A DNA stretch of 64,000 bases, from assembly GCF_001941975.2 (NCBI RefSeq), contig NZ_CP146991.1, positions 2,032,524 through 2,096,523 on the forward strand, given 5' to 3'. The notes under the pieces were generated by a model. It had not been told where the DNA came from. It saw nothing but the letters and a program-made list of their open reading frames with translations, and made no database searches. The position numbers and the translations under genes are program-made. The stretch's first letter is position 1; each line of letters begins with the position of its first letter. This document shows positions 1 through 64,000 of the stretch, one piece after another. Source of the DNA: Sporomusa sphaeroides DSM 2875. GTDB taxonomy: Bacteria; Bacillota; Negativicutes; Sporomusales; Sporomusaceae.

Positions 1-401
1 TTATGACCAATGACGGTGATTTGACGCATGCGCTGACCCACCCCAGTCATGAGATCGCCAAAACCTATTTAGTCAAGGTTCAGGGGTATCCACCTGAGGA
101 GAAGCTCGACAAGCTGCGGGCCGGTATTAAATTAGAAGATGGCATGACCGCGCCGGCAAAAATTAATATTGTGGACATCGACAGGGAAAAAGCGTTAACT
201 ACCATGGAATTTGTTATTTACGAAGGAAAAAACAGGCAGATTCGCCGGATGTGTGAAGCAATCGGTTTTCCTGTGAAGAATTTAAAGCGGGTTAAATTTG
301 CCTTTTTAACCTTGGAGGGAGTCAGACGGGGGCAGTACCGCCAACTGCTTGCCGGTGAGGTGGAAGAACTAAAACGCCTGGGCAAGAAAAAAAACAGTTG
401 A
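1..401 (+). CDS. rluB: 23S rRNA pseudouridine synthase, RluB/RsuA family, C-terminal part
   Basis: This is the 3' end of a gene whose start lies before the window; the reading frame is open to base 1. The family turns a uridine of 23S (or 16S) rRNA into pseudouridine. The visible part starts inside the conserved TNDG motif that follows the catalytic aspartate, then carries KTYLVKV and the C-terminal signature GKNRQIRRM followed by LKRVKFAF. The catalytic Asp and the N-terminal S4 domain would lie upstream. A strong terminator follows at once, so this ends a transcription unit. RluB rather than RsuA is inferred from the Firmicute setting. Confidence 0.9.
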   Translation, partial: MTNDGDLTHALTHPSHEIAKTYLVKVQGYPPEEKLDKLRAGIKLEDGMTAPAKINIVDIDREKALTTMEFVIYEGKNRQIRRMCEAIGFPVKNLKRVKFAFLTLEGVRRGQYRQLLAGEVEELKRLGKKKNS

Positions 402-408
402 TTTTTTC

Positions 409-440
409 ACCCTTATTTGGAAGTAAATAAGGGTTTTTTT
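409..440 (+). terminator. Rho-independent terminator after rluB
   Basis: A perfect 10-bp stem (409-418 with 425-434), a 6-nt loop and a T run to 440. It lies 8 nt after the rluB stop. Confidence 0.9.
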
Positions 441-481
441 GCTCAATTTCCTCAAATAATTAAGAAAAGCGAGTGTGACAT

Positions 482-1723
482 ATGCAGCAAGTTCTTATCA
501 TCGGCGGTGGAGCCGCCGGCCTTATGGCTGCCGTAAGCGCGGCTCAATATGGCGCTCAGGTAACGCTACTCGAAAAAATGAAAGATGTCGGACGTAAGCT
601 GCTTATTACCGGAAAAGGCCGCTGCAATCTCACGAATAACTGCGATATTCCTGAACTGGTGAAAAATATGACAGGGAATGGCTCTTTTTTATACAGCGCT
701 TTTCATGCCTTTACTAATCAGGATGTTGTTGATTTTCTTAATCAGGCCGGTTTGCCGACCAAGGTGGAACGCGGCGGGCGGGTTTTCCCGGTTAGTGATC
801 AGGCCAAAGATGTTATTAGCATCTTTACTAAAGAACTGTCCAAACTACAGGTTAACGTAAAAACAAATCAAACAGTTAAAAAACTAATTATAGAAGATGG
901 CCGGGCTGTTGGTGTTATTACAACAGAGGCCGAATACCGGGCCGATGCCATAATTATTACGACAGGCGGCGCCTCCTATCCCGGTACAGGTTCGTCAGGT
1001 GATGGCTACCGGTTAGCGCAGGCTGCCGGACATACCATTGTGCCGCTGAAGCCGTCACTGGTGCCGCTGGAAGTTGCGGAGGAATGGATAACTGAACTGC
1101 AAGGTTTGTCGCTTAAGAATGTGACAGCAACTGTGTTAAGTGCCGGCAAAAAAGCCGCCGAAGAATTTGGCGAGATGTTGTTTACCCACTATGGTCTGTC
1201 CGGCCCCATTATTTTGTCATTAAGCAAAAAAGTGTCTGAGCTCTTTGCCGCTGCTCCGGATCAGGAAGTGACGATAACCATCAATCTTAAGCCGGCTCTT
1301 AGTACGGAGACTTTGGACAAGCGCCTGCAGCGTGACTTTGCCAAGTTTACCAGAAAGCAGTTGAAAAACTCTCTGCACGAACTGCTGCCTGCCAAACTAA
1401 TTCCTGTTGTCATTGATTTGTCGTTTATTGACCCGGATAAATTTGTCCATCAAATTACGAAAGAAGAGCGAATGCGCCTGCTAACCATACTTCAACACCT
1501 GACGTTTACCATTTCGCAAACCAGGCCGGTAGCTGAAGCTATAGTAACGGCCGGCGGTGTCAGTACCAAAGAAATTGATGCAAGGACCATGGAATCAAAA
1601 TTGATACCCGGTTTGTTTTTTGCCGGTGAAGTTATTGACATAGACGGATACACCGGTGGTTTTAATTTGCAAGCCGCTTTTTCTACCGGCTATGTGGCCG
1701 GCAGGTCTGCTGCCGGGAGCTAA
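482..1723 (+). CDS. FAD/NAD(P)-binding oxidoreductase of the BaiN/HI0933 (YhiN) family
   Basis: A 413-residue flavoprotein of the aminoacetone oxidase / HI0933-like family. The N-terminal Rossmann motif GGGAAGLMAA binds FAD, followed by the family signature GKGRCNLTN (about residues 41-49). TGGASYPGTGSSGDGY lies near residue 160 and the C-terminal FAD motif GEVIDIDGYTGGFNLQ near residue 380. The length is normal for the family. The substrate is not known for most members; BaiN of gut clostridia reduces bile-acid intermediates, but that role cannot be assigned here. It stands alone behind the rluB terminator and is followed by an unknown membrane protein. Confidence 0.88.
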   Translation: MQQVLIIGGGAAGLMAAVSAAQYGAQVTLLEKMKDVGRKLLITGKGRCNLTNNCDIPELVKNMTGNGSFLYSAFHAFTNQDVVDFLNQAGLPTKVERGGRVFPVSDQAKDVISIFTKELSKLQVNVKTNQTVKKLIIEDGRAVGVITTEAEYRADAIIITTGGASYPGTGSSGDGYRLAQAAGHTIVPLKPSLVPLEVAEEWITELQGLSLKNVTATVLSAGKKAAEEFGEMLFTHYGLSGPIILSLSKKVSELFAAAPDQEVTITINLKPALSTETLDKRLQRDFAKFTRKQLKNSLHELLPAKLIPVVIDLSFIDPDKFVHQITKEERMRLLTILQHLTFTISQTRPVAEAIVTAGGVSTKEIDARTMESKLIPGLFFAGEVIDIDGYTGGFNLQAAFSTGYVAGRSAAGS

Positions 1724-1780
1724 TAATGTAAAGGACGTAAGGCATTTTAGTAGAGATGAACTGCGATAGGGGGCTTTAGG

Positions 1781-2338
1781 ATGGAGAACCGAAATGACAA
1801 GTTCCGCCGTAAGCATTTCTATGTTATCGACCGGCTGCTCATCAAACTGGCCACTGCAGCTGTTGTTTTGCTGCTGGTAGTGCAAGTTCTCCTTGTGCAT
1901 GGCGAGGCCCGAAAATATCTCTCGTTGGTAGATAAACTGGAGGGCGAGCAAATCACTTCTCCTGCCACTATGTATGCTGCCGATGTGCCTTTGCCTAATG
2001 CTGACCGGACTATGAACACGGTAAACAAAGTTGTCGCCAAGTCGATGCGTACGCTGCGGCCGGGGAAGAAAATTACCATCCGGATGATTAACCCGCCGGC
2101 CGGTGTTGATGCGATTGTTACCGTAAACGGGGAAACGGTGGGCAATTTTGGCAAAGGTGAAGTTGAACTTACAGTATATGAAGGCGATTATATCGAAATT
2201 GACGCTGTTAGAATTAAAAAAACTGCCCAGTTTATTATTGATACCCATAAAAATGATCTGGTGTATCCTGTGGATGGTATTTTACTGGAAAATCAAAGTA
2301 ATCTTGTGGTGGTAGGGAAGGTAATTTTTAAACGGTAA
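1781..2338 (+). CDS. Unknown single-pass membrane protein
   Basis: Not recognised. The 185-residue protein has a basic N-terminus, one hydrophobic segment at about residues 22-40 (LATAAVVLLLVVQVLLV), and a soluble region of probable beta structure outside the membrane. The start follows a purine-rich RBS (AGGGGGC). It is a type II topology candidate of FtsL/DivIC-like size, but no septum-protein motif or coiled coil is seen. It sits between the flavoprotein and aroF and may be transcribed with either. Confidence 0.7.
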   Translation: MENRNDKFRRKHFYVIDRLLIKLATAAVVLLLVVQVLLVHGEARKYLSLVDKLEGEQITSPATMYAADVPLPNADRTMNTVNKVVAKSMRTLRPGKKITIRMINPPAGVDAIVTVNGETVGNFGKGEVELTVYEGDYIEIDAVRIKKTAQFIIDTHKNDLVYPVDGILLENQSNLVVVGKVIFKR

Positions 2339-2460
2339 TACGCCGCAAGGGTGAATTATTTACGGAAATTCGGCAATAAACTGCGGACGTTGGAGGAGAA
2401 TTTTTACCAGGCAGGGAATTATACTAAAGCATATTTTTGGAGATATTGTGGAGGCCTGTT

Positions 2461-3489
2461 ATGATTATAATGATGAACACTCCCACTACCGGCCAGGTTA
2501 ATCGGGTAATGGACAAGCTTCGACAGTTGGGCTTGGATGGTCACTCGATAACTACCGCAGATAAAACAATTATTACAGCCAGTGGTGACTTATCGGCCTG
2601 TAATCCCGATCTATATGAAAGAATGCCAGGCGTTGATAAGGTAGTTATTGTTGCAAAACCTTATAAATTAGCCAGTCGGGAGTTTCAACAGCACAATACT
2701 ATTGTTACGGTTGGCACTGCCAGTTTTGGCGGAGAAAACATCCCCGTTATTGCCGGGCCTTGTGCAATTGAAAGCTATAAACAATTACAGCAAGCTGCTG
2801 CCAGCGCCAAAGAGGCCGGGGCGGCAATGCTGCGGGGCGGAGCATATAAACCGCGTTCTTCACCCTACAGTTTTCAAGGGCTGGAAAAAGACGGTCTTGA
2901 AATTATCAGGACGGTTGGTCAGGAAGTAGGTTTGCCTGTTGTTTCAGAGGTAACCGATCCCCGTAAAGTAGAATTAATTGCCCAGTATGTAGATATGCTG
3001 CAAATTGGTACACGCAACATGCAAAACTTCGTACTGCTCAAAGAAGTAGCGTTAGCCAAAAAACCAGTTCTGCTAAAGCGTGGTTTGGCAGCTACGATTG
3101 AAGAATGGCTCATGGCTGCTGAATACATTATGTCAGGCGGCAACGATCAAATCGTATTGTGTGAGCGGGGCATTCGTACCTATGAGACCTATACACGCAA
3201 TACGCTGGATTTGAGTGCTGTGCCGGTAATAAAACATATAAGCCATTTGCCTGTTATTGTTGATCCAAGCCATGGCACAGGCAGTTGGCGGTGGGTTAGT
3301 CCTATGGCCAAGGCTGCAGTTGCCGCCGGTGCTGACGGCTTGCTGATAGAAATGCATCCCTGCCCGGAGGAAGCCTTATCTGACGGACCTCAGTCACTCA
3401 CGCCAGGAAATTTTGCCCAGCTCATGGAAGAACTGGACAAATTAACTGCCGCACTTGGTCGAACCGTAAATAAAAAGAAAAATAAGTGA
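2461..3489 (+). CDS. aroF: 3-deoxy-7-phosphoheptulonate (DAHP) synthase, type I-beta
   Basis: Condenses phosphoenolpyruvate and erythrose-4-phosphate to DAHP, the first step to chorismate. The 342-residue protein has an N-terminal ferredoxin-like regulatory domain (about 1-70), as in the Thermotoga enzyme, then the TIM barrel with [18 protein letters not shown], the KRG motif and DPSHGTG. I place the start at the ATG at 2461, preceded by GGAGG, rather than at an in-frame TTG at 2437 that has no RBS. It heads a tight run aroF-aroA-cmk-plsC. The N-terminal domain suggests feedback control by an aromatic amino acid; this is inference from the family. Confidence 0.95.
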
Positions 3490-3523
3490 TGAGAGGGAGT
3501 AGTATAGTAGTATGGGAGAAAAT

Positions 3524-4810
3524 ATGAAAGTTACGGGAACAACCGGTCTGAAAGGGACTGTCAATATTCCGGGAGATAAGTCGATATCGCACCGCAGTAT
3601 TATGCTTGCCGGTCTTGCTGATACGCCTGTAAAGATAACAAATTTTTTGCATGCCGCCGACTGTTGGTCAACGATTGACTGCATGCGGGCGCTTAGAGTA
3701 CGTGTTGAGCAAGGCGATGCAGGGGTTCTTACTGTTACAGGCAATGGGTTTTACGGACTGCGTGAACCGCATGAGGTACTTGATGCCGGTAATTCGGGAA
3801 CAACAATAAGACTGATGACAGGTTTATTAGGAGTTCAGCCGTTTTTTAGCGTTATGACTGGTGATGCTTCCCTGAGAAAACGCCCGATGGCCCGGGTTAT
3901 AACACCACTGGCCAGGATGGGAATAAACGTTAAGGGGCGTGAGCAGTCACGGTATGCTCCCTTAGCTATTTTGGCAGCCGAACAAATACAAGGCATTGAA
4001 TATGATATGCCTGTTGCCAGCGCGCAAGTAAAGTCAGCCATACTATTGGCAGCACTATTTGCCAACAGCCCGACTATTGTTGCCGAACCAATGCCTTCAC
4101 GCGATCATACTGAGCGCATGTTTGAAACCTTCGGCATACCTGTTAAACGGGAGGGTAACAGTATTATCATTGAGCCTGTACAAAAGGTTGACGCCCCGGA
4201 GCAAATTGATGTCCCGGGTGATATCAGCTCAGCAGCCTTCTGGCTGGTAGCTGCCTCCATTATTCCTAACAGTCAATTAGTATTAGTCAATGTGGGCATC
4301 AACCCGACCCGCACCGGTATTCTCGATATATTAACCCAAATGGGTGCAGATATAACGGTTACCAATGAACGCTGGAGCGGCAGAGAACCGGTAGCAGATA
4401 TTATTGTTCGTTCGGCTAAGCTGCAGGGCGTAACCATTGGCGCCGAGATTATCCCGCGTCTTATTGACGAAATTCCGGTATTAACGGTTGCGGCTTTGTT
4501 TGCCGAAGGTCAAACCATTGTTACCGGCGCAGAAGAACTGCGGGTAAAAGAAACCGACCGTCTCAAGGCCGTTGTGCTCGAGCTTGGGAAGATGGGGGCC
4601 GCCATTGACGAAACTGCTGATGGCCTTATTATTAACGGACCGCAAAAATTAAATTTTGCCTCATGCAATTCCCACCACGATCACCGCATGGCCATGGCGC
4701 TGGCAGTGGCTGGTGCGGCTGCCCAAGGCGTCGAAATCGAAGAACCTGATTGTGTAAAAATTTCTTATCCTGACTTTTTTAGCATTCTGGCAGCATTAAG
4801 GCAGGAGTAA
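3524..4810 (+). CDS. aroA: 3-phosphoshikimate 1-carboxyvinyltransferase (EPSP synthase)
   Basis: Transfers enolpyruvate from PEP to shikimate-3-phosphate, the sixth step to chorismate. GDKSISHR (PEP and substrate binding), DAGNSGTTIRL, the LRVKETDR motif and HHDHRMAM near the C-terminus are all present; the GNSGTT form is typical of Firmicute enzymes. Two starts are possible: ATG 3512 (14 nt from GAGGGAG) and ATG 3524 (5 nt from GGGAG). I prefer 3524, giving 428 residues that begin MKVTGTTGLKG. It follows aroF closely and precedes cmk by 12 nt. Confidence 0.95.
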   Translation: MKVTGTTGLKGTVNIPGDKSISHRSIMLAGLADTPVKITNFLHAADCWSTIDCMRALRVRVEQGDAGVLTVTGNGFYGLREPHEVLDAGNSGTTIRLMTGLLGVQPFFSVMTGDASLRKRPMARVITPLARMGINVKGREQSRYAPLAILAAEQIQGIEYDMPVASAQVKSAILLAALFANSPTIVAEPMPSRDHTERMFETFGIPVKREGNSIIIEPVQKVDAPEQIDVPGDISSAAFWLVAASIIPNSQLVLVNVGINPTRTGILDILTQMGADITVTNERWSGREPVADIIVRSAKLQGVTIGAEIIPRLIDEIPVLTVAALFAEGQTIVTGAEELRVKETDRLKAVVLELGKMGAAIDETADGLIINGPQKLNFASCNSHHDHRMAMALAVAGAAAQGVEIEEPDCVKISYPDFFSILAALRQE

Positions 4811-4822
4811 AGGAGGCAATAA

Positions 4823-5497
4823 ATGAAGCCCTTAATCATTGCAATTGACGGACCGGCAGGCGCTGGCAAGAGTACGGTAGCAAAACTTGCCGCGCAAAAG
4901 TTAAACTATACCTATATTGACACCGGAGCTATGTATCGGGCAGTAGCCTGGCAGGCGCTTCATGAAGGTGTGGAACCTAATAACCGGGAGATTGCCGGTT
5001 TAGCCCGCAAGCTTGATGTAAAGCTGTCCTATGTGGATGGTAAAACCAAAGTGGCTGTGGCCGGACAGGATATTACGGAGGCCATCCGCACCCCTGAGGT
5101 CAGCCGGCTTGTAGCCAAGGTAGCGCAGGTACCTGAGCTTAGAGATGTTATGTTAAAATTGCAGCGGGAAATGGCGAGCCAGGGTGGCGTTGTTATGGAT
5201 GGCCGTGATATTGGCACTCATGTTTTGCCTAATGCCGACATAAAAATATTTTTAACAGCATCTATTGCCGAGCGGGCGAAACGCCGGTGGCGGGAACTGA
5301 CAGACAAAGGCTATACCATTGTTTTGGCTGAACTGGAAAATGAAATTGCCTGCCGGGACAAGGAAGACTGTGAACGGGAAGTTGCGCCGCTCATCGCTGC
5401 TGCCGACGCTATTCAGGTTGATACTACCCATTTGTCTATCGATGACACTGTGGAAAAAATACTAAACCTATGCAAGGAGAGGCAGACAAATGTATAA
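4823..5497 (+). CDS. cmk: Cytidylate kinase
   Basis: Phosphorylates CMP and dCMP with ATP. The 224-residue protein has the P-loop GPAGAGKST at residues 9-17, the substrate motif DTGAMYRA near 33 and DGRDIGT near 130. An AAAGGAGG RBS lies 6 nt before the ATG. The stop overlaps plsC by 8 nt, so translation is probably coupled. The aroA-cmk-plsC and cmk-S1 orders are common in Firmicutes; here the S1 protein is fused to IspH further on. Confidence 0.96.
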   Translation: MKPLIIAIDGPAGAGKSTVAKLAAQKLNYTYIDTGAMYRAVAWQALHEGVEPNNREIAGLARKLDVKLSYVDGKTKVAVAGQDITEAIRTPEVSRLVAKVAQVPELRDVMLKLQREMASQGGVVMDGRDIGTHVLPNADIKIFLTASIAERAKRRWRELTDKGYTIVLAELENEIACRDKEDCEREVAPLIAAADAIQVDTTHLSIDDTVEKILNLCKERQTNV

Positions 5498-6101
5498 CTT
5501 GGTTCATGTTATACTGCGCACCTTTTTCTCACTGGTATTTCGCTGGAAAGTGATTGGAGCCGAGAATATACCGGCAGGTGGTGTTATTATTGCGGCAAAC
5601 CATATCAGTCTTTGGGACCCGCCGGTGCTTGGTACCGCTATACCACGGAAAATTCACTTTATGGCTAAGGAAGAATTGTTTTCTAACCCTATATTTAGCT
5701 GGTTGATTACCAAACTAGGAGCTTTTCCGGTAAGGCGGGGAGCGGCTGACAGGAAAGCAATCCGTACCGCTTTGACACTGCTGGAGAACGGCTCTGTTCT
5801 CGGCATCTTTCCTGAAGGCACTCGCAGTAAGAGTGGTAAACTGGGTGCGCCGGAACCCGGATTTGCCCTGCTGGCGATTAAGTCCGGCGTGCCGGTGGTG
5901 CCGGCGGCGCTAATTGGCACCGATAAAGTCTTCCGGGACGGACACTGGCTGCCAGAATTTAAGGTGGTCTTTGGCAAGCCGATTATAGTAAGCCGTGACA
6001 ATAATACCCAAGATACTATGGAGGTCATGAGTATGCGAATTATGACAGAGATAGGTCTTTTGCTGGAGGCGGCCAATCCCTCGTCTGGCAAGCAGGTATA
6101 A
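5490..6101 (+). CDS. plsC: 1-acyl-sn-glycerol-3-phosphate acyltransferase
   Basis: Makes phosphatidic acid from lysophosphatidic acid at the membrane. The catalytic HX4D box is NHISLWD (about residues 36-42) and the glycerol-phosphate motif is FPEGTRS (about 110-116). The protein is 203 residues, normal for the short Firmicute type, with a hydrophobic N-terminus. It overlaps cmk by 8 nt and is the last gene of the aroF run; the histidine kinase follows after 4 nt and might be read through. Confidence 0.93.
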   Translation: MYNLVHVILRTFFSLVFRWKVIGAENIPAGGVIIAANHISLWDPPVLGTAIPRKIHFMAKEELFSNPIFSWLITKLGAFPVRRGAADRKAIRTALTLLENGSVLGIFPEGTRSKSGKLGAPEPGFALLAIKSGVPVVPAALIGTDKVFRDGHWLPEFKVVFGKPIIVSRDNNTQDTMEVMSMRIMTEIGLLLEAANPSSGKQV

Positions 6102-6105
6102 GTAT

Positions 6106-7830
6106 ATGGGAAATAGCACGATCGAAATAGTAGAAGTTCATTTATCGATAATCTTAGTGCAGCGTATTGCCATAATTGCCGTTTTTGCGTATGTATTATC
6201 ACATACACGGGCTTTTCGCCTGCTTTTTAAAGAAACTACTACCGGCCGGGAGAAGTTGGCACTTATATTTATTTTTTCGCTTATATCTATTGCCGGCACG
6301 TATTTTGGCATACCCATTGAAGGTGCGCTTGCCAATGTCCGGGATACCGGGGCAATTGCCGCCGGGCTCTTGGCCGGTCCGCTGGTAGGAACCGCTACCG
6401 GGGTAATCAGCGGCCTGCACCGGATTTACCTTGGGGGTTTTACTGCTGTGCAGTGCGGCATTGCCACCATAATCGGCGGTGTGATAGCCGGCTATGTTCA
6501 TATGCGTATTAAACCGAAAACGTCGGAATGGATTACCGGTGTAATTATCGGTGTTAGTGTAATCATGCTCAGTATGGGCTTGATTTTAGTATTTGCAAAA
6601 CCTTACGAAGCAGCCTGGTCGCTGGTGTCTCTTGTCGCTGTTCCCATGTCGCTGGCCAATGCCATAGGTATCGCGGTTTTTATGATTATTATTCATAACG
6701 CCAAAGAGCATCAGACCCAAATTGCCGCTTTGCAAACTCACAAAGCCCTCAAGATAGCCAATGCTACATTACCCCATTTCCGCCAGGGGTTAAATCCAAT
6801 CTCGGCTGAAAAAGTAGCTGCAAATATCTTAACTATGACCTCGGCTGCCGCAGTGGCAATCACCGATTTGGAACGAGTGTTAACCCATATAGGCCGTGGC
6901 AGCGACCATCATGCACAGGGCATGCGGGTGTTTACTAAATTAACTAAAGCCTGTTTGGCCCAGCAGCAGGTTACGGTAGCTCAGACGCAGGCAGAGATTG
7001 GCTGCACGGAACCGGCCTGTCCGCTAAAATCGGCGATAGTCGTACCGCTCTATTGCCGGGACGAGCTTGTTGGCACTTTGAAGATTTATTACGCGCGCGA
7101 AGAAGCGCTGACAGCGCTGGATATTGAATTTGCCCAGGGACTTGGCCAGGTATTTGGTACTCAGCTTGAACTGGCAGCCCTCCAACATAAAGCAGAGTTA
7201 ACGGCCAAAGCGGAGCTAAAAGCCCTTAGAGCTCAAATCAATCCGCATTTCTTATTTAATTCCCTGAATACGATTGTTTCTTTTTGCCGTACAAATCCTG
7301 AAAATGCCCGCAATCTTTTAATTGAGTTAAGCGAGTTCTTTCGGCGCAGCCTAAAAACAGCCCGGGATTTTGTCACCCTCAAAGAAGAACTTGAGCATGT
7401 GGATTCCTATCTCACTCTCGAACAAGCGAGATTTGGTTCGCGGCTAACCATTGAGCATGCCATAGATCCTGATACTCTGGATATATTTATCCCTGCTTTT
7501 ACCTTGCAGCCACTTGTCGAGAATGCTGTAAAACATGGTCTTCTGGCCAAAGTTGATGGCGGAACCATTAAAATTCTCGCGCAAATCATTGGCAGGCAGG
7601 TTGAGATTTCCATTACCGACAATGGTCAGGGTATCCCGGCCACCATCCAAAAACAGATACTGGAATATGGTTTTGGCAAAGGAGCCGGTGTTGGTTTAAC
7701 TAATGTTAATGAACGTCTCAAAGCGATATACGGCCCCAAACATGCACTTGCCATTGATAGTGTGGAAGGGCAGGGAACAACAGTGCTGCTCCATATACCC
7801 ATTGACATGGAGGTTGTGGTGAATGGTTGA
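6106..7830 (+). CDS. Sensor histidine kinase, LytS family (5TM-5TMR_LYT, GAF, His_kinase)
   Basis: A 574-residue membrane kinase. Residues 1-200 hold about six membrane segments of the LytS-type receptor domain. A GAF-like region spans about 225-355. The phosphoacceptor box INPHFLFN lies near residue 380, the N box (ENAVKHG) near 473, and G-box glycines (DNGQGIP, GVGLTNV) follow. The 8-bp overlap with the LytTR regulator makes this a two-component pair. LytS-type kinases often sense small carboxylates such as pyruvate (BtsS/YpdA in E. coli, LytS in Bacillus). The CstA-family transporter next door makes that reading plausible, but it is inference. The RBS is weak. Confidence 0.9.
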   Translation: MGNSTIEIVEVHLSIILVQRIAIIAVFAYVLSHTRAFRLLFKETTTGREKLALIFIFSLISIAGTYFGIPIEGALANVRDTGAIAAGLLAGPLVGTATGVISGLHRIYLGGFTAVQCGIATIIGGVIAGYVHMRIKPKTSEWITGVIIGVSVIMLSMGLILVFAKPYEAAWSLVSLVAVPMSLANAIGIAVFMIIIHNAKEHQTQIAALQTHKALKIANATLPHFRQGLNPISAEKVAANILTMTSAAAVAITDLERVLTHIGRGSDHHAQGMRVFTKLTKACLAQQQVTVAQTQAEIGCTEPACPLKSAIVVPLYCRDELVGTLKIYYAREEALTALDIEFAQGLGQVFGTQLELAALQHKAELTAKAELKALRAQINPHFLFNSLNTIVSFCRTNPENARNLLIELSEFFRRSLKTARDFVTLKEELEHVDSYLTLEQARFGSRLTIEHAIDPDTLDIFIPAFTLQPLVENAVKHGLLAKVDGGTIKILAQIIGRQVEISITDNGQGIPATIQKQILEYGFGKGAGVGLTNVNERLKAIYGPKHALAIDSVEGQGTTVLLHIPIDMEVVVNG

Positions 7831-8593
7831 TCAATTACGCACCATTAGAGTCATGATTGTTGATGATGAAGAGCCGGCACGCAGTGAGTTAAAATACTTG
7901 TTGGAAAGTTTTCGTGAAATTGAGGTTGTGGGTGAGTTTGCCGGTGGTGATACCGTCATCAACGCCATACCCTCGCTGAATCCGCACTTAATTTTTATGG
8001 ATATTGAAATGGCCGGCTCAAACGGTATCCAAATTGCCGAAAAAATGCATGCGGCTCAGATTGTGCCGTTGCTTGTTTTTGCCACAGCGCACGAAGAATT
8101 TGCGGTTAAAGCTTTTGATCTTAATGCCGTCGACTATTTATTGAAACCCTTTTCCGCCAAAAGAGTGGCAAAATGTATAGAAAAGGTTCGGGCATTATTG
8201 CAGGAAGCTGTGCAGACCAATTCCACCAAACGGGCCGGCGAGTTAGCAACAGTGCCTTATTCTCTGCAAAAATTGGCGATTGAACATAACGGCAAAGCTT
8301 TTGTAATTGACACAAAGGATATTATTGCCGTATATTGTGCCGAAGGCCAATTAGCCATCCGCACGGCCAATAAATGCTATTACTCCAATATGTCTCTCCA
8401 GGAGTTTTATTCTCGCCTGGATGAACAATTGTTTTTTCGTACCCATCGTGCCTATCTTGTTAATATAGAAAAAATCCGGGAGATAATTCCGTGGTTTAAC
8501 GGTACTTATAATTTGATCCTGGAAGGGTTGGCTGAAGAAGTGCCGGTCAGCCGCCAGCAGGTTCCCAAACTCAAAAAAATATTCGGTTTATGA
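7823..8593 (+). CDS. LytTR-family response regulator
   Basis: The 256-residue partner of the LytS-type kinase. The receiver domain (about 1-125) has the acidic pair DDEE near residue 12, the phosphoacceptor D60 in FMDIEMAG, a T in FATAHEE and K in LLKPFS. The LytTR DNA-binding domain fills about residues 150-256 (FFRTHRAYLVNIEKI, VPVSRQQV). It probably activates the downstream cstA-type gene, as LytTR regulators do for carbon transporters. The stop codon lies at the edge of a dispersed repeat. Confidence 0.92.
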   Translation: MVDQLRTIRVMIVDDEEPARSELKYLLESFREIEVVGEFAGGDTVINAIPSLNPHLIFMDIEMAGSNGIQIAEKMHAAQIVPLLVFATAHEEFAVKAFDLNAVDYLLKPFSAKRVAKCIEKVRALLQEAVQTNSTKRAGELATVPYSLQKLAIEHNGKAFVIDTKDIIAVYCAEGQLAIRTANKCYYSNMSLQEFYSRLDEQLFFRTHRAYLVNIEKIREIIPWFNGTYNLILEGLAEEVPVSRQQVPKLKKIFGL

Positions 8594-8637
8594 AGAAAAC
8601 ACGGCCAAGTTATATTTTCTGTTAGAATAAAAAAACA
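8591..8637 (+). repeat. Dispersed intergenic repeat, copy C (internally deleted)
   Basis: Begins at the regulator's stop codon with GAAGAAAACACGGC, then jumps to AAGTTATATTTTCTGTTAG and AATAAAAAAAC. These match the two ends of copy A (40005-40106) with the central hairpin missing. Confidence 0.6.
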
Positions 8638-8670
8638 TGTGTAACTATGTATACAAGAGTGTGCTGTTGA

Positions 8671-8704
8671 CCAGGATGATAGTGTATTTCATCCTGGTTT
8701 TTTG
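8671..8704 (+). terminator. Terminator after the two-component operon
   Basis: A perfect 9-bp stem CCAGGATGA / TCATCCTGG (8671-8679 with 8689-8697) followed by a run of seven Ts. It separates the sensor operon from cstA. Confidence 0.88.
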
Positions 8705-8723
8705 TCATTTCACGGCAGACGTA

Positions 8724-8752
8724 TTGCCTACTCATACACTATACTGTATCAT
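8724..8752 (+). promoter_or_regulatory. Candidate promoter of the cstA-family gene
   Basis: TTGCCT (8724-8729), 17 bp, TATCAT (8747-8752). The imperfect -35 and -10 fit a gene that needs an activator such as the neighbouring LytTR regulator. No clear LytTR direct repeats were identified by eye. Confidence 0.5.
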
Positions 8753-8834
8753 TTCAAATATAAGGGAATCTTCTGTGAAAGGGGGATTGTATTCACAAGG
8801 TTTAATTTTTAGATTCTGAAAGGAGGAATTATTT

Positions 8835-10691
8835 TTGAATTCAGTTAATTTATTAGTAGTTTCGATTTGTGTTTATGTGCTGGCGTACCGGTATTACTCA
8901 GCATTCATCGCGGCAAAAGTCCTGGCGTTAAATGATGCCAATATAACTCCGGCCTACCGTTGTAATGACGGACGAGAGTTCGTACCAACCAATAAATGGG
9001 TATTGTTCGGTCACCACTTTGCAGCTATTGCAGGTGCTGGCCCGCTTGTTGGTCCGGTATTGGCTGCCCAATATGGGTGGGGCCCTGGCTTTATGTGGAT
9101 TTTACTAGGTTCAGTTTTTGCCGGTGCTGTTCATGATTTTATTATCCTGTTCGCGTCGGTGCGTCACAATGGTCAATCGCTGGCAGTTGTTGCCCGGCGT
9201 GAGGTTGGTCCGTTGACCGGTGTAACCACTTCGCTCGCAATTCTCTTTATCATTATTGTTGCTCTTGCCGGCTTGGCTATTGTTGTTGTCAATGCCCTGT
9301 TTAAAAATCCTTGGGGCGTATACACGCTGTTTATGACCATCCCGATTGCTATTGTCATTGGTCTCTATATGTTCAAAATCTCCCCGGGTGCTATCCGGTC
9401 GGGTTCCATTGTTGGCTTCCTCCTGGTAATGGCTGCCGTATTTACCGGCCATTGGCTAAGCCCTGGTCAGCCCTGGGCAGGAATTGCCGGTATCTTTGAC
9501 TTAACTAAGCAGCAATTATCAGTAGCCTTACCGCTGTATGGCTTCTTTGCCGCAGTTTTGCCGGTATGGCTGTTATTGGCTCCCCGTGACTATTTAAGTT
9601 CGTATATGAAGATTGGTACTGTATTGGCATTGGCATTAGGCATTCTCATTGTTCAGCCAACGGTTAACATGCCGATGACCACTCAGTTTATTCACGGTGG
9701 CGGACCCATTATTCCCGGACCCTGGTGGCCGTATGTGTTCATTACTATTGCCTGCGGCGCCATTTCCGGATTCCATTCGCTTATCAGTTCAGGTACAACT
9801 CCTAAGATGATTGAACTTGAGTCTCAGGCCCGCCTGATTGCCTACGGCGGCATGCTGACCGAAGGTTTTGTGGCGGTAATGGCTCTTATTTCGGCAGTTG
9901 TGCTGATGCCTGGTGATTATTTTGCGATTAACAGCCCGGCGGCTGTATTTGCCAAATTAGGTATTCCTACTGTTGAAATCCAAGAATTATCCCGTTTGGT
10001 GCAAATGGATGTCGCTCACCGTCCTGGCGGTGCTGTATCGCTGGCCGTTGGTATGGCTCACATCTTTTCCAGTATCGGTGGTATGCAGCATCTCATGAGC
10101 TATTGGTATCAGTTTGCCATCATGTTTGAAGCGCTGTTCATTCTTACCACAATTGACGCCGGTACCCGTGTAGCCCGCTACATCCTTCAGGATATTCTCG
10201 GCACATATATATATGCTCCGCTCAAACAAACCAACTGGTGGCCTGGCATTCTCTTTACCAGTGCTATCGTAACCTACTGCTGGGGCTACCTGCTCTATAG
10301 TGGTGACGTAGCCACCATTTGGCCGCTGTTCGGTGTTGCCAATCAGCTTTTGGCAGTAATTGCCCTGGCTCTTGGCACTACCATTATCCTGAAAATTGCT
10401 CCTAAGAAATCCTATGCATGGATTACCTTTGCACCGCTTGCTTTTCTGACCGTTACTGTTATCACTGCCGGTGTAATGAACGTACAAATGTTTTTCAAAC
10501 GCGGCGATACCTTAGGTAACACTAATGGTACAATGAGCATTATCCTGATTATCCTGGTAATTATTACCTTGATTGATTCTATCAGACTGTGGCGCCAGCT
10601 GTTAAAAACAGATAAGCCGATTGGTATGAACACGGAGATTTCGATAATGTCTTGTCCGGTTGATACCACAAAGCCTAATATTCCAAGCTAA
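8835..10691 (+). CDS. cstA: CstA-family carbon starvation protein / pyruvate-type transporter
   Basis: A 618-residue polytopic membrane protein with some 15 or more hydrophobic segments. It shows the CstA hallmarks: FGHHFAAIAGAGPLVGPVLA, a GAVHDF motif, FHSLISSGTTPK and TTIDAGTRVARYILQD. The start is TTG at 8835, 8 nt after a perfect AGGAGG. Family members carry pyruvate (BtsT, CstA of E. coli) or peptides. Placement right behind a LytS/LytTR pair mirrors btsSR control of btsT, so pyruvate uptake is the best guess. It is shorter than E. coli CstA (about 700 residues) but in the range of Firmicute members. Confidence 0.9.
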   Translation: MNSVNLLVVSICVYVLAYRYYSAFIAAKVLALNDANITPAYRCNDGREFVPTNKWVLFGHHFAAIAGAGPLVGPVLAAQYGWGPGFMWILLGSVFAGAVHDFIILFASVRHNGQSLAVVARREVGPLTGVTTSLAILFIIIVALAGLAIVVVNALFKNPWGVYTLFMTIPIAIVIGLYMFKISPGAIRSGSIVGFLLVMAAVFTGHWLSPGQPWAGIAGIFDLTKQQLSVALPLYGFFAAVLPVWLLLAPRDYLSSYMKIGTVLALALGILIVQPTVNMPMTTQFIHGGGPIIPGPWWPYVFITIACGAISGFHSLISSGTTPKMIELESQARLIAYGGMLTEGFVAVMALISAVVLMPGDYFAINSPAAVFAKLGIPTVEIQELSRLVQMDVAHRPGGAVSLAVGMAHIFSSIGGMQHLMSYWYQFAIMFEALFILTTIDAGTRVARYILQDILGTYIYAPLKQTNWWPGILFTSAIVTYCWGYLLYSGDVATIWPLFGVANQLLAVIALALGTTIILKIAPKKSYAWITFAPLAFLTVTVITAGVMNVQMFFKRGDTLGNTNGTMSIILIILVIITLIDSIRLWRQLLKTDKPIGMNTEISIMSCPVDTTKPNIPS

Positions 10692-10710
10692 TAGTTAATT
10701 GTTGCCTGAT

Positions 10711-10757
10711 AACCGCCACCAATTTGGCTTTGCCGAATTGGTGGCGGTTTTGCTTTT
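10711..10757 (+). terminator. Terminator after cstA
   Basis: A long stem, AACCGCCACCAATT paired with AATTGGTGGCGGTT, followed by TTTGCTTTTT. Confidence 0.92.
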
Positions 10758-10760
10758 TAT

Positions 10761-10789
10761 TTGAAACGCCAGAGTAAAGGGGGTATAAT
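10761..10789 (+). promoter_or_regulatory. Sigma-A promoter of ispH-S1 and idi
   Basis: TTGAAA (10761-10766), 17-bp spacer, TATAAT (10784-10789). It lies directly behind the cstA terminator and leaves a leader of about 85 nt before ispH. Confidence 0.75.
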
Positions 10790-10882
10790 AAATAAGGTGA
10801 ATATACAAAAGACAGCTTTAAGGCCATTACCTGCCTGCGCCTGCCATATTTTTGGCTGTGGAATATATAATAGGAGGCTTTT

Positions 10883-12844
10883 ATGAAAATATATTTGGCT
10901 GAGCACCGGGGCTTTTGTTATGGAGTAAAGCGAGCTGTCAACATGGCTGTGAGTGCTGTTGCGTCAAATTGTCCGGTACATACCTTAGGACCCATTATTC
11001 ATAATCCGCAAATGGTTAGTCACCTGCAAACGCAAGGCATTGGTGCGGTTGACAATCTGGAGGATATTCCTGCAGGCAAGGTCATTATCCGGTCACATGG
11101 CGTGGGGCCGGAAATCTACCGGCAGGCTGAGGCCAAGCAGTTAGACGTGGTTGATGCCACCTGCCCGCATGTAAAGAAGGCTCAACAGGCAGCCTATGAG
11201 CTTAGGCAGTCCGGTTATCAGGTGGTCATTGTCGGCGAGCACCAGCATCCTGAGGTAAGAAGCATTGTGGCCTGGTCAAATGAGGAAGCCCAAGTGGTAG
11301 AAACCATTGCTGCAGCCAAGTCGTTGCCGTTTTATCCGCGGCTGGGAGTGGTGGCTCAGACTACCTTTGCTGCCAATGATTTTGAAGCCATTCTGTCAAT
11401 TTTAAAAACCAAATGTGAGGATTTGAAGATTGAGCGCACTATTTGTACGGCAACTGACCTCAGACAGCAGGCAGCGCTCGACCTGGCGAAAAAAGTAGAT
11501 ATTATGATCGTAGTCGGCGGCAAAAATAGTGCCAATACCACCCGCCTGGCAAGTGTCTGCCAGGAGGCCGGCTGCAAAACGCGGCACATTGAGTCAGCCG
11601 GTGAGCTAAAGCCTGAGTGGTTTGTAAATGTACAGAATGCCGGTATTACAGCCGGTGCGTCAACCCCTGAGTGGGTAATTGAGGAGGTATATGCTAAGAT
11701 GGAAGAAATGAATATTGGCAATGTTGCTAAACTTGAGGCCGGCAGTGTTATCAAAGGCACTGTTGTGGGAATACGCCATGATGAGGTATTTGTTGATATC
11801 GGTTATAAGGCGGAAGGAGTCATACCGCTGTCAGAACTTGCTTATCCGGCCCCGCAGACAGCTGCTGACGCTGTAAGTCAGGGGCAAATTATTGATGTGC
11901 TGGTTATTGAGGCTGATGGTGCTGACGGTCAAGTTAAGCTATCTAAAGCGCAGGCTGATAAAATTACCGCCTGGGATAAGCTCGAGCAGGCCCTTGCAGC
12001 CAAACAGGCGGTTGAAGCCAGGGTCACCGAAGTGGTTAAAGGCGGTGTGGTTGCCGCCGTATTCGGTGTACGCGCTTTTATTCCGGCATCACAGCTGGAT
12101 ATCAGATATGTGGAGGATTTGAATACTTTTATCGGACAAACTCTTCCGGCAGTTCCTATTGAAATTGACAGGGAAAAACAGAAAGCTGTATTATCCCGCA
12201 AACAATTGCTGCTGGCAGAAAAGGAAGCCAAGGAGAACGAACTGTTTGCTAAACTGGCGGTGGGACAGACCATTACCGGCAAAGTAAGTCGTTTGGCTAA
12301 CTTTGGCGCATTTGTCGATATCGGTGGCATCGACGGACTGGTTCATATTTCCGACTTATCCTGGCAGCGGGTTAGAACGCCCCAGGAAGTGGTCAGTGTT
12401 GGCGATGATGTTAAAGTGGTTGTACTTAAGGTTGATATGGAGGCCAAAAAGCTGTCACTTAGTCTGAAAGATGTTGAAAGAGATCCCTGGTATGCTGCTG
12501 TCGATAAACTAATTGTTGGTTCGGTAGTCACTGGAAAGGTTACCAAAATTGTAAAGTTCGGTGTTTTTGTAGAAATTGAAGCAGGTGTTGAAGGCTTGGT
12601 GCATATTTCGGAAGTAGCGGAAAGGCGTATTGTTAATGCCGAAGAAGCAGTAAGCATCGGGCAGCAGGTAGCGGTTAAAATACTAAGTGTTGATAAAGAA
12701 ACCAAGCGAATTGCCCTGAGTATGGTGCAAGCTCAGCAGGATAAAGAGCGGGCAGAATTCAATGATTACCTGACTAAACAGGCTCCTGCATCGGGTGTTA
12801 CGCTTGGTGATAAATTTGGTCATTTGTTTAAACGGGAGGACTAA
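10883..12844 (+). CDS. ispH: IspH (HMBPP reductase) fused to a four-S1-domain protein
   Basis: A 653-residue fusion. Residues 1-282 are 4-hydroxy-3-methylbut-2-enyl diphosphate reductase, the last MEP-pathway enzyme, making IPP and DMAPP. Its three Fe-S ligand cysteines appear in RGFCYGV (C12), DATCPHV and ERTICTATD, and TGASTP is present. From about residue 287 four S1 RNA-binding domains follow (about 287-352, 375-440, 460-530, 545-615), the last two with GAFVDIGG/GVFVEIE and GLVHISD/E. The S1 half resembles Firmicute RpsA (YpfD)-like proteins. Such fusions are known in Clostridia and Negativicutes. Type 2 idi follows after 8 nt. Confidence 0.95.
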   Translation: MKIYLAEHRGFCYGVKRAVNMAVSAVASNCPVHTLGPIIHNPQMVSHLQTQGIGAVDNLEDIPAGKVIIRSHGVGPEIYRQAEAKQLDVVDATCPHVKKAQQAAYELRQSGYQVVIVGEHQHPEVRSIVAWSNEEAQVVETIAAAKSLPFYPRLGVVAQTTFAANDFEAILSILKTKCEDLKIERTICTATDLRQQAALDLAKKVDIMIVVGGKNSANTTRLASVCQEAGCKTRHIESAGELKPEWFVNVQNAGITAGASTPEWVIEEVYAKMEEMNIGNVAKLEAGSVIKGTVVGIRHDEVFVDIGYKAEGVIPLSELAYPAPQTAADAVSQGQIIDVLVIEADGADGQVKLSKAQADKITAWDKLEQALAAKQAVEARVTEVVKGGVVAAVFGVRAFIPASQLDIRYVEDLNTFIGQTLPAVPIEIDREKQKAVLSRKQLLLAEKEAKENELFAKLAVGQTITGKVSRLANFGAFVDIGGIDGLVHISDLSWQRVRTPQEVVSVGDDVKVVVLKVDMEAKKLSLSLKDVERDPWYAAVDKLIVGSVVTGKVTKIVKFGVFVEIEAGVEGLVHISEVAERRIVNAEEAVSIGQQVAVKILSVDKETKRIALSMVQAQQDKERAEFNDYLTKQAPASGVTLGDKFGHLFKRED

Positions 12845-12852
12845 AGCGAAGT

Positions 12853-13920
12853 ATGAAACGGCAGTCACGCAAACTGGAACATATAAAGTACTCGATGCTG
12901 CTGGACGATGGTCCGGCGGCTGCCGGATTTGCCGATTTTCATTTAGTGCATAATTGTCTGCCGGATTTGGCCTGGCGGGATATTGACATCAGTACAACTG
13001 TGGCCGGTATCCCTCTGGCACAACCAGTTATTATTAATGCGATAACAGGCGGTGCCGATGATGTTACCCTCCTTAATCGCGATTTGGCGGAATTTGCCAA
13101 ACAAACAGGCATACCTATGGCGGTTGGCTCTCAATATGCAGCCGTTGAGAATCCGGCTGTGGCCGAGTCTTATAAAATTGTCCGGCAGGTCAACCCGGAG
13201 GGGATTGTATTTGCCAATCTTGGGGCCCATGCCACGCCTGAGGCTGCCCGCTATGCCGTTGAAATGATTGATGCCCAGGCTATTCAGATTCATCTTAACT
13301 CCGGCCAGGAAATTATCATGAGTGAGGGAGACCGCGACTTCAGCGGTTATCTGTCACGCATTGCAGCCATCGTGGCGCAAGTGGATGTTCCGGTTATTGT
13401 CAAGGAAGTGGGGTGCGGCATTGCGCGCGAACAAGCGGCAGCGCTTGCGGGTGTCGGAGTTAAAGCTATTGATGTCGGTGGGACCGGCGGAACTAACTTC
13501 CTGGCAATTGAAGCTGCCCGCAGTAAACTGCCTTTGGATGACGACATGATGAGTTGGGGTATCCCCACCGCTATCAGTGCCATGGAAGTGCTGTCAATAA
13601 CAAATTCCAGTGCAGATGTTATCCTGTCAGGCGGAGTACGAACACCGCTTGATGTTGTTAAGGCGCTTACTATCGGCGGCGCAGCGGCGGGTATAGCCGG
13701 CCCGATACTTAAAGTGCTGCAGTGCCAAGGGCTGGAGGGAGCTATTCACTGGTATGAGAGCTTTACCACAGCTGTAAAACGATTCATGCTGCTGGCGGGT
13801 ACACGCACCGTTAAGGAACTGCAGTCTTGTCCTCTTGTGATTACCGGCTTCAGCCGGGAATGGCTGGAAGTCAGAGGCATTGATATAACACAGTTTGCAC
13901 GACGGAAAAAAATACGCTAG
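12853..13920 (+). CDS. fni: Isopentenyl-diphosphate delta-isomerase, type 2
   Basis: The FMN- and NADPH-dependent enzyme that interconverts IPP and DMAPP. The 355-residue protein starts RKLEHIKYS, has NAITGG, the HLNSGQE motif, VKEVGCGI, the DVGGTGGTN phosphate-binding loop and LSGGVRTPLD. It follows IspH in the same operon, so the cell makes both isoprenoid units and rebalances them. The start ATG lies 8 nt after the ispH stop. Confidence 0.96.
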   Translation: MKRQSRKLEHIKYSMLLDDGPAAAGFADFHLVHNCLPDLAWRDIDISTTVAGIPLAQPVIINAITGGADDVTLLNRDLAEFAKQTGIPMAVGSQYAAVENPAVAESYKIVRQVNPEGIVFANLGAHATPEAARYAVEMIDAQAIQIHLNSGQEIIMSEGDRDFSGYLSRIAAIVAQVDVPVIVKEVGCGIAREQAAALAGVGVKAIDVGGTGGTNFLAIEAARSKLPLDDDMMSWGIPTAISAMEVLSITNSSADVILSGGVRTPLDVVKALTIGGAAAGIAGPILKVLQCQGLEGAIHWYESFTTAVKRFMLLAGTRTVKELQSCPLVITGFSREWLEVRGIDITQFARRKKIR

Positions 13921-14001
13921 CGGGGCTGTCGCACAGCGAGAGAGCCTGTCAAAACAAAGAAGTTAGCGAAAGATTAAATGATATTATCAACGAAAAGGCA
14001 G

Positions 14002-14046
14002 AGTCCGCTTTCTCATGATTATGATTGAAAGCGGACTTATTTTATT
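14002..14046 (+). terminator. Terminator after idi
   Basis: An 11-bp perfect stem (14002-14012 with 14027-14037, AGTCCGCTTTC / GAAAGCGGACT) followed by TATTTTATTA. An in-frame ATG at 14015 lies in its loop and is therefore an unlikely start for the next gene. Confidence 0.85.
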
Positions 14047-14098
14047 AAACAAATCCATTGCAATGAAAACATTTACTTTTGGAAGGGAAGAGGGTATT

Positions 14099-14797
14099 GT
14101 GAAGGCGAAAACGGCTCTTATCGCCGGTTCAACCGGCTTAGTGGGAAGTGAATTGCTGCAAATCCTGCTAGCGGAGAAACAATATGCAACAGTCTATGCC
14201 ATTGTCAGAAGACCTCTGGCGGTGAAACACCCAAAGCTAATAGAAATAGTCTGTGATTTTGACCGGCTTGAAGCGGTAAAAGAATATTTTGCGGTAGATG
14301 ATGTTTTTTGCTGTTTAGGGACAACAATCAAGAAAGCCAAAACGAAGGAAGCCATGTATAGAGTGGATGTAGAGTATCCTGTTACCTTGGCTAATATGGC
14401 AAAAGAACAGGGGGTCTGTCATTTTCTGATTGTAAGCGCGGTAAATGCCAATGTTGAATCATTTATCTGGTATCAAAAATTGAAAGGACACCTTGAGGAG
14501 CAAATAAAAAGCATTCCTTTGACTGCAGTCTCGATTCTTCGTCCGTCACTGCTGATCGGGATGCGCCAAGAATTTAGATTTTTCGAAACCATAGCAATTA
14601 AGGTCGTCCGCGGGCTTTCCCTTTTACTTAAGAGGTCATGGCCTAAGCTGGCAATAGAGGCAAGAGTGGTGGCTCAGGCTATGTATCAGCTTGCTCAGAG
14701 AGATAAACCAGGGGTCACCACTTACTCGCCGGATCAAATGGAGGATATTGTCAGGATGGCGGCAGCGGGTCCAGGTATTGCCGGGCGGCGGTTATAA
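14099..14797 (+). CDS. Rossmann-fold NAD(P)H-binding protein (SDR-like, oxidoreductase HTATIP2 type)
   Basis: A 232-residue atypical short-chain dehydrogenase / NAD(P)H-binding protein. The nucleotide motif is AGSTGLVGSELL at the N-terminus, followed by FCCLGTTIKKAKTKEA, VSAVNAN and a YxxxK-like WYQKLKGHLE, then LRPSLLIG. I choose GTG 14099 (GAGGG 5 nt before) because the upstream in-frame ATG lies in the previous terminator. Relatives include bacterial homologues of human HTATIP2/TIP30 and yeast Fmp52; their substrates are unknown. It is probably monocistronic, with terminators on both sides. Confidence 0.85.
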   Translation: MKAKTALIAGSTGLVGSELLQILLAEKQYATVYAIVRRPLAVKHPKLIEIVCDFDRLEAVKEYFAVDDVFCCLGTTIKKAKTKEAMYRVDVEYPVTLANMAKEQGVCHFLIVSAVNANVESFIWYQKLKGHLEEQIKSIPLTAVSILRPSLLIGMRQEFRFFETIAIKVVRGLSLLLKRSWPKLAIEARVVAQAMYQLAQRDKPGVTTYSPDQMEDIVRMAAAGPGIAGRRL

Positions 14798-14800
14798 TCC

Positions 14801-14912
14801 CAACAACGGCTTCCGCTGCGACGCGCCTGGATGGCGCTAGTGCCGATTGCGCCACGGATGGCATAGCAATTCGGCCCGTCTAAGGCTCGGCGCAAGCCGT
14901 GTTTTTTTTATG
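14801..14912 (-). repeat. Dispersed intergenic repeat, copy D (inverted, with internal insertion)
   Basis: Read on the minus strand it contains AAAACACGGCTTGCGCCGAG, part of a 24-nt block identical to copy A, and at the other end GCGGAAGCCG and TGTTG. About 57 bp of unrelated, partly palindromic sequence sits between. On the + strand its edge forms CGGC-GCAA-GCCG followed by TG and eight Ts (to about 14910), so it can end transcription of the preceding gene. Confidence 0.7.
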
Positions 14913-15028
14913 TGAAATGGGCTGGAAATAAAACCTATTTTGACACACCCCCCTTTGTATTAATCAGACAGTAACAGTGCAAACTAGATGTAATAAATCA
15001 ACATCACAAAGGTATGAGGTGAGACAAC

Positions 15029-15784
15029 ATGATGAATATGCCGCTGGGAATGATTCTACTTTTAGTCGTCAGTGTCTTGGTTTATTTCGGACTAGCGCAG
15101 CGAATCCTGGATCGTATGCGAATGACGGATAAACAGGCATTGCTTTTCATTGCCGGAATCGTTATTGGCAGCTTTATTGACATTCCCGTTATGCGTTCCC
15201 CGATGGAAATCACCATTAACGTGGGTGGCGCTTTATTGCCAATTTTACTTTGTATTTACTTAATTGTTAAAGCTGATGAAACGGCTGAAAGAGTGCGGGC
15301 GGTTGTTGCGGCGGTACTGGTAGCCGCAGCGGTATCCTTAGGCTCACGCTATCTGCCGTATGAACCGGAAAACATGTTTATGGACCCCAAACTTATCTAT
15401 GGACTAGCCGCAGGCTTAATTGCCTATATTGCCGGCCGTTCACGTCGCAGTGCCTTTATCGGCGGGGTATTGGGAATAGTTTTAAGCGATATTGTCCATG
15501 CAGTAACCATCTCTGGTCTGGGCATTCCCGGAACTACGGCGATTGGTGGGGCGGGAGCCTTTGATGCGACCATTATTGCCGGTATCATCGCGGTTATGAT
15601 TGCCGAACTGGTAGGCGAGACCCGGGAAAAATTGCAGGGCGGGCCTGTACTGGGACCCAATCGTCCTGAAGGTCTCTATGAGTTTAGTAAGGAACTGCAT
15701 CCGAAGGAAAAACAAAAAGATACCCCGCAAATGCCAGCAAATGACAAGGCCTCAAACAACGGGGGTGAACGCCGTGAAGAGTAG
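15029..15784 (+). CDS. DUF1614 membrane protein
   Basis: A 251-residue membrane protein with about seven hydrophobic segments between residues 5 and 195, then a polar tail. It matches the DUF1614 family in its N-terminal half (GIVIGSFIDIPV, the glycine-rich NVGGALLPI). The function is unknown. Its stop overlaps the GTG start of a SpoIIP-like amidase by 11 nt, so the two are translationally coupled and probably work together in the spore or cell envelope. Confidence 0.8.
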   Translation: MMNMPLGMILLLVVSVLVYFGLAQRILDRMRMTDKQALLFIAGIVIGSFIDIPVMRSPMEITINVGGALLPILLCIYLIVKADETAERVRAVVAAVLVAAAVSLGSRYLPYEPENMFMDPKLIYGLAAGLIAYIAGRSRRSAFIGGVLGIVLSDIVHAVTISGLGIPGTTAIGGAGAFDATIIAGIIAVMIAELVGETREKLQGGPVLGPNRPEGLYEFSKELHPKEKQKDTPQMPANDKASNNGGERREE

Positions 15785-16982
15785 ACTGGGTGCAGTCCTT
15801 ATTATCGGGCTGCTGCTTGCGATACTTAGTCCCAACGGCTTTGCCCATGAACGTAATGACGGCAGTTACGCGACTATTGTCGATGAAGCCGGCAATAACG
15901 TGTATATGACAGGCCGGCTGCTGCAACCGGGAGATCAGGTTCTTACTGAAAACAATCGCAAGTATGAAGTTGTCCGAGTTGAGGGCGATACTGCTTATGC
16001 CAAATTAATTGAGGAAGTTGATCTATCCCTGTATTATAAGGAACCAGAGCAAGGGATTCTGGCTCAATTTAAGGGTTTTTTGGAACCAGCCACTGCCAGA
16101 GCCGAGGGCAGCGGTAAAGTGGCCATTTATCATACTCATTCTGACGAGTCTTATGTGCCCACCGATGGCAAAGAGAGTATTCTTGGTGCCGGCGGTATCT
16201 ATAAAGTCGGTGCCAGATTCGCCAAAGAACTCGAAAGCAAAGGTATGAATGTGGCTTTTTCAGAAGCCAAGCATGATCCGCATGACGATATGGCGTATGA
16301 ACGTTCGCGCCGGACAGCGGTTAATCTGATTAAAAAAGAACAGCCTGATGCTATCTTTGATATTCACCGTGATGCTGTGCCACCGCAGGTGTATGGTGGT
16401 AAAATTGACGGACAGGATATCAGTAAAGTGCAACTGGTTGTTGGCAAATATGGCCCTACAGGCAAGCAAATTGAAGATTATGCCCTGCAGATTAAAGCCG
16501 CCTCAGATAAAAAGCATCCTGGTTTGGTGAAAGGTATCTTTTTTGCCAAAGGCGGCGATTATAATCAGGACTTGCATCCGCGTTCCATGCTGCTGGAAGT
16601 CGGAGCCCATACGAATGACCGCGAATCGGCTGAAAAAGGCATTGCCCTGTTTGCCGACGTTATACCAACAATACTCGGTAAATCCAGCGCTCCTACCGGC
16701 CCCAATGCCGCCGGAGCCACCAATGCGGATGGCAATGCCGGCCTGGGTTCTGCTGCCGGCGGGGCATCGGGTGCCACCAAGTCGATAGGGTGGATTTTAG
16801 GACTGCTCATCGTTGGGGGCGCAGCTTTTTTATTACTGAGTACCGGCGGCCTCAAAGAGGCCGGTGCTAAACTCAAAAATTTTGCATCAACAGAGTTTGC
16901 TAATTTTCTTGCTCCCAAGTCCCGAAAACGCAGGAAAGACAATGAGCCTTCCGAGCAAGCTGACAGGAAAGACGACAAATAG
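15774..16982 (+). CDS. SpoIIP-like peptidoglycan amidase/endopeptidase with C-terminal anchor
   Basis: A 402-residue secreted protein. The signal peptide is about residues 1-25. The SpoIIP domain follows, with the metal-site motifs YHTHSDESYVP, FDIHRDAVPP and LLEVGAHTNDRES, all matching the catalytic signature of the family. Near residue 340 comes a Gly/Ala-rich linker, one membrane span (WILGLLIVGGAAFLLL) and a basic tail. Classical SpoIIP, found at 41649, has an N-terminal anchor instead. I start at GTG 15774 behind GGGGGTG; an upstream in-frame ATG would put the signal peptide inside the protein. It overlaps the DUF1614 gene. Confidence 0.85.
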   Translation: MKSRLGAVLIIGLLLAILSPNGFAHERNDGSYATIVDEAGNNVYMTGRLLQPGDQVLTENNRKYEVVRVEGDTAYAKLIEEVDLSLYYKEPEQGILAQFKGFLEPATARAEGSGKVAIYHTHSDESYVPTDGKESILGAGGIYKVGARFAKELESKGMNVAFSEAKHDPHDDMAYERSRRTAVNLIKKEQPDAIFDIHRDAVPPQVYGGKIDGQDISKVQLVVGKYGPTGKQIEDYALQIKAASDKKHPGLVKGIFFAKGGDYNQDLHPRSMLLEVGAHTNDRESAEKGIALFADVIPTILGKSSAPTGPNAAGATNADGNAGLGSAAGGASGATKSIGWILGLLIVGGAAFLLLSTGGLKEAGAKLKNFASTEFANFLAPKSRKRRKDNEPSEQADRKDDK

Positions 16983-16990
16983 TACTAAGC

Positions 16991-17014
16991 AGGCAGGCCT
17001 GGTCCTGCCTTTTC
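16991..17014 (+). terminator. Short terminator after the SpoIIP-like gene
   Basis: A 7-bp stem AGGCAGG / CCTGCCT with a 6-nt loop, then TTTTC. The T run is short, so it is a moderate call. Confidence 0.6.
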
Positions 17015-17095
17015 TAATTTAATTTTTGCCGTTTATCAGCGGTTTTGCAGGAAAATATAGCTACTGAAGGAATACTAAAGAAAGGGGGGAATACT

Positions 17096-18403
17096 TTGAC
17101 ATATAGCGGCATTATATCTAACGTAAAATCTGACAGTATCGGCGCTGAAATAGGCCTTATGCCCGGAGACCGATTGCTTGAAGTCAACGGCGAGGTTGTT
17201 CAGGATATCATTGATCTCAGTTTTGCGCTGGCTGAAGAAGAAATTGAACTGCTTATAGAACGCAGCTCCGGCGAACAGGAACTAATAACTCTGGAAAAAG
17301 AATATGATGAAGATTTGGGGTTGGAGTTTGAAAGCGCAGTATTTGATAAAGTGCGACAGTGCGCTAACAAATGTATTTTTTGCTTTGTTGACCAAATGCC
17401 GCCAGGTATGCGTGAAAGCCTGTATATTAAAGATGACGACTATCGCCTTTCTTTTTTATATGGCAATTTTGTTACCCTGACCAATCTGGGAGTAAAAGAT
17501 ATCAGCCGGATTGCCAGACTGCATCTTTCGCCACTTTATGTTTCCGTACATACTACTAATGGTGAACTTAGAGAGCGGATGTTAGGTGGCAGGCAGGCCG
17601 GCAAGATAATGGACCAGCTTAATGAACTGGCAGACAAAGGTATTGACTTTCATACACAGGTTGTGCTTTGCCCCGGGGTTAATGATGGCAGGGAGTTAGA
17701 TAGAACCATCCGGGATTTATACGCTCTTAAGCCGTCGGTTTTATCGCTGTCGATCGTTCCCGTAGGTCTTACCCGTTATCGTGACCATTGTCATCCGTTA
17801 ACCAAGTTTTCCGCTGCCGCTGCCGAAGAGGTAACAGAACTTGTCCATGAGTGGCAAAAAAAATGCCGTGAAGAGCTTGAGGAATCTTTCGTGTATCTGG
17901 CTGATGAATTTTATCTGGCTGCAGGTAAAGAATTTCCCAGTTATGAATCGTATGACGGCTTTCGGCAGCTGGAAAACGGGGTCGGCCTTGTCCGCAGCTT
18001 TCTGGCTGAATGGGAGGAAGAACCGGTCATGGCTGCCGGCTATACTGAGCCACAGGTTATCGATGTTATCTGCGGCATTTCCGCTGAAAAAATTCTCGTA
18101 ACTCTTTTGGCTGAACTGGCTGTTCCCAATTTAACAGTTAGGGTTATTGCAGTGGAAAACAGATTTTTTGGCAGTGATGTTACCGTCACCGGACTGCTGA
18201 CCGGCGGTGATATTATCGAGGCATTGAAAAGGCTTCCGGGTTCCCGGACCGGTATTATTATACCAGGAGTTGCTCTCAGAAAAGGGGAGCAGGTTTTTCT
18301 TGATGACACCACACCTGCAGATATTGCCGCCGAACTGGGGGCACCTGTACGCAGTGCCTATTTTGCCCAGGACTTAAAACAATTGCTTGCTGCGTGGCGA
18401 TAG
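17096..18403 (+). CDS. DUF512 family protein (PDZ plus radical-SAM-like Fe-S domain)
   Basis: A 435-residue protein of unknown function. An N-terminal PDZ-like domain (IGLMPGDRLLEVNGEVV) is followed by a CX3CX2C cluster at C89, C93 and C96 (CANKCIFCFVDQMP) and a TIM-barrel region with SVHTT and FHTQVVLCPGVNDG. The C-terminal DUF512 part holds GVGLVRSF and TGLLTGGDI. I choose TTG 17096, six nt after a GGGGGG run, which gives the usual short N-terminus. It is often found next to der in Firmicutes, as here. Confidence 0.85.
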   Translation: MTYSGIISNVKSDSIGAEIGLMPGDRLLEVNGEVVQDIIDLSFALAEEEIELLIERSSGEQELITLEKEYDEDLGLEFESAVFDKVRQCANKCIFCFVDQMPPGMRESLYIKDDDYRLSFLYGNFVTLTNLGVKDISRIARLHLSPLYVSVHTTNGELRERMLGGRQAGKIMDQLNELADKGIDFHTQVVLCPGVNDGRELDRTIRDLYALKPSVLSLSIVPVGLTRYRDHCHPLTKFSAAAAEEVTELVHEWQKKCREELEESFVYLADEFYLAAGKEFPSYESYDGFRQLENGVGLVRSFLAEWEEEPVMAAGYTEPQVIDVICGISAEKILVTLLAELAVPNLTVRVIAVENRFFGSDVTVTGLLTGGDIIEALKRLPGSRTGIIIPGVALRKGEQVFLDDTTPADIAAELGAPVRSAYFAQDLKQLLAAWR

Positions 18404-18556
18404 TGTGCAGGCAAGAACAGCTATAGTACGGTAACTATGCAATTATGCGGTTAATTTAAGTAAATACAGGCAATGGTAAAGGAAAAACTACTACAGATCT
18501 AGAACGGATTCATCACATCAAGGAAACGATTTTAAAAAGATACAAGGTGGTATTAG

Positions 18557-19882
18557 ATGAGTAAACCAATTGTCGCAATTGTTGGCCGGCCTAATGTCGG
18601 CAAATCAACTTTATTCAATTATATTGGCAAGAGCCGTCTATCTATTGTTGAAGACATACCCGGTGTTACCCGTGACCGTATTTACATGGATGCCGAATGG
18701 CTGGGCCGCAATTTTACTATGATTGATACCGGCGGTATCGAATTTGAGACCACAGACAAGATGCTTAATGCCATACGTAATCAGGCTAAACTGGCTATCG
18801 AGGAAGCCGATGTTATCATGTTCATTGTGGACGGCAAAGCCGGATTAACTTCCTCTGATAACGAAGTGGCCGTGATTTTGCGCAACACCAGAAAGCCTGT
18901 GCTCTTGGTGGTAAACAAAGTAGACAATATGAAAAATGAAGCCGATATTTACGAGTTCTATAATCTGGGACTAGGTGATCCTATTGCCATTTCCGCCGCT
19001 AATGCCCTTAACATTGGTGACATGCTTGACAGATTAATTGAAAATATGCCACAAGAGCATATTGAACCCGAAGATATTGACCAAATCAAAGTGGCGGTAA
19101 TCGGCCGCCCCAATGTTGGCAAATCTTCGCTGGTTAACTCCATTATTGGTGAAGAACGGGTTATCGTCAGTGACATTCCCGGCACTACCCGTGATGCCAT
19201 TGATACCCATTTTACTAAAGACGGTCAGTCCTATGTGCTGATTGATACGGCTGGCATGCGGCGTAAGGCCAAGATTGATATGCCGGTTGAACGGTATAGT
19301 GTTATCCGCTCCCTGCGGGCAGTTGACCGCTGTGATGTAGTGCTCATGGTTATTAATGCCGAAGAAGGCGTGACAGAACAAGATAAAAAGATTGCCGGTT
19401 ATGCCCACGAAGCCGGTAAAGCCAGCATTATTGTCGTTAATAAATGGGATCTTATTGAAAAAGACGGCAAGACCTCGCTGAAATTTACCGAGACCATTCG
19501 CGAAGAATTGGGTTTCATGCAATATTCGCCGGTACTGTTTACATCAGCGCTCACCAAACAGCGTGTTCATCGGGTAACTGAGCTGGTAAAATATGTAGCA
19601 GACCAGCATTCCATGAGGGTAGCAACCAGTGTGCTTAATCAAGTTATTGAAGATGCTACTGCGATCAACCCACCACCTTCCGATAAAGGCCGGCGGCTTA
19701 AAATCTATTTTACCACCCAGCCGGACGTAAAACCGCCCACCTTTGTTTTCTTTGTTAATGATCCGGAAATTATGCATTTTTCCTATTTGCGCTTTTTAGA
19801 AAACAAATTGAGAGAAGCGTTTGGTTTTGAAGGAACTCCACTCAAATTAGTGGTTCGTGGCCGCAAAGACAAAGAGGAGTAA
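18557..19882 (+). CDS. der: Ribosome-assembly GTPase Der (EngA)
   Basis: A GTPase with two tandem G domains needed for 50S assembly. Both P-loops read GRPNVGKS (about residues 8-15 and 183-190), with DTGG and DTAG switch II motifs and NKVD and NKWD G4 motifs. A C-terminal KH-like domain follows from about residue 355. At 441 residues it is full length. It lies 21 nt before plsY. Confidence 0.97.
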
Positions 19883-19903
19883 ACTCATTGAAGGAGTGGG
19901 AGA

Positions 19904-20524
19904 ATGGAGTATGTGCTGGTTATTGCTGCCAGCTACCTAATTGGTTCAATTCCGAATGGACTGATTATTGGTCGGAATTTCTATAATATTGATTTACGGC
20001 AGTTTGGTAGTAAAAATATTGGGGCCACTAATGCGTATCGGACATTAGGTCCCTGGCCGGCCTTCTGGGTCTTTCTTACAGATGCGCTCAAAGGTGTGGC
20101 AGGGGTCCTGATAGGTCAGTATTTGGGCGGAACGGCGCTAGCTGAATTGGCTGGTGGTATTGGCGCTATCACCGGCCATAACTGGTCGGTATTTTTGAAT
20201 TTTAAAGGCGGGCGTGGTGTGGCTACCGGCCTTGGTGTTATCGCCATGATTGCGCCTAAGGTAACACTCGTTGTTTTTGCCGTCTGGGCGGCTATTGTTT
20301 ATTTGACTCGCTATGTTTCGCTGGCATCCATTGTCGCGGCAGCTTTGGTTCCTATCAGCATGTGGCTATTGAATGTCAGGCAAGAATTTTTTTATTTCGG
20401 GATATTGGCCGCTTTATTTGTTATTATCCGGCACCGTCCGAACATTGAGCGCCTTCTAAAAGGGGAAGAACCAAAAATTAGAGCAGGCGGTAAAACAGCC
20501 TCCGGTCCCACAAAGGAGAAGTGA
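19904..20524 (+). CDS. plsY: Acyl-phosphate:glycerol-3-phosphate acyltransferase
   Basis: An integral membrane enzyme of 206 residues that acylates glycerol-3-phosphate using acyl-phosphate. Conserved motifs are GSIPNG near the N-terminus, GSKNIGATNAYRTLG, GHNWSVFLNFKGGRGVATGLG and RHRPNIERL at the C-terminus. It is placed directly before gpsA, which makes its substrate sn-glycerol-3-phosphate. Confidence 0.95.
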   Translation: MEYVLVIAASYLIGSIPNGLIIGRNFYNIDLRQFGSKNIGATNAYRTLGPWPAFWVFLTDALKGVAGVLIGQYLGGTALAELAGGIGAITGHNWSVFLNFKGGRGVATGLGVIAMIAPKVTLVVFAVWAAIVYLTRYVSLASIVAAALVPISMWLLNVRQEFFYFGILAALFVIIRHRPNIERLLKGEEPKIRAGGKTASGPTKEK

Positions 20525-20534
20525 CAGTAATATA

Positions 20535-21563
20535 ATGCATATCGCAGTAATTGGCGCCGGCAGCTGGGGGACAGCGTTAGCCGGCGTGTTGGGTCAAAAA
20601 CATCAATCCGTTGTTCTATGGGCAAGGTCGCCTAAGCTAGCAGAAAGCATCCGTTCCACCCGGGAAAACCACAGTTATTTACCTGGCTGCAAATTACCGG
20701 CAACAGTTTGCGTTACCGATAACCTCGCCGTGGCCGCAGGCGATACCCGGCTAATCGTACTGGTTACGCCCTCTCATGCCATACGGCAAACAGCAGCAGC
20801 CTTGGCCCCTTATGTCAGTGCTGACACCCTTATTGTCAGTGCTGCCAAAGGGCTGGAACTGACCACCGTGAAAAGGATGTCCGAAATCATTGCCGATGAA
20901 TTGCCGCTGGCGGCTGAGAATATTGCCGTATTATCAGGTCCTAATCATGCTGAGGAGGTGGCTTCCGGTCATCCCACGGCCACTGTTGCCGCAGCCAGGT
21001 CGCGCAAGGTAGCTGAGTTTGTGCAAGATACCTTTATGCTGCCTTTTTTTCGCGTATATACCAATCCTGATATAGTCGGGGTAGAGCTTGCCGGCGCGCT
21101 CAAAAATATCATTGCCCTTGGCGCTGGCATTGCCGAAGGACTGGGGTTTGGTGATAATGCTAAATCCGCACTGATGACACGCGGGTTGGCCGAAATCACC
21201 CGCCTTGGTATGGCGATGGGAGCAAATCCCCTGACCTTTGCCGGACTCGCCGGTATCGGGGACCTTATTGCCACCTGCACCAGTGTACACAGCCGCAATC
21301 GGCGGGCTGGCCTGATGCTGGCGGCAGGCAAGACCATTGATGAAATACAGGCGGAAACCTCCATGGTTGTGGAAGGTATCAGGGCAACTAAAGCAGCCTT
21401 TCAATTGGCAGCTAAATATAAAGTGGAAATGCCGATAACAGAACAAATGTATGAGGTCCTGTATCAAAATAAATCCTCGAAACATGCAGTTCTCGAACTC
21501 ATGACCCGCGGCCGGACACATGAGGTAGAAGAAGTTGTGCTTAACAATTTACATTGGCAGTAA
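20535..21563 (+). CDS. gpsA: Glycerol-3-phosphate dehydrogenase [NAD(P)+]
   Basis: Reduces dihydroxyacetone phosphate to glycerol-3-phosphate for phospholipid synthesis. The 342-residue protein begins with the nucleotide fold GAGSWGTALA, has LSGPNHAEEV, the catalytic K in ALKNIIALGAGIAEGL and GLAGIGDL. With plsY 10 nt upstream it forms a two-step route to lysophosphatidic acid, completed by plsC at 5490. A terminator follows. Confidence 0.96.
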   Translation: MHIAVIGAGSWGTALAGVLGQKHQSVVLWARSPKLAESIRSTRENHSYLPGCKLPATVCVTDNLAVAAGDTRLIVLVTPSHAIRQTAAALAPYVSADTLIVSAAKGLELTTVKRMSEIIADELPLAAENIAVLSGPNHAEEVASGHPTATVAAARSRKVAEFVQDTFMLPFFRVYTNPDIVGVELAGALKNIIALGAGIAEGLGFGDNAKSALMTRGLAEITRLGMAMGANPLTFAGLAGIGDLIATCTSVHSRNRRAGLMLAAGKTIDEIQAETSMVVEGIRATKAAFQLAAKYKVEMPITEQMYEVLYQNKSSKHAVLELMTRGRTHEVEEVVLNNLHWQ

Positions 21564-21576
21564 ATAAACTTGGCAT

Positions 21577-21636
21577 AAAAAAGTATGGTGGCTAATAAAG
21601 TAAGGTAAGTTACTTTTTAGTTACCATACTTTTTTA
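21577..21636 (+). terminator. Terminator after gpsA
   Basis: An outer stem AAAAAGTATGGT / ACCATACTTTTT (21577-21589 with 21623-21634) around a smaller inner hairpin, ending in a T run. Confidence 0.8.
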
Positions 21637-21642
21637 TATTTT

Positions 21643-21671
21643 GTAATATTTGAGGTGGCCTGTCATATATT
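21643..21671 (+). promoter_or_regulatory. Candidate sigma-E promoter of spoIVA
   Basis: GTAATATT (21643-21650), 13 bp, CATATATT (21664-21671), close to the mother-cell sigma-E pattern (KMATATT and CATACAAT). The same boxes with the same spacing occur before spoIIP at 41561. Confidence 0.5.
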
Positions 21672-21710
21672 TATAATGACAATTACCGTAATCAGGGAGG
21701 GAGACGCCAG

Positions 21711-23189
21711 ATGGAAAAATTCGACCTGTTTAGAGATATCGCCGAACGCACTGGTGGAGATATTTATATTGGTGTAGTCGGTCCGGTTCGCACGGGTAAA
21801 TCAACCTTTATTAAACGTTTTATGGAAACCATGGTATTACCTAATATCAGTAATCCCCATGATAAAGAACGTGCCAAAGACGAACTGCCGCAAAGTGCCG
21901 GCGGCAAAACTATTATGACGACAGAGCCTAAGTTCATCCCTAATGAAGCCGTCGAAATCAATGTAAAAGACAATGTTAATGTGCGGGTTCGGGTTGTCGA
22001 TTGTGTTGGTTATACCGTAGACGGTGCGCTGGGTTATGAAGAGGAAGAAGGCCCCCGCATGGTGCTTACACCCTGGTTCGAAAACGAAATTCCGTTCCAG
22101 GAAGCAGCCGAAGTTGGCACTCGTAAGGTTATTGCCGAACATTCAACAATTGGTTTGGTCATTACCACAGACGGTACTGTCACCGACTTACCCCGGGATA
22201 AATATCTTCCGGCCGAAGAACGTGTCATTGCCGAACTTAAAGAATTGCAAAAACCATTCCTGGTCATTTTAAATACCGGCAAACCAAATTCCAAAGATAC
22301 TCGTGAACTTGTGGCTAAACTGGAAGGCAGTTATGATGTGCCTGTTATTCCGGTTGATTGTGCCCAATTATCGCATGACGATATTTATGGAATTTTGCAG
22401 GAAGTATTATATGAATTCCCGGTCAAAGAAGTCAATATAACATTGCCTAAGTGGGTAGAAGAGCTGGAGAAAGATCACTGGCTGAGACAAAAATTTGAGG
22501 GTGCGGTGAATGACGTCGTTCAATACATTCGCCGTTTGCGTGATATTGATCGGGCCATTGACGATTTGTCCGGTTATGACTTTGTCGCCGATGTCATTCT
22601 TCATGACATGGACCTTGGCAGTGGTATAGCCGTTATCGAAATGACCGCCCGCCCGGATCTTTTCTATAGTGTACTTGAAGAGCTCACCGGCTTTACTATT
22701 AGCGGTGAACATCATTTGTTGCGCCTGATGAAAGATCTGTCAATAGCTAAGCGGCAGTATGACAAAATTGCCTCTGCGCTTGAAGATGTTGAACAAACTG
22801 GTTATGGCATTGTACCGCCACAACTTGATGAAATGATTTTAGAAGAACCTGAAATTATCCGGACAGGCAACCGGTTTGGCGTAAAACTAAAGGCTTCGGC
22901 TCCATCCTTACATATCATCCGTACTGATGTGCAAGCGGAAATTTCTCCGATTATCGGCACTGAAAAACAAAGCGAAGAGCTCATTCAATACCTCATGCGT
23001 GAATTTGAAGGCGAACCGGAAAGAATTTGGCGTACCAACTTATTTGGTAAATCTTTAAATGAACTGGTTCGTGAAGGCATTCAAAATAAATTGACAGCTA
23101 TGCCGGAAAATGCGCAGTTAAAACTAAAAGATACACTGCAAAAAATCGTTAATGATGGCAGCGGCGGATTAATATGTATCATTTTTTAA
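21711..23189 (+). CDS. spoIVA: Stage IV sporulation protein A
   Basis: The mother-cell ATPase that polymerises on the forespore surface and anchors the spore coat. The 492-residue protein starts EKFDLFRDIAERTGGDIYIG and has the Walker A GPVRTGKST (about residues 24-32), the DCVGYTVDGA motif and the conserved C-terminal end GGLICIIF. The length equals the family norm. It is flanked by terminators and has its own sigma-E-like promoter. Confidence 0.97.
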   Translation: MEKFDLFRDIAERTGGDIYIGVVGPVRTGKSTFIKRFMETMVLPNISNPHDKERAKDELPQSAGGKTIMTTEPKFIPNEAVEINVKDNVNVRVRVVDCVGYTVDGALGYEEEEGPRMVLTPWFENEIPFQEAAEVGTRKVIAEHSTIGLVITTDGTVTDLPRDKYLPAEERVIAELKELQKPFLVILNTGKPNSKDTRELVAKLEGSYDVPVIPVDCAQLSHDDIYGILQEVLYEFPVKEVNITLPKWVEELEKDHWLRQKFEGAVNDVVQYIRRLRDIDRAIDDLSGYDFVADVILHDMDLGSGIAVIEMTARPDLFYSVLEELTGFTISGEHHLLRLMKDLSIAKRQYDKIASALEDVEQTGYGIVPPQLDEMILEEPEIIRTGNRFGVKLKASAPSLHIIRTDVQAEISPIIGTEKQSEELIQYLMREFEGEPERIWRTNLFGKSLNELVREGIQNKLTAMPENAQLKLKDTLQKIVNDGSGGLICIIF

Positions 23190-23217
23190 CAAAAACAGTA
23201 TTTTCAGAAGAATTTTT

Positions 23218-23253
23218 TAGTCAGTCTGTAAAGGACTGACTAGAATTTTTTTG
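23218..23253 (+). terminator. Terminator after spoIVA
   Basis: A perfect 9-bp stem TAGTCAGTC / GACTGACTA (23218-23226 with 23234-23242) followed by GAA and seven Ts. Confidence 0.9.
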
Positions 23254-23344
23254 TATTTTGGCTTGTAAACCTGGCAGAATTGATGATATAATGTCTACCA
23301 GATACAGATATCCATCCGTAGTAGCAGTACCGAGGAGGAGAACC

Positions 23345-23794
23345 ATGGTTACAGGACAAAAAGCTGTTTTTTATTTAGTTCGGGAGGAAATCTTACCCGA
23401 AGCCATCAAAAAGACGATTAAGGTAAAAGAGTTATTAAAACGCGGTGAAGCAAGAACAATTAACGAAGCAGTGGAAAAAATGGAACTAAGCCGTAGCGCC
23501 TATTACAAATATAAGGACTATGTATTTCCGTTTTATGAAGCCAGTAAAGAAAAGATTGTTACACTTGCTCTGTTGCTTGAACACAAATCAGGCGTATTGT
23601 CACGGGTTCTAAACACGATAGCCAACGAACATGGCAGTGTTTTGACAATTAATCAGGGGATCCCTCTGCAAGGGGTCGCCAATGCGACTATATCCATTGA
23701 AACTGCCGAATTAGCTATTGACTTGGAAGCAATGCTTGACAAATTAAGAATGGTTGATGGTGTGAAAAGACTGGAAGTTCTAGGTCAGGCTTAG
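23345..23794 (+). CDS. ACT domain protein, PheB/UPF0735 family
   Basis: A 149-residue regulator-like protein. The N-terminal part (about 1-60) resembles a helix-turn-helix (VKELLKRGEARTINEAVEKMELSRSAYYKYKD, seen in parts) and the C-terminal 75 residues form an ACT domain (HKSGVLSRVLNTIA, GSVLTINQGIP). I start at ATG 23345, behind GAGGAGGAG; a longer in-frame extension has no RBS. It precedes hom by 11 nt, so it probably senses an amino acid of this pathway. Confidence 0.88.
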   Translation: MVTGQKAVFYLVREEILPEAIKKTIKVKELLKRGEARTINEAVEKMELSRSAYYKYKDYVFPFYEASKEKIVTLALLLEHKSGVLSRVLNTIANEHGSVLTINQGIPLQGVANATISIETAELAIDLEAMLDKLRMVDGVKRLEVLGQA

Positions 23795-23805
23795 GAGGAA
23801 AAATA

Positions 23806-25098
23806 ATGAAAGCAATCCAGATTGCTTTGTTGGGAATGGGGACTGTTGGTACCGGTGTGGTTAAAATATTGGCCAATAACGCCCGCAGTATTCAACAAAA
23901 AGTGGGAGCACCTGTTGTTATCAAGAAAATACTGGTAAAAAATCCAGACAAGGTTAGAAATATAACAACAGAGGCGCAACTGGTAACAAGTATTGACGAA
24001 ATACTACATGATTCTGATATAAAAATCGTGGTTGAAGTTATGGGCGGCGAGCTGCCGGCCAAAGATTATATGTTAGCCGCGCTCAAGGCCGGCAAGCATG
24101 TTGTTACCGCAAATAAAGATGTGGTGGCCAAATACGGCCGCGAATTGTTTGACACTGCGGCAGAAACTCATACCGATTTTCTATTCGAAGCTAGTGTCGG
24201 CGGGGGTATCCCGATAATCAGACCGTTGAAACAATGTCTGGCGGCTAATCAAATCAGTGAGATTATGGGCATTGTGAATGGCACGACCAACTATATGCTC
24301 AGCAAAATGACCAACGAACAAATGGATTATAGTGATGTATTAGCCGAAGCTCAGGCCAAAGGGTATGCCGAGGCCGATCCGTCAGCTGATGTCGGTGGTT
24401 ATGATGCGGCCCGAAAAATTGCCATATTGGCTTCCATCGGTTTTGGTGCCCGGGTTACATTAGAAGATGTCTATATTGAAGGTATAACCAATATTACCAT
24501 TGAAGATATTGAGTATGCCCGGGAACTTGGCTTTGTCATCAAGCTTCTGGCTGTTGCCAAGCAAGATGACCGGGGGATTAATGTACGTGTACATCCGGCC
24601 TTCCTGCCGGTTACTCATCCTTTAGCCGCAGTGAATGATGTATTTAATGCTATTTTTGTCAAAGGTGATGCCGTAGGTGAAACCATGTTTTATGGCCGCG
24701 GGGCCGGTGAATTGCCAACTGCCAGTGCGGTGACAGCCGATATCATTGATGTAGCCCGCGATATTCGCCATAATGTCAGCAGCAGGATATTGTGTACTTG
24801 TTTTGAACAAAAACCCATCTATCCTGTCAGTAAAACCGAATCACCGTACTATATCCGCCTCTTAGTCGAAGACAAACCGGGTGTGCTGGCGGCTATTGCA
24901 GGTGCATTTGGTGCCCAGCAGGTCAGCCTGCATTCCGTCATTCAGAAACGTAAAGTGGAGTGCGCAACAGAGCTTGTGCTTATTACATACCGGGTATCTG
25001 ACGAAAACATCCGTCTAGCCATGAATACCTTACTGGGCATGTCGATGGTAAGCAAAGTGGGCAATGTAATCAGAGTAGAAGCAGAGCAGATTTCATAG
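23806..25098 (+). CDS. hom: Homoserine dehydrogenase
   Basis: Reduces aspartate semialdehyde to homoserine, the branch point to threonine and methionine. The 430-residue protein has the nucleotide motif GMGTVGTGVV, TANKDVVAKYG, GGGIPIIRPL, GIVNGTTNYML and the YAEADPSADVGGYDAARK substrate loop (only parts quoted), then a C-terminal ACT domain (about 350-430) for threonine feedback. It lies in an ACT protein-hom-thrB operon. Confidence 0.97.
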   Translation: MKAIQIALLGMGTVGTGVVKILANNARSIQQKVGAPVVIKKILVKNPDKVRNITTEAQLVTSIDEILHDSDIKIVVEVMGGELPAKDYMLAALKAGKHVVTANKDVVAKYGRELFDTAAETHTDFLFEASVGGGIPIIRPLKQCLAANQISEIMGIVNGTTNYMLSKMTNEQMDYSDVLAEAQAKGYAEADPSADVGGYDAARKIAILASIGFGARVTLEDVYIEGITNITIEDIEYARELGFVIKLLAVAKQDDRGINVRVHPAFLPVTHPLAAVNDVFNAIFVKGDAVGETMFYGRGAGELPTASAVTADIIDVARDIRHNVSSRILCTCFEQKPIYPVSKTESPYYIRLLVEDKPGVLAAIAGAFGAQQVSLHSVIQKRKVECATELVLITYRVSDENIRLAMNTLLGMSMVSKVGNVIRVEAEQIS

Positions 25099-25117
25099 CA
25101 GTAAAGGTGGCGATATC

Positions 25118-26023
25118 ATGGCAAATACCGTGAAAATCCGCGTGCCGGGAACAACGGCCAATTGCGGCCCGGGGTTTGATGCGGTTGGTATAGCTTGCAC
25201 GATATATAACGAGCTTGAACTTACTTTGAGTCCACAAGCAGGTATATCACTTGAGGTAGCGGGCGAAGGTGCAGGTGCTATCCCGGCTGACGGTTCTAAT
25301 GTTGCCATTAAAGCCGTTCAGATGGTTCTGAATAAAACAGGCCGGCACTATCCGGGAATTGCGCTTAAAATGGTCAACAATATTCCCCTGGCGCGAGGAC
25401 TTGGCAGCAGTGCGGCCGCTATAGTCGGTGGACTGGTAGCAGCCAATGAACTTACCGGCTGTCAATTATCAAAGCAAGAAATTCTGGATATGGCTACCAG
25501 TATTGAAGGCCATCCTGATAATGTAGCTCCGGCTATTTTTGGCGGTATTACTGTCAGCATCATGGATAGCGGCTCTGCCAAATATTTGCGGTTCCTGCCT
25601 CCCAAGGATTTTTCAATGGTAGCTGTTATCCCTGAGTTCAACCTGTCTACCAAGGCTGCCCGCAGAGTATTGCCAGAGTCGGTACCCTTTGCGGATGCTG
25701 TGTTTAATGTCAGCCGGTCGGCACTGTTAGTCGGAGCATTGTGCACCGGTGAATTTAAACTCCTGCTGCACGCGCTGGAAGACCGGCTGCACCAGCCATA
25801 TCGTGAGAAGCTTATTCCCGGTATGGCGCAAGTATTAACAGCTGCCCGTCAGGCCGGAGCACTGGGGGCGGCGTTAAGCGGTGCCGGGCCATGTCTGCTG
25901 GCCTTTACCGACGGAGACTCCGATGAAGTGGGGCAGGTAATGGTCAAAGCCTTCAATATTCATAAAATCAAAGCAAGATATCAACTGTTAAACATTGACC
26001 GGCAAGGTGCTATAATACTATAA
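25118..26023 (+). CDS. thrB: Homoserine kinase
   Basis: A GHMP kinase that phosphorylates homoserine toward threonine. The 301-residue protein has RVPGTTANCGPGFD at the N-terminus, the ATP loop PLARGLGSSAAA (about residues 88-99) and the C-terminal GAALSGAGPCLLAF. The RBS AAAGGTGG is well placed. thrC is not in this window. Confidence 0.96.
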   Translation: MANTVKIRVPGTTANCGPGFDAVGIACTIYNELELTLSPQAGISLEVAGEGAGAIPADGSNVAIKAVQMVLNKTGRHYPGIALKMVNNIPLARGLGSSAAAIVGGLVAANELTGCQLSKQEILDMATSIEGHPDNVAPAIFGGITVSIMDSGSAKYLRFLPPKDFSMVAVIPEFNLSTKAARRVLPESVPFADAVFNVSRSALLVGALCTGEFKLLLHALEDRLHQPYREKLIPGMAQVLTAARQAGALGAALSGAGPCLLAFTDGDSDEVGQVMVKAFNIHKIKARYQLLNIDRQGAIIL

Positions 26024-26033
26024 CATATATACA

Positions 26034-26070
26034 AAACCTGTTCGCACATATCGCGATCAGGTTTTTGTTT
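26034..26070 (+). terminator. Terminator after thrB
   Basis: AAACCTGTTCGC pairs with GCGATCAGGTTT (one mismatch), followed by TTGTTT. Confidence 0.85.
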
Positions 26071-26073
26071 GGG

Positions 26074-26127
26074 CAACATCGACTGCCGCCTGTCGCCAGA
26101 GGCCGGGCGTAGCCGTATTTCTTTATA
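26074..26127 (-). repeat. Dispersed intergenic repeat, copy E (inverted, diverged)
   Basis: On the + strand it runs CAACATCGACTGCCGC ... GGGCGTAGCCGTATTTCTTTAT. This matches the reverse complement of copy A over about 54 positions with roughly ten differences. It lies directly behind the thrB terminator. Confidence 0.55.
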
Positions 26128-26164
26128 CATATTTGCGGTATTTCATGCCAAAATATAAAGTAGA

Positions 26165-26400
26165 CTTAGCTTCAAGTGGGATTTTAACCCCATCTGAAGG
26201 TTAGTCGCCCTTATCCAGGGACTTAGTCGCTCACCTGTGCCCGTAGGGGTATACTCCCGCCTGGAGAGTTGGAGTCTTAGAGCGAGGTAGTCATCGGATA
26301 AAGAAAGGCAGCGTTATCTTGTTGCAACGGGAGTCATAAGGTACATCCCGGAAGAATATCTGCAAAATACGGGCATTGCCTGAACTATAACGGAGGTGTC
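26165..26400 (+). ncRNA. Candidate structured RNA or 5' leader of the FAD oxidoreductase gene
   Basis: This fills most of a 380-base gap. A hairpin 26170-26199 (CTTCA/TGAAG with GTGGG/CCCAT inside) is followed by a long irregular helix with paired blocks 26207-26209/26307-26309, 26211-26216/26296-26301, 26220-26223/26289-26292 and 26228-26232/26280-26284. The apical stem is ACTCC 26253-26257 / GGAGT 26271-26275. A third hairpin (CGGGA 26328-26332 / TCCCG 26346-26350) leads to the gene's RBS. No known riboswitch signature (T-box, TPP, SAM, B12, FMN, lysine, glycine) was recognised, and no terminator is seen inside. Confidence 0.45.
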
Positions 26401-26403
26401 TTC

Positions 26404-27702
26404 GTGCCTAGAGTAGTTGTTATTGGCGGCGGGTGGGCTGGCTGCAGTGCAGCTGTAGCTGCCAAAAAAGCAGGCGCAGGTGAAGTAATTTTACTTGAAC
26501 GGGCAGACATGCTTCTGGGAACAGGCCTGGTCGGTGGAATTATGCGTAATAATGGCCGGTTTACGGCTGCGGAAGAATTGTCAGCTATGGGTGACGATAT
26601 ATTTAACACTATCGATAAAGTTGCCCGCCATAGCAATATTGAATTTCCCGGTCACAAGCATGTTACTTTGTATGATGTGGCGCATGTGGAACCCGCTATC
26701 AGACAATTATTAGCATGCTATGATATAAAATATAACTTCCTGGCCAGAGTGCGTGACATTACAATGGACGGGCAAAGAATTAAGTCAGTTATCACCGACA
26801 AGGACGACGAAGTGTATGGTGATGTATTTGTCGAAGCTACCGGGACCGCCGGCCCCCAATCCCAGTGCAGCAAGTATGGCAACGGCTGCGCAATGTGTAT
26901 TATTCGTTGTCCAACCTTTGGCCCCAGAATAAGCATTGCCGCCCGTGCCGGCATACAAGAAATGATTGGGCGTAAGGCTGACGGCAGCTTAGGTGCCATG
27001 AGCGGTTCCTGCAAACTCCACAAAGACTCACTGAGTGAAGCCATTGTTAAAGAACTTAACACTAAGGGGGTCGTTGTCGTCCCTATACCTGGCCGGCTTA
27101 AAAAGCCGGACTTTCTATCGATAAAAGCCTGCCAGCAATATGCCTTAAAGGAATTTGCTGATAACGTCATTCTGCTTGATACCGGTCATGCCAAGCTCAT
27201 GACGCCTTATTTTCCATTGGACATGCTCCGCCAGATTCCGGGCTTTGAGAACGCCCGTTATGAAGATCCATATTCCGGCGGTGTGGGCAATTCGATGCGT
27301 TTTACCGCACTCTCGCCGCGGGACAACACCCTCAAAGTCCAGGGACTTGATAACCTGTTTTGCGGCGGCGAAAAGGCCGGTCTCTTGGTTGGCCATACAG
27401 AGGCCATTGCAACAGGTACTCTGGCAGGACATAATGCACTACGTCAGGCACTTGGCGAAAAACTACTGATATTACCCGAAACATTAGCCATTGGTGATGC
27501 TATTGCCCATGTCGGCGAACAAATGCAATCAGTAAACGGCTTAAAAGTAAAATACACATTTTCCGGTGCTCAATACTTTGAGCGCATGCAGGAGAAAGGC
27601 TTATATACCACCGATATCCAAGCCATTAAACAGCGGGTGGCAAAAGCCGGTCTAAGCGGAGTATTTGCCCGTCCGGTCAAGCGGGCAGCAATATGCCGGT
27701 AA
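26404..27702 (+). CDS. FAD-dependent oxidoreductase with a cysteine cluster
   Basis: A 432-residue flavoprotein with an N-terminal FAD motif GGGWAGCSAAVAA (about residues 8-20). Its overall plan resembles the GidA/TrmFO-like group: a C-terminal GLFCGGEKAGLLVG-like motif (here DNLFCGGEKAGLLVGHTEA), which in such enzymes closes the FAD site. A cluster C155-X6-C162-X2-C165-X3-C169 sits mid-protein and might bind an Fe-S centre or act as a redox relay. The start is GTG 26404 behind CGGAGGTG. The substrate is unknown. A tRNA-modifying role is possible but not supported by more than fold similarity. The upstream leader suggests dedicated control. Confidence 0.75.
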   Translation: MPRVVVIGGGWAGCSAAVAAKKAGAGEVILLERADMLLGTGLVGGIMRNNGRFTAAEELSAMGDDIFNTIDKVARHSNIEFPGHKHVTLYDVAHVEPAIRQLLACYDIKYNFLARVRDITMDGQRIKSVITDKDDEVYGDVFVEATGTAGPQSQCSKYGNGCAMCIIRCPTFGPRISIAARAGIQEMIGRKADGSLGAMSGSCKLHKDSLSEAIVKELNTKGVVVVPIPGRLKKPDFLSIKACQQYALKEFADNVILLDTGHAKLMTPYFPLDMLRQIPGFENARYEDPYSGGVGNSMRFTALSPRDNTLKVQGLDNLFCGGEKAGLLVGHTEAIATGTLAGHNALRQALGEKLLILPETLAIGDAIAHVGEQMQSVNGLKVKYTFSGAQYFERMQEKGLYTTDIQAIKQRVAKAGLSGVFARPVKRAAICR

Positions 27703-27815
27703 TATGCATTAAAAGCTAGCGATTACTGTTGTTCGGTCGGTGTGGAATCATCACGCTGGACTTACCAGATAACTAATAAAAGTTTCCATAATAAAACTTA
27801 TAATTGATAAAACTG

Positions 27816-27844
27816 TTGACAATTCTCCGGAAATTAGGTACAAT
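27816..27844 (+). promoter_or_regulatory. Sigma-A promoter of the tRNA-Pro gene
   Basis: TTGACA (27816-27821), 17-bp spacer, TACAAT (27839-27844), near-consensus. The tRNA begins 52 bp downstream of the -10 box. Confidence 0.8.
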
Positions 27845-27896
27845 AAATTTTGTCAGTCAAACATCGTAGAAAATACAGCATGACTGGTAACAATGT

Positions 27897-27973
27897 CGGG
27901 GCGTAGCTCAGTTTGGTAGAGCGCTACCTTGGGGTGGTAGAGGCCGCACGTTCAAGTCGTGTCGCTCCGACCA
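27897..27973 (+). tRNA. tRNA-Pro (anticodon GGG)
   Basis: A 77-nt cloverleaf with encoded CCA. The acceptor stem CGGGGCG/CGCTCCG has the C1-G72 pair typical of bacterial tRNA-Pro. The D stem GAGC/GCTC-type pairing is present, the anticodon stem is CTACC/GGTAG with loop TTGGGGT, and the T arm is GCACG-TTCAAGT-CGTGT. It is a single gene with its own promoter and terminator. Confidence 0.95.
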
Positions 27974-27985
27974 GAAAAGTCCAGT

Positions 27986-28020
27986 AAATCCGCGGGTTTA
28001 TAGATCCGCGGATTTTTTTA
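27986..28020 (+). terminator. Terminator after tRNA-Pro
   Basis: A perfect 10-bp stem AAATCCGCGG / CCGCGGATTT with a 10-nt loop, then a run of Ts. Confidence 0.93.
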
Positions 28021-28075
28021 TTTATGTAATCTTGTCCCTTGCCGCATTTTAGCGAGGACAAAATTAAACCTTGTA

Positions 28076-28119
28076 GAAATAGAAAGGACAGACCTTAATT
28101 GGTCTGTCCTTTCTATTTC
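28076..28119. terminator. Bidirectional terminator-like 19-bp perfect palindrome
   Basis: Positions 28076-28094 are the exact reverse complement of 28101-28119, with a 6-nt loop TTAATT. The core GGACAGACC/GGTCTGTCC is flanked by A-rich and T-rich arms, so it can work as a terminator in both directions. On the minus strand it may end the 39-residue gene at 28235-28354. Confidence 0.6.
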
Positions 28120-28234
28120 CGGCTTTAATGTTTGCAAAATCCCCTGCATGACATTAGCAGAATGTTCTTCCACTGACTGCAATTCGTGAATATAAGCCCC
28201 TAGTGTTAAAATAAAAGAAGGCGGCGGTTGCCAC

Positions 28235-28354
28235 CTATTCAGAATCACGCTTTGAATCTTCTTTTTTGGGATCTTTGGGCAAGTCGCTTTCTTTATTTTT
28301 TTTGGACCTGGCTTGTTGCCTACTGCGAAACTGGTCAAGAGTTCTGCCACCCAT
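28235..28354 (-). CDS. Tiny, highly charged protein of 39 residues
   Basis: Not recognised. A perfect AAGGGAGGT RBS lies 6 nt before an ATG at 28354. The 39-residue product begins MGGRTLDQFRSRQQARSKK and ends in a Lys/Asp/Glu-rich tail (KDPKKEDSKRDSE). It is too polar for a membrane peptide or toxin. Its size and charge recall small acid-soluble or nucleic-acid-binding spore peptides, but no family motif is seen. The RBS quality is the main support. Confidence 0.6.
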   Translation of the reverse strand: MGGRTLDQFRSRQQARSKKNKESDLPKDPKKEDSKRDSE

Positions 28355-28581
28355 AGTGTTACCTCCCTTAAAAATGGCGTTTAGGGTGATTCTCCCTATT
28401 TATATGATGTGCTATTACCGAGAATTTATACGGAGTGAGATGTGCGAGAGATAAAATTCTGCGGTAAGCGGCTGATGATAGGAGGACAATTAAGAACAAG
28501 TCTCATACAAATTGTGTTAGTATAAAAATTATAATAAGGGAATACTGCTGATAGCAGCGTGGTAAGGAGATGTTTAATGTA

Positions 28582-29067
28582 ATGGATGCTTTTTTGGACA
28601 GATTGGATATATATGCTTCGGGAATTTGGCTTCCTTTACTGTTTTGCATGACCGTATTGCTCTTTGTTGTGTTCATGCCCAAACGACAGATTGATTGGCT
28701 AGGTATCTACCTTACCTTTGGAGTCGTAGGATGTGTAGGTGTGCTACTTGACATAAATATTCTAGGAGAATATTTTGATCTCTTTGACTTGGGAGATCCC
28801 GGTAAAGAGGGGATTGGGGACTTAGCGTCTTATGCAATTATCCCCTCATGTTTAGCTGTAATATTTATCAACTATTTTGATAAAAAAAACAAGTGGTTAT
28901 ATGTTGCAATATTTACAGGTATATCTTATTCTTATGAATGGCTGCTTACGCAGACTGGATACATGAAATTATTGGGATGGCAAAATTGGTATTCAATACC
29001 TGTTTTTATTGTGGTTTACGGAGTATGGCTACCATGGCACCACGAGGTAATAAAAAGACTTCGATAA
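28582..29067 (+). CDS. CBO0543-family membrane protein
   Basis: A 161-residue protein with four to five membrane spans (for example IWLPLLFCMTVLLFVVF and WLYVAIFTGISYSYEWLL). It resembles the CBO0543 family of Firmicutes, which has no known function. ATG 28582 is preferred because the upstream in-frame ATG at 28570 abuts the AAGGAG RBS. A paralogue lies at 29825. It is followed after 8 nt by tRNA-fMet, with which it may be co-transcribed. Confidence 0.72.
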   Translation: MDAFLDRLDIYASGIWLPLLFCMTVLLFVVFMPKRQIDWLGIYLTFGVVGCVGVLLDINILGEYFDLFDLGDPGKEGIGDLASYAIIPSCLAVIFINYFDKKNKWLYVAIFTGISYSYEWLLTQTGYMKLLGWQNWYSIPVFIVVYGVWLPWHHEVIKRLR

Positions 29068-29075
29068 ACAATCAT

Positions 29076-29151
<76 letters not shown>

Positions 29152-29161
29152 CGAAATTTAT

Positions 29162-29194
29162 ACCGCCTGCCGGTTCCGGTTGGCGGCTTTTTAT
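29162..29194 (+). terminator. Terminator after tRNA-fMet
   Basis: Stem CCGCC / GGCGG with inner CCGG/CCGG pairing, followed by CTTTTTATTTTTT. Confidence 0.8.
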
Positions 29195-29201
29195 TTTTTC
29201 G

Positions 29202-29230
29202 TTGGCTTTTTGGCAGTGTAATGATATAAT
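29202..29230 (+). promoter_or_regulatory. Promoter of a small hypothetical gene
   Basis: TTGGCT (29202-29207), 17 bp, TATAAT (29225-29230). Confidence 0.65.
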
Positions 29231-29290
29231 ATATCCAAATTATGGAAATAAGGATGTGATATTGTGATTGCCGGCACGGAAGAGACACTC

Positions 29291-29467
29291 ATGAGTAAAT
29301 TAACTTCACGTATACGAGAACAGCTTTTATTAAAAGGGATTCAAGATTTTAAGATTACCGATGGAAGCTTTCATTTTGCTAATGCCAATGATAAGTCCAA
29401 AGCGAATGAGATTATTCGTGATTACTTAACTTTTTTGATTGATAATGATAAAGAGTATTTAATATAG
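29291..29467 (+). CDS. Small hypothetical protein (58 residues)
   Basis: Not recognised. The soluble, charged product begins MSKLTSRIREQLLLKGIQD and ends LTFLIDNDKEYLI. ATG 29291 has GGAAGAG 6 nt upstream. A GTG at 29264 with AAGGA 9 nt upstream would add nine residues and is nearly as good. It is a monocistronic unit with its own promoter and terminator, which supports it being a real gene. Confidence 0.68.
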   Translation: MSKLTSRIREQLLLKGIQDFKITDGSFHFANANDKSKANEIIRDYLTFLIDNDKEYLI

Positions 29468-29473
29468 TCGACC

Positions 29474-29508
29474 GCCTGCCAGGATTATCTGGTAGGCCTT
29501 TTTATTTT
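29474..29508 (+). terminator. Terminator after the small hypothetical gene
   Basis: Stem GCCTGCCAG / CTGGTAGGC (one G-U pair), then CTTTTTATTTT. Confidence 0.85.
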
Positions 29509-29520
29509 CAGAGAACAATC

Positions 29521-29680
29521 TATATTAAGGGGGAGCCTTGTAATACTCCTTGTGACGGGTTCACGCGACACTCTCTAATGAGAGTGTTTCGACCTGTTCC
29601 CGGCAGGGCATCATCAGGTGGAGTTATTTTGTGATTGCACACTGCAATCATTTGCTTATTCTCCAGTTTTTGTTGAATCG
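29521..29680 (+). other. Gene-free stretch with two strong hairpins
   Basis: No gene is seen between 29468 and 29824. Hairpin one pairs 29555-29560 with 29592-29597 and, inside, ACACTCTC 29568-29575 with GAGAGTGT 29580-29587 (loop TAAT). Hairpin two is TGATTGCA-CAC-TGCAATCA near 29632-29650, enclosed by GGAG/CTCC and followed by GTTTTTG, which may be a terminator. A leader RNA for the CBO0543-like gene at 29825 is possible. Confidence 0.4.
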
Positions 29681-29824
29681 ATTTTGCTCATTTTCTCATT
29701 CTGCCAAGGCAGTAACTGTTGTCCATAACAATCAGATCAGTCTGGCATGAAAATTAATTTGATTATAAAGCACTGTTGTGGAATACACTACAAACAAAAT
29801 TGAATTATTCTGGAGGCCAGGCTT

Positions 29825-30427
29825 ATGGGGCTGACTTTTCTTGATAGCAGTATGGAAATGTATATATCGGTGATTAGTTTGATAGTATCGCTTACCGGTA
29901 CCTTTTTTATTCTGCGCCTGGACTGGCGGCGCTATGGCCTGCTTTATACGATCGCCGGAATGCTGGGAATTATACTCTGTTTTATTTTTGAAAAAGTAGG
30001 CTTTTACTCTTTTCCCTACATCTTTATGCCGTTTAGCCGTATTCCCGTGATTGCAGTTCTGACCGCATTTTCTTTTTATGTTATTCTGGGTGTCAGGTAC
30101 AGTCCGGTAAACTGGGTGCACAAAATAGCCTTTTATGGGGTGATCGTAAATCTTGGCGTGCTCTTGGAAACGGTCTTAAAAAATACAACAAGGCTGATTC
30201 ACTATGATTTTGAATGGGATTTCTGGGATTCATACACCAGTTGGTGGGGCTTTTTTATTTTAATGGAATGGATCGGTGGTAAGCTTATACCGCAGCATTT
30301 GAGAGCGCCCATACCGGCCGAGGCTTTCCGCTCTGAACAATGGTTTTGGTTTGTCATTCATTTTGTGGCAATTTTTACGATATTTCTGGCCGGATTGTAT
30401 CTGGGGTTAACCATGCCTGATCAATAA
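29825..30427 (+). CDS. CBO0543-family membrane protein, second copy
   Basis: A 200-residue integral membrane protein with five or six spans, spaced like its neighbour at 28582 but only distantly similar in sequence. Shared features are a charged loop after the second span and a conserved Trp-rich C-terminal half (FEWDFWDSYTSWWGFFILMEW in part). The RBS CTGGAGG is well placed. The function is unknown. Confidence 0.72.
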   Translation: MGLTFLDSSMEMYISVISLIVSLTGTFFILRLDWRRYGLLYTIAGMLGIILCFIFEKVGFYSFPYIFMPFSRIPVIAVLTAFSFYVILGVRYSPVNWVHKIAFYGVIVNLGVLLETVLKNTTRLIHYDFEWDFWDSYTSWWGFFILMEWIGGKLIPQHLRAPIPAEAFRSEQWFWFVIHFVAIFTIFLAGLYLGLTMPDQ

Positions 30428-30507
30428 ACCGAACGCCCTTTTTTAGACTTCAGCAGGGATTTATTATCTTTTGGCGAAAGGCTACCAAAAAAAGGAGGAG
30501 CGATATT

Positions 30508-30693
30508 ATGGCTGGAGCTCCAACAATTTGGGTGAGTGGTGATATGAGTGAGCAAATATCAGATTTCAATGGTGAGTATACCTTAATACTAATTAGCAGC
30601 AAGCAAAGAATATCACTGGGCAAGAGCTTAGAAGCTGCGAGGAAAAAATTAAAAGAACTTGGCAGGGAAGATATTGCCAACCAGTTAAGATAA
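30508..30693 (+). CDS. Small hypothetical protein (61 residues)
   Basis: Not recognised. AAAGGAGGAG stands 8 nt before the ATG, a very strong RBS. The soluble product has an N-terminal half likely to form beta strands (MAGAPTIWVSGDMS, YTLILISSKQ) and a helical C-terminus (SLEAARKKLKELGREDIANQ). Short proteins of this kind are common in sporulating Firmicutes; nothing more can be said. Confidence 0.65.
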   Translation: MAGAPTIWVSGDMSEQISDFNGEYTLILISSKQRISLGKSLEAARKKLKELGREDIANQLR

Positions 30694-30762
30694 TGAGCCT
30701 ATAGCAAAAGCTTGCTTAAATTAAAATGCGGTGTTAAAATTAATTCAATATAATATAATAAG

Positions 30763-30886
30763 TTTTCTGGGATTCCGTGGCTTCGAGCCAGTCTGATCCG
30801 GGAGAAAACGCACAGTATTGTCTGTGAAACACGAAAGATAGAAGTCTGGGAGAAATTAATGATTTCTCCCAGACTTTAAGTTTTTT
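30763..30886 (+). promoter_or_regulatory. Candidate switch RNA ending in an intrinsic terminator
   Basis: A -10-like TATAAT lies just upstream (about 30749-30754). Hairpin one closes with TTTTCT 30763-30768 / AGAAAA 30803-30808 and contains GGAT/ATCC and TGGCT/AGCCA. A second hairpin is CACAG/CTGTG (30811-30826). The terminator stem pairs 30843-30855 with 30863-30875 and ends in TTTTTT. The block GGGAGAAA occurs both at 30800-30807 and in the terminator's left arm at 30848-30855, so either can pair with TTTCTCCC at 30863-30870. That is the logic of an attenuator. No known class was recognised. Confidence 0.5.
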
Positions 30887-31006
30887 GCTTGCTGTGATCA
30901 TATCCTGCCAGCGGCAGCTAAGGCAACAGTTTGTGAGGGGTTTAATAAGAACTGTTACTTTTCACTTTGTTTATCGTTCATATTATAAAGGAGGTCGACT
31001 GGCAAC

Positions 31007-31810
31007 ATGAAAAAAATTAAAGTTCTTATGGCCGCGATTATGCTGAGCTTATTCACTGCACCGATGATGGCAGTGAATGCGAGCGCTATTTTGGCAACGG
31101 AAATAAACTTACCTGCCGATTATTATATTTTTGATACTCTCGAGGCTGATGTAACCGGTGATGGTATAGCTGACAGGATATACCTTGCCGGCTATAAAAT
31201 CCAGTCCAATTTTTCTGCTGCTAAAAATCTTAGTATTACAGTAAAAAGCGGTGCAGATAAGTCATTTATTCGTTTTCCTCTTGCTGAAGTAGGCGGTTAT
31301 CAGCCCTATCTTTTCGCTGGCGATTTTTCGGGTGATAAAATAGCTGACGTCTACGTAGCGACAGCATCAGGCGGCAGCGGTGGATGGTCATATCACAATA
31401 TCATATCTTTTAGTGGCGGTGAGCCAAAAGAGCTATTCGGCAGTAAAGAGAATTTTGCCACTAACATTACTGGCAAGTTTGTGGACGGTTGGAAAGTAGC
31501 TCTCGCCAATAATACCGATGGAACAACAGTAATCGTTGGAGTAGCTGAACGCCGGGAAGATTATTTGCGGTTAGGTATTTATGACGAAGAGGGTAAGGTA
31601 CAAAAGGAAACTCAGACAATGACTGCCCCTTTTGTTAAGTTAGAACCGGTTGATATCGATCATGATGGGGTCTACGAGCTAAAAGGCAGTCAAAGTCTTT
31701 CTGGCGCTTATAGAGCAGACAGATTAGCTGAGGTAGAAACTATGTTTAAATATACAGGAACTAATTGGCAATCACAATCAAAGCTGGTTATGATCTCATC
31801 TCTGCATTAA
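31007..31810 (+). CDS. Secreted protein with FG-GAP/VCBS-like calcium-site repeats
   Basis: A 267-residue exported protein. The signal peptide is about residues 1-27 with an ASA-type cleavage site. Three acidic loop motifs resembling VCBS/FG-GAP or EF-hand-like sites follow: DVTGDGIADRIYL (near 46), DFSGDKIADVYVA (near 105) and DIDHDGVYELKG (near 222). These suggest a beta-propeller-like fold that binds calcium at the cell surface. No enzymatic motif is seen. The RBS AAAGGAGG is strong. The switch-like RNA at 30763 lies upstream, so conditional expression is possible. Confidence 0.72.
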   Translation: MKKIKVLMAAIMLSLFTAPMMAVNASAILATEINLPADYYIFDTLEADVTGDGIADRIYLAGYKIQSNFSAAKNLSITVKSGADKSFIRFPLAEVGGYQPYLFAGDFSGDKIADVYVATASGGSGGWSYHNIISFSGGEPKELFGSKENFATNITGKFVDGWKVALANNTDGTTVIVGVAERREDYLRLGIYDEEGKVQKETQTMTAPFVKLEPVDIDHDGVYELKGSQSLSGAYRADRLAEVETMFKYTGTNWQSQSKLVMISSLH

Positions 31811-31881
31811 TTTCTAAGATATTATGTCACTACTTATCAAGGTGGAATATGATATAGTAAACCGAATAAGGAAGTGATGTT

Positions 31882-32781
31882 ATGTATCCTAAGTATTCAT
31901 ACTTAGGGATGGAAGAACAATGCGAAGCTGTCCCCGTTACCTTTCCTCCCCAGCATCAAAACCGTCAACCCGGTATGGAGTATCTTTTGCACCCCAGACC
32001 TATCTCAGAAAATCCAAACTCCTTGGGTAGTGGCAAACTGCAGGGAAAAGTAGCAATTATTACCGGGGGCGACAGCGGCATCGGCCGGGCAGCTGCCTAT
32101 GCCTTTGCGAAAGAAGGCGCCAGTATTGCGATCGCCTATCTTGATGAGCACCGGGACGCTGAAGAGACAAAAGGACGAATACACGAAATCGGTCAAGATT
32201 GTATCCTTTTGCCGGGAGATCTGCGAAACGAGCGTCAGTCCTATATTGTTGTGGAAGAAACAATGGAGACTTTTGGGCGGTTAGATATATTAGTAAATAA
32301 TCATGGTGTTCAATTTCCCCAGATGAGCATTCTTGATATTTCTGCCGAACAGTTGGATGCTACCTTTAGAACTAATATTTTTGCGTTCTTTTATATGATT
32401 AAGGCGGCGCTGCCTCATATGTGCCCCTATGCTTCGATTATAAATACTACCTCTGTGACGGCATATCAAGGAGAAAAATATCTAATTGACTATTCTGCAA
32501 CTAAAGGGGCAATTGTCAGTCTTACACGATCGTTGTCTTTATCTTTAACACCAAGGCATATCCGTGTTAATGCAGTAGCCCCGGGGCCGATTTGGACCCC
32601 GTTAAATCCGTCAAGTTTTCCCGCCGAGTATATTAAAACCTTTGGCGCTAATACCCCCATGAAACGCGCCGGGCAACCGTTTGAGGTCGCTCCGGCATAT
32701 GTATATTTAGCAAGTGACGACTCTCGCTATGTATCTGGTCAAGTTCTTCATGTAAATGGTGGTACAATAACAGAAAGCTAG
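31882..32781 (+). CDS. SDR family oxidoreductase (YhdF/YghA type)
   Basis: A 299-residue short-chain dehydrogenase with the long N-terminal extension of the Bacillus YhdF/YhxC group. The cofactor motif is TGGDSGIGRA (about residues 59-68), followed by NNHG, the catalytic Ser in INTTSVTAY and YSATK (Tyr and Lys). PGPIWTPL and the C-terminal HVNGG are family standards. Such enzymes act on small alcohols or sugars with NAD(P) and are often stress-induced; the substrate is not predictable. Confidence 0.9.
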   Translation: MYPKYSYLGMEEQCEAVPVTFPPQHQNRQPGMEYLLHPRPISENPNSLGSGKLQGKVAIITGGDSGIGRAAAYAFAKEGASIAIAYLDEHRDAEETKGRIHEIGQDCILLPGDLRNERQSYIVVEETMETFGRLDILVNNHGVQFPQMSILDISAEQLDATFRTNIFAFFYMIKAALPHMCPYASIINTTSVTAYQGEKYLIDYSATKGAIVSLTRSLSLSLTPRHIRVNAVAPGPIWTPLNPSSFPAEYIKTFGANTPMKRAGQPFEVAPAYVYLASDDSRYVSGQVLHVNGGTITES

Positions 32782-32788
32782 GTAAATC

Positions 32789-32830
32789 CCGAACCAATAA
32801 AGCTGATGGGAAGCGTTCTAGGTTCGGTTT
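32789..32830 (+). terminator. Weak terminator-like hairpin after the SDR gene
   Basis: CCGAACC (32789-32795) pairs with GGTTCGG (32821-32827) across a long loop, followed by TTTAAAA. Support is weak. Confidence 0.35.
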
Positions 32831-32967
32831 AAAAGCAATTAATATGCGTTTTATGTTTGTCTGGACTTATGTCTAGGCTTTTTCGTTTTAGTGGAGTATC
32901 CTATATCATCCAAAAAACGCCGACAATTATATTTCGGCGGGGACAATGGCAGGGGGAGTGGATTGTA

Positions 32968-33273
32968 GTGAATATTGATTTACCAGCTTGGCTTATACTG
33001 TATTTTGTCTGGAATGTGGTTGCATTTCGCTTGGTTGAACTGGATAAAGAGCGGGCCAAGAGAAAAACCTGGCGGATTCGTGAACGCACCTTTTTTTTCG
33101 CAGCCTTATTTTTTGGTGCCGCCGGCGTACTTACCGGTATGTATGTTTATCGGCATAAGACGCTTCACGCAACTTTTGTTATTGGTATGCCGGTTATGCT
33201 GGTGATTAATTTTGTCTGCGGCTATTATATTTACATAATTATCCTCAAAAAAACTGCTTGTTTTGTGATATAA
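32968..33273 (+). CDS. DUF1294 membrane protein
   Basis: A 101-residue protein with three or four membrane spans and the DUF1294 core: ELDKERAKRKTWRIRERT, then GVLTGMYVYRHKTLHATF. I start at GTG 32968, 9 nt after AGGGGGAG, because the longer reading frame upstream has no RBS and adds a non-membrane tail. The function is unknown. Confidence 0.8.
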   Translation: MNIDLPAWLILYFVWNVVAFRLVELDKERAKRKTWRIRERTFFFAALFFGAAGVLTGMYVYRHKTLHATFVIGMPVMLVINFVCGYYIYIIILKKTACFVI

Positions 33274-33324
33274 TATACAAGTATCTTGTTACCATAATAC
33301 TTAGAAAGGATTGGATTACGTAGT

Positions 33325-33783
33325 ATGAGAAATAAGGTAATTCTGGTTGCTATGCTCATGTTGGCTCTGCTTGTTGCAGCCGGTTGCGGCGGCGGTTCAG
33401 GTGTTCAGCGTCAGTCCGGTTTGTCACCAGAAGCGGTAATTCAGAACTTTTTTGATGCTGCTAAAGGCAACCAGATGAAGGAAGCGGCACTCTATGTGTC
33501 ACCGACATCGGCTAGTGACACCAAGACCGTATTAAAATACGTCACCGGTGAAAGCAGTTCAACAATTAAAAACTCAAATTTGCTATCTGTGAAAAAGGTG
33601 GCTCAGCAAGGTGATTATGCGGCAGCGGTTGTTACTTTGCAGGCAGAACAAAACTCAATGAATGTTTCGGTTAAGCCGGTAGGTCTTGAAAAAATTGACG
33701 GTGAATGGTATATTGTCGATTATGATCAGGCTCTGCGTGAGGCGAAATACAAAGTATTAGCCCAATTGCTTAGTCGTATTTAA
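33325..33783 (+). CDS. Lipoprotein with DUF4878-like domain
   Basis: A 152-residue lipoprotein. The signal peptide ends in the lipobox LVAAGC (Cys about residue 21), followed by a Gly/Ser linker and a small alpha/beta domain (SPEAVIQNFFDAAKGNQMKEA, seen in parts, to EKIDGEWYIVDYD) of the NTF2-like DUF4878 type. These are surface proteins of unknown role. It is monocistronic with a strong bidirectional terminator. Confidence 0.8.
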   Translation: MRNKVILVAMLMLALLVAAGCGGGSGVQRQSGLSPEAVIQNFFDAAKGNQMKEAALYVSPTSASDTKTVLKYVTGESSSTIKNSNLLSVKKVAQQGDYAAAVVTLQAEQNSMNVSVKPVGLEKIDGEWYIVDYDQALREAKYKVLAQLLSRI

Positions 33784-33822
33784 AAACAGGGTACCGGCTA
33801 ATAAACCGGTACCCTGTTTCTA
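33784..33822. terminator. Bidirectional terminator between the lipoprotein gene and hutP
   Basis: A perfect 14-bp stem AAACAGGGTACCGG / CCGGTACCCTGTTT (33784-33797 with 33806-33819) serves the converging genes on both sides. Confidence 0.9.
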
Positions 33823-33836
33823 TATTAATGTACAAT

Positions 33837-34256
33837 TTACAATGACAATGAGCGGTGGGCAAGTCCTACAGCAACTTCATTAAGGTTTAGCACACCAACG
33901 CCAAAATAAACGGCTACGCAAAGATGTTCTCCATGGCGGGCAATACCTATTTTACCACCGACATTAAGGCCTACTGCCTTGGCAGAAACTTGTTCTAAGG
34001 CTGCGTGTACCGCCCCGGCAACAGCGCCTTCGCCAACATGATTGCCAGGCACCAGGTTTTGTCGCTGAGCAGCCACAACGGCCCGCTCAATGATTTTCTT
34101 GACTGAAGGAATAAACTCGCCGCCAAAATCTACGGCTACAGCCTGCAGGTTTCGTTTTGCCAATAACTGCCGAGTATCGTGCTCGTCTTGTCTGGTTTCA
34201 CTGATAGCCATTCGCAGTGCGGCTCGTCCAACATCTATGCTGGTTATTTCACTCAT
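33837..34256 (-). CDS. hutP: HutP-family RNA-binding antiterminator-like protein
   Basis: A 139-residue member of the HutP family. In Bacillus HutP binds UAG-rich RNA with histidine and Mg2+ and prevents termination in the hut operon. Here the conserved core reads EGAVAGAVHAALEQV, GLNVGGKIGIARHGEHLCVAVYFG and GLAHR, with histidines at positions that in HutP bind ligand and metal. ATG 34256 has GGGGGATT upstream; a longer frame would overlap the symporter. It is the second gene of a minus-strand operon behind a Na+/solute symporter, 16 nt away. Control of that operon through its UAG-rich leader is inference. Confidence 0.82.
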   Translation of the reverse strand: MSEITSIDVGRAALRMAISETRQDEHDTRQLLAKRNLQAVAVDFGGEFIPSVKKIIERAVVAAQRQNLVPGNHVGEGAVAGAVHAALEQVSAKAVGLNVGGKIGIARHGEHLCVAVYFGVGVLNLNEVAVGLAHRSLSL

Positions 34257-34272
34257 TATTGTTAATCCCCCA

Positions 34273-35688
34273 TCATTGTGTAGTTTGAGTGGATTTCGCA
34301 GGAATTGTGATTTTCTGAGGGTCAATTACCGCAACTGCCAGGAAAGTTACTATACATACAAGCCATTCGAGATAGATGGGGTGAGCAACTATTCTAATTT
34401 CCGGAATCAGCTGCCAGGCCAGCAATGTCAGCATACCGGCCAGGGTGGTATAAAAGGCGGAATTCCGCCGGCATAGGCCTGGCAAAAAGATCGTACATAA
34501 AAACACAAGGGTAAATGCTGTTGTTAAGCTTAGGCCCAGCAGCAGGGTTTTCAAAATGCCCACTGCGTTAAAGGCCAGCCAAAGGGTGAAAAAGCCTAAA
34601 GCCAAAATAGTTACACGGTTGATAATGACATATTTGTTTTCGGTCACTGCGGGATTTATAAACCGTTTATATATATCCTGAGCAAATAAGGTGCCGGCGC
34701 CAAGCAACAAGGTGCAGGCTGTCGACACATCGGCAGCCCATAACGCGGCAAGGGTAATGCCTGAAACCACAGGATCAAGTCCCATAATAATCTTTGGCAG
34801 TGCCAGGGTTGCCTGCACTTCAGGATAAGCTACTCTGGCAGCCAAACCCATAATGGCACATAAGAAGCCGATAGGGAAAATCAAAATTGCGCCCCAGATG
34901 AATCCCCGTTTAGCAGCTTTGGCGCTTGAGGCGGCACAGGCAATCTGCACCGGGCCTTGGGCCGATAAGCTTTGGGTAATCATAACAACAAACCAGCCGG
35001 CAATGGTAGCAAAACCGAGTCCGCCAAGAGGGGTGAACCAATCAGTGCCTGGCGGCAGTTGAGCGGCGATTGTGCCCAAACCGCCCTGCTGCTTAACTGT
35101 CAGTATGGTTCCGGTAACAACGCCTGCATATATCAGGGCAACACTGACAATATTGGATAAACCGGATGACCATAGTCCGCCGATTAGGGTTATTCCCACA
35201 AAAACGATAGCGCTGGTAATCATACCGCCGGTGAATGAAAATACCTCCGGCAGCATTGAGGACAAAATGGCGCCGCCGGCCAGATATTGCATGGATGTTA
35301 TAACCAATTGTATAGTAATTAGGCCGATAACACTGATAACCCGGCCTTTTTTATCATAATAGCGTTCAAAGAGTTCGGGAATGGTGGTACAGTCCATTTC
35401 GCGGTATTTTCCGGCTGCCAATACGCCCATGACCAAGGCGCCGGCAGCCCAGGCAGCATTATACCAGCCGGCCGCGATACCGGCTGTGAAGGCATTTTCT
35501 GCCACGCCGATGGTTGAGGCGGCTCCAACTGCCAGACCTGCCACATTAGCGGCCACTAAGAGGGCATTCATTTGGCGTCCGCCAAATAAAAAATTCACAC
35601 TTCCGCCGGCAGCTTTACGTTTCGCATAGAGGCTGATGGCAAAGAGCAAAAAAATATAAAGGACAACAATTACAAACTGAATTGACAT
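34273..35688 (-). CDS. Sodium:solute symporter (SSS family)
   Basis: A 471-residue transporter with 12-13 membrane spans (starting FVIVVLYIFLLFAISLYAKRK). It has the SSS-family pattern FLFGGRQMNALLVAANVAG and AAGKYREMDCTTIPELFERYY after the second span. The substrate is open. Co-transcription with a HutP-family protein hints at an amino acid such as histidine, but SSS members also carry proline, pantothenate, acetate and sugars. The start ATG lies after a purine-rich stretch with many UAG triplets. Confidence 0.88.
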   Translation of the reverse strand: MSIQFVIVVLYIFLLFAISLYAKRKAAGGSVNFLFGGRQMNALLVAANVAGLAVGAASTIGVAENAFTAGIAAGWYNAAWAAGALVMGVLAAGKYREMDCTTIPELFERYYDKKGRVISVIGLITIQLVITSMQYLAGGAILSSMLPEVFSFTGGMITSAIVFVGITLIGGLWSSGLSNIVSVALIYAGVVTGTILTVKQQGGLGTIAAQLPPGTDWFTPLGGLGFATIAGWFVVMITQSLSAQGPVQIACAASSAKAAKRGFIWGAILIFPIGFLCAIMGLAARVAYPEVQATLALPKIIMGLDPVVSGITLAALWAADVSTACTLLLGAGTLFAQDIYKRFINPAVTENKYVIINRVTILALGFFTLWLAFNAVGILKTLLLGLSLTTAFTLVFLCTIFLPGLCRRNSAFYTTLAGMLTLLAWQLIPEIRIVAHPIYLEWLVCIVTFLAVAVIDPQKITIPAKSTQTTQ

Positions 35689-35692
35689 GAAA

Positions 35693-35741
35693 CTATCCTA
35701 CCTTTCTACATCTACAATGGCTATTGACCGGTTGGTTACTA
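35693..35741 (-). promoter_or_regulatory. UAG-rich leader of the symporter-hutP operon
   Basis: On the minus strand six UAG triplets fall within 49 nt just before the symporter start (CTA on the + strand at 35739-35741, 35721-35723, 35712-35714, 35706-35708, 35698-35700 and 35693-35695). HutP recognises repeated NAG/UAG triplets. The spacing here is irregular rather than the regular 4 nt of the Bacillus hut site. Confidence 0.4.
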
Positions 35742-35943
35742 CCACCTGCTTTCAAGGCTCCTGCAATCCTGCCATCCTACAAAACCGGGTCAAAGCTGCT
35801 ATATTGCAATTCTATGGTAACTAACGAGTAAAATAATGTCAATGGCGATATCTGTAAAACAATTTACCAAAAATGAAAATTGGGCAGGATATTACCCCAA
35901 TTTGTTGAAATATATTCAAAAATACAAAGTGGGGTATCATTGT

Positions 35944-36561
35944 ATGGGGATTCTGCAGAGAAAGCTAATCATTATTATTATGCTGGCATGCGGGATTTTG
36001 GCCTATAGTTGTTACAGCTTTGTGCAAAAGACTTCAGCAGACCGGGCTTTGAATACAGCGGCGCCTTCACCGGAAACCTTACAAAATTCTAATCCTATTC
36101 CTGCCGGCAAGGGGGAAGAAGATGAAGTTGTAGTTTATGTCAGCGGCGGGGTTAGCAAGCCGGGCGTGTACAAGTTTTTTCGCGGCAGCCGGGTGGTTGA
36201 TGCCGTGGCCTTGGCCGGCGGCTTTATGCCTGGTGCAGATGCGGCAAAAATTAATCTGGCAATGCTGCTTAAAGATGAGATGCAGATTCACGTCCCTTAC
36301 GCCGCTATTCCTGTAAGCAATAATCCGGGTATGGCAGTGCCTGCTAATGCCAATACTGGCAGCAGCGGTGATAAGGTTAATATTAATACCGCTTCCAAAG
36401 AGGAATTGGATAAACTGCCAGGCATTGGCCCGGCAATAGCTGAACGGATTATTGAGTATCGCACCAATATTGAACCGTTCAGAGATATTGCCGATATCAA
36501 GAAAGTGCCAGGTATTGGTGAGGCAAAATATAATCAGTTTAAAAACAAAATATCGCTGTGA
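35944..36561 (+). CDS. comEA: ComEA-type DNA-binding protein
   Basis: A 205-residue competence/DNA-uptake protein anchored by one N-terminal membrane span (KLIIIIMLACGILAY). An SLBB domain (VVVYVSGGVSKPGVYKF, about residues 60-120) and a C-terminal double helix-hairpin-helix (VNINTASKEELDKLPGIGP, IADIKKVPGIGEAKY) that binds duplex DNA follow. ATG 35944 is chosen because it puts the anchor at the N-terminus; the earlier in-frame ATG adds 36 polar residues. It overlaps comEC by 4 nt. Confidence 0.92.
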   Translation: MGILQRKLIIIIMLACGILAYSCYSFVQKTSADRALNTAAPSPETLQNSNPIPAGKGEEDEVVVYVSGGVSKPGVYKFFRGSRVVDAVALAGGFMPGADAAKINLAMLLKDEMQIHVPYAAIPVSNNPGMAVPANANTGSSGDKVNINTASKEELDKLPGIGPAIAERIIEYRTNIEPFRDIADIKKVPGIGEAKYNQFKNKISL

Positions 36562-38951
36562 TTACGGAGCAAATAAATACTATTATTGTATTTGCCTGTG
36601 CCGCTTTTGCCGCAGGTATTTGGCAGGCAGGGATATATAGCTGGCATAGTCTGACGCTTATTGTCTTGGCTGTGTTATTGCTTTTGACAGCGTTATGGCG
36701 TGTTGTTCGTAATTACCAACAGGCCTTTTGGCCGATTATCGGCCTGTTTTTTATTGCCGGAATGCTTTGTGCCAATCTGGATAGCATTGTTCCGGCCGAT
36801 GCTATTAGTCACCATATCGGGAAAACCGTTACGGTCACGGGAATTGTGGATGCCGTTCCTGAGATAAGCCAGGCAAATACGCACGGCAAACAAGTAAGAT
36901 ATGTAGTCAAAGTTCAAAATGTAGAATTGGAAAAGACAGGCGCTAACTCAGCTTCCAGTGGAAAAGTTCGCATTAATGTGCTGTATAAGGAAAACGGTGA
37001 GTTGGCAGTTTACGGTGATAAAATAACTGTCTATGGGAAAGTACGGGAGCTGCGCGGGTATAATAACCCGGGACAGATCGATATGACGGTTGCGCTTAAG
37101 CGCGAGGGTATTACAGCACGTATGTCTGTACAGGAGCAGAACATTAAGCTGAATACAGCCTATGCCGGATACTCCTGGCGTGCAGCGCTGGCAGACTGGC
37201 AAGCCGGAATTGTCCGGGCCTTGCAAAAGGTAATGCCGGTCAACGATGCCGCTATCTTAACGGCCGTACTGTTTGGCGGCTATCAAGGAATAAATAAAAA
37301 TGTTGTCGATGATTTCGCGGCAACCGGGTTAATTCACATTTTATCTGTCTCAGGCGCGCATATTGCACTGGTGGCAGGCTTGATACGGTGGTTCGGCAAT
37401 CAGCTGCGGCTGGGTTCCCGGACGACTACGGTTGTGGCTGTACTGGCGATTGTATTTTATGCCTGTATCAGCGGATTCACGCCACCGGTAATACGTTCGA
37501 TGATTATGGGCATAATCAGCTTGCTGGCAATATTGGTTGAACGGGAAAGCTATGCTCCGGCGGCACTAGCCATTACAGCGCTGGGAATGCTTGTTTATCA
37601 GCCGCTGCTGCTTTATGATATTAGTTTTCAATTATCGTTTGCCGCCACAGCCGGTTTGGTATTTTTATATAAACCGACATATGATTATCTGTCTGCTTTT
37701 TTGCCAGCATGGCTGGCAGGACCGTTGGCGGTGACCGCGAGTGCCCAACTGGGTGTTTTGCCGATAATTGCCTGGTATTTTAATAATTTTTCCCTCATCT
37801 CTTTTGCTGCCAATATCCTTGTCCTGCCGGTTGTTGAACTGGTAATCATCCTTGGCTTGACAGGAGTTATAATTTATACCGTTGTTCCGGTCATTGGCAA
37901 CCTGGTGTTTGTTATCAGCAGCCTGTTGATCGGTTTGGTTATGATGCTGACAGCGCTCCTGGCAGCGGTGCCGTACAGTTCTGTTTACATACCGTCCGTA
38001 GGGATAAGCGGGAGTGCGGCTTACTACCTGCTCCTGGCCTGGTTTTATGGCTGGCGTCCGTTAGCTGTCCCGGGTCCGGGACAGCTTGTCAGGCAGCGTC
38101 CGGGCACTTGCGCCACAACCGTCATGGTAATTATTGGTCTGCTGGCAGTGTATACCTGGTATCCGCGGCCCTTGTCCGTGCACTTTATTGATGTGGGTCA
38201 AGGGGATGCGGCTTTGATTATTACACCCCGCGGCAAGGCCGTACTGGTAGACACCGGCGGCAGTTTCAGCAGCTCAAATTATGATATCGGTGAAAGAGTG
38301 GTTGCTCCCTATCTCAAGCACTATGGTGTGACAACCGTTGACTACTTAATCCTGACCCATGGACACCAAGATCATGCAGGCGGCGCTGCCGGTATTGCCG
38401 GCAGGGTTAGCGTCAATAAGGTTATGCTGCCGCGAGAAGAATACTCACAGGCAGTACAGGCACTTGTTCACACTAAACCGGCGATCGCGATTATTCCTAC
38501 ATATACAGATCAGAGATTTCAACTGGATGGGGTGGATGTTGGTATCGAGCATGCGGTTGGTGAAAATGGCCGAAATCAGGCTGTCACAGGCAATGAAGTA
38601 TCCAGTGTGGTTAGGGTAAGTTATGGCCGGCATAGTTTTCTTATCACCGGCGACCTGGAAGCAAAAGGTGAGGAGGCGCTGCTTGCCGCAAAAGCGGTTA
38701 AGCCCTGTACGGTGCTTAAAGTAGGACATCATGGTTCAAAGACCTCCACCACGGCGGCGTTTTTACAGGCTCTTGACCCGGAGTATGCCGTTATTTCCGT
38801 AGGCTATGCCAATCGGTTCGGGCATCCGCATCCGGAAACCATCAGACGCCTGACTGACAGGCAGACCGTAATTTACCGTACAGATACCCATGGGGCCGTA
38901 GTGTTTAAGTCTGACGGCAGGAAGCTGGAAGTTGACACCTATATCAAATAA
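36558..38951 (+). CDS. comEC: ComEC/Rec2 DNA-uptake channel protein
   Basis: A 797-residue protein that carries single-stranded DNA across the membrane. An N-terminal OB-fold region (DUF4131-like) is followed by the Competence domain with about ten spans (LIHILSVSGAHIALVAGL near 260) and a C-terminal metallo-beta-lactamase domain with TDTGG-type (VDTGGSF), LTHGHQDHAGG and VGHHGS motifs, which may degrade the non-transported strand. The GTG start overlaps the comEA stop (GTGA). It is full length, so natural competence is plausible if the pilus genes are present elsewhere. Confidence 0.94.
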   Translation: MITEQINTIIVFACAAFAAGIWQAGIYSWHSLTLIVLAVLLLLTALWRVVRNYQQAFWPIIGLFFIAGMLCANLDSIVPADAISHHIGKTVTVTGIVDAVPEISQANTHGKQVRYVVKVQNVELEKTGANSASSGKVRINVLYKENGELAVYGDKITVYGKVRELRGYNNPGQIDMTVALKREGITARMSVQEQNIKLNTAYAGYSWRAALADWQAGIVRALQKVMPVNDAAILTAVLFGGYQGINKNVVDDFAATGLIHILSVSGAHIALVAGLIRWFGNQLRLGSRTTTVVAVLAIVFYACISGFTPPVIRSMIMGIISLLAILVERESYAPAALAITALGMLVYQPLLLYDISFQLSFAATAGLVFLYKPTYDYLSAFLPAWLAGPLAVTASAQLGVLPIIAWYFNNFSLISFAANILVLPVVELVIILGLTGVIIYTVVPVIGNLVFVISSLLIGLVMMLTALLAAVPYSSVYIPSVGISGSAAYYLLLAWFYGWRPLAVPGPGQLVRQRPGTCATTVMVIIGLLAVYTWYPRPLSVHFIDVGQGDAALIITPRGKAVLVDTGGSFSSSNYDIGERVVAPYLKHYGVTTVDYLILTHGHQDHAGGAAGIAGRVSVNKVMLPREEYSQAVQALVHTKPAIAIIPTYTDQRFQLDGVDVGIEHAVGENGRNQAVTGNEVSSVVRVSYGRHSFLITGDLEAKGEEALLAAKAVKPCTVLKVGHHGSKTSTTAAFLQALDPEYAVISVGYANRFGHPHPETIRRLTDRQTVIYRTDTHGAVVFKSDGRKLEVDTYIK

Positions 38952-38969
38952 TATATAAGCTGGTGAATT

Positions 38970-40010
38970 ATGGATTATAAAGCAATACGTGCTCTCATTA
39001 AACAAAATAAGATTGCTCCTGTTTATCTTTTGCATGGGGAAGAAACCTATCATCTGCGGCAGGTCGAGCAGGCTCTGATTGCCAGTGTGGTACCACCGGC
39101 AGACCGGGATATGAACCTCATTATTTTTGAAGCCGATCCAGCTAAGGAAGAACTGATAAATACTATTGAAACAATACCCTTTTTAGGTGAAAAGAACTTA
39201 ATCATTATCCGCAGCACGACGCTTTTTAGTGCCGGACGCAAGAGCAGCAGCGACGAGGGGCAGGACAAAACCGATCCTGCATTAAACCGGTTAATTGCTT
39301 TATTTAGTAATATGCCTGCCTATAGTCATCTTGTATTTCTGACGCCCGATAAGCCTGATAAGCGGCGTAAGATTTATAAAGCTGTGGAAAAAAATGGCGT
39401 TGTCTTTGAGGCAGCACCCTTAAAGGGGAAGGAACTGCGCGCTTGGTTGACAGACCGGCTTTCTGAACTCAAAATCAAAATGGCTTCCGATGCTGAGGAA
39501 CATCTTATAGCAGCAGTCAGCATGATGCCGCAAGTTTCTCTTGATTTTTTAAACAATGAATTAGAGAAAGTAATTTTATATACGGCAGATAAAAGGCTGG
39601 TTACCCGCCAGGATTTATTGCAAATCTTGTCTTCCGTTCCCGAGGTATCTATTTTTGCTATGGTGGAGGCGCTAAGCCAAAGACATACTTCACAGGCCCT
39701 TGCACTCTTGCGTGAACAACTGGCAGCCGGGGAACACCCTGTGAGGCTATTGGCACTCTTAGCCCGGCAGGTCAGACAGTTATGGCAGGCTAAAGAACTT
39801 ACACACCAAGGCTATGGCAGCCGGGAGGTGGCTGAGTATTTTAAGGTGCCAGGCTTTATTGGTGAGAAACTGGTGAAGCAAAGCCGGGGTTTTGCTGACA
39901 GTAAACTAAGAGAGGCTATGCTCAGCCTGGCGGCAGCCGACCAGGATTTAAAGTCAAGCCGGACAGGTCCGGTAGCCCTGGAAAAAATAATTATTGAATT
40001 ATGCGGATAA
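38970..40010 (+). CDS. holA: DNA polymerase III delta subunit
   Basis: A clamp-loader subunit that opens the sliding clamp. The 346-residue protein has the typical YLLHGEETYHLRQ N-terminus, VFLTPDKPDKRRKIYK and the C-terminal AAADQDLKSSRTGPVALE. Position after comEC matches B. subtilis yqeN. Its stop codon TAA lies inside the first repeat of the dispersed element copy A. Confidence 0.95.
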   Translation: MDYKAIRALIKQNKIAPVYLLHGEETYHLRQVEQALIASVVPPADRDMNLIIFEADPAKEELINTIETIPFLGEKNLIIIRSTTLFSAGRKSSSDEGQDKTDPALNRLIALFSNMPAYSHLVFLTPDKPDKRRKIYKAVEKNGVVFEAAPLKGKELRAWLTDRLSELKIKMASDAEEHLIAAVSMMPQVSLDFLNNELEKVILYTADKRLVTRQDLLQILSSVPEVSIFAMVEALSQRHTSQALALLREQLAAGEHPVRLLALLARQVRQLWQAKELTHQGYGSREVAEYFKVPGFIGEKLVKQSRGFADSKLREAMLSLAAADQDLKSSRTGPVALEKIIIELCG

Positions 40011-40106
40011 AGAAAACACGGCTTGCGCCGAGCCTTTGGCGAAAGCGGAAGCCGATGTTGATCCTGCTTTTAAGAAAGTTATACTCTCTGTTAGGATAAA
40101 GAAAAC
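40005..40106 (+). repeat. Dispersed intergenic repeat, copy A (reference copy)
   Basis: A block of about 100 bp bounded by two direct repeats GGATAAAGAAAAC (40005-40017 and 40094-40106). Between them lies an imperfect palindrome: ACACGGCTT at the left pairs with AAGCCGATGT at the right (one bulge), and CGCC with GGCG, enclosing GAGCCTTT. The next segment is AAAGTTATACTCTCTGTTA. The left repeat contributes the stop codon of holA. Confidence 0.72.
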
Positions 40107-40135
40107 CCTGTCCACTTTTTAGTGAACAGGGTTTC
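40103..40135 (-). terminator. Terminator of rpsT
   Basis: A 14-bp stem with one mismatch (AAACCCTGTCCACT / AGTGAACAGGGTTT on the + strand), followed on the minus strand by TTCTTTATCC. It overlaps the end of repeat copy A. Confidence 0.8.
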
Positions 40136-40152
40136 AATTATTATTGAGATAA

Positions 40153-40419
40153 TTAAGCTTGAGTTGCATTAGCTTTGCGAGCTAGACGGGACTTCTTACG
40201 AGCTGCGGCATTTTTATGAATAACGCCTTTGGCGGCTGCTTTGTCAATAACGCTGGCAGCAGTAGTCAGGAGGTTCTTGGCCTCATCTGCTTTACCGGTA
40301 CGTGCAGCTTCTTCCACCTTACGAACAGAAGTTTTAATCGCTGATCTTACCGAATAATTGCGGGCACGCCGTTCTGCGTCAGTTTTTACGCTACGCTCAG
40401 ATGCTTTAATATTTGGCAA
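40153..40419 (-). CDS. rpsT: 30S ribosomal protein S20
   Basis: An 88-residue S20 that binds 16S rRNA. It begins MPNIKASERSVKT and has SAIKTSVRKVEEA and a Lys/Arg-rich C-terminus typical of the family. The start is TTG 40419, 7 nt after AAGGAGG; a GTG 9 nt earlier overlaps that RBS. A UUG start is also used by E. coli rpsT, where it serves autoregulation. It runs opposite to its neighbours, as in B. subtilis. Confidence 0.95.
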   Translation of the reverse strand: MPNIKASERSVKTDAERRARNYSVRSAIKTSVRKVEEAARTGKADEAKNLLTTAASVIDKAAAKGVIHKNAAARKKSRLARKANATQA

Positions 40420-40574
40420 GTAATTCACCTCCTTATGTATATGTTACTGAACTATTTTAGCATGCTCTACAGGAAAAAGCAAGCAATAAAGTAAAAGCAA
40501 TTGGCTTGGTATAGCTAACTTTTTTTCCGGATAAGATAGGTTTGAAATAGTTTTTAGTAGGGGGAGAATAATTC

Positions 40575-41546
40575 ATGGATCAAGTTCCTGCTGCAGTACG
40601 AACCGATTTGGCGTTAGAAGCGCGTGAAATGCTGACAAAACAGGTGAGAGAAGACATTCCCGGTGTCTTAGTTGAGACCAGTGAAGATGAGGATGTACTT
40701 ATTACCCGGGTAAATATTACTACTCCTGAGGCGGAGCGAATGATGGGGAAAGCCAAAGGAAGTTATATTACCCTGGAGGCACCCGGCTTACGCTATAAAA
40801 ATACTCCGTTACAAGAAAAAATCATGAATTTCCTGGCGGTTGAATTAGCTGGAATGGTTAATTTACCTCGCAACGCCACCGTATTGGTTGTCGGCCTTGG
40901 AAACTGGAATGTCACGCCAGATGCTTTAGGCCCGCGGGCTACGCACAAGATTGTCGTTACCCGGCATTTGCAGGAGATGTTGTCGCCGGAACTAAAAGGC
41001 GGTGTGCGCGCGGTGTGTGCGATTTCTCCCGGTGTGCTTGGTATAACCGGTATGGAAACAGCCGAAATTATCCAGGGGATTGTGAACAATATCAAGCCCA
41101 GTCTGGTAATCGCTATCGATGCTCTGGCTGCTGCTTCCAGTCAACGGGTAATTACTACCATCCAATTAGCTAATACCGGCATCCATCCTGGTTCAGGTGT
41201 CGGCAATAAACGCTTTGGGCTTACGCAGACCTCGTTAGGAGTGCCGGTCGTGGCTATTGGCGTACCGACAGTGGTGCATGCTTCAACCATTGCTATGGAT
41301 ACCATTAACACTCTCCAGGAACATGCGGCTTTTGGCCGGTATTTTAAGAGCATGGCCAATTTATCTGACCAGGACAGGCAGACCATTGTCCGACAGGTAT
41401 TGCCTGACATACTCGGAGACCTTATGGTAACGCCTAAGGAGGTTGACAGACTCATCGAAGATATTGCTGCCGTTGTGGCCGGCGGCATTAATCAGGCGAT
41501 GCATCCTAACATTGATTACGAGAATATCCATATGTACTTACATTGA
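40575..41546 (+). CDS. gpr: Germination protease (GPR)
   Basis: The aspartic-type protease that degrades small acid-soluble spore proteins at germination. It is made as a zymogen in the forespore. The N-terminal VRTDLALEARE resembles the autoprocessing site, which itself mimics the SASP cleavage site. GLGNWNVTPDALGPRA and AIDALAAAS carry the conserved aspartates. At 323 residues it is slightly shorter than the Bacillus enzyme. Position between rpsT and spoIIP matches B. subtilis. Confidence 0.95.
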   Translation: MDQVPAAVRTDLALEAREMLTKQVREDIPGVLVETSEDEDVLITRVNITTPEAERMMGKAKGSYITLEAPGLRYKNTPLQEKIMNFLAVELAGMVNLPRNATVLVVGLGNWNVTPDALGPRATHKIVVTRHLQEMLSPELKGGVRAVCAISPGVLGITGMETAEIIQGIVNNIKPSLVIAIDALAAASSQRVITTIQLANTGIHPGSGVGNKRFGLTQTSLGVPVVAIGVPTVVHASTIAMDTINTLQEHAAFGRYFKSMANLSDQDRQTIVRQVLPDILGDLMVTPKEVDRLIEDIAAVVAGGINQAMHPNIDYENIHMYLH

Positions 41547-41560
41547 TTTGGGACTAATTG

Positions 41561-41589
41561 TAATATCGTCCTGCCGCCAGGCATATACA
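41561..41589 (+). promoter_or_regulatory. Candidate sigma-E promoter of spoIIP
   Basis: GTAATATC (41561-41568), 13 bp, CATATACA (41582-41589). The boxes and spacing match the spoIVA candidate at 21643. Confidence 0.55.
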
Positions 41590-41648
41590 TTGTATGTAAA
41601 CAAAAATAGCAGAGGACAACCAATTCTGGGGGTCTGGCGGAGGCGGCA

Positions 41649-42755
41649 ATGGTTACGAGGAAAGAGCGGAAACAAAGAAATCAAAGCAGGCATTGGTCTA
41701 ATTTCTTGCGATTTTACGGCATCTATAGGATTTCCAATATAGCGTTTATTGTGGTGATGATGGTAATATCAGGAGGATTATTTTTTGGCACCTATCTCAA
41801 TCTGACACAGAGTGCTATACCGGTAAGTGGCAAAGCAGTATATTACGGACAATACATGCCTGCTTTGTGGCCTAAAGGAAAGGACGTGCTTATTTCAGGC
41901 ATTCCTGGTTTTTCCCTGACATTTCAGCCGCAAAGTATAATAAAAATAACGCCGGCACCCAGTGATGAAAATTTTGCCAACAAAATAGTGCGGGTATTTG
42001 CAGGTGTTGATTTTCGCGATTTGCGCTCGCTAGTTTCACAGGAAATCCCTTTTATATTGGCGTTTAAAAAGCCGGTATCGCCTGCTGTCAGTGCAACGAC
42101 ACTGCCGAACTTCCCGGTATTTGATACGAAAACTGTAGCAATTACGGACAAACCGCTTGTAGGAATATACCATACACATACGGCGGAAGCTTTTATTCCC
42201 AATTCCGGCGTGACGCACCGGCCAGGAGGCCAGCATGGTGAAATCGTGGAAGTAGGAGCGGCATTAGCCAAGCAGTTAGAGAAAAATGGGGTAAAAGCCA
42301 TTCACAGTACCACGATTCACGACTACCCCAGCTTTATGAAAGCGTATGGACCTTCCGAAATTACTGCACAAAAAATGCTTGCCGAAAATCCGTCGATTCA
42401 AATGATTTTCGATATTCATCGCGACGCCGATAAGCGCCAAAATGTAACCCTTATGGCTAATGATTTGCCGATTGCCAAAATTACTATTGTTGTAGCTACC
42501 GGACAGCAGGATTTGCCCCAACCGCACTGGCAGCAGAATCACGCCTTTGCTAAGTTAATTGACGCTAAGCTGAATGCTAAATTTCCGGGGTTATGCCGCG
42601 GTATTCAATTGGTGGAGTGGCGGTATAACCAGCATCTTCATCCCAGAGCGCTGCTGATAGAAGTGGGATCACAGGAAAGCAGCAAAGAAGAGGCCATGCG
42701 TAGTATGGAAATACTGGGAGACATACTGGCAGAAATACTTGCTGAGAACCGTTAG
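41649..42755 (+). CDS. spoIIP: Stage II sporulation protein P
   Basis: A cell-wall amidase/endopeptidase of the SpoIID-SpoIIM-SpoIIP complex that drives engulfment. The 368-residue protein has a basic N-terminus, one membrane anchor (about 31-50, IAFIVVMMVISGGLFFG) and the SpoIIP domain with YHTHTAEAFIP, FDIHRDADK and LLIEVGSQESS. It is the canonical copy: it follows gpr as in B. subtilis. A second, differently anchored copy lies at 15774. Confidence 0.95.
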   Translation: MVTRKERKQRNQSRHWSNFLRFYGIYRISNIAFIVVMMVISGGLFFGTYLNLTQSAIPVSGKAVYYGQYMPALWPKGKDVLISGIPGFSLTFQPQSIIKITPAPSDENFANKIVRVFAGVDFRDLRSLVSQEIPFILAFKKPVSPAVSATTLPNFPVFDTKTVAITDKPLVGIYHTHTAEAFIPNSGVTHRPGGQHGEIVEVGAALAKQLEKNGVKAIHSTTIHDYPSFMKAYGPSEITAQKMLAENPSIQMIFDIHRDADKRQNVTLMANDLPIAKITIVVATGQQDLPQPHWQQNHAFAKLIDAKLNAKFPGLCRGIQLVEWRYNQHLHPRALLIEVGSQESSKEEAMRSMEILGDILAEILAENR

Positions 42756-42774
42756 TCAGCGGAGGAGGGGTGGC

Positions 42775-43269
42775 GTGTTTGAACGGGTGGCGGCAAATGA
42801 TATAGGAATTATTGCCCGAGGTCTTTTTATATTGCTGGCCATTATTGTAATTGGTGTGGGACTGGCAGAACATCAATTAACCACTCTCACTCAGCGTCCT
42901 GAGCAAGAACGCTTCTTTTATATTGGCCGCAACCGGGAAGATGTATATTCGGCTTATGCTTTTGGCTATGGCTTAACGCTGGGCAAAATATATCCTTTTG
43001 CCCATATTTCCCGGACAGACCATGAGCTTGTAGTGCATATCGCCAATCATGCCATTACTATTCCGGCTAAAATAGAAATTGACGGAAGGTTTATTGGACA
43101 TTGGCTTGATGTTTGGCACCGGCAGTTTGTGGATGAAGCGTTTGCCGCGAAGGAACAGGTGCTCGAATACTGGAATCACATTAGACCCTATATTGAGACT
43201 GCCATTCAGGCAGTGAGAACACAGGCCCAAGCGGCTATAGTGCAAATTAAACAGTATATTGGCGAATAG
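42775..43269 (+). CDS. Unknown membrane protein between spoIIP and lepA
   Basis: Not recognised. The 164-residue protein has one N-terminal membrane span (ARGLFILLAIIVIGVGLA) and a soluble domain ending in a long helix (AAKEQVLEYWNHIRPYIETA in part). GTG 42775 has a GGAGGAGGGG RBS; the longer reading would overlap spoIIP. Tight linkage (19 nt) to spoIIP suggests expression in the mother cell during sporulation. Nothing similar sits here in B. subtilis. Confidence 0.75.
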   Translation: MFERVAANDIGIIARGLFILLAIIVIGVGLAEHQLTTLTQRPEQERFFYIGRNREDVYSAYAFGYGLTLGKIYPFAHISRTDHELVVHIANHAITIPAKIEIDGRFIGHWLDVWHRQFVDEAFAAKEQVLEYWNHIRPYIETAIQAVRTQAQAAIVQIKQYIGE

Positions 43270-43278
43270 AGGTAGCGC

Positions 43279-43308
43279 TTGCAGTTAACGGGCAGCTAAT
43301 GGTATAAT
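43279..43308 (+). promoter_or_regulatory. Sigma-A promoter of lepA
   Basis: TTGCAG (43279-43284), 18 bp, TATAAT (43303-43308), 53 bp before the lepA start. Confidence 0.72.
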
Positions 43309-43360
43309 TTATAGAAATGTGTAAAAAACCTTATTTATACCAGGGAGGAGCCCCAGTCTG

Positions 43361-45157
43361 ATGGATACATCACATATTCGCAATTTTTCTATTATCGCCC
43401 ACATCGACCATGGCAAGTCGACGCTTGCAGACCGGTTGTTGGAGTATACAGGTGCTCTCTCTGCCCGCGAGATGGAAAACCAGGTTTTGGATCAAATGGC
43501 GCTTGAACGCGAGCGTGGCATTACGATTAAAGCGCAGGCTGTTCGCTTGTCTTATACCGCAAATAACGGCGAAACGTATATGCTGAACCTTATCGATACA
43601 CCGGGGCATGTTGACTTTACCTATGAAGTCTCCCGCAGTCTGGCAGCCTGTGAGGGGGCGCTCTTAGTAGTTGACGCCGCCCAGGGGATTGAAGCCCAAA
43701 CGCTGGCCAATGTTTATTTGGCATTGGAACATGACCTTGAGATTGTACCGGTAATCAATAAAATTGATTTGCCAAGCGCCGAGCCGGAGCGGGTTAAACA
43801 GGAAATTGAGGATGTTATCGGCTTAGATACCTCAGATGCCGTTTTGTCCAGCGCCAAAACAGGCATTGGCATCGCGGAAATTCTTGAGGCCATTGTTAAA
43901 AAAGTTCCGCCACCTGCAGGTACTGTTGATGAACCCTTAAGTGCACTCATTTTTGATTCGCACTTTGATTCCTATAAAGGTGTAATTGCTTATGTACGGG
44001 TAATGAATGGCTGTATTAAGCCTGGCATGAAAATCAAAATGATGGCGACAAATAAGGTTTTTGATGTGACGGAAGTAGGCGTATTCAAACCATATCTTGC
44101 CAACATTGACGAGTTGGGCCCGGGACAGGTTGGTTTTATTGCCGCCAGTATTAAGAATGTAAAAGATACCCGGGTAGGTGATACTATTACCAGTGCCGAG
44201 CGTCCGGTTGCCGAACCACTCCCGGGTTACCGCAAAATTACGCCAATGGTGTATTGCGGTTTATACCCGGTAGATAGCTCTGATTATGAAAATTTGCGTG
44301 ATGCTCTGGAAAAACTTCAGTTAAATGATGCATCGCTGGTATTTGAACCCGAGACATCTATTGCGCTTGGCTTTGGTTTCCGCTGCGGCTTCCTGGGACT
44401 TCTACATATGGATGTTATTCAGGAACGTCTGGAGCGGGAGTATAATCTGACGCTCATTACCACCGCACCCAGTGTAATTTACCGGGTGTTCAGAACAGAC
44501 GGTGAAGTTATCGATATTGAAAATCCGTCAAAATTGCCGACAACTCAGGAAATCGAACATGTGGAAGAACCGTATGTAAAAGCCACGGTTATGGTTCCCA
44601 ATGACTTTGTGGGCGCTGTTATGGAATTGTCTCAAGATAAGCGCGGCGAGTTTAAAGATATGAAATATCTGGATACCACCCGGGTAATGCTGACCTATCA
44701 TTTACCCTTAAGTGAGATCATTTTTGATTATTTTGATAAGTTGAAATCATCAACACGCGGCTATGCTTCGCTGGATTATGAACTGTTGGGCTACAAGACA
44801 TCGGATTTGGTAAAATTGGATATTTTGCTGAATGGTGAGCCGGTTGATGCCCTGAGTGTAATTGTTCACCGGGACAGGGCAACACACCGGGGACGGCAGC
44901 TGGCCGAAAAGCTAAAAGGTATTATCCCCCGGCAAATGTTTGAGATTCCCATTCAGGCCGCTATTGGCAGCAAGGTTATTGCGCGCGAGACTGTACGGGC
45001 CATGCGCAAGGATGTACTGGCAAAATGCTATGGCGGCGATATTACCCGTAAGCGCAAGTTGCTGGAAAAGCAAAAAGAGGGTAAAAAGCGGATGAAACAA
45101 GTGGGCAACGTTGAAGTTCCGCAAGAAGCGTTTATGGCTATTTTAAAAATGGATTAA
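43361..45157 (+). CDS. lepA: Elongation factor 4 (LepA)
   Basis: A ribosome-bound GTPase related to EF-G. The G domain shows [14 protein letters not shown], the switch [16 protein letters not shown] and NKIDLP. LepA-specific features are [10 protein letters not shown] and the C-terminal domain ending with [17 protein letters not shown]. At 598 residues it is full length. It is followed by hemW after 11 nt. Confidence 0.97.
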
Positions 45158-45168
45158 GGTAGCGGACG

Positions 45169-46308
45169 ATGAGCAAACTTGGCCTATATGTTCATATTCC
45201 CTTTTGTCGACAGAAATGTTTGTATTGTGATTTTTCTTCCTATTCGGGAGTAGAACACTTATTTACGGCCTACACTACCGCCTTGTGTCAGCAGATTGCT
45301 GATCAGGGCGGTAAGTTGTATAAGCCGCTTGTTGACACAGTATACATTGGCGGCGGCACGCCCAGTGTCCTGCCGGTTCCCCTGCTGGAGCAAATAGTAG
45401 CCAGTCTTGAGGATAACTTTACGATTGAGTCCGGAGCTGAAATCAGTATGGAAGCCAACCCGGGCACGGTAACGCGGCAGCAGCTTGCCGCCTTGAAAGC
45501 TGCCGGAATTAATCGACTGAGTTTTGGTGTTCAGTCCTTTAATGATGATTTGCTTACCGGCCTGGGACGTATCCATCAAACGGCCGACAGTCTTGCGGTT
45601 GTGGAATACGCACAAGCTGCCGGGTTTAATAATATAAGTATTGATTTAATGTATGGTTTGCCAGGTCAGACAGCAGCTGGATTTTTTCGCGAGCTTGAGC
45701 AAGCGGCAGCATTACATACGGCCCATATTTCGGTATATGGGCTGAAACTGGAAGAAGGAACCCCGTTGGCGACGGCCGCTGAACAAGGGTTGCTGGCCTT
45801 GCCGGATGAAGCGGACGAGGAAGCCATGTATAATGCAATGTCTGAGTTTTTACCAAGTCAAGGGTTGGCCCGTTATGAAATTTCAAACTTTGCCCGTCCG
45901 GGATTCGAGTGCCGGCACAATTTGAAATATTGGCATTATCAGCCTTATTTAGGGCTTGGAGCTGCTGCCCATTCTTTTTTAAACAGGCAGCGAACAGGTA
46001 CGGTAACGGGAATTAAGGAATATATAAGTAGAGTAACAACAGGCAGGTCTCCGGTCGTCATGGAGGAAACATTGACCTTGGGCGAGTCTATGGCCGAATA
46101 TATTTTCTTAGCATTGCGTACTACCGGCGGGATGAGGTTAAGTCATTTTACCCGGTATTTTGGTGTAGATTTTTTTGACCTGTTTGGCAATGTTTTTGCG
46201 AGGCTTCAACGACAAGGCTTGCTGAAGGCAGATGATGAACGGATTTGGCTAACCGATACGGGGATGAAGTTTGGCAATATAGTATTTAGAAGTTTTTTAC
46301 CCGATTAG
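45169..46308 (+). CDS. hemW: Radical SAM heme chaperone HemW
   Basis: A 379-residue HemN-like protein. It has the CX3CX2C cluster in PFCRQKCLYCDF (about residues 13-24), YIGGGTPSVLP, MEANPGTV, SFGVQSF and IDLMYGLPGQT. The HNLKYW motif and CPO-type C-terminal domain are present. Family members bind heme and deliver it rather than act as coproporphyrinogen oxidase; I infer this from length and the lack of the extra HemN N-terminal segment. It precedes hrcA as in B. subtilis. Confidence 0.92.
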   Translation: MSKLGLYVHIPFCRQKCLYCDFSSYSGVEHLFTAYTTALCQQIADQGGKLYKPLVDTVYIGGGTPSVLPVPLLEQIVASLEDNFTIESGAEISMEANPGTVTRQQLAALKAAGINRLSFGVQSFNDDLLTGLGRIHQTADSLAVVEYAQAAGFNNISIDLMYGLPGQTAAGFFRELEQAAALHTAHISVYGLKLEEGTPLATAAEQGLLALPDEADEEAMYNAMSEFLPSQGLARYEISNFARPGFECRHNLKYWHYQPYLGLGAAAHSFLNRQRTGTVTGIKEYISRVTTGRSPVVMEETLTLGESMAEYIFLALRTTGGMRLSHFTRYFGVDFFDLFGNVFARLQRQGLLKADDERIWLTDTGMKFGNIVFRSFLPD

Positions 46309-46330
46309 CTCATAGAAGTAGTGTACTATC

Positions 46331-46359
46331 TTGACATTACACCCAAGGAGTGGTATTTT
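46331..46359 (+). promoter_or_regulatory. Sigma-A promoter of the heat-shock operon
   Basis: TTGACA (46331-46336), 17 bp, TATTTT (46354-46359). The CIRCE operator begins 11 bp downstream. Confidence 0.7.
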
Positions 46360-46370
46360 TTTAGTAGGTG

Positions 46371-46397
46371 TTAGCACTCGCGTGATATGAGTGCTAA
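46371..46397 (+). promoter_or_regulatory. CIRCE operator (HrcA binding site)
   Basis: TTAGCACTC (46371-46379), 9 bp, GAGTGCTAA (46389-46397): an exact match to the CIRCE consensus. HrcA bound here should repress hrcA, the chaperonin, grpE, dnaK and dnaJ until heat stress. Confidence 0.97.
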
Positions 46398-46416
46398 CAA
46401 CAAGGAGGTGGAGTCG

Positions 46417-47448
46417 ATGTTAGATGAAAGGAAGCGCCAAATCCTGCACGCCATTATTGATGACTACATATCCACCGCAGAACCGGTTGGCTCGCGGACG
46501 ATTGCCCGTAAATATAATTTGGGGGTCAGTCCGGCCACAATCCGTAATGAAATGGCCGATTTGGAGCTGTTAGGTTATATTGAACAACCGCATACCTCGG
46601 CAGGCAGAATACCCTCAGTCAAAGGTTACCGTTTTTATGTTGACTGTTTGTTGGCACCACCCCAGATCTCTGACAAAGATATTCAGCTCATCGACAACTG
46701 GTATCAGACAAAAGCCCGGCGGATAGACGAAGTATTTCAGGAGACAGTTAAGGTCCTTTCCCGCGTGACCAGCAATGTTTCTATGGTCCTGGCACCACAA
46801 GTGTCACAATGTACATTCAAATACCTTCAGTTCTTACCGCTGGATGAGTGCCGGTCTATTGTTGTTATTATCACCGATACCGGGTTGTTAGAAAATAAAA
46901 TAATTGAAATTCCTGAAGGCCTGAACCATGAAGACTTGACCCGTGTGGCAACTGCCATCAATTCCCGGCTGGGAGGCTTGGCGATCGAACTGATTACTAC
47001 ACCGGTGCTAAAAGATATTCAAAACGATATTTTGCCTGACCCGCAGTTGTATGAAAGGGCCGTTACCCTGCTTAAGCATGTACTTACTGTTGATAAGAAG
47101 GAAAAAGTGTATCTTGGCGGCACGACGCAGATGTTAAATCAGCCGGAATTCAGGGATGTTGATAAGGTTAAGGGTCTCTTAACCATGCTGGAGGAAGACC
47201 GTTTGCTATGTGATATTCTCCATATGGCCAACAGTGATGGTGTGGTTGTTACGATTGGTCAGGAAAATAAATATACAGGCATTCATGACTGCAGTGTTGT
47301 TCAAGCCACGTACCGCATAGACGGGCAAGTGGTAGGAACGGTTGCCGTGCTTGGTCCCACCCGGATGGAATATGGTAAAACTATGTCTGTACTTAAATTT
47401 ATGCAACGCCATTTAGGTGAAATTTTGAAAAAGTATAAAATGCTATAG
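46417..47448 (+). CDS. hrcA: Heat-inducible transcription repressor HrcA
   Basis: The 343-residue repressor that binds CIRCE. An N-terminal winged helix (LDERKRQILHAIIDDYI, VSPATIRNEMADLE) is followed by the dimerisation and effector region with HTSAGRIPS and the C-terminal GPTRMEYGKTM. ATG 46417 is chosen, 8 nt after AAGGAGGTGG; an ATG 30 nt upstream lies at the edge of CIRCE without an RBS. It heads the operon and is autoregulated. Confidence 0.96.
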   Translation: MLDERKRQILHAIIDDYISTAEPVGSRTIARKYNLGVSPATIRNEMADLELLGYIEQPHTSAGRIPSVKGYRFYVDCLLAPPQISDKDIQLIDNWYQTKARRIDEVFQETVKVLSRVTSNVSMVLAPQVSQCTFKYLQFLPLDECRSIVVIITDTGLLENKIIEIPEGLNHEDLTRVATAINSRLGGLAIELITTPVLKDIQNDILPDPQLYERAVTLLKHVLTVDKKEKVYLGGTTQMLNQPEFRDVDKVKGLLTMLEEDRLLCDILHMANSDGVVVTIGQENKYTGIHDCSVVQATYRIDGQVVGTVAVLGPTRMEYGKTMSVLKFMQRHLGEILKKYKML

Positions 47449-47462
47449 GTGGGAGGAAATCC

Positions 47463-49046
47463 ATGAATTTAAAGCAAGCCGGCAGTGGCGCTGATGTGGA
47501 TGAACGATTAGCCGCTCTGTTAACTAACGCCAATGCTGTACGGGCAATTACTGCAGCCGTTGAAGGTACAATCGGCCCTAAAGGGCTTGATACTATGCTG
47601 GTTGACCGTTTTGGTGAAGTTATTATTACCAATGATGGTGTCACAATTTTAGATAAGATGGATGTTAATCATCCGGCGGCAAAAATGCTTATTAATACCG
47701 CTAAGGCCCAACAGGCCGAAGTAGGAGACGGCACTACTACCGCTACCATCATGGCTGGCAGTCTGGTATCTGAAGGGGTAAACCAGGTTATGCGCGGTGT
47801 ACCTGTCGCCAGAGTCATTGAAGGCATCAGGTATGGTGTCGCCAAAGTCCTGGAAAACGTAAAGGACCGTACCCGTACGATTACTGAAGTAAATGATCCC
47901 ATACTCCGGAGTATTGCCATGATCGCCGGACGGGAACATGAAGATATTGCCGACCTGGTGGTAGCAGCCGCTAAACTGATAGGTGTGGAAAAGCTAAACG
48001 AATCTAACTTTAAGCTGGCCGAAATTATTACGGCGGAAGCGGGCGCTGACAATGAAGTCTTTCTGGGTGTTATTGTTGATCAGGAACGTATGACCCAGGA
48101 AATGCCGGAAGAAATATTGAATGCAAAATTACTGCTTATTGATGATGCACTTGAACCGGAAGAGATTGAAGACGAGGCGTTAAGTACAGAAGCCGGTTTT
48201 AAAAGGTATATCGATCTGCAGGATGAATTTAAATCCAATGTGCAAAAGATTGTTGGTCTTGGTGTGAACATTGTTATGGTTGACCGGGGGGTACACAGCG
48301 CTGCCGAGGAAATTCTCACAGATGCCAATATTATGGTTATTCAGAGGGTATCTTCCAAAGATCTGCGCCGGGTAGCCGATCACACCGGAGCGCGGATGAT
48401 AAAACGCACCGGCTTGAAAAAAGAACAGACCGATATTGAAAAATATTTGGGTGCTGCACAAAAGGTATACCAGGATGAAAAGCTGGAACAAGTGCGGGTT
48501 ATTGGCGGCAGCGGCAAGCCAATGGCCACGATTTTGGTAGGTGCAGCCACCGAAGAGGTAGTAGGGGAACGCGAACGTATTGCTAAAGATGCCGCTTCCA
48601 GTGTGCAGGCCGCAGTAAAGGGCGGTTACGTACCGGGCGGTGGTTCCATTGAAATTGCAATGGCACGGGAAGTCAGCAAATATCGTGAAAACCTTAAAGG
48701 TATGGCTGCCTATGGCCTGGATTGCGTAGCTAATGCTCTGAAGCAGCCTTTGTCGCAAATCGTGGAAAATGCAGGCTTTAATCCTCTGGAAAAAGTAGAG
48801 GATGTCGTTGCTGCGCAAACGGCTCAAAACCGCGATTCTTTAGGTGTGGATTGTGATAGCGGTGAAGTGGTTGATATGCTGGAGCGGGGTGTTATTGATC
48901 CGGTTCCGGTAAAACTTCATGCCATAAAAGCTGCAGGAGAAGTGGCTGTGGCTATTTTGCGGATTGATACCATTATAAAGAAAAAAGAAGAGGGGGCTAA
49001 TGCCCAGAAGGCAGGCGGTGCTGACAGCGGTATGCCTGACTTCTAA
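47463..49046 (+). CDS. Group III (archaeal-type, thermosome-like) chaperonin
   Basis: A 527-residue chaperonin of the TCP-1/thermosome type, not GroEL. It has GPKGLDTMLVD (about 38), ITNDGVTILDKMDVNHPAAKM in part (about 58), VGDGTTTAT (about 86) and the archaeal-type helical lid region, then VPGGGSIEIA and a C-terminal GMPDF tail. Bacterial members, first described in Carboxydothermus, lie in dnaK operons as this one does between hrcA and grpE. They fold proteins in a two-ring complex with a built-in lid and no GroES. Its RBS GTGGGAGG and 14-nt gap to hrcA support operon membership under CIRCE control. Confidence 0.93.
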   Translation: MNLKQAGSGADVDERLAALLTNANAVRAITAAVEGTIGPKGLDTMLVDRFGEVIITNDGVTILDKMDVNHPAAKMLINTAKAQQAEVGDGTTTATIMAGSLVSEGVNQVMRGVPVARVIEGIRYGVAKVLENVKDRTRTITEVNDPILRSIAMIAGREHEDIADLVVAAAKLIGVEKLNESNFKLAEIITAEAGADNEVFLGVIVDQERMTQEMPEEILNAKLLLIDDALEPEEIEDEALSTEAGFKRYIDLQDEFKSNVQKIVGLGVNIVMVDRGVHSAAEEILTDANIMVIQRVSSKDLRRVADHTGARMIKRTGLKKEQTDIEKYLGAAQKVYQDEKLEQVRVIGGSGKPMATILVGAATEEVVGERERIAKDAASSVQAAVKGGYVPGGGSIEIAMAREVSKYRENLKGMAAYGLDCVANALKQPLSQIVENAGFNPLEKVEDVVAAQTAQNRDSLGVDCDSGEVVDMLERGVIDPVPVKLHAIKAAGEVAVAILRIDTIIKKKEEGANAQKAGGADSGMPDF

Positions 49047-49065
49047 ATAACCGGAGGTGGAGTTC

Positions 49066-49632
49066 GTGGCAGAAAAAAAACAAGAGCGATTACAAACTGA
49101 ATCAGTTCAAGAAAATCTAAATACTGAAACTGCAGCAGAAGAAAATTATGAAGTTTGTTTTCAGGCAGAAGATGTAAGTCAGTTTATGGCGGCGCTGGAT
49201 GAAAAAGGCCGCCTGCTTGATGAGATGACAGACCGGTATAAGCGCTTACAAGCCGATTTTGATAATTTCCGGCGCCGGACTCGTCAGGAGAAGGAAGAAC
49301 TATCTATTATAGTTGCAGAGCGCATTATTTGTGAACTCTTGCCTATAGTGGATAATTTTGAGCGGGCAACAGCCAGTACGCCAAATGACGTAACTGCTTT
49401 GGCCACAGGCGTGGAAATGATTTTCCGCCAGCTAAATAGTACCCTGACACAGTTAGGGGTAGAGCCCATTATTGCGGTAGGAAATATGTTTGACCCAGCG
49501 CAGCATGAAGCCGTACTGCGCCTTGAGGATAGCAGTCAGCCTGATGGTATGATTGTGGAAGAACTGCAAAAAGGTTACAAAGTTAACGGGCGGGTAATTC
49601 GTCCAAGTATGGTAAAAGTAGTAGGAAATTAA
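49066..49632 (+). CDS. grpE: Nucleotide exchange factor GrpE
   Basis: The 188-residue exchange factor for DnaK. A charged N-terminal coiled coil (about 1-85) leads to the conserved RLQADFDNFRRRTRQEKEE in part, then the beta-domain with FDPAQHEAV and the C-terminal GYKVNGRVIRPSMVKV. GTG 49066 is preferred because an in-frame GTG at 49057 overlaps the GGAGGT RBS. Confidence 0.95.
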   Translation: MAEKKQERLQTESVQENLNTETAAEENYEVCFQAEDVSQFMAALDEKGRLLDEMTDRYKRLQADFDNFRRRTRQEKEELSIIVAERIICELLPIVDNFERATASTPNDVTALATGVEMIFRQLNSTLTQLGVEPIIAVGNMFDPAQHEAVLRLEDSSQPDGMIVEELQKGYKVNGRVIRPSMVKVVGN

Positions 49633-49667
49633 TTCACAAGTAAGTTTACTTAAGGAGGAAATTAACG

Positions 49668-51521
49668 ATGGCAAAAGTAATTGGTATTGACCTTGGTACT
49701 ACTAACTCCTGCGTGTCTGTAATGGAAGGCGGCGAGCCGGTAGTTATTCCTAATCCGGAAGGCAGTCGCATCACCCCTTCTGTAGTAGGTTTCTCAAAAA
49801 ACGGTGAGCGCTTAATTGGACAAATCGCTAAACGTCAAGCTGTCTCCAATCCTGACGGCACGGTTAGCTCGATTAAACGTCATATGGGGACTACGCATAA
49901 AGTTACTATTGAGGGTAAGGACTATACTCCTCAGGAAATTTCAGCAATGATTCTGCAAAAACTCAAATCCGATGCGGAAGCTTATCTGGGTGAAAAAGTA
50001 ACTCAGGCGGTAATTACCGTTCCTGCGTACTTCTCTGACAGCCAGCGTCAGGCTACCAAAGATGCCGGTGCTATTGCAGGTCTTGAAGTGCTTCGGATCA
50101 TCAATGAACCTACGGCTGCAGCTTTAGCTTATGGTATGGATAAAGGCAATGACCACACTATCCTGGTATTTGACCTGGGTGGTGGCACGTTTGATGTGTC
50201 GATCCTGGAACTGGGCGACGGCGTGTTCGAAGTTAAAGCCACCAGTGGTAATAACAAGCTGGGCGGCGATGACTTTGACGAAAGGGTTATGAATTGGCTG
50301 GTAGCCGAATTCAAAAAAGAACAGGGAATTGATCTGACCAATGACCGGATGGCCATGCAACGGTTGAAAGAAGCTGCGGAAAAAGCCAAAATTGAGCTGT
50401 CAGGTGTACTTACCACTAATATTAACCTGCCGTTCATTACTGCCGATCAAACTGGTCCGAAACATCTTGACATCAATCTGACCAGGGCAAAATTTGATGA
50501 ATTAACGGCCGATCTGGTTGAAGCTACCATGGGGCCGACCCGTCAGGCATTAAGCGATGCCGGGATGTCTGCCAAGGATATTGATAAAGTTATTCTTGTC
50601 GGCGGTTCCACCCGGATTCCGGCCGTACAGGAAGCCATTAAAAAATCTTTGGGCAAAGAGCCGCATAAAGGTGTCAACCCGGACGAGTGCGTAGCCGTCG
50701 GTGCCGCCATCCAGGCCGGTGTGCTTGTTGGTGAAGTAAAAGACGTACTGCTGCTGGACGTTACGCCGCTGTCCCTGGGCATCGAAACTTTGGGCGGGGT
50801 ATTTACCAAAATTATTGACCGCAATACTACCATCCCGACTTCCAAGAGTCAGACCTTCTCAACTGCTGCTGACAATCAGCCGTCTGTTGATATCCATGTA
50901 CTGCAAGGTGAACGCGAAATGGCGTCATATAACAAGACGCTGGGACGCTTTGAACTTTCCGGCATTCCTCCTGCCCCCCGTGGCGTACCGCGCATTGAGG
51001 TTACTTTTGATATCGATGCCAACGGGATTGTCCATGTATCGGCAAAAGATTTAGGTACAGGCAAAGAACAAAAGATTACCATTACTTCTTCCGGTGGACT
51101 GGATAAAGAGGAAGTAGAAAGAATGGTTAAAGAAGCCGAGTCGCATGCTGCTGAAGACAAACAGCGCAAAGAAGAAGTCGAAGTTCGTAATAATGCCGAC
51201 TCGCTGGTATATAATGCGGAAAAAACCATTAAAGAATTTGGCGAAAAAGCCGATAAAACTCTTGTTGATCAAGTGCAGCAAGCGGCTGATAAGCTGAAAG
51301 AAACATTGAAAGGCAGCGATATTGAGGCCATCAAGGCTGATTCTGAAGCTCTTACTAAGCCGCTTTACGAACTGTCGACTGCTATGTATCAAGCCTCTGC
51401 TCAGGCCGAAGGAGCGGCAGAAGGGGCTCAGCCAGGCGGAGCACAAGGTGCGCAAGGTGCACCTGATGACGATAAAGTAGTTGATGCCGAATATAAAGTG
51501 GTGGACGAAGACAAGAAATAA
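49668..51521 (+). CDS. dnaK: Chaperone protein DnaK (Hsp70)
   Basis: The ATP-driven Hsp70. At 617 residues it has [11 protein letters not shown] at the N-terminus, the phosphate loop [12 protein letters not shown] (about 168), [11 protein letters not shown] and the substrate-binding domain from about 370. The lid ends in a Gly/Ala/Gln-rich tail and the acidic EEVD-like end VVDEDKK. TAAGGAGG stands 9 nt before the ATG. Confidence 0.98.
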
Positions 51522-51540
51522 TGAGTTTGGGATGGTGTGA

Positions 51541-52677
51541 ATGAGTAAGCGTGACTATTATGAAGTGCTTGGTGTAGCCAAGACGGCGTCAGAGGATGAA
51601 CTCAAAAAAGCCTATCGCAAATTGGCCCGCAAGTACCATCCTGATGTTAATCGCGACAATCCCAAAGAAGCGGAAGAAAAGTTTAAAGAAGTAAATGAAG
51701 CTTACGAAATTCTATCCAATGCCGAGCGCCGGGCGCAGTATGACCAATTTGGTCATACTGCGTTCGATGCCGCTAACGGCGGTGGCGGTTTTGGCGGCGC
51801 CGGGGCTGGTGGTTTTTCGGATATATTCGATATGTTCTTTGGGCAGGCGGGTTTTGGTTTCGGCGGTGGGCGGCAGGCCGGACCTGAACGGGGTGCCGAT
51901 TTACGTTATGATATGGAGATCAGTTTTGAGGACGCCGCTTTCGGCTTGGAAACTGAAATACAAGTACCACGCACCGAAGATTGCGGTACCTGCCAAGGTT
52001 CAGGTGCTGCTCCCGGAACACATCCTGAAACTTGTCCCGAATGCCGGGGCACAGGTCAGGTTCAGGTAACGCAAAACACGCCCTTTGGCCGTATGGTCAA
52101 TGTGAGAAGCTGTGAACGTTGCCGGGGAGAAGGAAAAATCGTCAAGACTCCGTGCAAAGAGTGTAATGGCCGCGGCAAGACCAGAGTCAAACGTAAAATC
52201 AAAATCAAAGTTCCTGGCGGCGTTGATAACGGTTCCAGACTTAGGGTGGCTCATGAAGGCGAAGCCGGACAGCGCGGAGGTCCTCCCGGGGATTTATACG
52301 TGTATCTTTTCGTAAAACAGCATAAACTGTTTACACGTGAAGGCAATGACGTTGTTTGCGAAGTGCCGATTAATTTTGTTCAGGCTGCATTAGGGGACGA
52401 AATTGAAGTGCCTACACTTGACGGCCGGGTTAAGCTCAAGGTGCCTGAAGGCACCCAAACCGGCACCGTGTTCCGCATCAAAGATAAAGGCATTCCGCAT
52501 TTGCGCGGCCATGGACGCGGTGATCAGCATGTGCGCGTTAAAATAGTAACGCCGAAGAAATTAACCGACCGCCAAAAGGAACTTTTACAAGAGTTTGCTA
52601 AAGCCGGCGGTGTTGAGCCGACCTCGGAGGAAAAAGGTTTTTTTAAGAAATTTAAAAATGTTTTTAGTGTTTTGTAA
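51541..52677 (+). CDS. dnaJ: Chaperone protein DnaJ (Hsp40, type I)
   Basis: The DnaK co-chaperone. The 378-residue type I protein has a J domain with the HPD triad (KYHPDVN, about residue 34), a Gly/Phe-rich linker (about 78-115), and four CXXCXGXG-type zinc repeats ([32 protein letters not shown], about 148-210). Substrate-binding domains follow. It closes the heat-shock group 19 nt after dnaK. Confidence 0.97.
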
Positions 52678-52711
52678 ATAGTATTAATAGATGTATAAGG
52701 GGCGATGGCGC

Positions 52712-53650
52712 ATGAAATGGGCTGAAATCAGCATTCAAACCTCCCATGAGGCTACTGAGGCGGTGGCTAATGTTTTTCACGATCTGGGAGCAAGCGGGGT
52801 TGTGATAGAAGACCCTGAACTGATTAATAGTTACCGGCGCTCAGGGACCTGGGATTATTGCGACATCCCCGAAGAAACAGAAACAGAAGTAGTAACTATT
52901 AAGGCGTATTTGCCTGTTGATGAGCTTTTGGACGATAAGCTGCGTGTGTTTGAGGAAAGTGTCAATAGGCTGCATGAACATAACCTTGATAAAGGCCGGG
53001 GTTGTATTAACTGTCGTGAAGTACAGGAAGAGGATTGGGCTTCCTCCTGGAAAGAGTATTTTCATCCGGTACGGATAAGTGAGCATATTGTTATTAAACC
53101 GTCCTGGGAAGACTATGTGCCGCTCACTGATGATATTGTTATCGAATTGGATCCGGGGATGGCCTTTGGTACAGGTACACACCATACCACTTCCATGTGT
53201 ATTCGCTGCCTGGAAGAGAGTATTAAACCAGGCAATATTGTTTTTGATGTCGGTACAGGTTCCGGCATATTGGCAGTGGCTGCTGCCAAACTTGGCGCAG
53301 CACATGTGCAGGCGGTTGATCTTGATCCGGTAGCCGTGCGGGTAGCCCGGGAAAATGTTGTGATTAACCAGGTGGCGGCAACTGTAGAAGTTGCTCACGG
53401 CGACCTGCTGACCGGCGTACAGGGTAAGGCTGATGTGATAGTTGCCAATATTATTGCCGATATCATTATCAAAATGCTGCCAGATGTCCGGACACGACTG
53501 GCAGATGACGGTTTGTTTATTGCCAGCGGCATTATTTCCGAACGTTTGAGTGATGTTACCGCTGCACTTATTGATAACGGATTTGTTGTTGATAAGGTCA
53601 TTGAAGAAGGCGGCTGGGTGGCTATTGTGGCCGGCAGCGACAGCCGATAG
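52712..53650 (+). CDS. prmA: Ribosomal protein L11 methyltransferase
   Basis: SAM-dependent trimethylation of L11. The 312-residue protein has an N-terminal ferredoxin-like domain (starting MKWAEISI), WKEYFHPVRI, the GMAFGTGTHHTT motif and the SAM site DVGTGSGILAVAA, then ANIIADIII. ATG 52712 (AAGGGG 9 nt before) is preferred over ATG 52691, which lacks an RBS. The prmA-rsmE-mtaB order is the same as in B. subtilis. Confidence 0.95.
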   Translation: MKWAEISIQTSHEATEAVANVFHDLGASGVVIEDPELINSYRRSGTWDYCDIPEETETEVVTIKAYLPVDELLDDKLRVFEESVNRLHEHNLDKGRGCINCREVQEEDWASSWKEYFHPVRISEHIVIKPSWEDYVPLTDDIVIELDPGMAFGTGTHHTTSMCIRCLEESIKPGNIVFDVGTGSGILAVAAAKLGAAHVQAVDLDPVAVRVARENVVINQVAATVEVAHGDLLTGVQGKADVIVANIIADIIIKMLPDVRTRLADDGLFIASGIISERLSDVTAALIDNGFVVDKVIEEGGWVAIVAGSDSR

Positions 53651-53662
53651 GGAGGCGCGTAT

Positions 53663-54400
53663 ATGCGCCGTTTCTTTATTGAGGCCCCCATTAGTCAGAC
53701 TATGGCAATTACCGGTCCGGATGCCCGGCATATGGCTGCCGTGCTGCGGCTAGCCGCCGGTGATACCGTCTTATTATCCGGCCAGGACGGAAAAACCTGT
53801 CAAGCCCAAATTACTCAGGCAACTCCGGAGGTCATACAGCTTACCTTGCTTTCCTTTACGGAAGATAATACAGAACCATCTGTTGCGGTTTACCTGGTGC
53901 AGGGCCTGACCAAAGGGGAAAAGATGGATTTTATTGTGCAAAAGGCAGTAGAGCTTGGCGTACATGGCATTATTCCTGCGGCTACCGAACATTGTGTCGT
54001 GCGGTATGAGGCTGCGAAACAGGCAGATAAAGTGAACCGCTGGCAAAAAATTGCCCGTGAAGCGGCTAAACAATGCGGGCGAAGCCATATTCCGCAAGTA
54101 TATCCGATAATCCGCCTGGCCGATGTACTTACAAACCAGGAATTTACTGATACCAATAAAATTATGCTATATGAGGGACAAGCCGCTTGTGGTTTAAAGC
54201 AAGTGCTTGTTCAAGCCAATAAGCCGGCATATATGCTTTTTATTGGTCCGGAAGGCGGTTTCAGCACAGCCGAAGTCGGGTTATGCCAAAAACAAGGGGT
54301 TAGTATTGTTACTATGGGGCCACGGATTATGCGTACCGAAACAGCAGCCTTAGCTGCTTTAACGGCTGTCATGTATGAGTGCGGCGATTTAGGGGGCTGA
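53663..54400 (+). CDS. rsmE: 16S rRNA m3U1498 methyltransferase RsmE
   Basis: A SPOUT-family methyltransferase of 245 residues. It has a PUA-like N-terminal domain and the knotted C-terminal fold with KGEKMDFIVQKAVELGV, IGPEGGFSTAE and MGPRIMRTETA. It lies 12 nt after prmA and 2 nt before mtaB. Confidence 0.95.
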   Translation: MRRFFIEAPISQTMAITGPDARHMAAVLRLAAGDTVLLSGQDGKTCQAQITQATPEVIQLTLLSFTEDNTEPSVAVYLVQGLTKGEKMDFIVQKAVELGVHGIIPAATEHCVVRYEAAKQADKVNRWQKIAREAAKQCGRSHIPQVYPIIRLADVLTNQEFTDTNKIMLYEGQAACGLKQVLVQANKPAYMLFIGPEGGFSTAEVGLCQKQGVSIVTMGPRIMRTETAALAALTAVMYECGDLGG

Positions 54401-54402
54401 CT

Positions 54403-55725
54403 ATGCGGAAAGTAGCTTTTACAACATTGGGCTGTAAAGTAAATCAGTTTGAGACAGAAGTAATGGAAGGTCTGTTTAAGGCTCAAGGCTACGAAATGGT
54501 TGGCTTTGACGAACAGGCGGATGTGTATGTCATCAATACCTGTTCGGTCACCAGTCTGGGAGAAAAAAAATCACGCCAACTCATTCGGCGGGCCGGCAGA
54601 CTGAATCCCCAGGCTATTATTGCCGTTGCCGGCTGTTACTCGCAAGTTTCGCCCGGTCAGGTAGCTCAAATTCCCGGGGTGGATGTCATTGTCGGTACTC
54701 AGGACAGAGCACGGATTGTGGAACTGGTTGAGGCCGCTCTGGCTAATAACCGGACAGTACAGGTCAATGCCGTTACCGATATTATGCAGGCTAAAGAGTT
54801 TGAGGATATTCCGCTGTTTGCTATGCCGGGACGAACACGGGCTTTTCTTAAAATTCAGGAAGGCTGCACTAATTTTTGTACCTATTGTATTATTCCTTAT
54901 GCCCGCGGGCCGCTGCGTTCCAGGACACTTGCCAGCATTGCCGCCGAAACGGAAAAGCTGGTGGCTGCCGGTTTTACCGAGATTGTTCTTACCGGCATAC
55001 ATTTGGGGGCTTTTGGCCGTGATTTGTCCAACAAAGAACAGGAGATTACGCTGGTTGATGCCGCCCGGACAGTTTTAAACGCCGGGGGGAACCAGCTTAT
55101 GCGTCTGCGTCTGGGTTCGCTGGAATCGGTTGAAGTCTCTGACAGCTTGATCGCGTTGATGCAATTGGACAGCCGGTTTTGCCGGCATCTCCATCTCCCG
55201 CTGCAATCCGGAGATGACCGGATTTTAACGGCTATGAACAGACACTATACGACTGCTCAGTATCGGGAGTTAATTGCCGGTATTAGGGCGCGCGTGCCGG
55301 ATATTGCGGTTACGACAGATATAATTGCTGGTTTTCCGGGAGAAACGGAAGCAATGTTTGCCAACACTTTGGATTTTGTCGGTACTATGCCATTTGCCAA
55401 AATCCATGTCTTTCCTTATTCCCGCCGGACAGGTACTCCGGCTGCTAAATTTTTGGCTCAAGTACCTGAACTAGAAAAAAAACGCCGGGCACAGAGTCTG
55501 CAAAAGTTGGCAGACAGGAAGGCAGAAATATATCATCAGTCATTTATTGGACAAAAGCTTGATATATTGTTTGAAATTAGCGAAACCGAGGGCTTACTCT
55601 CAGGCTTAACCGGCAATTATGTGCGTGTTTATGCTGCCGGTACTCAGGAGCATATCGGACTAATCGGTAAAGTTGCGATTGAGCGTGTGTACAAAGATGG
55701 GCTCTGGGGGAAAATAATAGAATAA
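54403..55725 (+). CDS. mtaB: tRNA t6A37 methylthiotransferase MtaB
   Basis: Turns t6A into ms2t6A at position 37 of ANN-decoding tRNAs. The 440-residue protein has three N-terminal cluster cysteines (TLGCKVNQFETE, NTCSVTS, AGCYSQ), the radical SAM motif CTNFCTYC (about 147-154) with IPYARG, and a C-terminal TRAM domain. ATG 54403 follows AGGGGG and begins just after the rsmE stop. Confidence 0.94.
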   Translation: MRKVAFTTLGCKVNQFETEVMEGLFKAQGYEMVGFDEQADVYVINTCSVTSLGEKKSRQLIRRAGRLNPQAIIAVAGCYSQVSPGQVAQIPGVDVIVGTQDRARIVELVEAALANNRTVQVNAVTDIMQAKEFEDIPLFAMPGRTRAFLKIQEGCTNFCTYCIIPYARGPLRSRTLASIAAETEKLVAAGFTEIVLTGIHLGAFGRDLSNKEQEITLVDAARTVLNAGGNQLMRLRLGSLESVEVSDSLIALMQLDSRFCRHLHLPLQSGDDRILTAMNRHYTTAQYRELIAGIRARVPDIAVTTDIIAGFPGETEAMFANTLDFVGTMPFAKIHVFPYSRRTGTPAAKFLAQVPELEKKRRAQSLQKLADRKAEIYHQSFIGQKLDILFEISETEGLLSGLTGNYVRVYAAGTQEHIGLIGKVAIERVYKDGLWGKIIE

Positions 55726-55828
55726 ATTTCTTGAGTAACATATTTTCGGCAGGATTTTATATAATTAAGAAGAATAATTTAGAAAGCAAATGTATATTAC
55801 TATCTACTGCGGAGGGGAGGGAGTACCT

Positions 55829-56176
55829 ATGCAGCAGGACTGTATATTTTGTAAAATTGCAGCTAAAACCATTCCGGTAAACGCCATTTATGAAGATGAA
55901 CAGCTTATTGCATTTCCTGATATAAATCCCGTTGCCCCTGTACATGTATTGGTTATACCCAAAAAACATATAGCTAATATTCTTGAGGCAACGTCTGATG
56001 ATGCAGAGCTGCTTGGTCATATCATGGCGACAATTCCCAAAATAGCAGCAATTGCCGGAGTAGCTGAAGACGGATTCCGCACAGTCATCAATACCAAGGA
56101 TAATGGTGGACAGACTGTTTACCATCTCCACTTCCATATATTGGGCGGCCGTTTTATGACTTGGCCTCCAGGTTAA
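55829..56176 (+). CDS. HIT family hydrolase (HinT-like)
   Basis: A 115-residue purine nucleoside phosphoramidase-type protein. It begins with the usual CIFCKIAAKTIP and ends with the histidine triad HLHFHILGG. GGAGGGGAGGGAG upstream supports ATG 55829. The reaction in vivo is unknown; relatives split AMP-lysine and similar phosphoramidates. It is inserted between mtaB and rpsU. Confidence 0.92.
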   Translation: MQQDCIFCKIAAKTIPVNAIYEDEQLIAFPDINPVAPVHVLVIPKKHIANILEATSDDAELLGHIMATIPKIAAIAGVAEDGFRTVINTKDNGGQTVYHLHFHILGGRFMTWPPG

Positions 56177-56178
56177 TA

Positions 56179-56208
56179 TTGACAATATTCAGCGTTTTAG
56201 TGTATAAT
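56179..56208 (+). promoter_or_regulatory. Sigma-A promoter of rpsU-yqeY
   Basis: TTGACA (56179-56184), 18 bp, TATAAT (56203-56208): both boxes are perfect consensus, as expected for a ribosomal protein gene. Confidence 0.85.
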
Positions 56209-56272
56209 AATTAGGTGTATGTTATTCAAGTACACTTCCTCGTAATGGTTCTAGTGGAGGGAGGGAGATCAG

Positions 56273-56449
56273 ATGTCTGAAGTAAAAGTAGGCAAAAATG
56301 AAACGCTTGACAGCGCACTCCGCCGGTTCAAGCGTACCTGCCAAAAAGCCGGGGTTCTTGCGGAAGTTAGAAAACGCGAGCATTATGAGAAACCCAGCGT
56401 AAAACGCAAGAAGAAATCCGAAGCAGCACGTAAACGTAAGTTTAACTAG
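56273..56449 (+). CDS. rpsU: 30S ribosomal protein S21
   Basis: A 58-residue S21. It begins [19 protein letters not shown], continues with [20 protein letters not shown] and ends in a Lys/Arg-rich tail. GGAGGGAGGGAG lies upstream. S21 takes part in start-site selection on the 30S subunit. The order rpsU-yqeY is conserved in Firmicutes. Confidence 0.96.
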
Positions 56450-56468
56450 TTTCGGAGGTATCAACTGA

Positions 56469-56921
56469 ATGTCTATTAAAGACAAGCTAACAGAAGATAT
56501 GAAGCAGGCTATGAAGGATAGAGAAGCTGGAAAATTTCGGCTTTCCGTTATTCGCATGGTTCGCGCCAGTATCAAAAATCTAGAAATTGACAAGAAAAGA
56601 GAACTTTCTGAAGAGGAAGTTCTGGACGTACTGGCTAAAGAAGTCAAAATGCGCCGGGATTCGATTGAAGAGTTTAAAAAAGGTAATCGTCCTGATTTGG
56701 TTGAGAACCTTGAACAAGAAGTCGACATTCTGATGCAGTACCTTCCTCAACAATTGAGTGAACAAGAAGTGCGGGCTCTTGTGACTGAAGCTGTTACAGA
56801 GTCTCAAGCTGCCAGCGCCAAAGATATGGGCAAGGTTATGGCTATATTGATGCCAAAAGTTAAGGGTCGTGCTGACGGTAAGCTCGTAAACAGCATTGTG
56901 CGCGAGTTCTTAAATCAGTAG
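56469..56921 (+). CDS. yqeY: GatB/YqeY domain protein
   Basis: A 150-residue protein of the YqeY family, related to the C-terminal tRNA-binding domain of GatB. It shows KDREAGKFRLSVIRMVRASI in part and LPQQLSEQEVRALV, VMAILMPKVKGRADGKLVN in part. The function is unresolved; a link to tRNA is inferred from the fold. It is followed by a strong terminator. Confidence 0.94.
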   Translation: MSIKDKLTEDMKQAMKDREAGKFRLSVIRMVRASIKNLEIDKKRELSEEEVLDVLAKEVKMRRDSIEEFKKGNRPDLVENLEQEVDILMQYLPQQLSEQEVRALVTEAVTESQAASAKDMGKVMAILMPKVKGRADGKLVNSIVREFLNQ

Positions 56922-56930
56922 AACAAATTT

Positions 56931-56965
56931 AAATCCGGCGTTTTTTAACGCCGGATTTTAGTTTA
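56931..56965 (+). terminator. Terminator after yqeY
   Basis: A perfect 12-bp stem AAATCCGGCGTT / AACGCCGGATTT with a TTTT loop, then TAGTTTATT. Confidence 0.9.
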
Positions 56966-57067
56966 TTGTGATGACTAACCTGCTTTAAGACTTCAAATTG
57001 TTACAAGCAGGGAGAAAAGGGCGGGTTAGTAGTCCTGTGTCTGTATAGATAAACACCATAGAGGGAA

Positions 57068-57316
57068 TAAAAAAAGAAAAGACAAGCAATGCTTGTCTTT
57101 TCTGTAGTTAGTGAAGCTGACCGTTACATGTCTTGTAATTAATTGCTGTAGCTTATGCTGAGATCAGTAGATTATTGTTGATGCAAGAGTGCTGTGACTA
57201 ATAGAAGATAACTGCTGGGGAACAACTGCAATAATTGCTGCATAGAAGTGTAAATAGTAGATGAATTGGCTGTTTATACTGCTGCATTATATGTTGCATA
57301 AGCTTCACTTGACTAT
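57068..57316 (-). ncRNA. ssrS: Candidate 6S-like small RNA
   Basis: The gap 56966-57493 holds no gene. On the minus strand a near-consensus promoter (57351-57323) is followed by an RNA of about 200-250 nt. AGTGAAGCT near the 5' end (57309-57301) pairs with AGCTTCACT (57116-57108), closing a long irregular hairpin. AGCTTATGC (next to the 5' arm) and GCATAAGCT (57157-57149) offer an alternative pairing. A 13-bp terminator stem 57075-57103 with a T run ends it. Size, closing stem and stand-alone unit fit 6S RNA; no sequence signature can prove it. Confidence 0.55.
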
Positions 57317-57322
57317 ATTAAG

Positions 57323-57351
57323 ACAATAACATGCATGATTCGACAAGTCAA
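57323..57351 (-). promoter_or_regulatory. Promoter of the 6S-like RNA
   Basis: On the minus strand TTGACT (57351-57346), 17 bp, TATTGT (57328-57323). Confidence 0.72.
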
Positions 57352-57493
57352 GGCTTTTACAATAAGTAACAATTTTCAAACTTTCGACAAATAAGATTTT
57401 ATTGGGAGAAAACAGGGATACTGGCAAATGATGGCGAATAAACTAATAAATGATTTGGCAAGATAATCTAATGAATTGTTTGGAGGTGAGAAT

Positions 57494-58798
57494 ATGAGGC
57501 ATATTGCGTATCATAAAATGGTAATTATTGTAATAGCGGCCCTGTTTACCCTGTTCCTTGCAGAAAGGCCGATAGCGGCTGCCACCGGGCCTGTCATCAG
57601 TATATCTATCAAAGGAGAAATCAATGGTGGTCAGGCGGCGCTTGTTCATAAAGCTATGACTGATGCCGGCAGCAAACAGGCGCAGGCTGTTTTAATTGAG
57701 ATCGATACCTTTGGCGGTTTGGTGGATTCGGCTGTCAGTATCCGTGATATGATCATCAACTCGCCTGTGCCGACTATCTGTTATATCAAGAACCGTGCAT
57801 GGTCGGCGGGAGCGTTGATTGCAGTTTCGCATAAGCATATTGCGATAGCGCCAGGCGGCAGTATCGGTGCAGCAGAACCCATACCAACAACCGAGAAGAC
57901 AGTGGCTGCCTTAAAAGCTGAATTTGCGGCCACGGCCAACCGGACCGGGCGCAATCCTCAGGTGGCTGAAGCTATGGTAGACAAATCACTGGGGTTTCCG
58001 GGCTATGCTGAACCTGGTCAAATACTGGCCCTTACTGATTATCAGGCCATCAAAGTAGGTTATGCCGACATTGTTGCGCCTGACAGGGAAACCGTGCTTG
58101 CGCATTATGGCTTAGCCGGCAATGAAGTCATCGAATATGTGCCAGGCTGGCAGGAAAATGTGGCAGGATGGCTGTCTAATCCTACGGTTAAATCATTTCT
58201 GATGTCAATCATATTTTTAGCAGTATTAACAGAAATCAAAACAGCCGGGATGGGAGTTGCCGCTTTAATTGGTGTCATTGCCGCCGTACTTTTCTTTGGC
58301 AGTCAGTGGCTTACCGGAATTGCCGGATGGCTGGAAATTATTCTGTTTCTCGGCGGGCTGGCGCTTATCCTGTTTGAACTTTACACACCAGGTGTGGGGA
58401 TCTTTGGCATTAGTGGTATTATCGCCGTATTTGCCAGCTTATTTTTAACACTGGGAGCCAATGCCGCTGCTATTAACATGCTGGCAATAAGCTTGCTGGT
58501 TGCCATTGTGGTGTTTTTGCTACTCTTAAAACGCCTGCCTTCCAGCAAGTTATGGTCACGGTTGATTTTAAAAGATGCTGCGACCAAAAATGCCGGTTTT
58601 AGCAGCAGCCAAGATTATAGCGTGTATTTGAATAAAACAGGTATAACGCCTACAGGGCTTCGGCCTGCCGGTGCGATGATTATTGATGGTGTCCAACTTG
58701 ATGTAGTGTCTGAGGGGCAATTTGTTGAGCCTAATACATTAGTTAAGGTGGTGAATATAACCGGAAACCGTATTGTCGTCCGTCCTGTAAATTCTTAA
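57494..58798 (+). CDS. NfeD family membrane serine protease (ClpP-like)
   Basis: A 434-residue NfeD1b protein. The signal peptide is about 1-29. The ClpP-class protease domain follows (about 35-235), with IDTFGGLVDSA, the catalytic Ser in AWSAGALIAV and a Lys in MVDKSLGFPG, matching the Ser-Lys dyad of archaeal homologues. Four or five membrane spans (about 240-355) and an OB-like NfeD domain at the C-terminus complete it. ATG 57494 follows GGAGGTGAG. It is paired with floA, as yqeZ-yqfA is in B. subtilis, where both act at membrane microdomains. Confidence 0.93.
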   Translation: MRHIAYHKMVIIVIAALFTLFLAERPIAAATGPVISISIKGEINGGQAALVHKAMTDAGSKQAQAVLIEIDTFGGLVDSAVSIRDMIINSPVPTICYIKNRAWSAGALIAVSHKHIAIAPGGSIGAAEPIPTTEKTVAALKAEFAATANRTGRNPQVAEAMVDKSLGFPGYAEPGQILALTDYQAIKVGYADIVAPDRETVLAHYGLAGNEVIEYVPGWQENVAGWLSNPTVKSFLMSIIFLAVLTEIKTAGMGVAALIGVIAAVLFFGSQWLTGIAGWLEIILFLGGLALILFELYTPGVGIFGISGIIAVFASLFLTLGANAAAINMLAISLLVAIVVFLLLLKRLPSSKLWSRLILKDAATKNAGFSSSQDYSVYLNKTGITPTGLRPAGAMIIDGVQLDVVSEGQFVEPNTLVKVVNITGNRIVVRPVNS

Positions 58799-58815
58799 AG
58801 ATATAAGGAGGTAAT

Positions 58816-59820
58816 ATGTTGTCAGCTTTAATTGGTAGTGCTTTATTTGTTTTCCTGGTGATTGTCGCGATAGGTGTATTCCTGCATTTCGTGCCTCTGG
58901 GGCTGTGGATTTCAGCTTTGGCAGCCGGAGTCAATGTCGGAATCTTTACCCTTGTTGGTATGCGCTTACGGCGGGTACCTCCCGCGCAGATTGTATTGCC
59001 GCTAATTAAGGCTAATAAAGCCGGGCTGGGTGTAAATGTAAACCAGTTGGAAGCTCATTTCTTGGCCGGCGGTGATGTTGACAAGGTAATTGATGCACTG
59101 ATTGCCGCTCACCGTGCGGAAATTCCTTTGCCTTTTGAGCGTTCGGCAGCTATTGATTTGGCCGGCCGTAACGTGCTTGAGGCAGTACAAATGAGTGTTA
59201 ACCCGAAAGTGATTGAGACACCCTTTGTTTCTGCTGTAGCCAAAAACGGGATTGAACTTAAAGTAAAAGCCCGGGTTACTGTACGAGCCAATATTGACCG
59301 CCTGGTAGGCGGCGCAGGGGAAGCCACTATTTTGGCCCGTGTCGGTGAAGGGGTTGTTACCACTGTTGGTTCAACCGATGACCATAAAGAGGTATTGGCC
59401 AACCCTGACCATATCTCGCGCACTGTACTGACTAAAGGCTTGGACTCAGGCACGGCGTTTGAGATTCTGTCCATTGATATTGCCGACGTTGATGTTGGTC
59501 GCAATATTGGCGCTGAACTCTTAACAGACCAGGCAGAAGCCGAGAAACGTATTGCTCAGGCTAAAGCCGAGGAACGCCGGGCAATGGCGGTGGCGCAAGA
59601 ACAGGAAATGCGCGCCTTCACCCAGGAAATGCAAGCCAAGGTAGTAGAAGCCCAGGCTGATGTCCCTAAAGCTCTGGCTGTTGCTTTGAAAGAAGGCCGG
59701 ATTGGTGTGATGGATTACTATAATATGAACAATGTACTGGCAGATACCCAGATGCGGGAGACTATTGCCAAAGCTGGCCCGGCAGGTACAGCCGATAATA
59801 CAGATGAACCTCGAAAATAG
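58816..59820 (+). CDS. floA: Flotillin-like protein FloA
   Basis: A 334-residue membrane scaffold protein. Two N-terminal hydrophobic hairpins (about 5-50) are followed by the SPFH-like domain with [20 protein letters not shown] in part, [20 protein letters not shown] in part, and a helical tail rich in Ala/Glu/Lys ([18 protein letters not shown] in part). It organises membrane microdomains together with NfeD. AAGGAGG stands 5 nt before the ATG. Confidence 0.96.
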
Positions 59821-59832
59821 GTTGGTGAAGTC

Positions 59833-60228
59833 ATGGAATCTTTATTACCGCTCCTAATAATGCTGTTGCTGTATTTTATACCTGAATTGCTAAAACGGCG
59901 CAAAAATCCGGAGGAATATGAGTATCCCGATATTCCCCCGAAAGTGCCAACCCCGGTTGGCACAAAACCGCAGCCAACAGAGATAAAAGCAAAGCCTGCC
60001 GCACAGCCGGCATTAACCTATACGGATTTCACTGCCCAAACTTGGGATGCTCCCCAAAAAACGACGGTGCCTATGCCAGCGCCGGTACATATACCGCACA
60101 CTACAGAACCGGTTTCCCCCTGGAAGGGAAAATTATCACCACAAGTAGCACAAAACGGCTTGATTTTTGCCGAAATCCTTCAGCCGCCTCGTGCTTATCG
60201 GCCGATATGGCGGCAGCCTAAACAATAA
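59833..60228 (+). CDS. Small proline-rich membrane protein
   Basis: Not recognised. The 131-residue protein has one N-terminal membrane span (LLPLLIMLLLYFIPELL), then a Pro/Lys/Glu-rich, probably disordered region (EYPDIPPKVPTPVG and similar), and a conserved-looking end (FAEILQPPRAYRPIW). It lies 12 nt after floA, where B. subtilis has yqfB, and may modify the NfeD-FloA assembly. Confidence 0.72.
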   Translation: MESLLPLLIMLLLYFIPELLKRRKNPEEYEYPDIPPKVPTPVGTKPQPTEIKAKPAAQPALTYTDFTAQTWDAPQKTTVPMPAPVHIPHTTEPVSPWKGKLSPQVAQNGLIFAEILQPPRAYRPIWRQPKQ

Positions 60229-60232
60229 TTAT

Positions 60233-60331
60233 GGATAAAGAAAACACGGCTTACGCCGAGCCTCAGCGAAGGCGAAAGCCGATGTTGCCCTTATCCAGGC
60301 GAAAGTTATACTTTCTATCGGGATAAAAAAC
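60233..60331 (+). repeat. Dispersed intergenic repeat, copy B
   Basis: Shows the same plan as copy A: GGATAAAGAAAAC at 60233-60245, ACACGGCTTACGCCGAGCC, then GCGAAAGCCGATGTTG, AAAGTTATACTTTCT and a second GGATAAA at 60321. Overall about four of five bases match copy A. It begins 4 nt after the preceding stop codon. Confidence 0.72.
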
Positions 60332-60346
60332 CAAATTAAGCAATTC

Positions 60347-60391
60347 GAAATAAAACAGGGAAAATAACCCCTGTTTTATTTCTTTTGTTTT
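60347..60391 (+). terminator. Terminator after the floA group
   Basis: A perfect 14-bp stem GAAATAAAACAGGG / CCCTGTTTTATTTC with an 8-nt loop, followed by TTTTGTTTT. Confidence 0.88.
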
Positions 60392-60440
60392 GGCGCACAC
60401 TAAAATCGTTGCTAAACAAACTATCAAAGGGGGCAAACAT

Positions 60441-62003
60441 ATGTTGGAATATAAAGGACGCCTTACTTATGCAAAAGGCACCTATATGGAATTTGTCGTT
60501 GCTCCTAATCAGGATGTTGATTTTGGTGATATTTTAGTGGTTGAAGGGAAAAATAATGATAGGTTCTATATTCGGGCTTATGATTTTAAAATTAAATCAC
60601 GCTGGTCAGGAATGAATGGTGTCAGCTATTTAATGAGCAAACTGGATGAGAATGGACAGGTGGTTAATCAGGAAGAACTTGATTTTTATTTAGGCGGCAA
60701 CCATACGGTAAAGCTTGGTATTGCTGAACAACTTTGTTACGCCGACGGCCAGGGTCAGCTATTTAATCCCAAAACCTGTCCGGATTTTTTCTGCGAAGTT
60801 CGCGGCCTGACAACCGATGATACGGCTTTGTTGAATGAAATGAAGGGTGATCTTGAAATCGGGTATCTGAAAAGCGGCCGTGAAGTGTTGAAGCTGCCTG
60901 TCGGTATATTCGGCTCTAAAGCCATTACCGAACATATCGGTATCTTCGGCACAACCGGGTCTGGCAAAAGCAATCTGGTAAAGGTCCTTTCCAGCTCTAT
61001 TATCGACAGCGAGAATTACGGACTGCTCATATTTGATGTTCATAATGAGTATTATCGTGATTTATCCCTGCATCCTCGCGTGAAAGAGCGTTTGGTTGTT
61101 TATAATACCACCCCTGAACATCCTCATAATAATGTACAAAAGCTAGCGCTCAATTATAGCGAAGTAGAGCCGGAGGATATTACTGCCTGTGCTACTTTCA
61201 GCGAACCCCAGCTTGATGCGATTTATAAACTGGCTTCTGTTTGGCAGGAACGCTGGATGGACTATGTGTTACATTATGATGTGGATGATATTATTGAAGA
61301 AATAGCCGGCTCAACCGGGCAAAAATTTCAATCACGGACAATCAGTAAAATTAAAAGCATCTGCTGGAATCTGGAACAAGAGCTGAATATTAGTAATGAA
61401 AGCCATTTGAATAACGGTCTTACCGCCATCGAACACATGCTAACCAACCTGGAACAAGGCAAAGTTGTACTTGTTGAACTAAAAAATATCTCTCCTGTCG
61501 GTGAACAGGCTTTATCAACCCTTTTATCAAAAAAAATGCTGCTGCATTACGCCGGTAAGTCTGAACCTGAACTTTCCCGGGCGAAACCGGTATTAATTGT
61601 ACTGGAAGAGGCACATCGCTTTTTGGGTAAAAAGGAACAAAGCACACAAAATGTTTTTGCCCGGCTAGTTAGTGAGGCCAGAAAATTTAATATCGGCTTA
61701 TGTGTTGTTGATCAGCAGCCCCGCTTGTTAGCCGATAAAGTACTTTCCCAGCTAAACACTTTATTTATCCTGGGGCTTGCATCTAAAGCCGACCGAGGCA
61801 AACTGGAGGCGATGTGCCGTAAAGACATTTTGCAGCAGCGTAATGAAATTAAAAACCTGGATTGCGGTGAAATGATTGTAGCCACTAATTATATGCGGTT
61901 TGCTGCTCCGGTAAAAGTGCATAAATTTGAGGAATATTTAACCCGCATGTGTCCTGACGCTTCTTTGGCGGCAACAGTTAATCTGCTGCAGGCACCGATA
62001 TAA
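60441..62003 (+). CDS. HerA-like ATPase (DUF87, HAS-barrel)
   Basis: A 520-residue hexameric-type DNA translocase of the HerA/FtsK superfamily. An N-terminal HAS-barrel (about 1-65) leads to the DUF87 ATPase with Walker A GTTGSGKSN (about 173-181), FDVHNEY, and Walker B VLIVLEEAH (about 390), then VDQQPRLL and a C-terminal arginine region. Archaeal HerA works with the nuclease NurA in end resection; bacterial members also serve defence. No NurA, Sir2 or other partner gene is next to it. ATG 60441 follows AAAGGGGG. The terminator in front gives it its own unit. Confidence 0.88.
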   Translation: MLEYKGRLTYAKGTYMEFVVAPNQDVDFGDILVVEGKNNDRFYIRAYDFKIKSRWSGMNGVSYLMSKLDENGQVVNQEELDFYLGGNHTVKLGIAEQLCYADGQGQLFNPKTCPDFFCEVRGLTTDDTALLNEMKGDLEIGYLKSGREVLKLPVGIFGSKAITEHIGIFGTTGSGKSNLVKVLSSSIIDSENYGLLIFDVHNEYYRDLSLHPRVKERLVVYNTTPEHPHNNVQKLALNYSEVEPEDITACATFSEPQLDAIYKLASVWQERWMDYVLHYDVDDIIEEIAGSTGQKFQSRTISKIKSICWNLEQELNISNESHLNNGLTAIEHMLTNLEQGKVVLVELKNISPVGEQALSTLLSKKMLLHYAGKSEPELSRAKPVLIVLEEAHRFLGKKEQSTQNVFARLVSEARKFNIGLCVVDQQPRLLADKVLSQLNTLFILGLASKADRGKLEAMCRKDILQQRNEIKNLDCGEMIVATNYMRFAAPVKVHKFEEYLTRMCPDASLAATVNLLQAPI

Positions 62004-62042
62004 TATAACTTAAGATAGTTTTTGAAATCCTCCTTATCATGT

Positions 62043-62071
62043 ACTAATCGGCCTATTCATAGGCATACATT
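62043..62071 (+). promoter_or_regulatory. Candidate sigma-E promoter of yqfC-yqfD
   Basis: CATACATT at 62064-62071 fits the sigma-E -10 closely. With a 13-bp spacer the -35 would be ACTAATCG (62043-62050), a weaker match. Confidence 0.45.
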
Positions 62072-62093
62072 TGTATATGAGGGGGGATTTTCC

Positions 62094-62369
62094 ATGTTGC
62101 GCCGTAGAAGAAATTTACAATCGTTGGCTGGAATTTTAGAAATACCGCAAGATATAATACTGGATTTACCAAGAATAACTATGCTTGGCAACAAGCAATT
62201 GCTGGTTGAAAATCATAAAGGGATTATTGAATATACCCCTTCACTTGTCCGTATCAAACTCAGCCAGGGAGAACTATATATTTATGGTGAAACACTAACA
62301 CTTGGCAGCCTGCAGGCCGAACAAATCCTGATAGAAGGGATAGTGCAGGAGGTTAAGTATGATATGTAG
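62094..62369 (+). CDS. yqfC: Sporulation protein YqfC
   Basis: A 91-residue mother-cell sporulation protein. It has the YqfC core LEIPQDIILDLPRITMLGN in part and VENHKGIIEY, with a final beta-rich part. ATG 62094 follows GGGGGGA; an upstream in-frame extension lacks an RBS. The gene overlaps yqfD by 11 nt. In B. subtilis it is in the sigma-E regulon; its role is unknown. Confidence 0.92.
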   Translation: MLRRRRNLQSLAGILEIPQDIILDLPRITMLGNKQLLVENHKGIIEYTPSLVRIKLSQGELYIYGETLTLGSLQAEQILIEGIVQEVKYDM

Positions 62370-63573
62370 CACTAAATATCTGCGTGGTGCCGTAAAAATC
62401 CAGATAAGCGGCTCTATGCCGGAACGGTTTATTAATCTTTGCATCACAGAACAGATTTTATTATGGGGTATCAGCAAAAACAATGAAGATATTATTGCCT
62501 GGATAGGATTAAGTGATTTTTTTAAAATCCGGCCATTGGTGCTGTGCAGCCGTACTAAAGTAAAAGTACTGTCACATCGTGGCCTGCCGTTTGTAATCAA
62601 ACGCATTAAACGCCGCAAGATGATGATTGTAGGAGTTGTTTTGTTTATCCTGGTGCTCAATATACTATCTTCCTATATTTGGTTTGTTGAAATTACAGGT
62701 TTGAAAAATATACCGGAAGAAGGGATCAGATATGTTGCCTATCAGCAAGGGCTAAAAGCGGGAGCCGGCAAGAATGGTCTGAATATCAAAAGCATTGAAC
62801 GGGAAATATTACTCAATATTCCGGAAGTAGCATGGGTGGGTGTAAATTTTACCGGTACCAGGGCGATTATCGAAGTGGTGGAAAAAACCATGCCCAAACA
62901 GGAAGATAAAGCACCGGCCCATATCGTTGCTGCTAAAGACGGTGTTATTACCGAGATCATTGCTTTAGCCGGACAACCGGCAGTAAAACTGGGAGATACC
63001 GTAAAAAAAGGTGATTTACTGGTGAAAGGATTTATTCCTGAGCCGGTGCCTGCGGCTGATGCCGGCCAACCTCATATAATCAGCGTTCCCGGGGAACTGA
63101 TAAGGGCTAAAGGTATTGTCAAAGCACGGGTGTGGTATGAAAGCTATGCCGAAGCTGAGCGCAAAGAAAAATCTGTTATCCGCACAGGCAATCGCCAGGT
63201 GGCTGTGACCCTGAAAATCAATGATAAGGAGTTAACCTTTAATGCCACGCCAAATCAGCCGTTCACGGAATTCGAAACCGAGATTACACAGAAACACATG
63301 CCTCAATGGAGGAATAGTGGGTTTACTGTCGAATCAACTATTACAATATATCATGAAATAAACTCGACCCTGACAGAGAAGCCTTTTGAGAAAGCCCGTG
63401 ATGAAGCGCATGCCAAGGCTATTCAGCTAGTGCAAACCAGTATACCTGAAACAGCGCAGATATTATCACGTAATTATGAAATCCTAAAAACAGCCGAAGA
63501 GGATATTGTCAGAGTTAAAGTAAATGTAGAAACAATCGAAGATATTGGGCAGACTATAAATATTTCTCAGTAA
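62359..63573 (+). CDS. yqfD: Sporulation protein YqfD
   Basis: A 404-residue protein with a soluble N-terminal part (about 1-85), one membrane span (VGVVLFILVLNILSSYIWF, about 92-111) and a large outer domain resembling POTRA/FtsQ at its start (ITGLKNIPEEGI, EVAWVGVNFTG). AGGAGG stands 6 nt before the ATG, within yqfC. It is required for normal sporulation in B. subtilis; the mechanism is unknown. Confidence 0.92.
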   Translation: MICSTKYLRGAVKIQISGSMPERFINLCITEQILLWGISKNNEDIIAWIGLSDFFKIRPLVLCSRTKVKVLSHRGLPFVIKRIKRRKMMIVGVVLFILVLNILSSYIWFVEITGLKNIPEEGIRYVAYQQGLKAGAGKNGLNIKSIEREILLNIPEVAWVGVNFTGTRAIIEVVEKTMPKQEDKAPAHIVAAKDGVITEIIALAGQPAVKLGDTVKKGDLLVKGFIPEPVPAADAGQPHIISVPGELIRAKGIVKARVWYESYAEAERKEKSVIRTGNRQVAVTLKINDKELTFNATPNQPFTEFETEITQKHMPQWRNSGFTVESTITIYHEINSTLTEKPFEKARDEAHAKAIQLVQTSIPETAQILSRNYEILKTAEEDIVRVKVNVETIEDIGQTINISQ

Positions 63574-63599
63574 ATATGGTATTAGGGGGCATTGGTTGT

Positions 63600-64000
63600 T
63601 TGGAGAAACGGGTTAGCTTTGCAGACACTAAAGAAGCAGTAGCAGTTTTAGGAAGAAATGATGAATTTTTAGGGTTAATCAGCCAGCATTTTGCCAGCAG
63701 GATAACGGCCAGAGGAACAGAAATAGTTTTCGACGGTGGACCGCAAGAAGTTGACAATCTTATCCGCTTGATTAACGAGCTGATTTATTTATATCGGGAG
63801 GGCAATCCGGTAACCAGCCACGATGTTAAATACAGCATCCGCATGATTTTGGCTGGTCAGGCAGATTTTCTTCATCAAATGTTTGCCGATACCATTCTCG
63901 TTAGTGCCAGGGGCCGTCATATTAAGCCAAAAACTTTCGGACAAAGCCGGTATTTAGATGCGATCCGGCGTAATCCTATTACCTTCGGAATAGGACCGGC
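63600..64000 (+). CDS. phoH: PhoH family protein, N-terminal part
   Basis: The first about 133 residues of a PhoH-like ATPase that runs off the window end. It starts at TTG 63600, 11 nt after AGGGGG, with MEKRVSFADTKEAVAVLGRN. It shows the N-terminal KH-like region (GTEIVFDGGPQEVDNLIRLI in part) and the run-up GRHIKPKTFGQSRYLDAIRR in part, which precedes the Walker A motif beyond the window. Position after yqfD matches B. subtilis and confirms the assignment. It is partial because of the window edge only. Confidence 0.92.
   Translation, partial: MEKRVSFADTKEAVAVLGRNDEFLGLISQHFASRITARGTEIVFDGGPQEVDNLIRLINELIYLYREGNPVTSHDVKYSIRMILAGQADFLHQMFADTILVSARGRHIKPKTFGQSRYLDAIRRNPITFGIGP

Follow-up and report, generated by a model that had tools for sequence, protein, structure and literature searches.

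A group III chaperonin gene in the CIRCE-headed dnaK operon of Sporomusa sphaeroides, a genome with two groES-groEL operons

The window analysed here is a 64,000-nt stretch of the Sporomusa sphaeroides DSM 2875 genome, the term being used for the whole of that stretch. At 47463-49046 on its + strand lies an open reading frame with an ATG start that encodes a group III chaperonin of 527 aa. Open reading frames and profile matches gave the cluster order lepA-hemW-CIRCE-hrcA-CPN-grpE-dnaK-dnaJ (CPN, the chaperonin gene), all on the + strand. The end of hrcA at 47448 leaves a gap of 14 nt to the chaperonin start, and by gene order the chaperonin is encoded in the dnaK operon, a feature of group III membership. 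An earlier sequence-only reading had placed the gene between hrcA and grpE, 14 nt past hrcA and behind one perfect CIRCE, and had pointed to the motifs GPKGLDTML, NDGVTIL and GDGTTT; the coordinates agree with that placement and all three motifs are present in the translation. The observation of an archaeal-type chaperonin in a CIRCE-headed dnaK operon was thus confirmed. The longest hrcA reading frame begins at 46387, and the start at 46417 was preferred because of an upstream AAGGAGG. As called, the grpE frame begins at GTG 49057; GTG 49066 is better spaced from GGAGG. The features of the cluster are:

46331..46359, + strand: promoter-like site TTGACA-17-TATTTT, with TG ahead of the second hexamer; 10/12 consensus positions
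46371..46397, no strand assigned: CIRCE operator (predicted HrcA binding site), perfect inverted repeat; 0 mismatches
46417..47448, + strand: hrcA, heat-inducible repressor; TIGR00331, 349 bits; start set behind AAGGAGG
47463..49046, + strand: group III (archaeal-like, built-in lid) chaperonin subunit, 527 aa; profiles, tree, residues and model
49066..49632, + strand: grpE; profile match, GTG start at 49066
49668..51521, + strand: dnaK; TIGR02350, 966 bits
51541..52677, + strand: dnaJ; TIGR02349, 472 bits

The CIRCE at 46371-46397 is the only one in the window and has 0 mismatches; the chance level at ≤3 mismatches was 0.02 per window, with a match in 2 of 100 shuffles. It lies 11 nt behind the promoter-like site, between this predicted promoter, a consensus match, and the first gene hrcA, the arrangement of an HrcA/CIRCE regulon. 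Promoter-like sites were not enriched in the region (11 vs 10.6 expected in shuffles), and this one was counted solely for its location just before CIRCE. From CIRCE to the chaperonin start, the promoter scan of the region listed no + strand promoter-like site. Beyond that start, it listed three within grpE and one within dnaK, which speaks against the reading of one jointly controlled operon. The sole + strand terminator-like site from CIRCE to the chaperonin is a five-pair stem within hrcA, and terminator-like sites were not commoner than chance (6 vs 8.1 in shuffles). On the strength of the single CIRCE, the promoter-like site ahead of it and the short gaps, the chaperonin and DnaK are predicted to be controlled together by HrcA, and the earlier suggestion of HrcA control fits this prediction. 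A passage of PMC5904260, citing Techtmann and Robb 2010, states that HrcA controls both chaperonin types.

The Pfam family Cpn60_TCP1 matched the chaperonin with 386 bits. NCBIfam thermosome models scored 317-324 bits (thermosome alpha, 323.6) vs at most 184.4 for GroEL models, a lead of 139 bits for the best thermosome model over the best GroEL one. None of these thermosome and GroEL models attained its curated cut-off, which is consistent with the protein being neither. Among solved proteins, the best matches were 9rwq (680 bits) and Ch-CPN of Carboxydothermus hydrogenoformans (5x9u, 477 bits); the ACII reconstruction 9rwp reached 306 bits and natural thermosomes at most 271. In the PDB, 9rwq is entitled "Ancestral Group II Chaperonin"; this label was set aside because a passage of PMC12696368 identifies 9RWQ as ACIII, the reconstructed group III ancestor.

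An unrooted tree was built from 38 rows, comprising 31 group III proteins (the query, Ch-CPN 5x9u and 29 relatives, one of them, L111, being the same protein as 5x9u), five thermosomes and the two GroELs of the same genome. All 31 group III rows fell on one side of one branch, found in 90% of 200 bootstrap trees, and the five thermosomes and both GroELs fell outside it. The support of this branch (88/81) is moderate, and the tree program flagged a joining of long branches, those of groups I and II. The phylogeny proposed by the sequence-only reading thereby sets the chaperonin with Ch-CPN and apart from thermosomes and GroEL.

Alignment with Ch-CPN matched Asp58, Asp376, Arg157, Leu240, Phe246, Tyr249, Phe256, Val113, Met414, Tyr417 and Leu442. 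The catalytic Asp58 and Asp376 correspond to Asp56 and Asp373 of Ch-CPN, and Asp occupies the Asp56 column in 30/31 group III rows. Arg157 corresponds to Ch-CPN Arg155, a group III feature: Arg was present in this column in 31/31 group III rows (Ch-CPN being counted twice) and in none of the five thermosomes. The group II counterpart is Lys according to a passage of PMC5635000; in our alignment the thermosomes show Gly, Leu or Asn there, an effect of gap placement. The lid tip residues Leu240, Phe246, Tyr249 and Phe256 are kept and the lid is four residues shorter than in thermosomes, again as in group III. The same source describes, in part of its text, the lid residues of Ch-CPN as strictly conserved; over the 31 rows these sites vary (Leu237, Leu in 27/31; Phe243, Phe in 29/31; Tyr246, Tyr in 23/31; Phe253, Phe in 26/31). 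The group III ball-and-socket joint, formed in Ch-CPN by Leu439 with residues 109, 111, 411 and 414, is represented by Leu442 with Arg111, Val113, Met414 and Tyr417. Differences from Ch-CPN were Lys109 to Arg111 and Phe461 to Cys464.

The nucleotide-sensing loop has six residues fewer than in all five thermosomes, as in Ch-CPN and as expected of group III. The two GroELs of the genome also lack these residues in the same alignment, contrary to the portion of PMC5635000 according to which group I possesses the loop; the missing loop was therefore taken to discriminate against group II only. A GroES partner and the absence of a built-in lid mark group I. Here, the lid segment is present where both GroELs show a gap, and both GroES genes adjoin the GroELs. 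An AlphaFold2 model of the single subunit (pLDDT 87.8, pTM 0.80) had 5x9v and 5x9u as its best folds (TM (query) 0.88-0.89), and group II and CCT chains reached at most 0.83 among the best 50 matches. Sequence, place in the tree, diagnostic residues and modelled fold all mark the protein as a group III chaperonin, and the group III type proposed from the letters was upheld.

Sporomusa species are mesophiles. The closest known system, Ch-CPN (5x9u, 5x9v), shares the fold, the short built-in lid, the missing loop and the catalytic and joint residues with the Sporomusa chaperonin at 45% identity. It also has the same operon place: locus L111, whose product is separated from Ch-CPN by a branch of zero length in the tree, reads CIRCE-hrcA-CPN-grpE-dnaK-dnaJ. 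C. hydrogenoformans is a thermophile, as noted in a passage of PMC5635000. Archaeal thermosomes and CCT (group II) share the subunit fold with its built-in lid segment and, by homology alone, the eight-membered rings, but the five aligned thermosomes have six residues more in the nucleotide-sensing region and four more in the lid, and group II has Lys (PMC5635000, in part) in place of Arg157. GroEL/GroES (group I) belongs to the same Cpn60_TCP1 family and its two copies in this genome also stand under perfect CIRCEs; the Sporomusa chaperonin differs by the lid segment, by having no adjacent GroES gene and by an identity of 29% to both GroELs.

Three Cpn60 genes are present in the genome, namely that of the group III chaperonin and those of the two GroELs, each of the latter with its own GroES and a perfect CIRCE ahead. 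The search for groEL and groES suggested by the sequence-only reading thus yielded two groES-groEL operons. That reading had also proposed a cell with a lidded, GroES-independent folding chamber; the lid segment in the subunit is consistent with such a chamber, but the cell as a whole is not GroES-independent, having two CIRCE-controlled groES-groEL operons. A fourth perfect CIRCE (G000:C1:2354722-2354748; L008:1501-1527) lies just upstream of htpG (HSP90, 318.6 bits). Its assignment to a TerC-like gene was rejected, this gene being on the other strand and the downstream gene being htpG. Beyond these four, the genome contained no CIRCE match at ≤3 mismatches; the pattern read backwards, used as a control, gave 1 match. 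A second full-length dnaK (L093; G000:C1:1251731-1253491, - strand) is followed by a dnaJ-like gene, and no CIRCE was found in that locus. From the distribution of the four perfect CIRCEs we infer an HrcA regulon that takes in the group III chaperonin, both GroELs, HtpG and the main DnaK set. With two groES-groEL operons and htpG behind perfect CIRCEs, the group III chaperonin adds to the GroEL/GroES sets and does not replace them.

The distribution of the gene was surveyed at E ≤ 1e-100 to the S. sphaeroides chaperonin, and the counts cover copies that close only. Within the order, the chaperonin was present in 27/28 genomes, S. sphaeroides included, at 74-100% identity; named Sporomusa species have chaperonins 90-92% identical to the S. 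sphaeroides copy. The sole miss (G324) may be an assembly gap, as this genome is 87% complete and hrcA is likewise absent. In the sample of the phylum, 102 of 299 genomes, again with S. sphaeroides, encode the chaperonin. The sequence-only reading had spoken of a few Firmicutes with a group III chaperonin in the dnaK operon; the arrangement is real, but at 102/299 its carriers are not few. The sample included nine genomes that belong to the same class but not to the order, and none of them has the chaperonin. All nine keep hrcA, and grpE is the next sought gene after it (L099-L107), leaving an empty site; CIRCE is perfect in seven, and no CIRCE was found at ≤3 mismatches within the loci of the other two (L106, L107).

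Synteny was conserved among the 102 loci, with hrcA upstream in 100 and grpE downstream in 100, and a median hrcA-to-chaperonin gap of 30 nt (100 loci). CIRCE was perfect in 96 of the 97 loci with sequence before hrcA and had one mismatch in the remaining one. The order hrcA-CPN-grpE was found with a perfect CIRCE in 94 loci, with one mismatch in 1 and with the DNA ending in hrcA in 3; two loci read CPN-grpE without hrcA and two hrcA-CPN-dnaJ with a perfect CIRCE. Of the two without visible hrcA, L182 has sequence ending 49 bases upstream of the chaperonin. The other (L018 / L183, genome G161) shows no hrcA and stops in all frames in the 572 bases upstream to the contig end, with grpE-dnaK following the chaperonin, and is a possible exception to the hrcA-upstream rule. 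All 80 genomes examined for GroES, of the 101 that carry the group III gene besides S. sphaeroides, have it. Some copies of the chaperonin gene were irregular. Internal stops occur in G267, G289, G278 and G088, and matches are partial in G260 and G113, through assembly error or decay. In G015, a single-contig genome, the gene is broken over two reading frames (L115:4345-5875; error or decay), and in G171 about 1 kb with a long open frame separates the first 41 chaperonin residues from the remainder (L181:4227-5288; insertion or assembly chimera).

Two genomes of separate families (G281, f119; G233, f109) have grpE and dnaK on another contig, adjoining an HspR-like gene; neither grpE nor dnaK was found near the chaperonin within the surrounding 8.8 and 11 kb. 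The NCBIfam HspR scores of the HspR-like genes are 101.4 bits in G281 (obtained with a changed start) and 80.2 bits in G233, and neither reaches the cut-off of 105. The relocated grpE-dnaK site of G281 also has a dnaJ-like gene. In both genomes (L026, L034, L091, L092, L184, L185), the chaperonin retains hrcA and CIRCE upstream and dnaJ downstream. No sites resembling the HAIR consensus were found at ≤3 mismatches near the relocated or second dnaK (L091-L093). The rows of G281 and G233 lie near the base of group III and the tree is unrooted, so the location of dnaK outside the operon may be either ancient or derived. One departure from dnaK-operon placement is noted in a passage of PMC5635000; dnaK-less loci that keep hrcA, CIRCE and dnaJ in two families are mildly new.

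Descent was assessed with pairwise distances over 63 loci, out of 97 candidates (25 named records and 72 other genomes, the same genome possibly occurring in both sets), with four genes at 85% coverage. Chaperonin distances correlated with those of LepA (r 0.57), DnaK (0.67) and HrcA (0.71), the largest value in 999 permutations being 0.28. Against LepA, the flanking genes gave 0.71 (DnaK) and 0.76 (HrcA), so these two neighbours follow the common history more tightly than the chaperonin does. Descent of the gene appears mostly vertical, along with the operon and within part of the phylum, and single transfers are possible. Comparison with seven copies of 90-92% identity gave dN/dS of 0.027-0.039, indicating purifying selection; these values are rough since dS exceeds 1.4.

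These data bear on other origins of the gene. If a thermosome gene had recently moved from an archaeon into this bacterial operon, profile scores closer to thermosomes than to GroEL would be explained, but such a transfer is contradicted by the spread of the gene in the order, by the 29-33% identity of the four haloarchaeal plasmid thermosomes among the matches listed, and by distances that follow those of the flanking lepA, hrcA and dnaK; we consider it very improbable. An old transfer at the origin of group III is possible, and is favoured in a passage of PMC12696368. The gene could also have been a duplicated GroEL that diverged and was freed from GroES, in keeping with the common Cpn60_TCP1 family and the 29% identity to both GroELs. 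The lid segment filling the GroEL gap, the 139-bit advantage of the thermosome model and the separation from the GroELs on the tree contradict this origin, whose probability is close to nil.

A third alternative concerns the partner of the chaperonin. In Bacillus subtilis, GroE serves as a gauge for HrcA, and the fixed partner of the group III chaperonin could likewise be HrcA and not DnaK, with the chamber folding or reactivating HrcA and closing the heat-shock loop. This would agree with G281 and G233, where the chaperonin stays with hrcA, CIRCE and dnaJ and grpE-dnaK sits elsewhere beside an HspR-like gene, and with chaperonin distances that, once LepA is removed, correlate slightly more with HrcA (0.52) than with DnaK (0.46). 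However, loci with hrcA before the chaperonin are no more common than loci with grpE after it (100/102 each), L018 shows neither hrcA nor a long open frame before its contig end, and the nine class genomes without the chaperonin keep hrcA. GroES, so presumably GroE, accompanies group III in 80/80 tested genomes, and the position of the chaperonin may reflect mere shared descent. This role is unlikely, and a limited literature search found nothing joining HrcA titration with thermosomes.

Our preferred reading is that the operon CIRCE-hrcA-CPN-grpE-dnaK-dnaJ very probably supplies a group III chaperonin, as a lidded double ring made with the DnaK set under HrcA, beside the two GroEL/GroES machines. 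By homology to Ch-CPN, sixteen identical subunits would assemble into a stacked pair of eight-membered rings; when ATP binds, each ring would be shut by the helical lid of the subunit itself, without GroES, and hydrolysis would reopen it, following the mechanism taken from Ch-CPN structures in parts of PMC5635000. HrcA at CIRCE would repress the operon, and heat or misfolded protein would free it, so that the chamber is produced with DnaK, DnaJ and GrpE. The two GroEL/GroES machines would operate alongside under the same repressor. DnaK, DnaJ and GrpE may hand clients to the group III chamber, a guess also made in passages of PMC5220055 and PMC5635000; G281 and G233, with grpE-dnaK outside the operon, speak against it.

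The chaperonin adds one more member to a known kind, found at the usual place and ordinary for the group, the dnaK-operon position of group III chaperonins being already in print (PMC5635000 and PMC5220055, in part). A limited search found no literature on Sporomusa together with thermosome, so an earlier listing of the genus is possible. What is added is that Sporomusa and its order are clear cases of archaeal-style and GroEL-style chambers under one apparent repressor. Passages of PMC5220055 and PMC5635000 leave open the choice between client hand-over from DnaK and shared HrcA control, and for that choice the genomes with dnaK outside the operon are a natural experiment.
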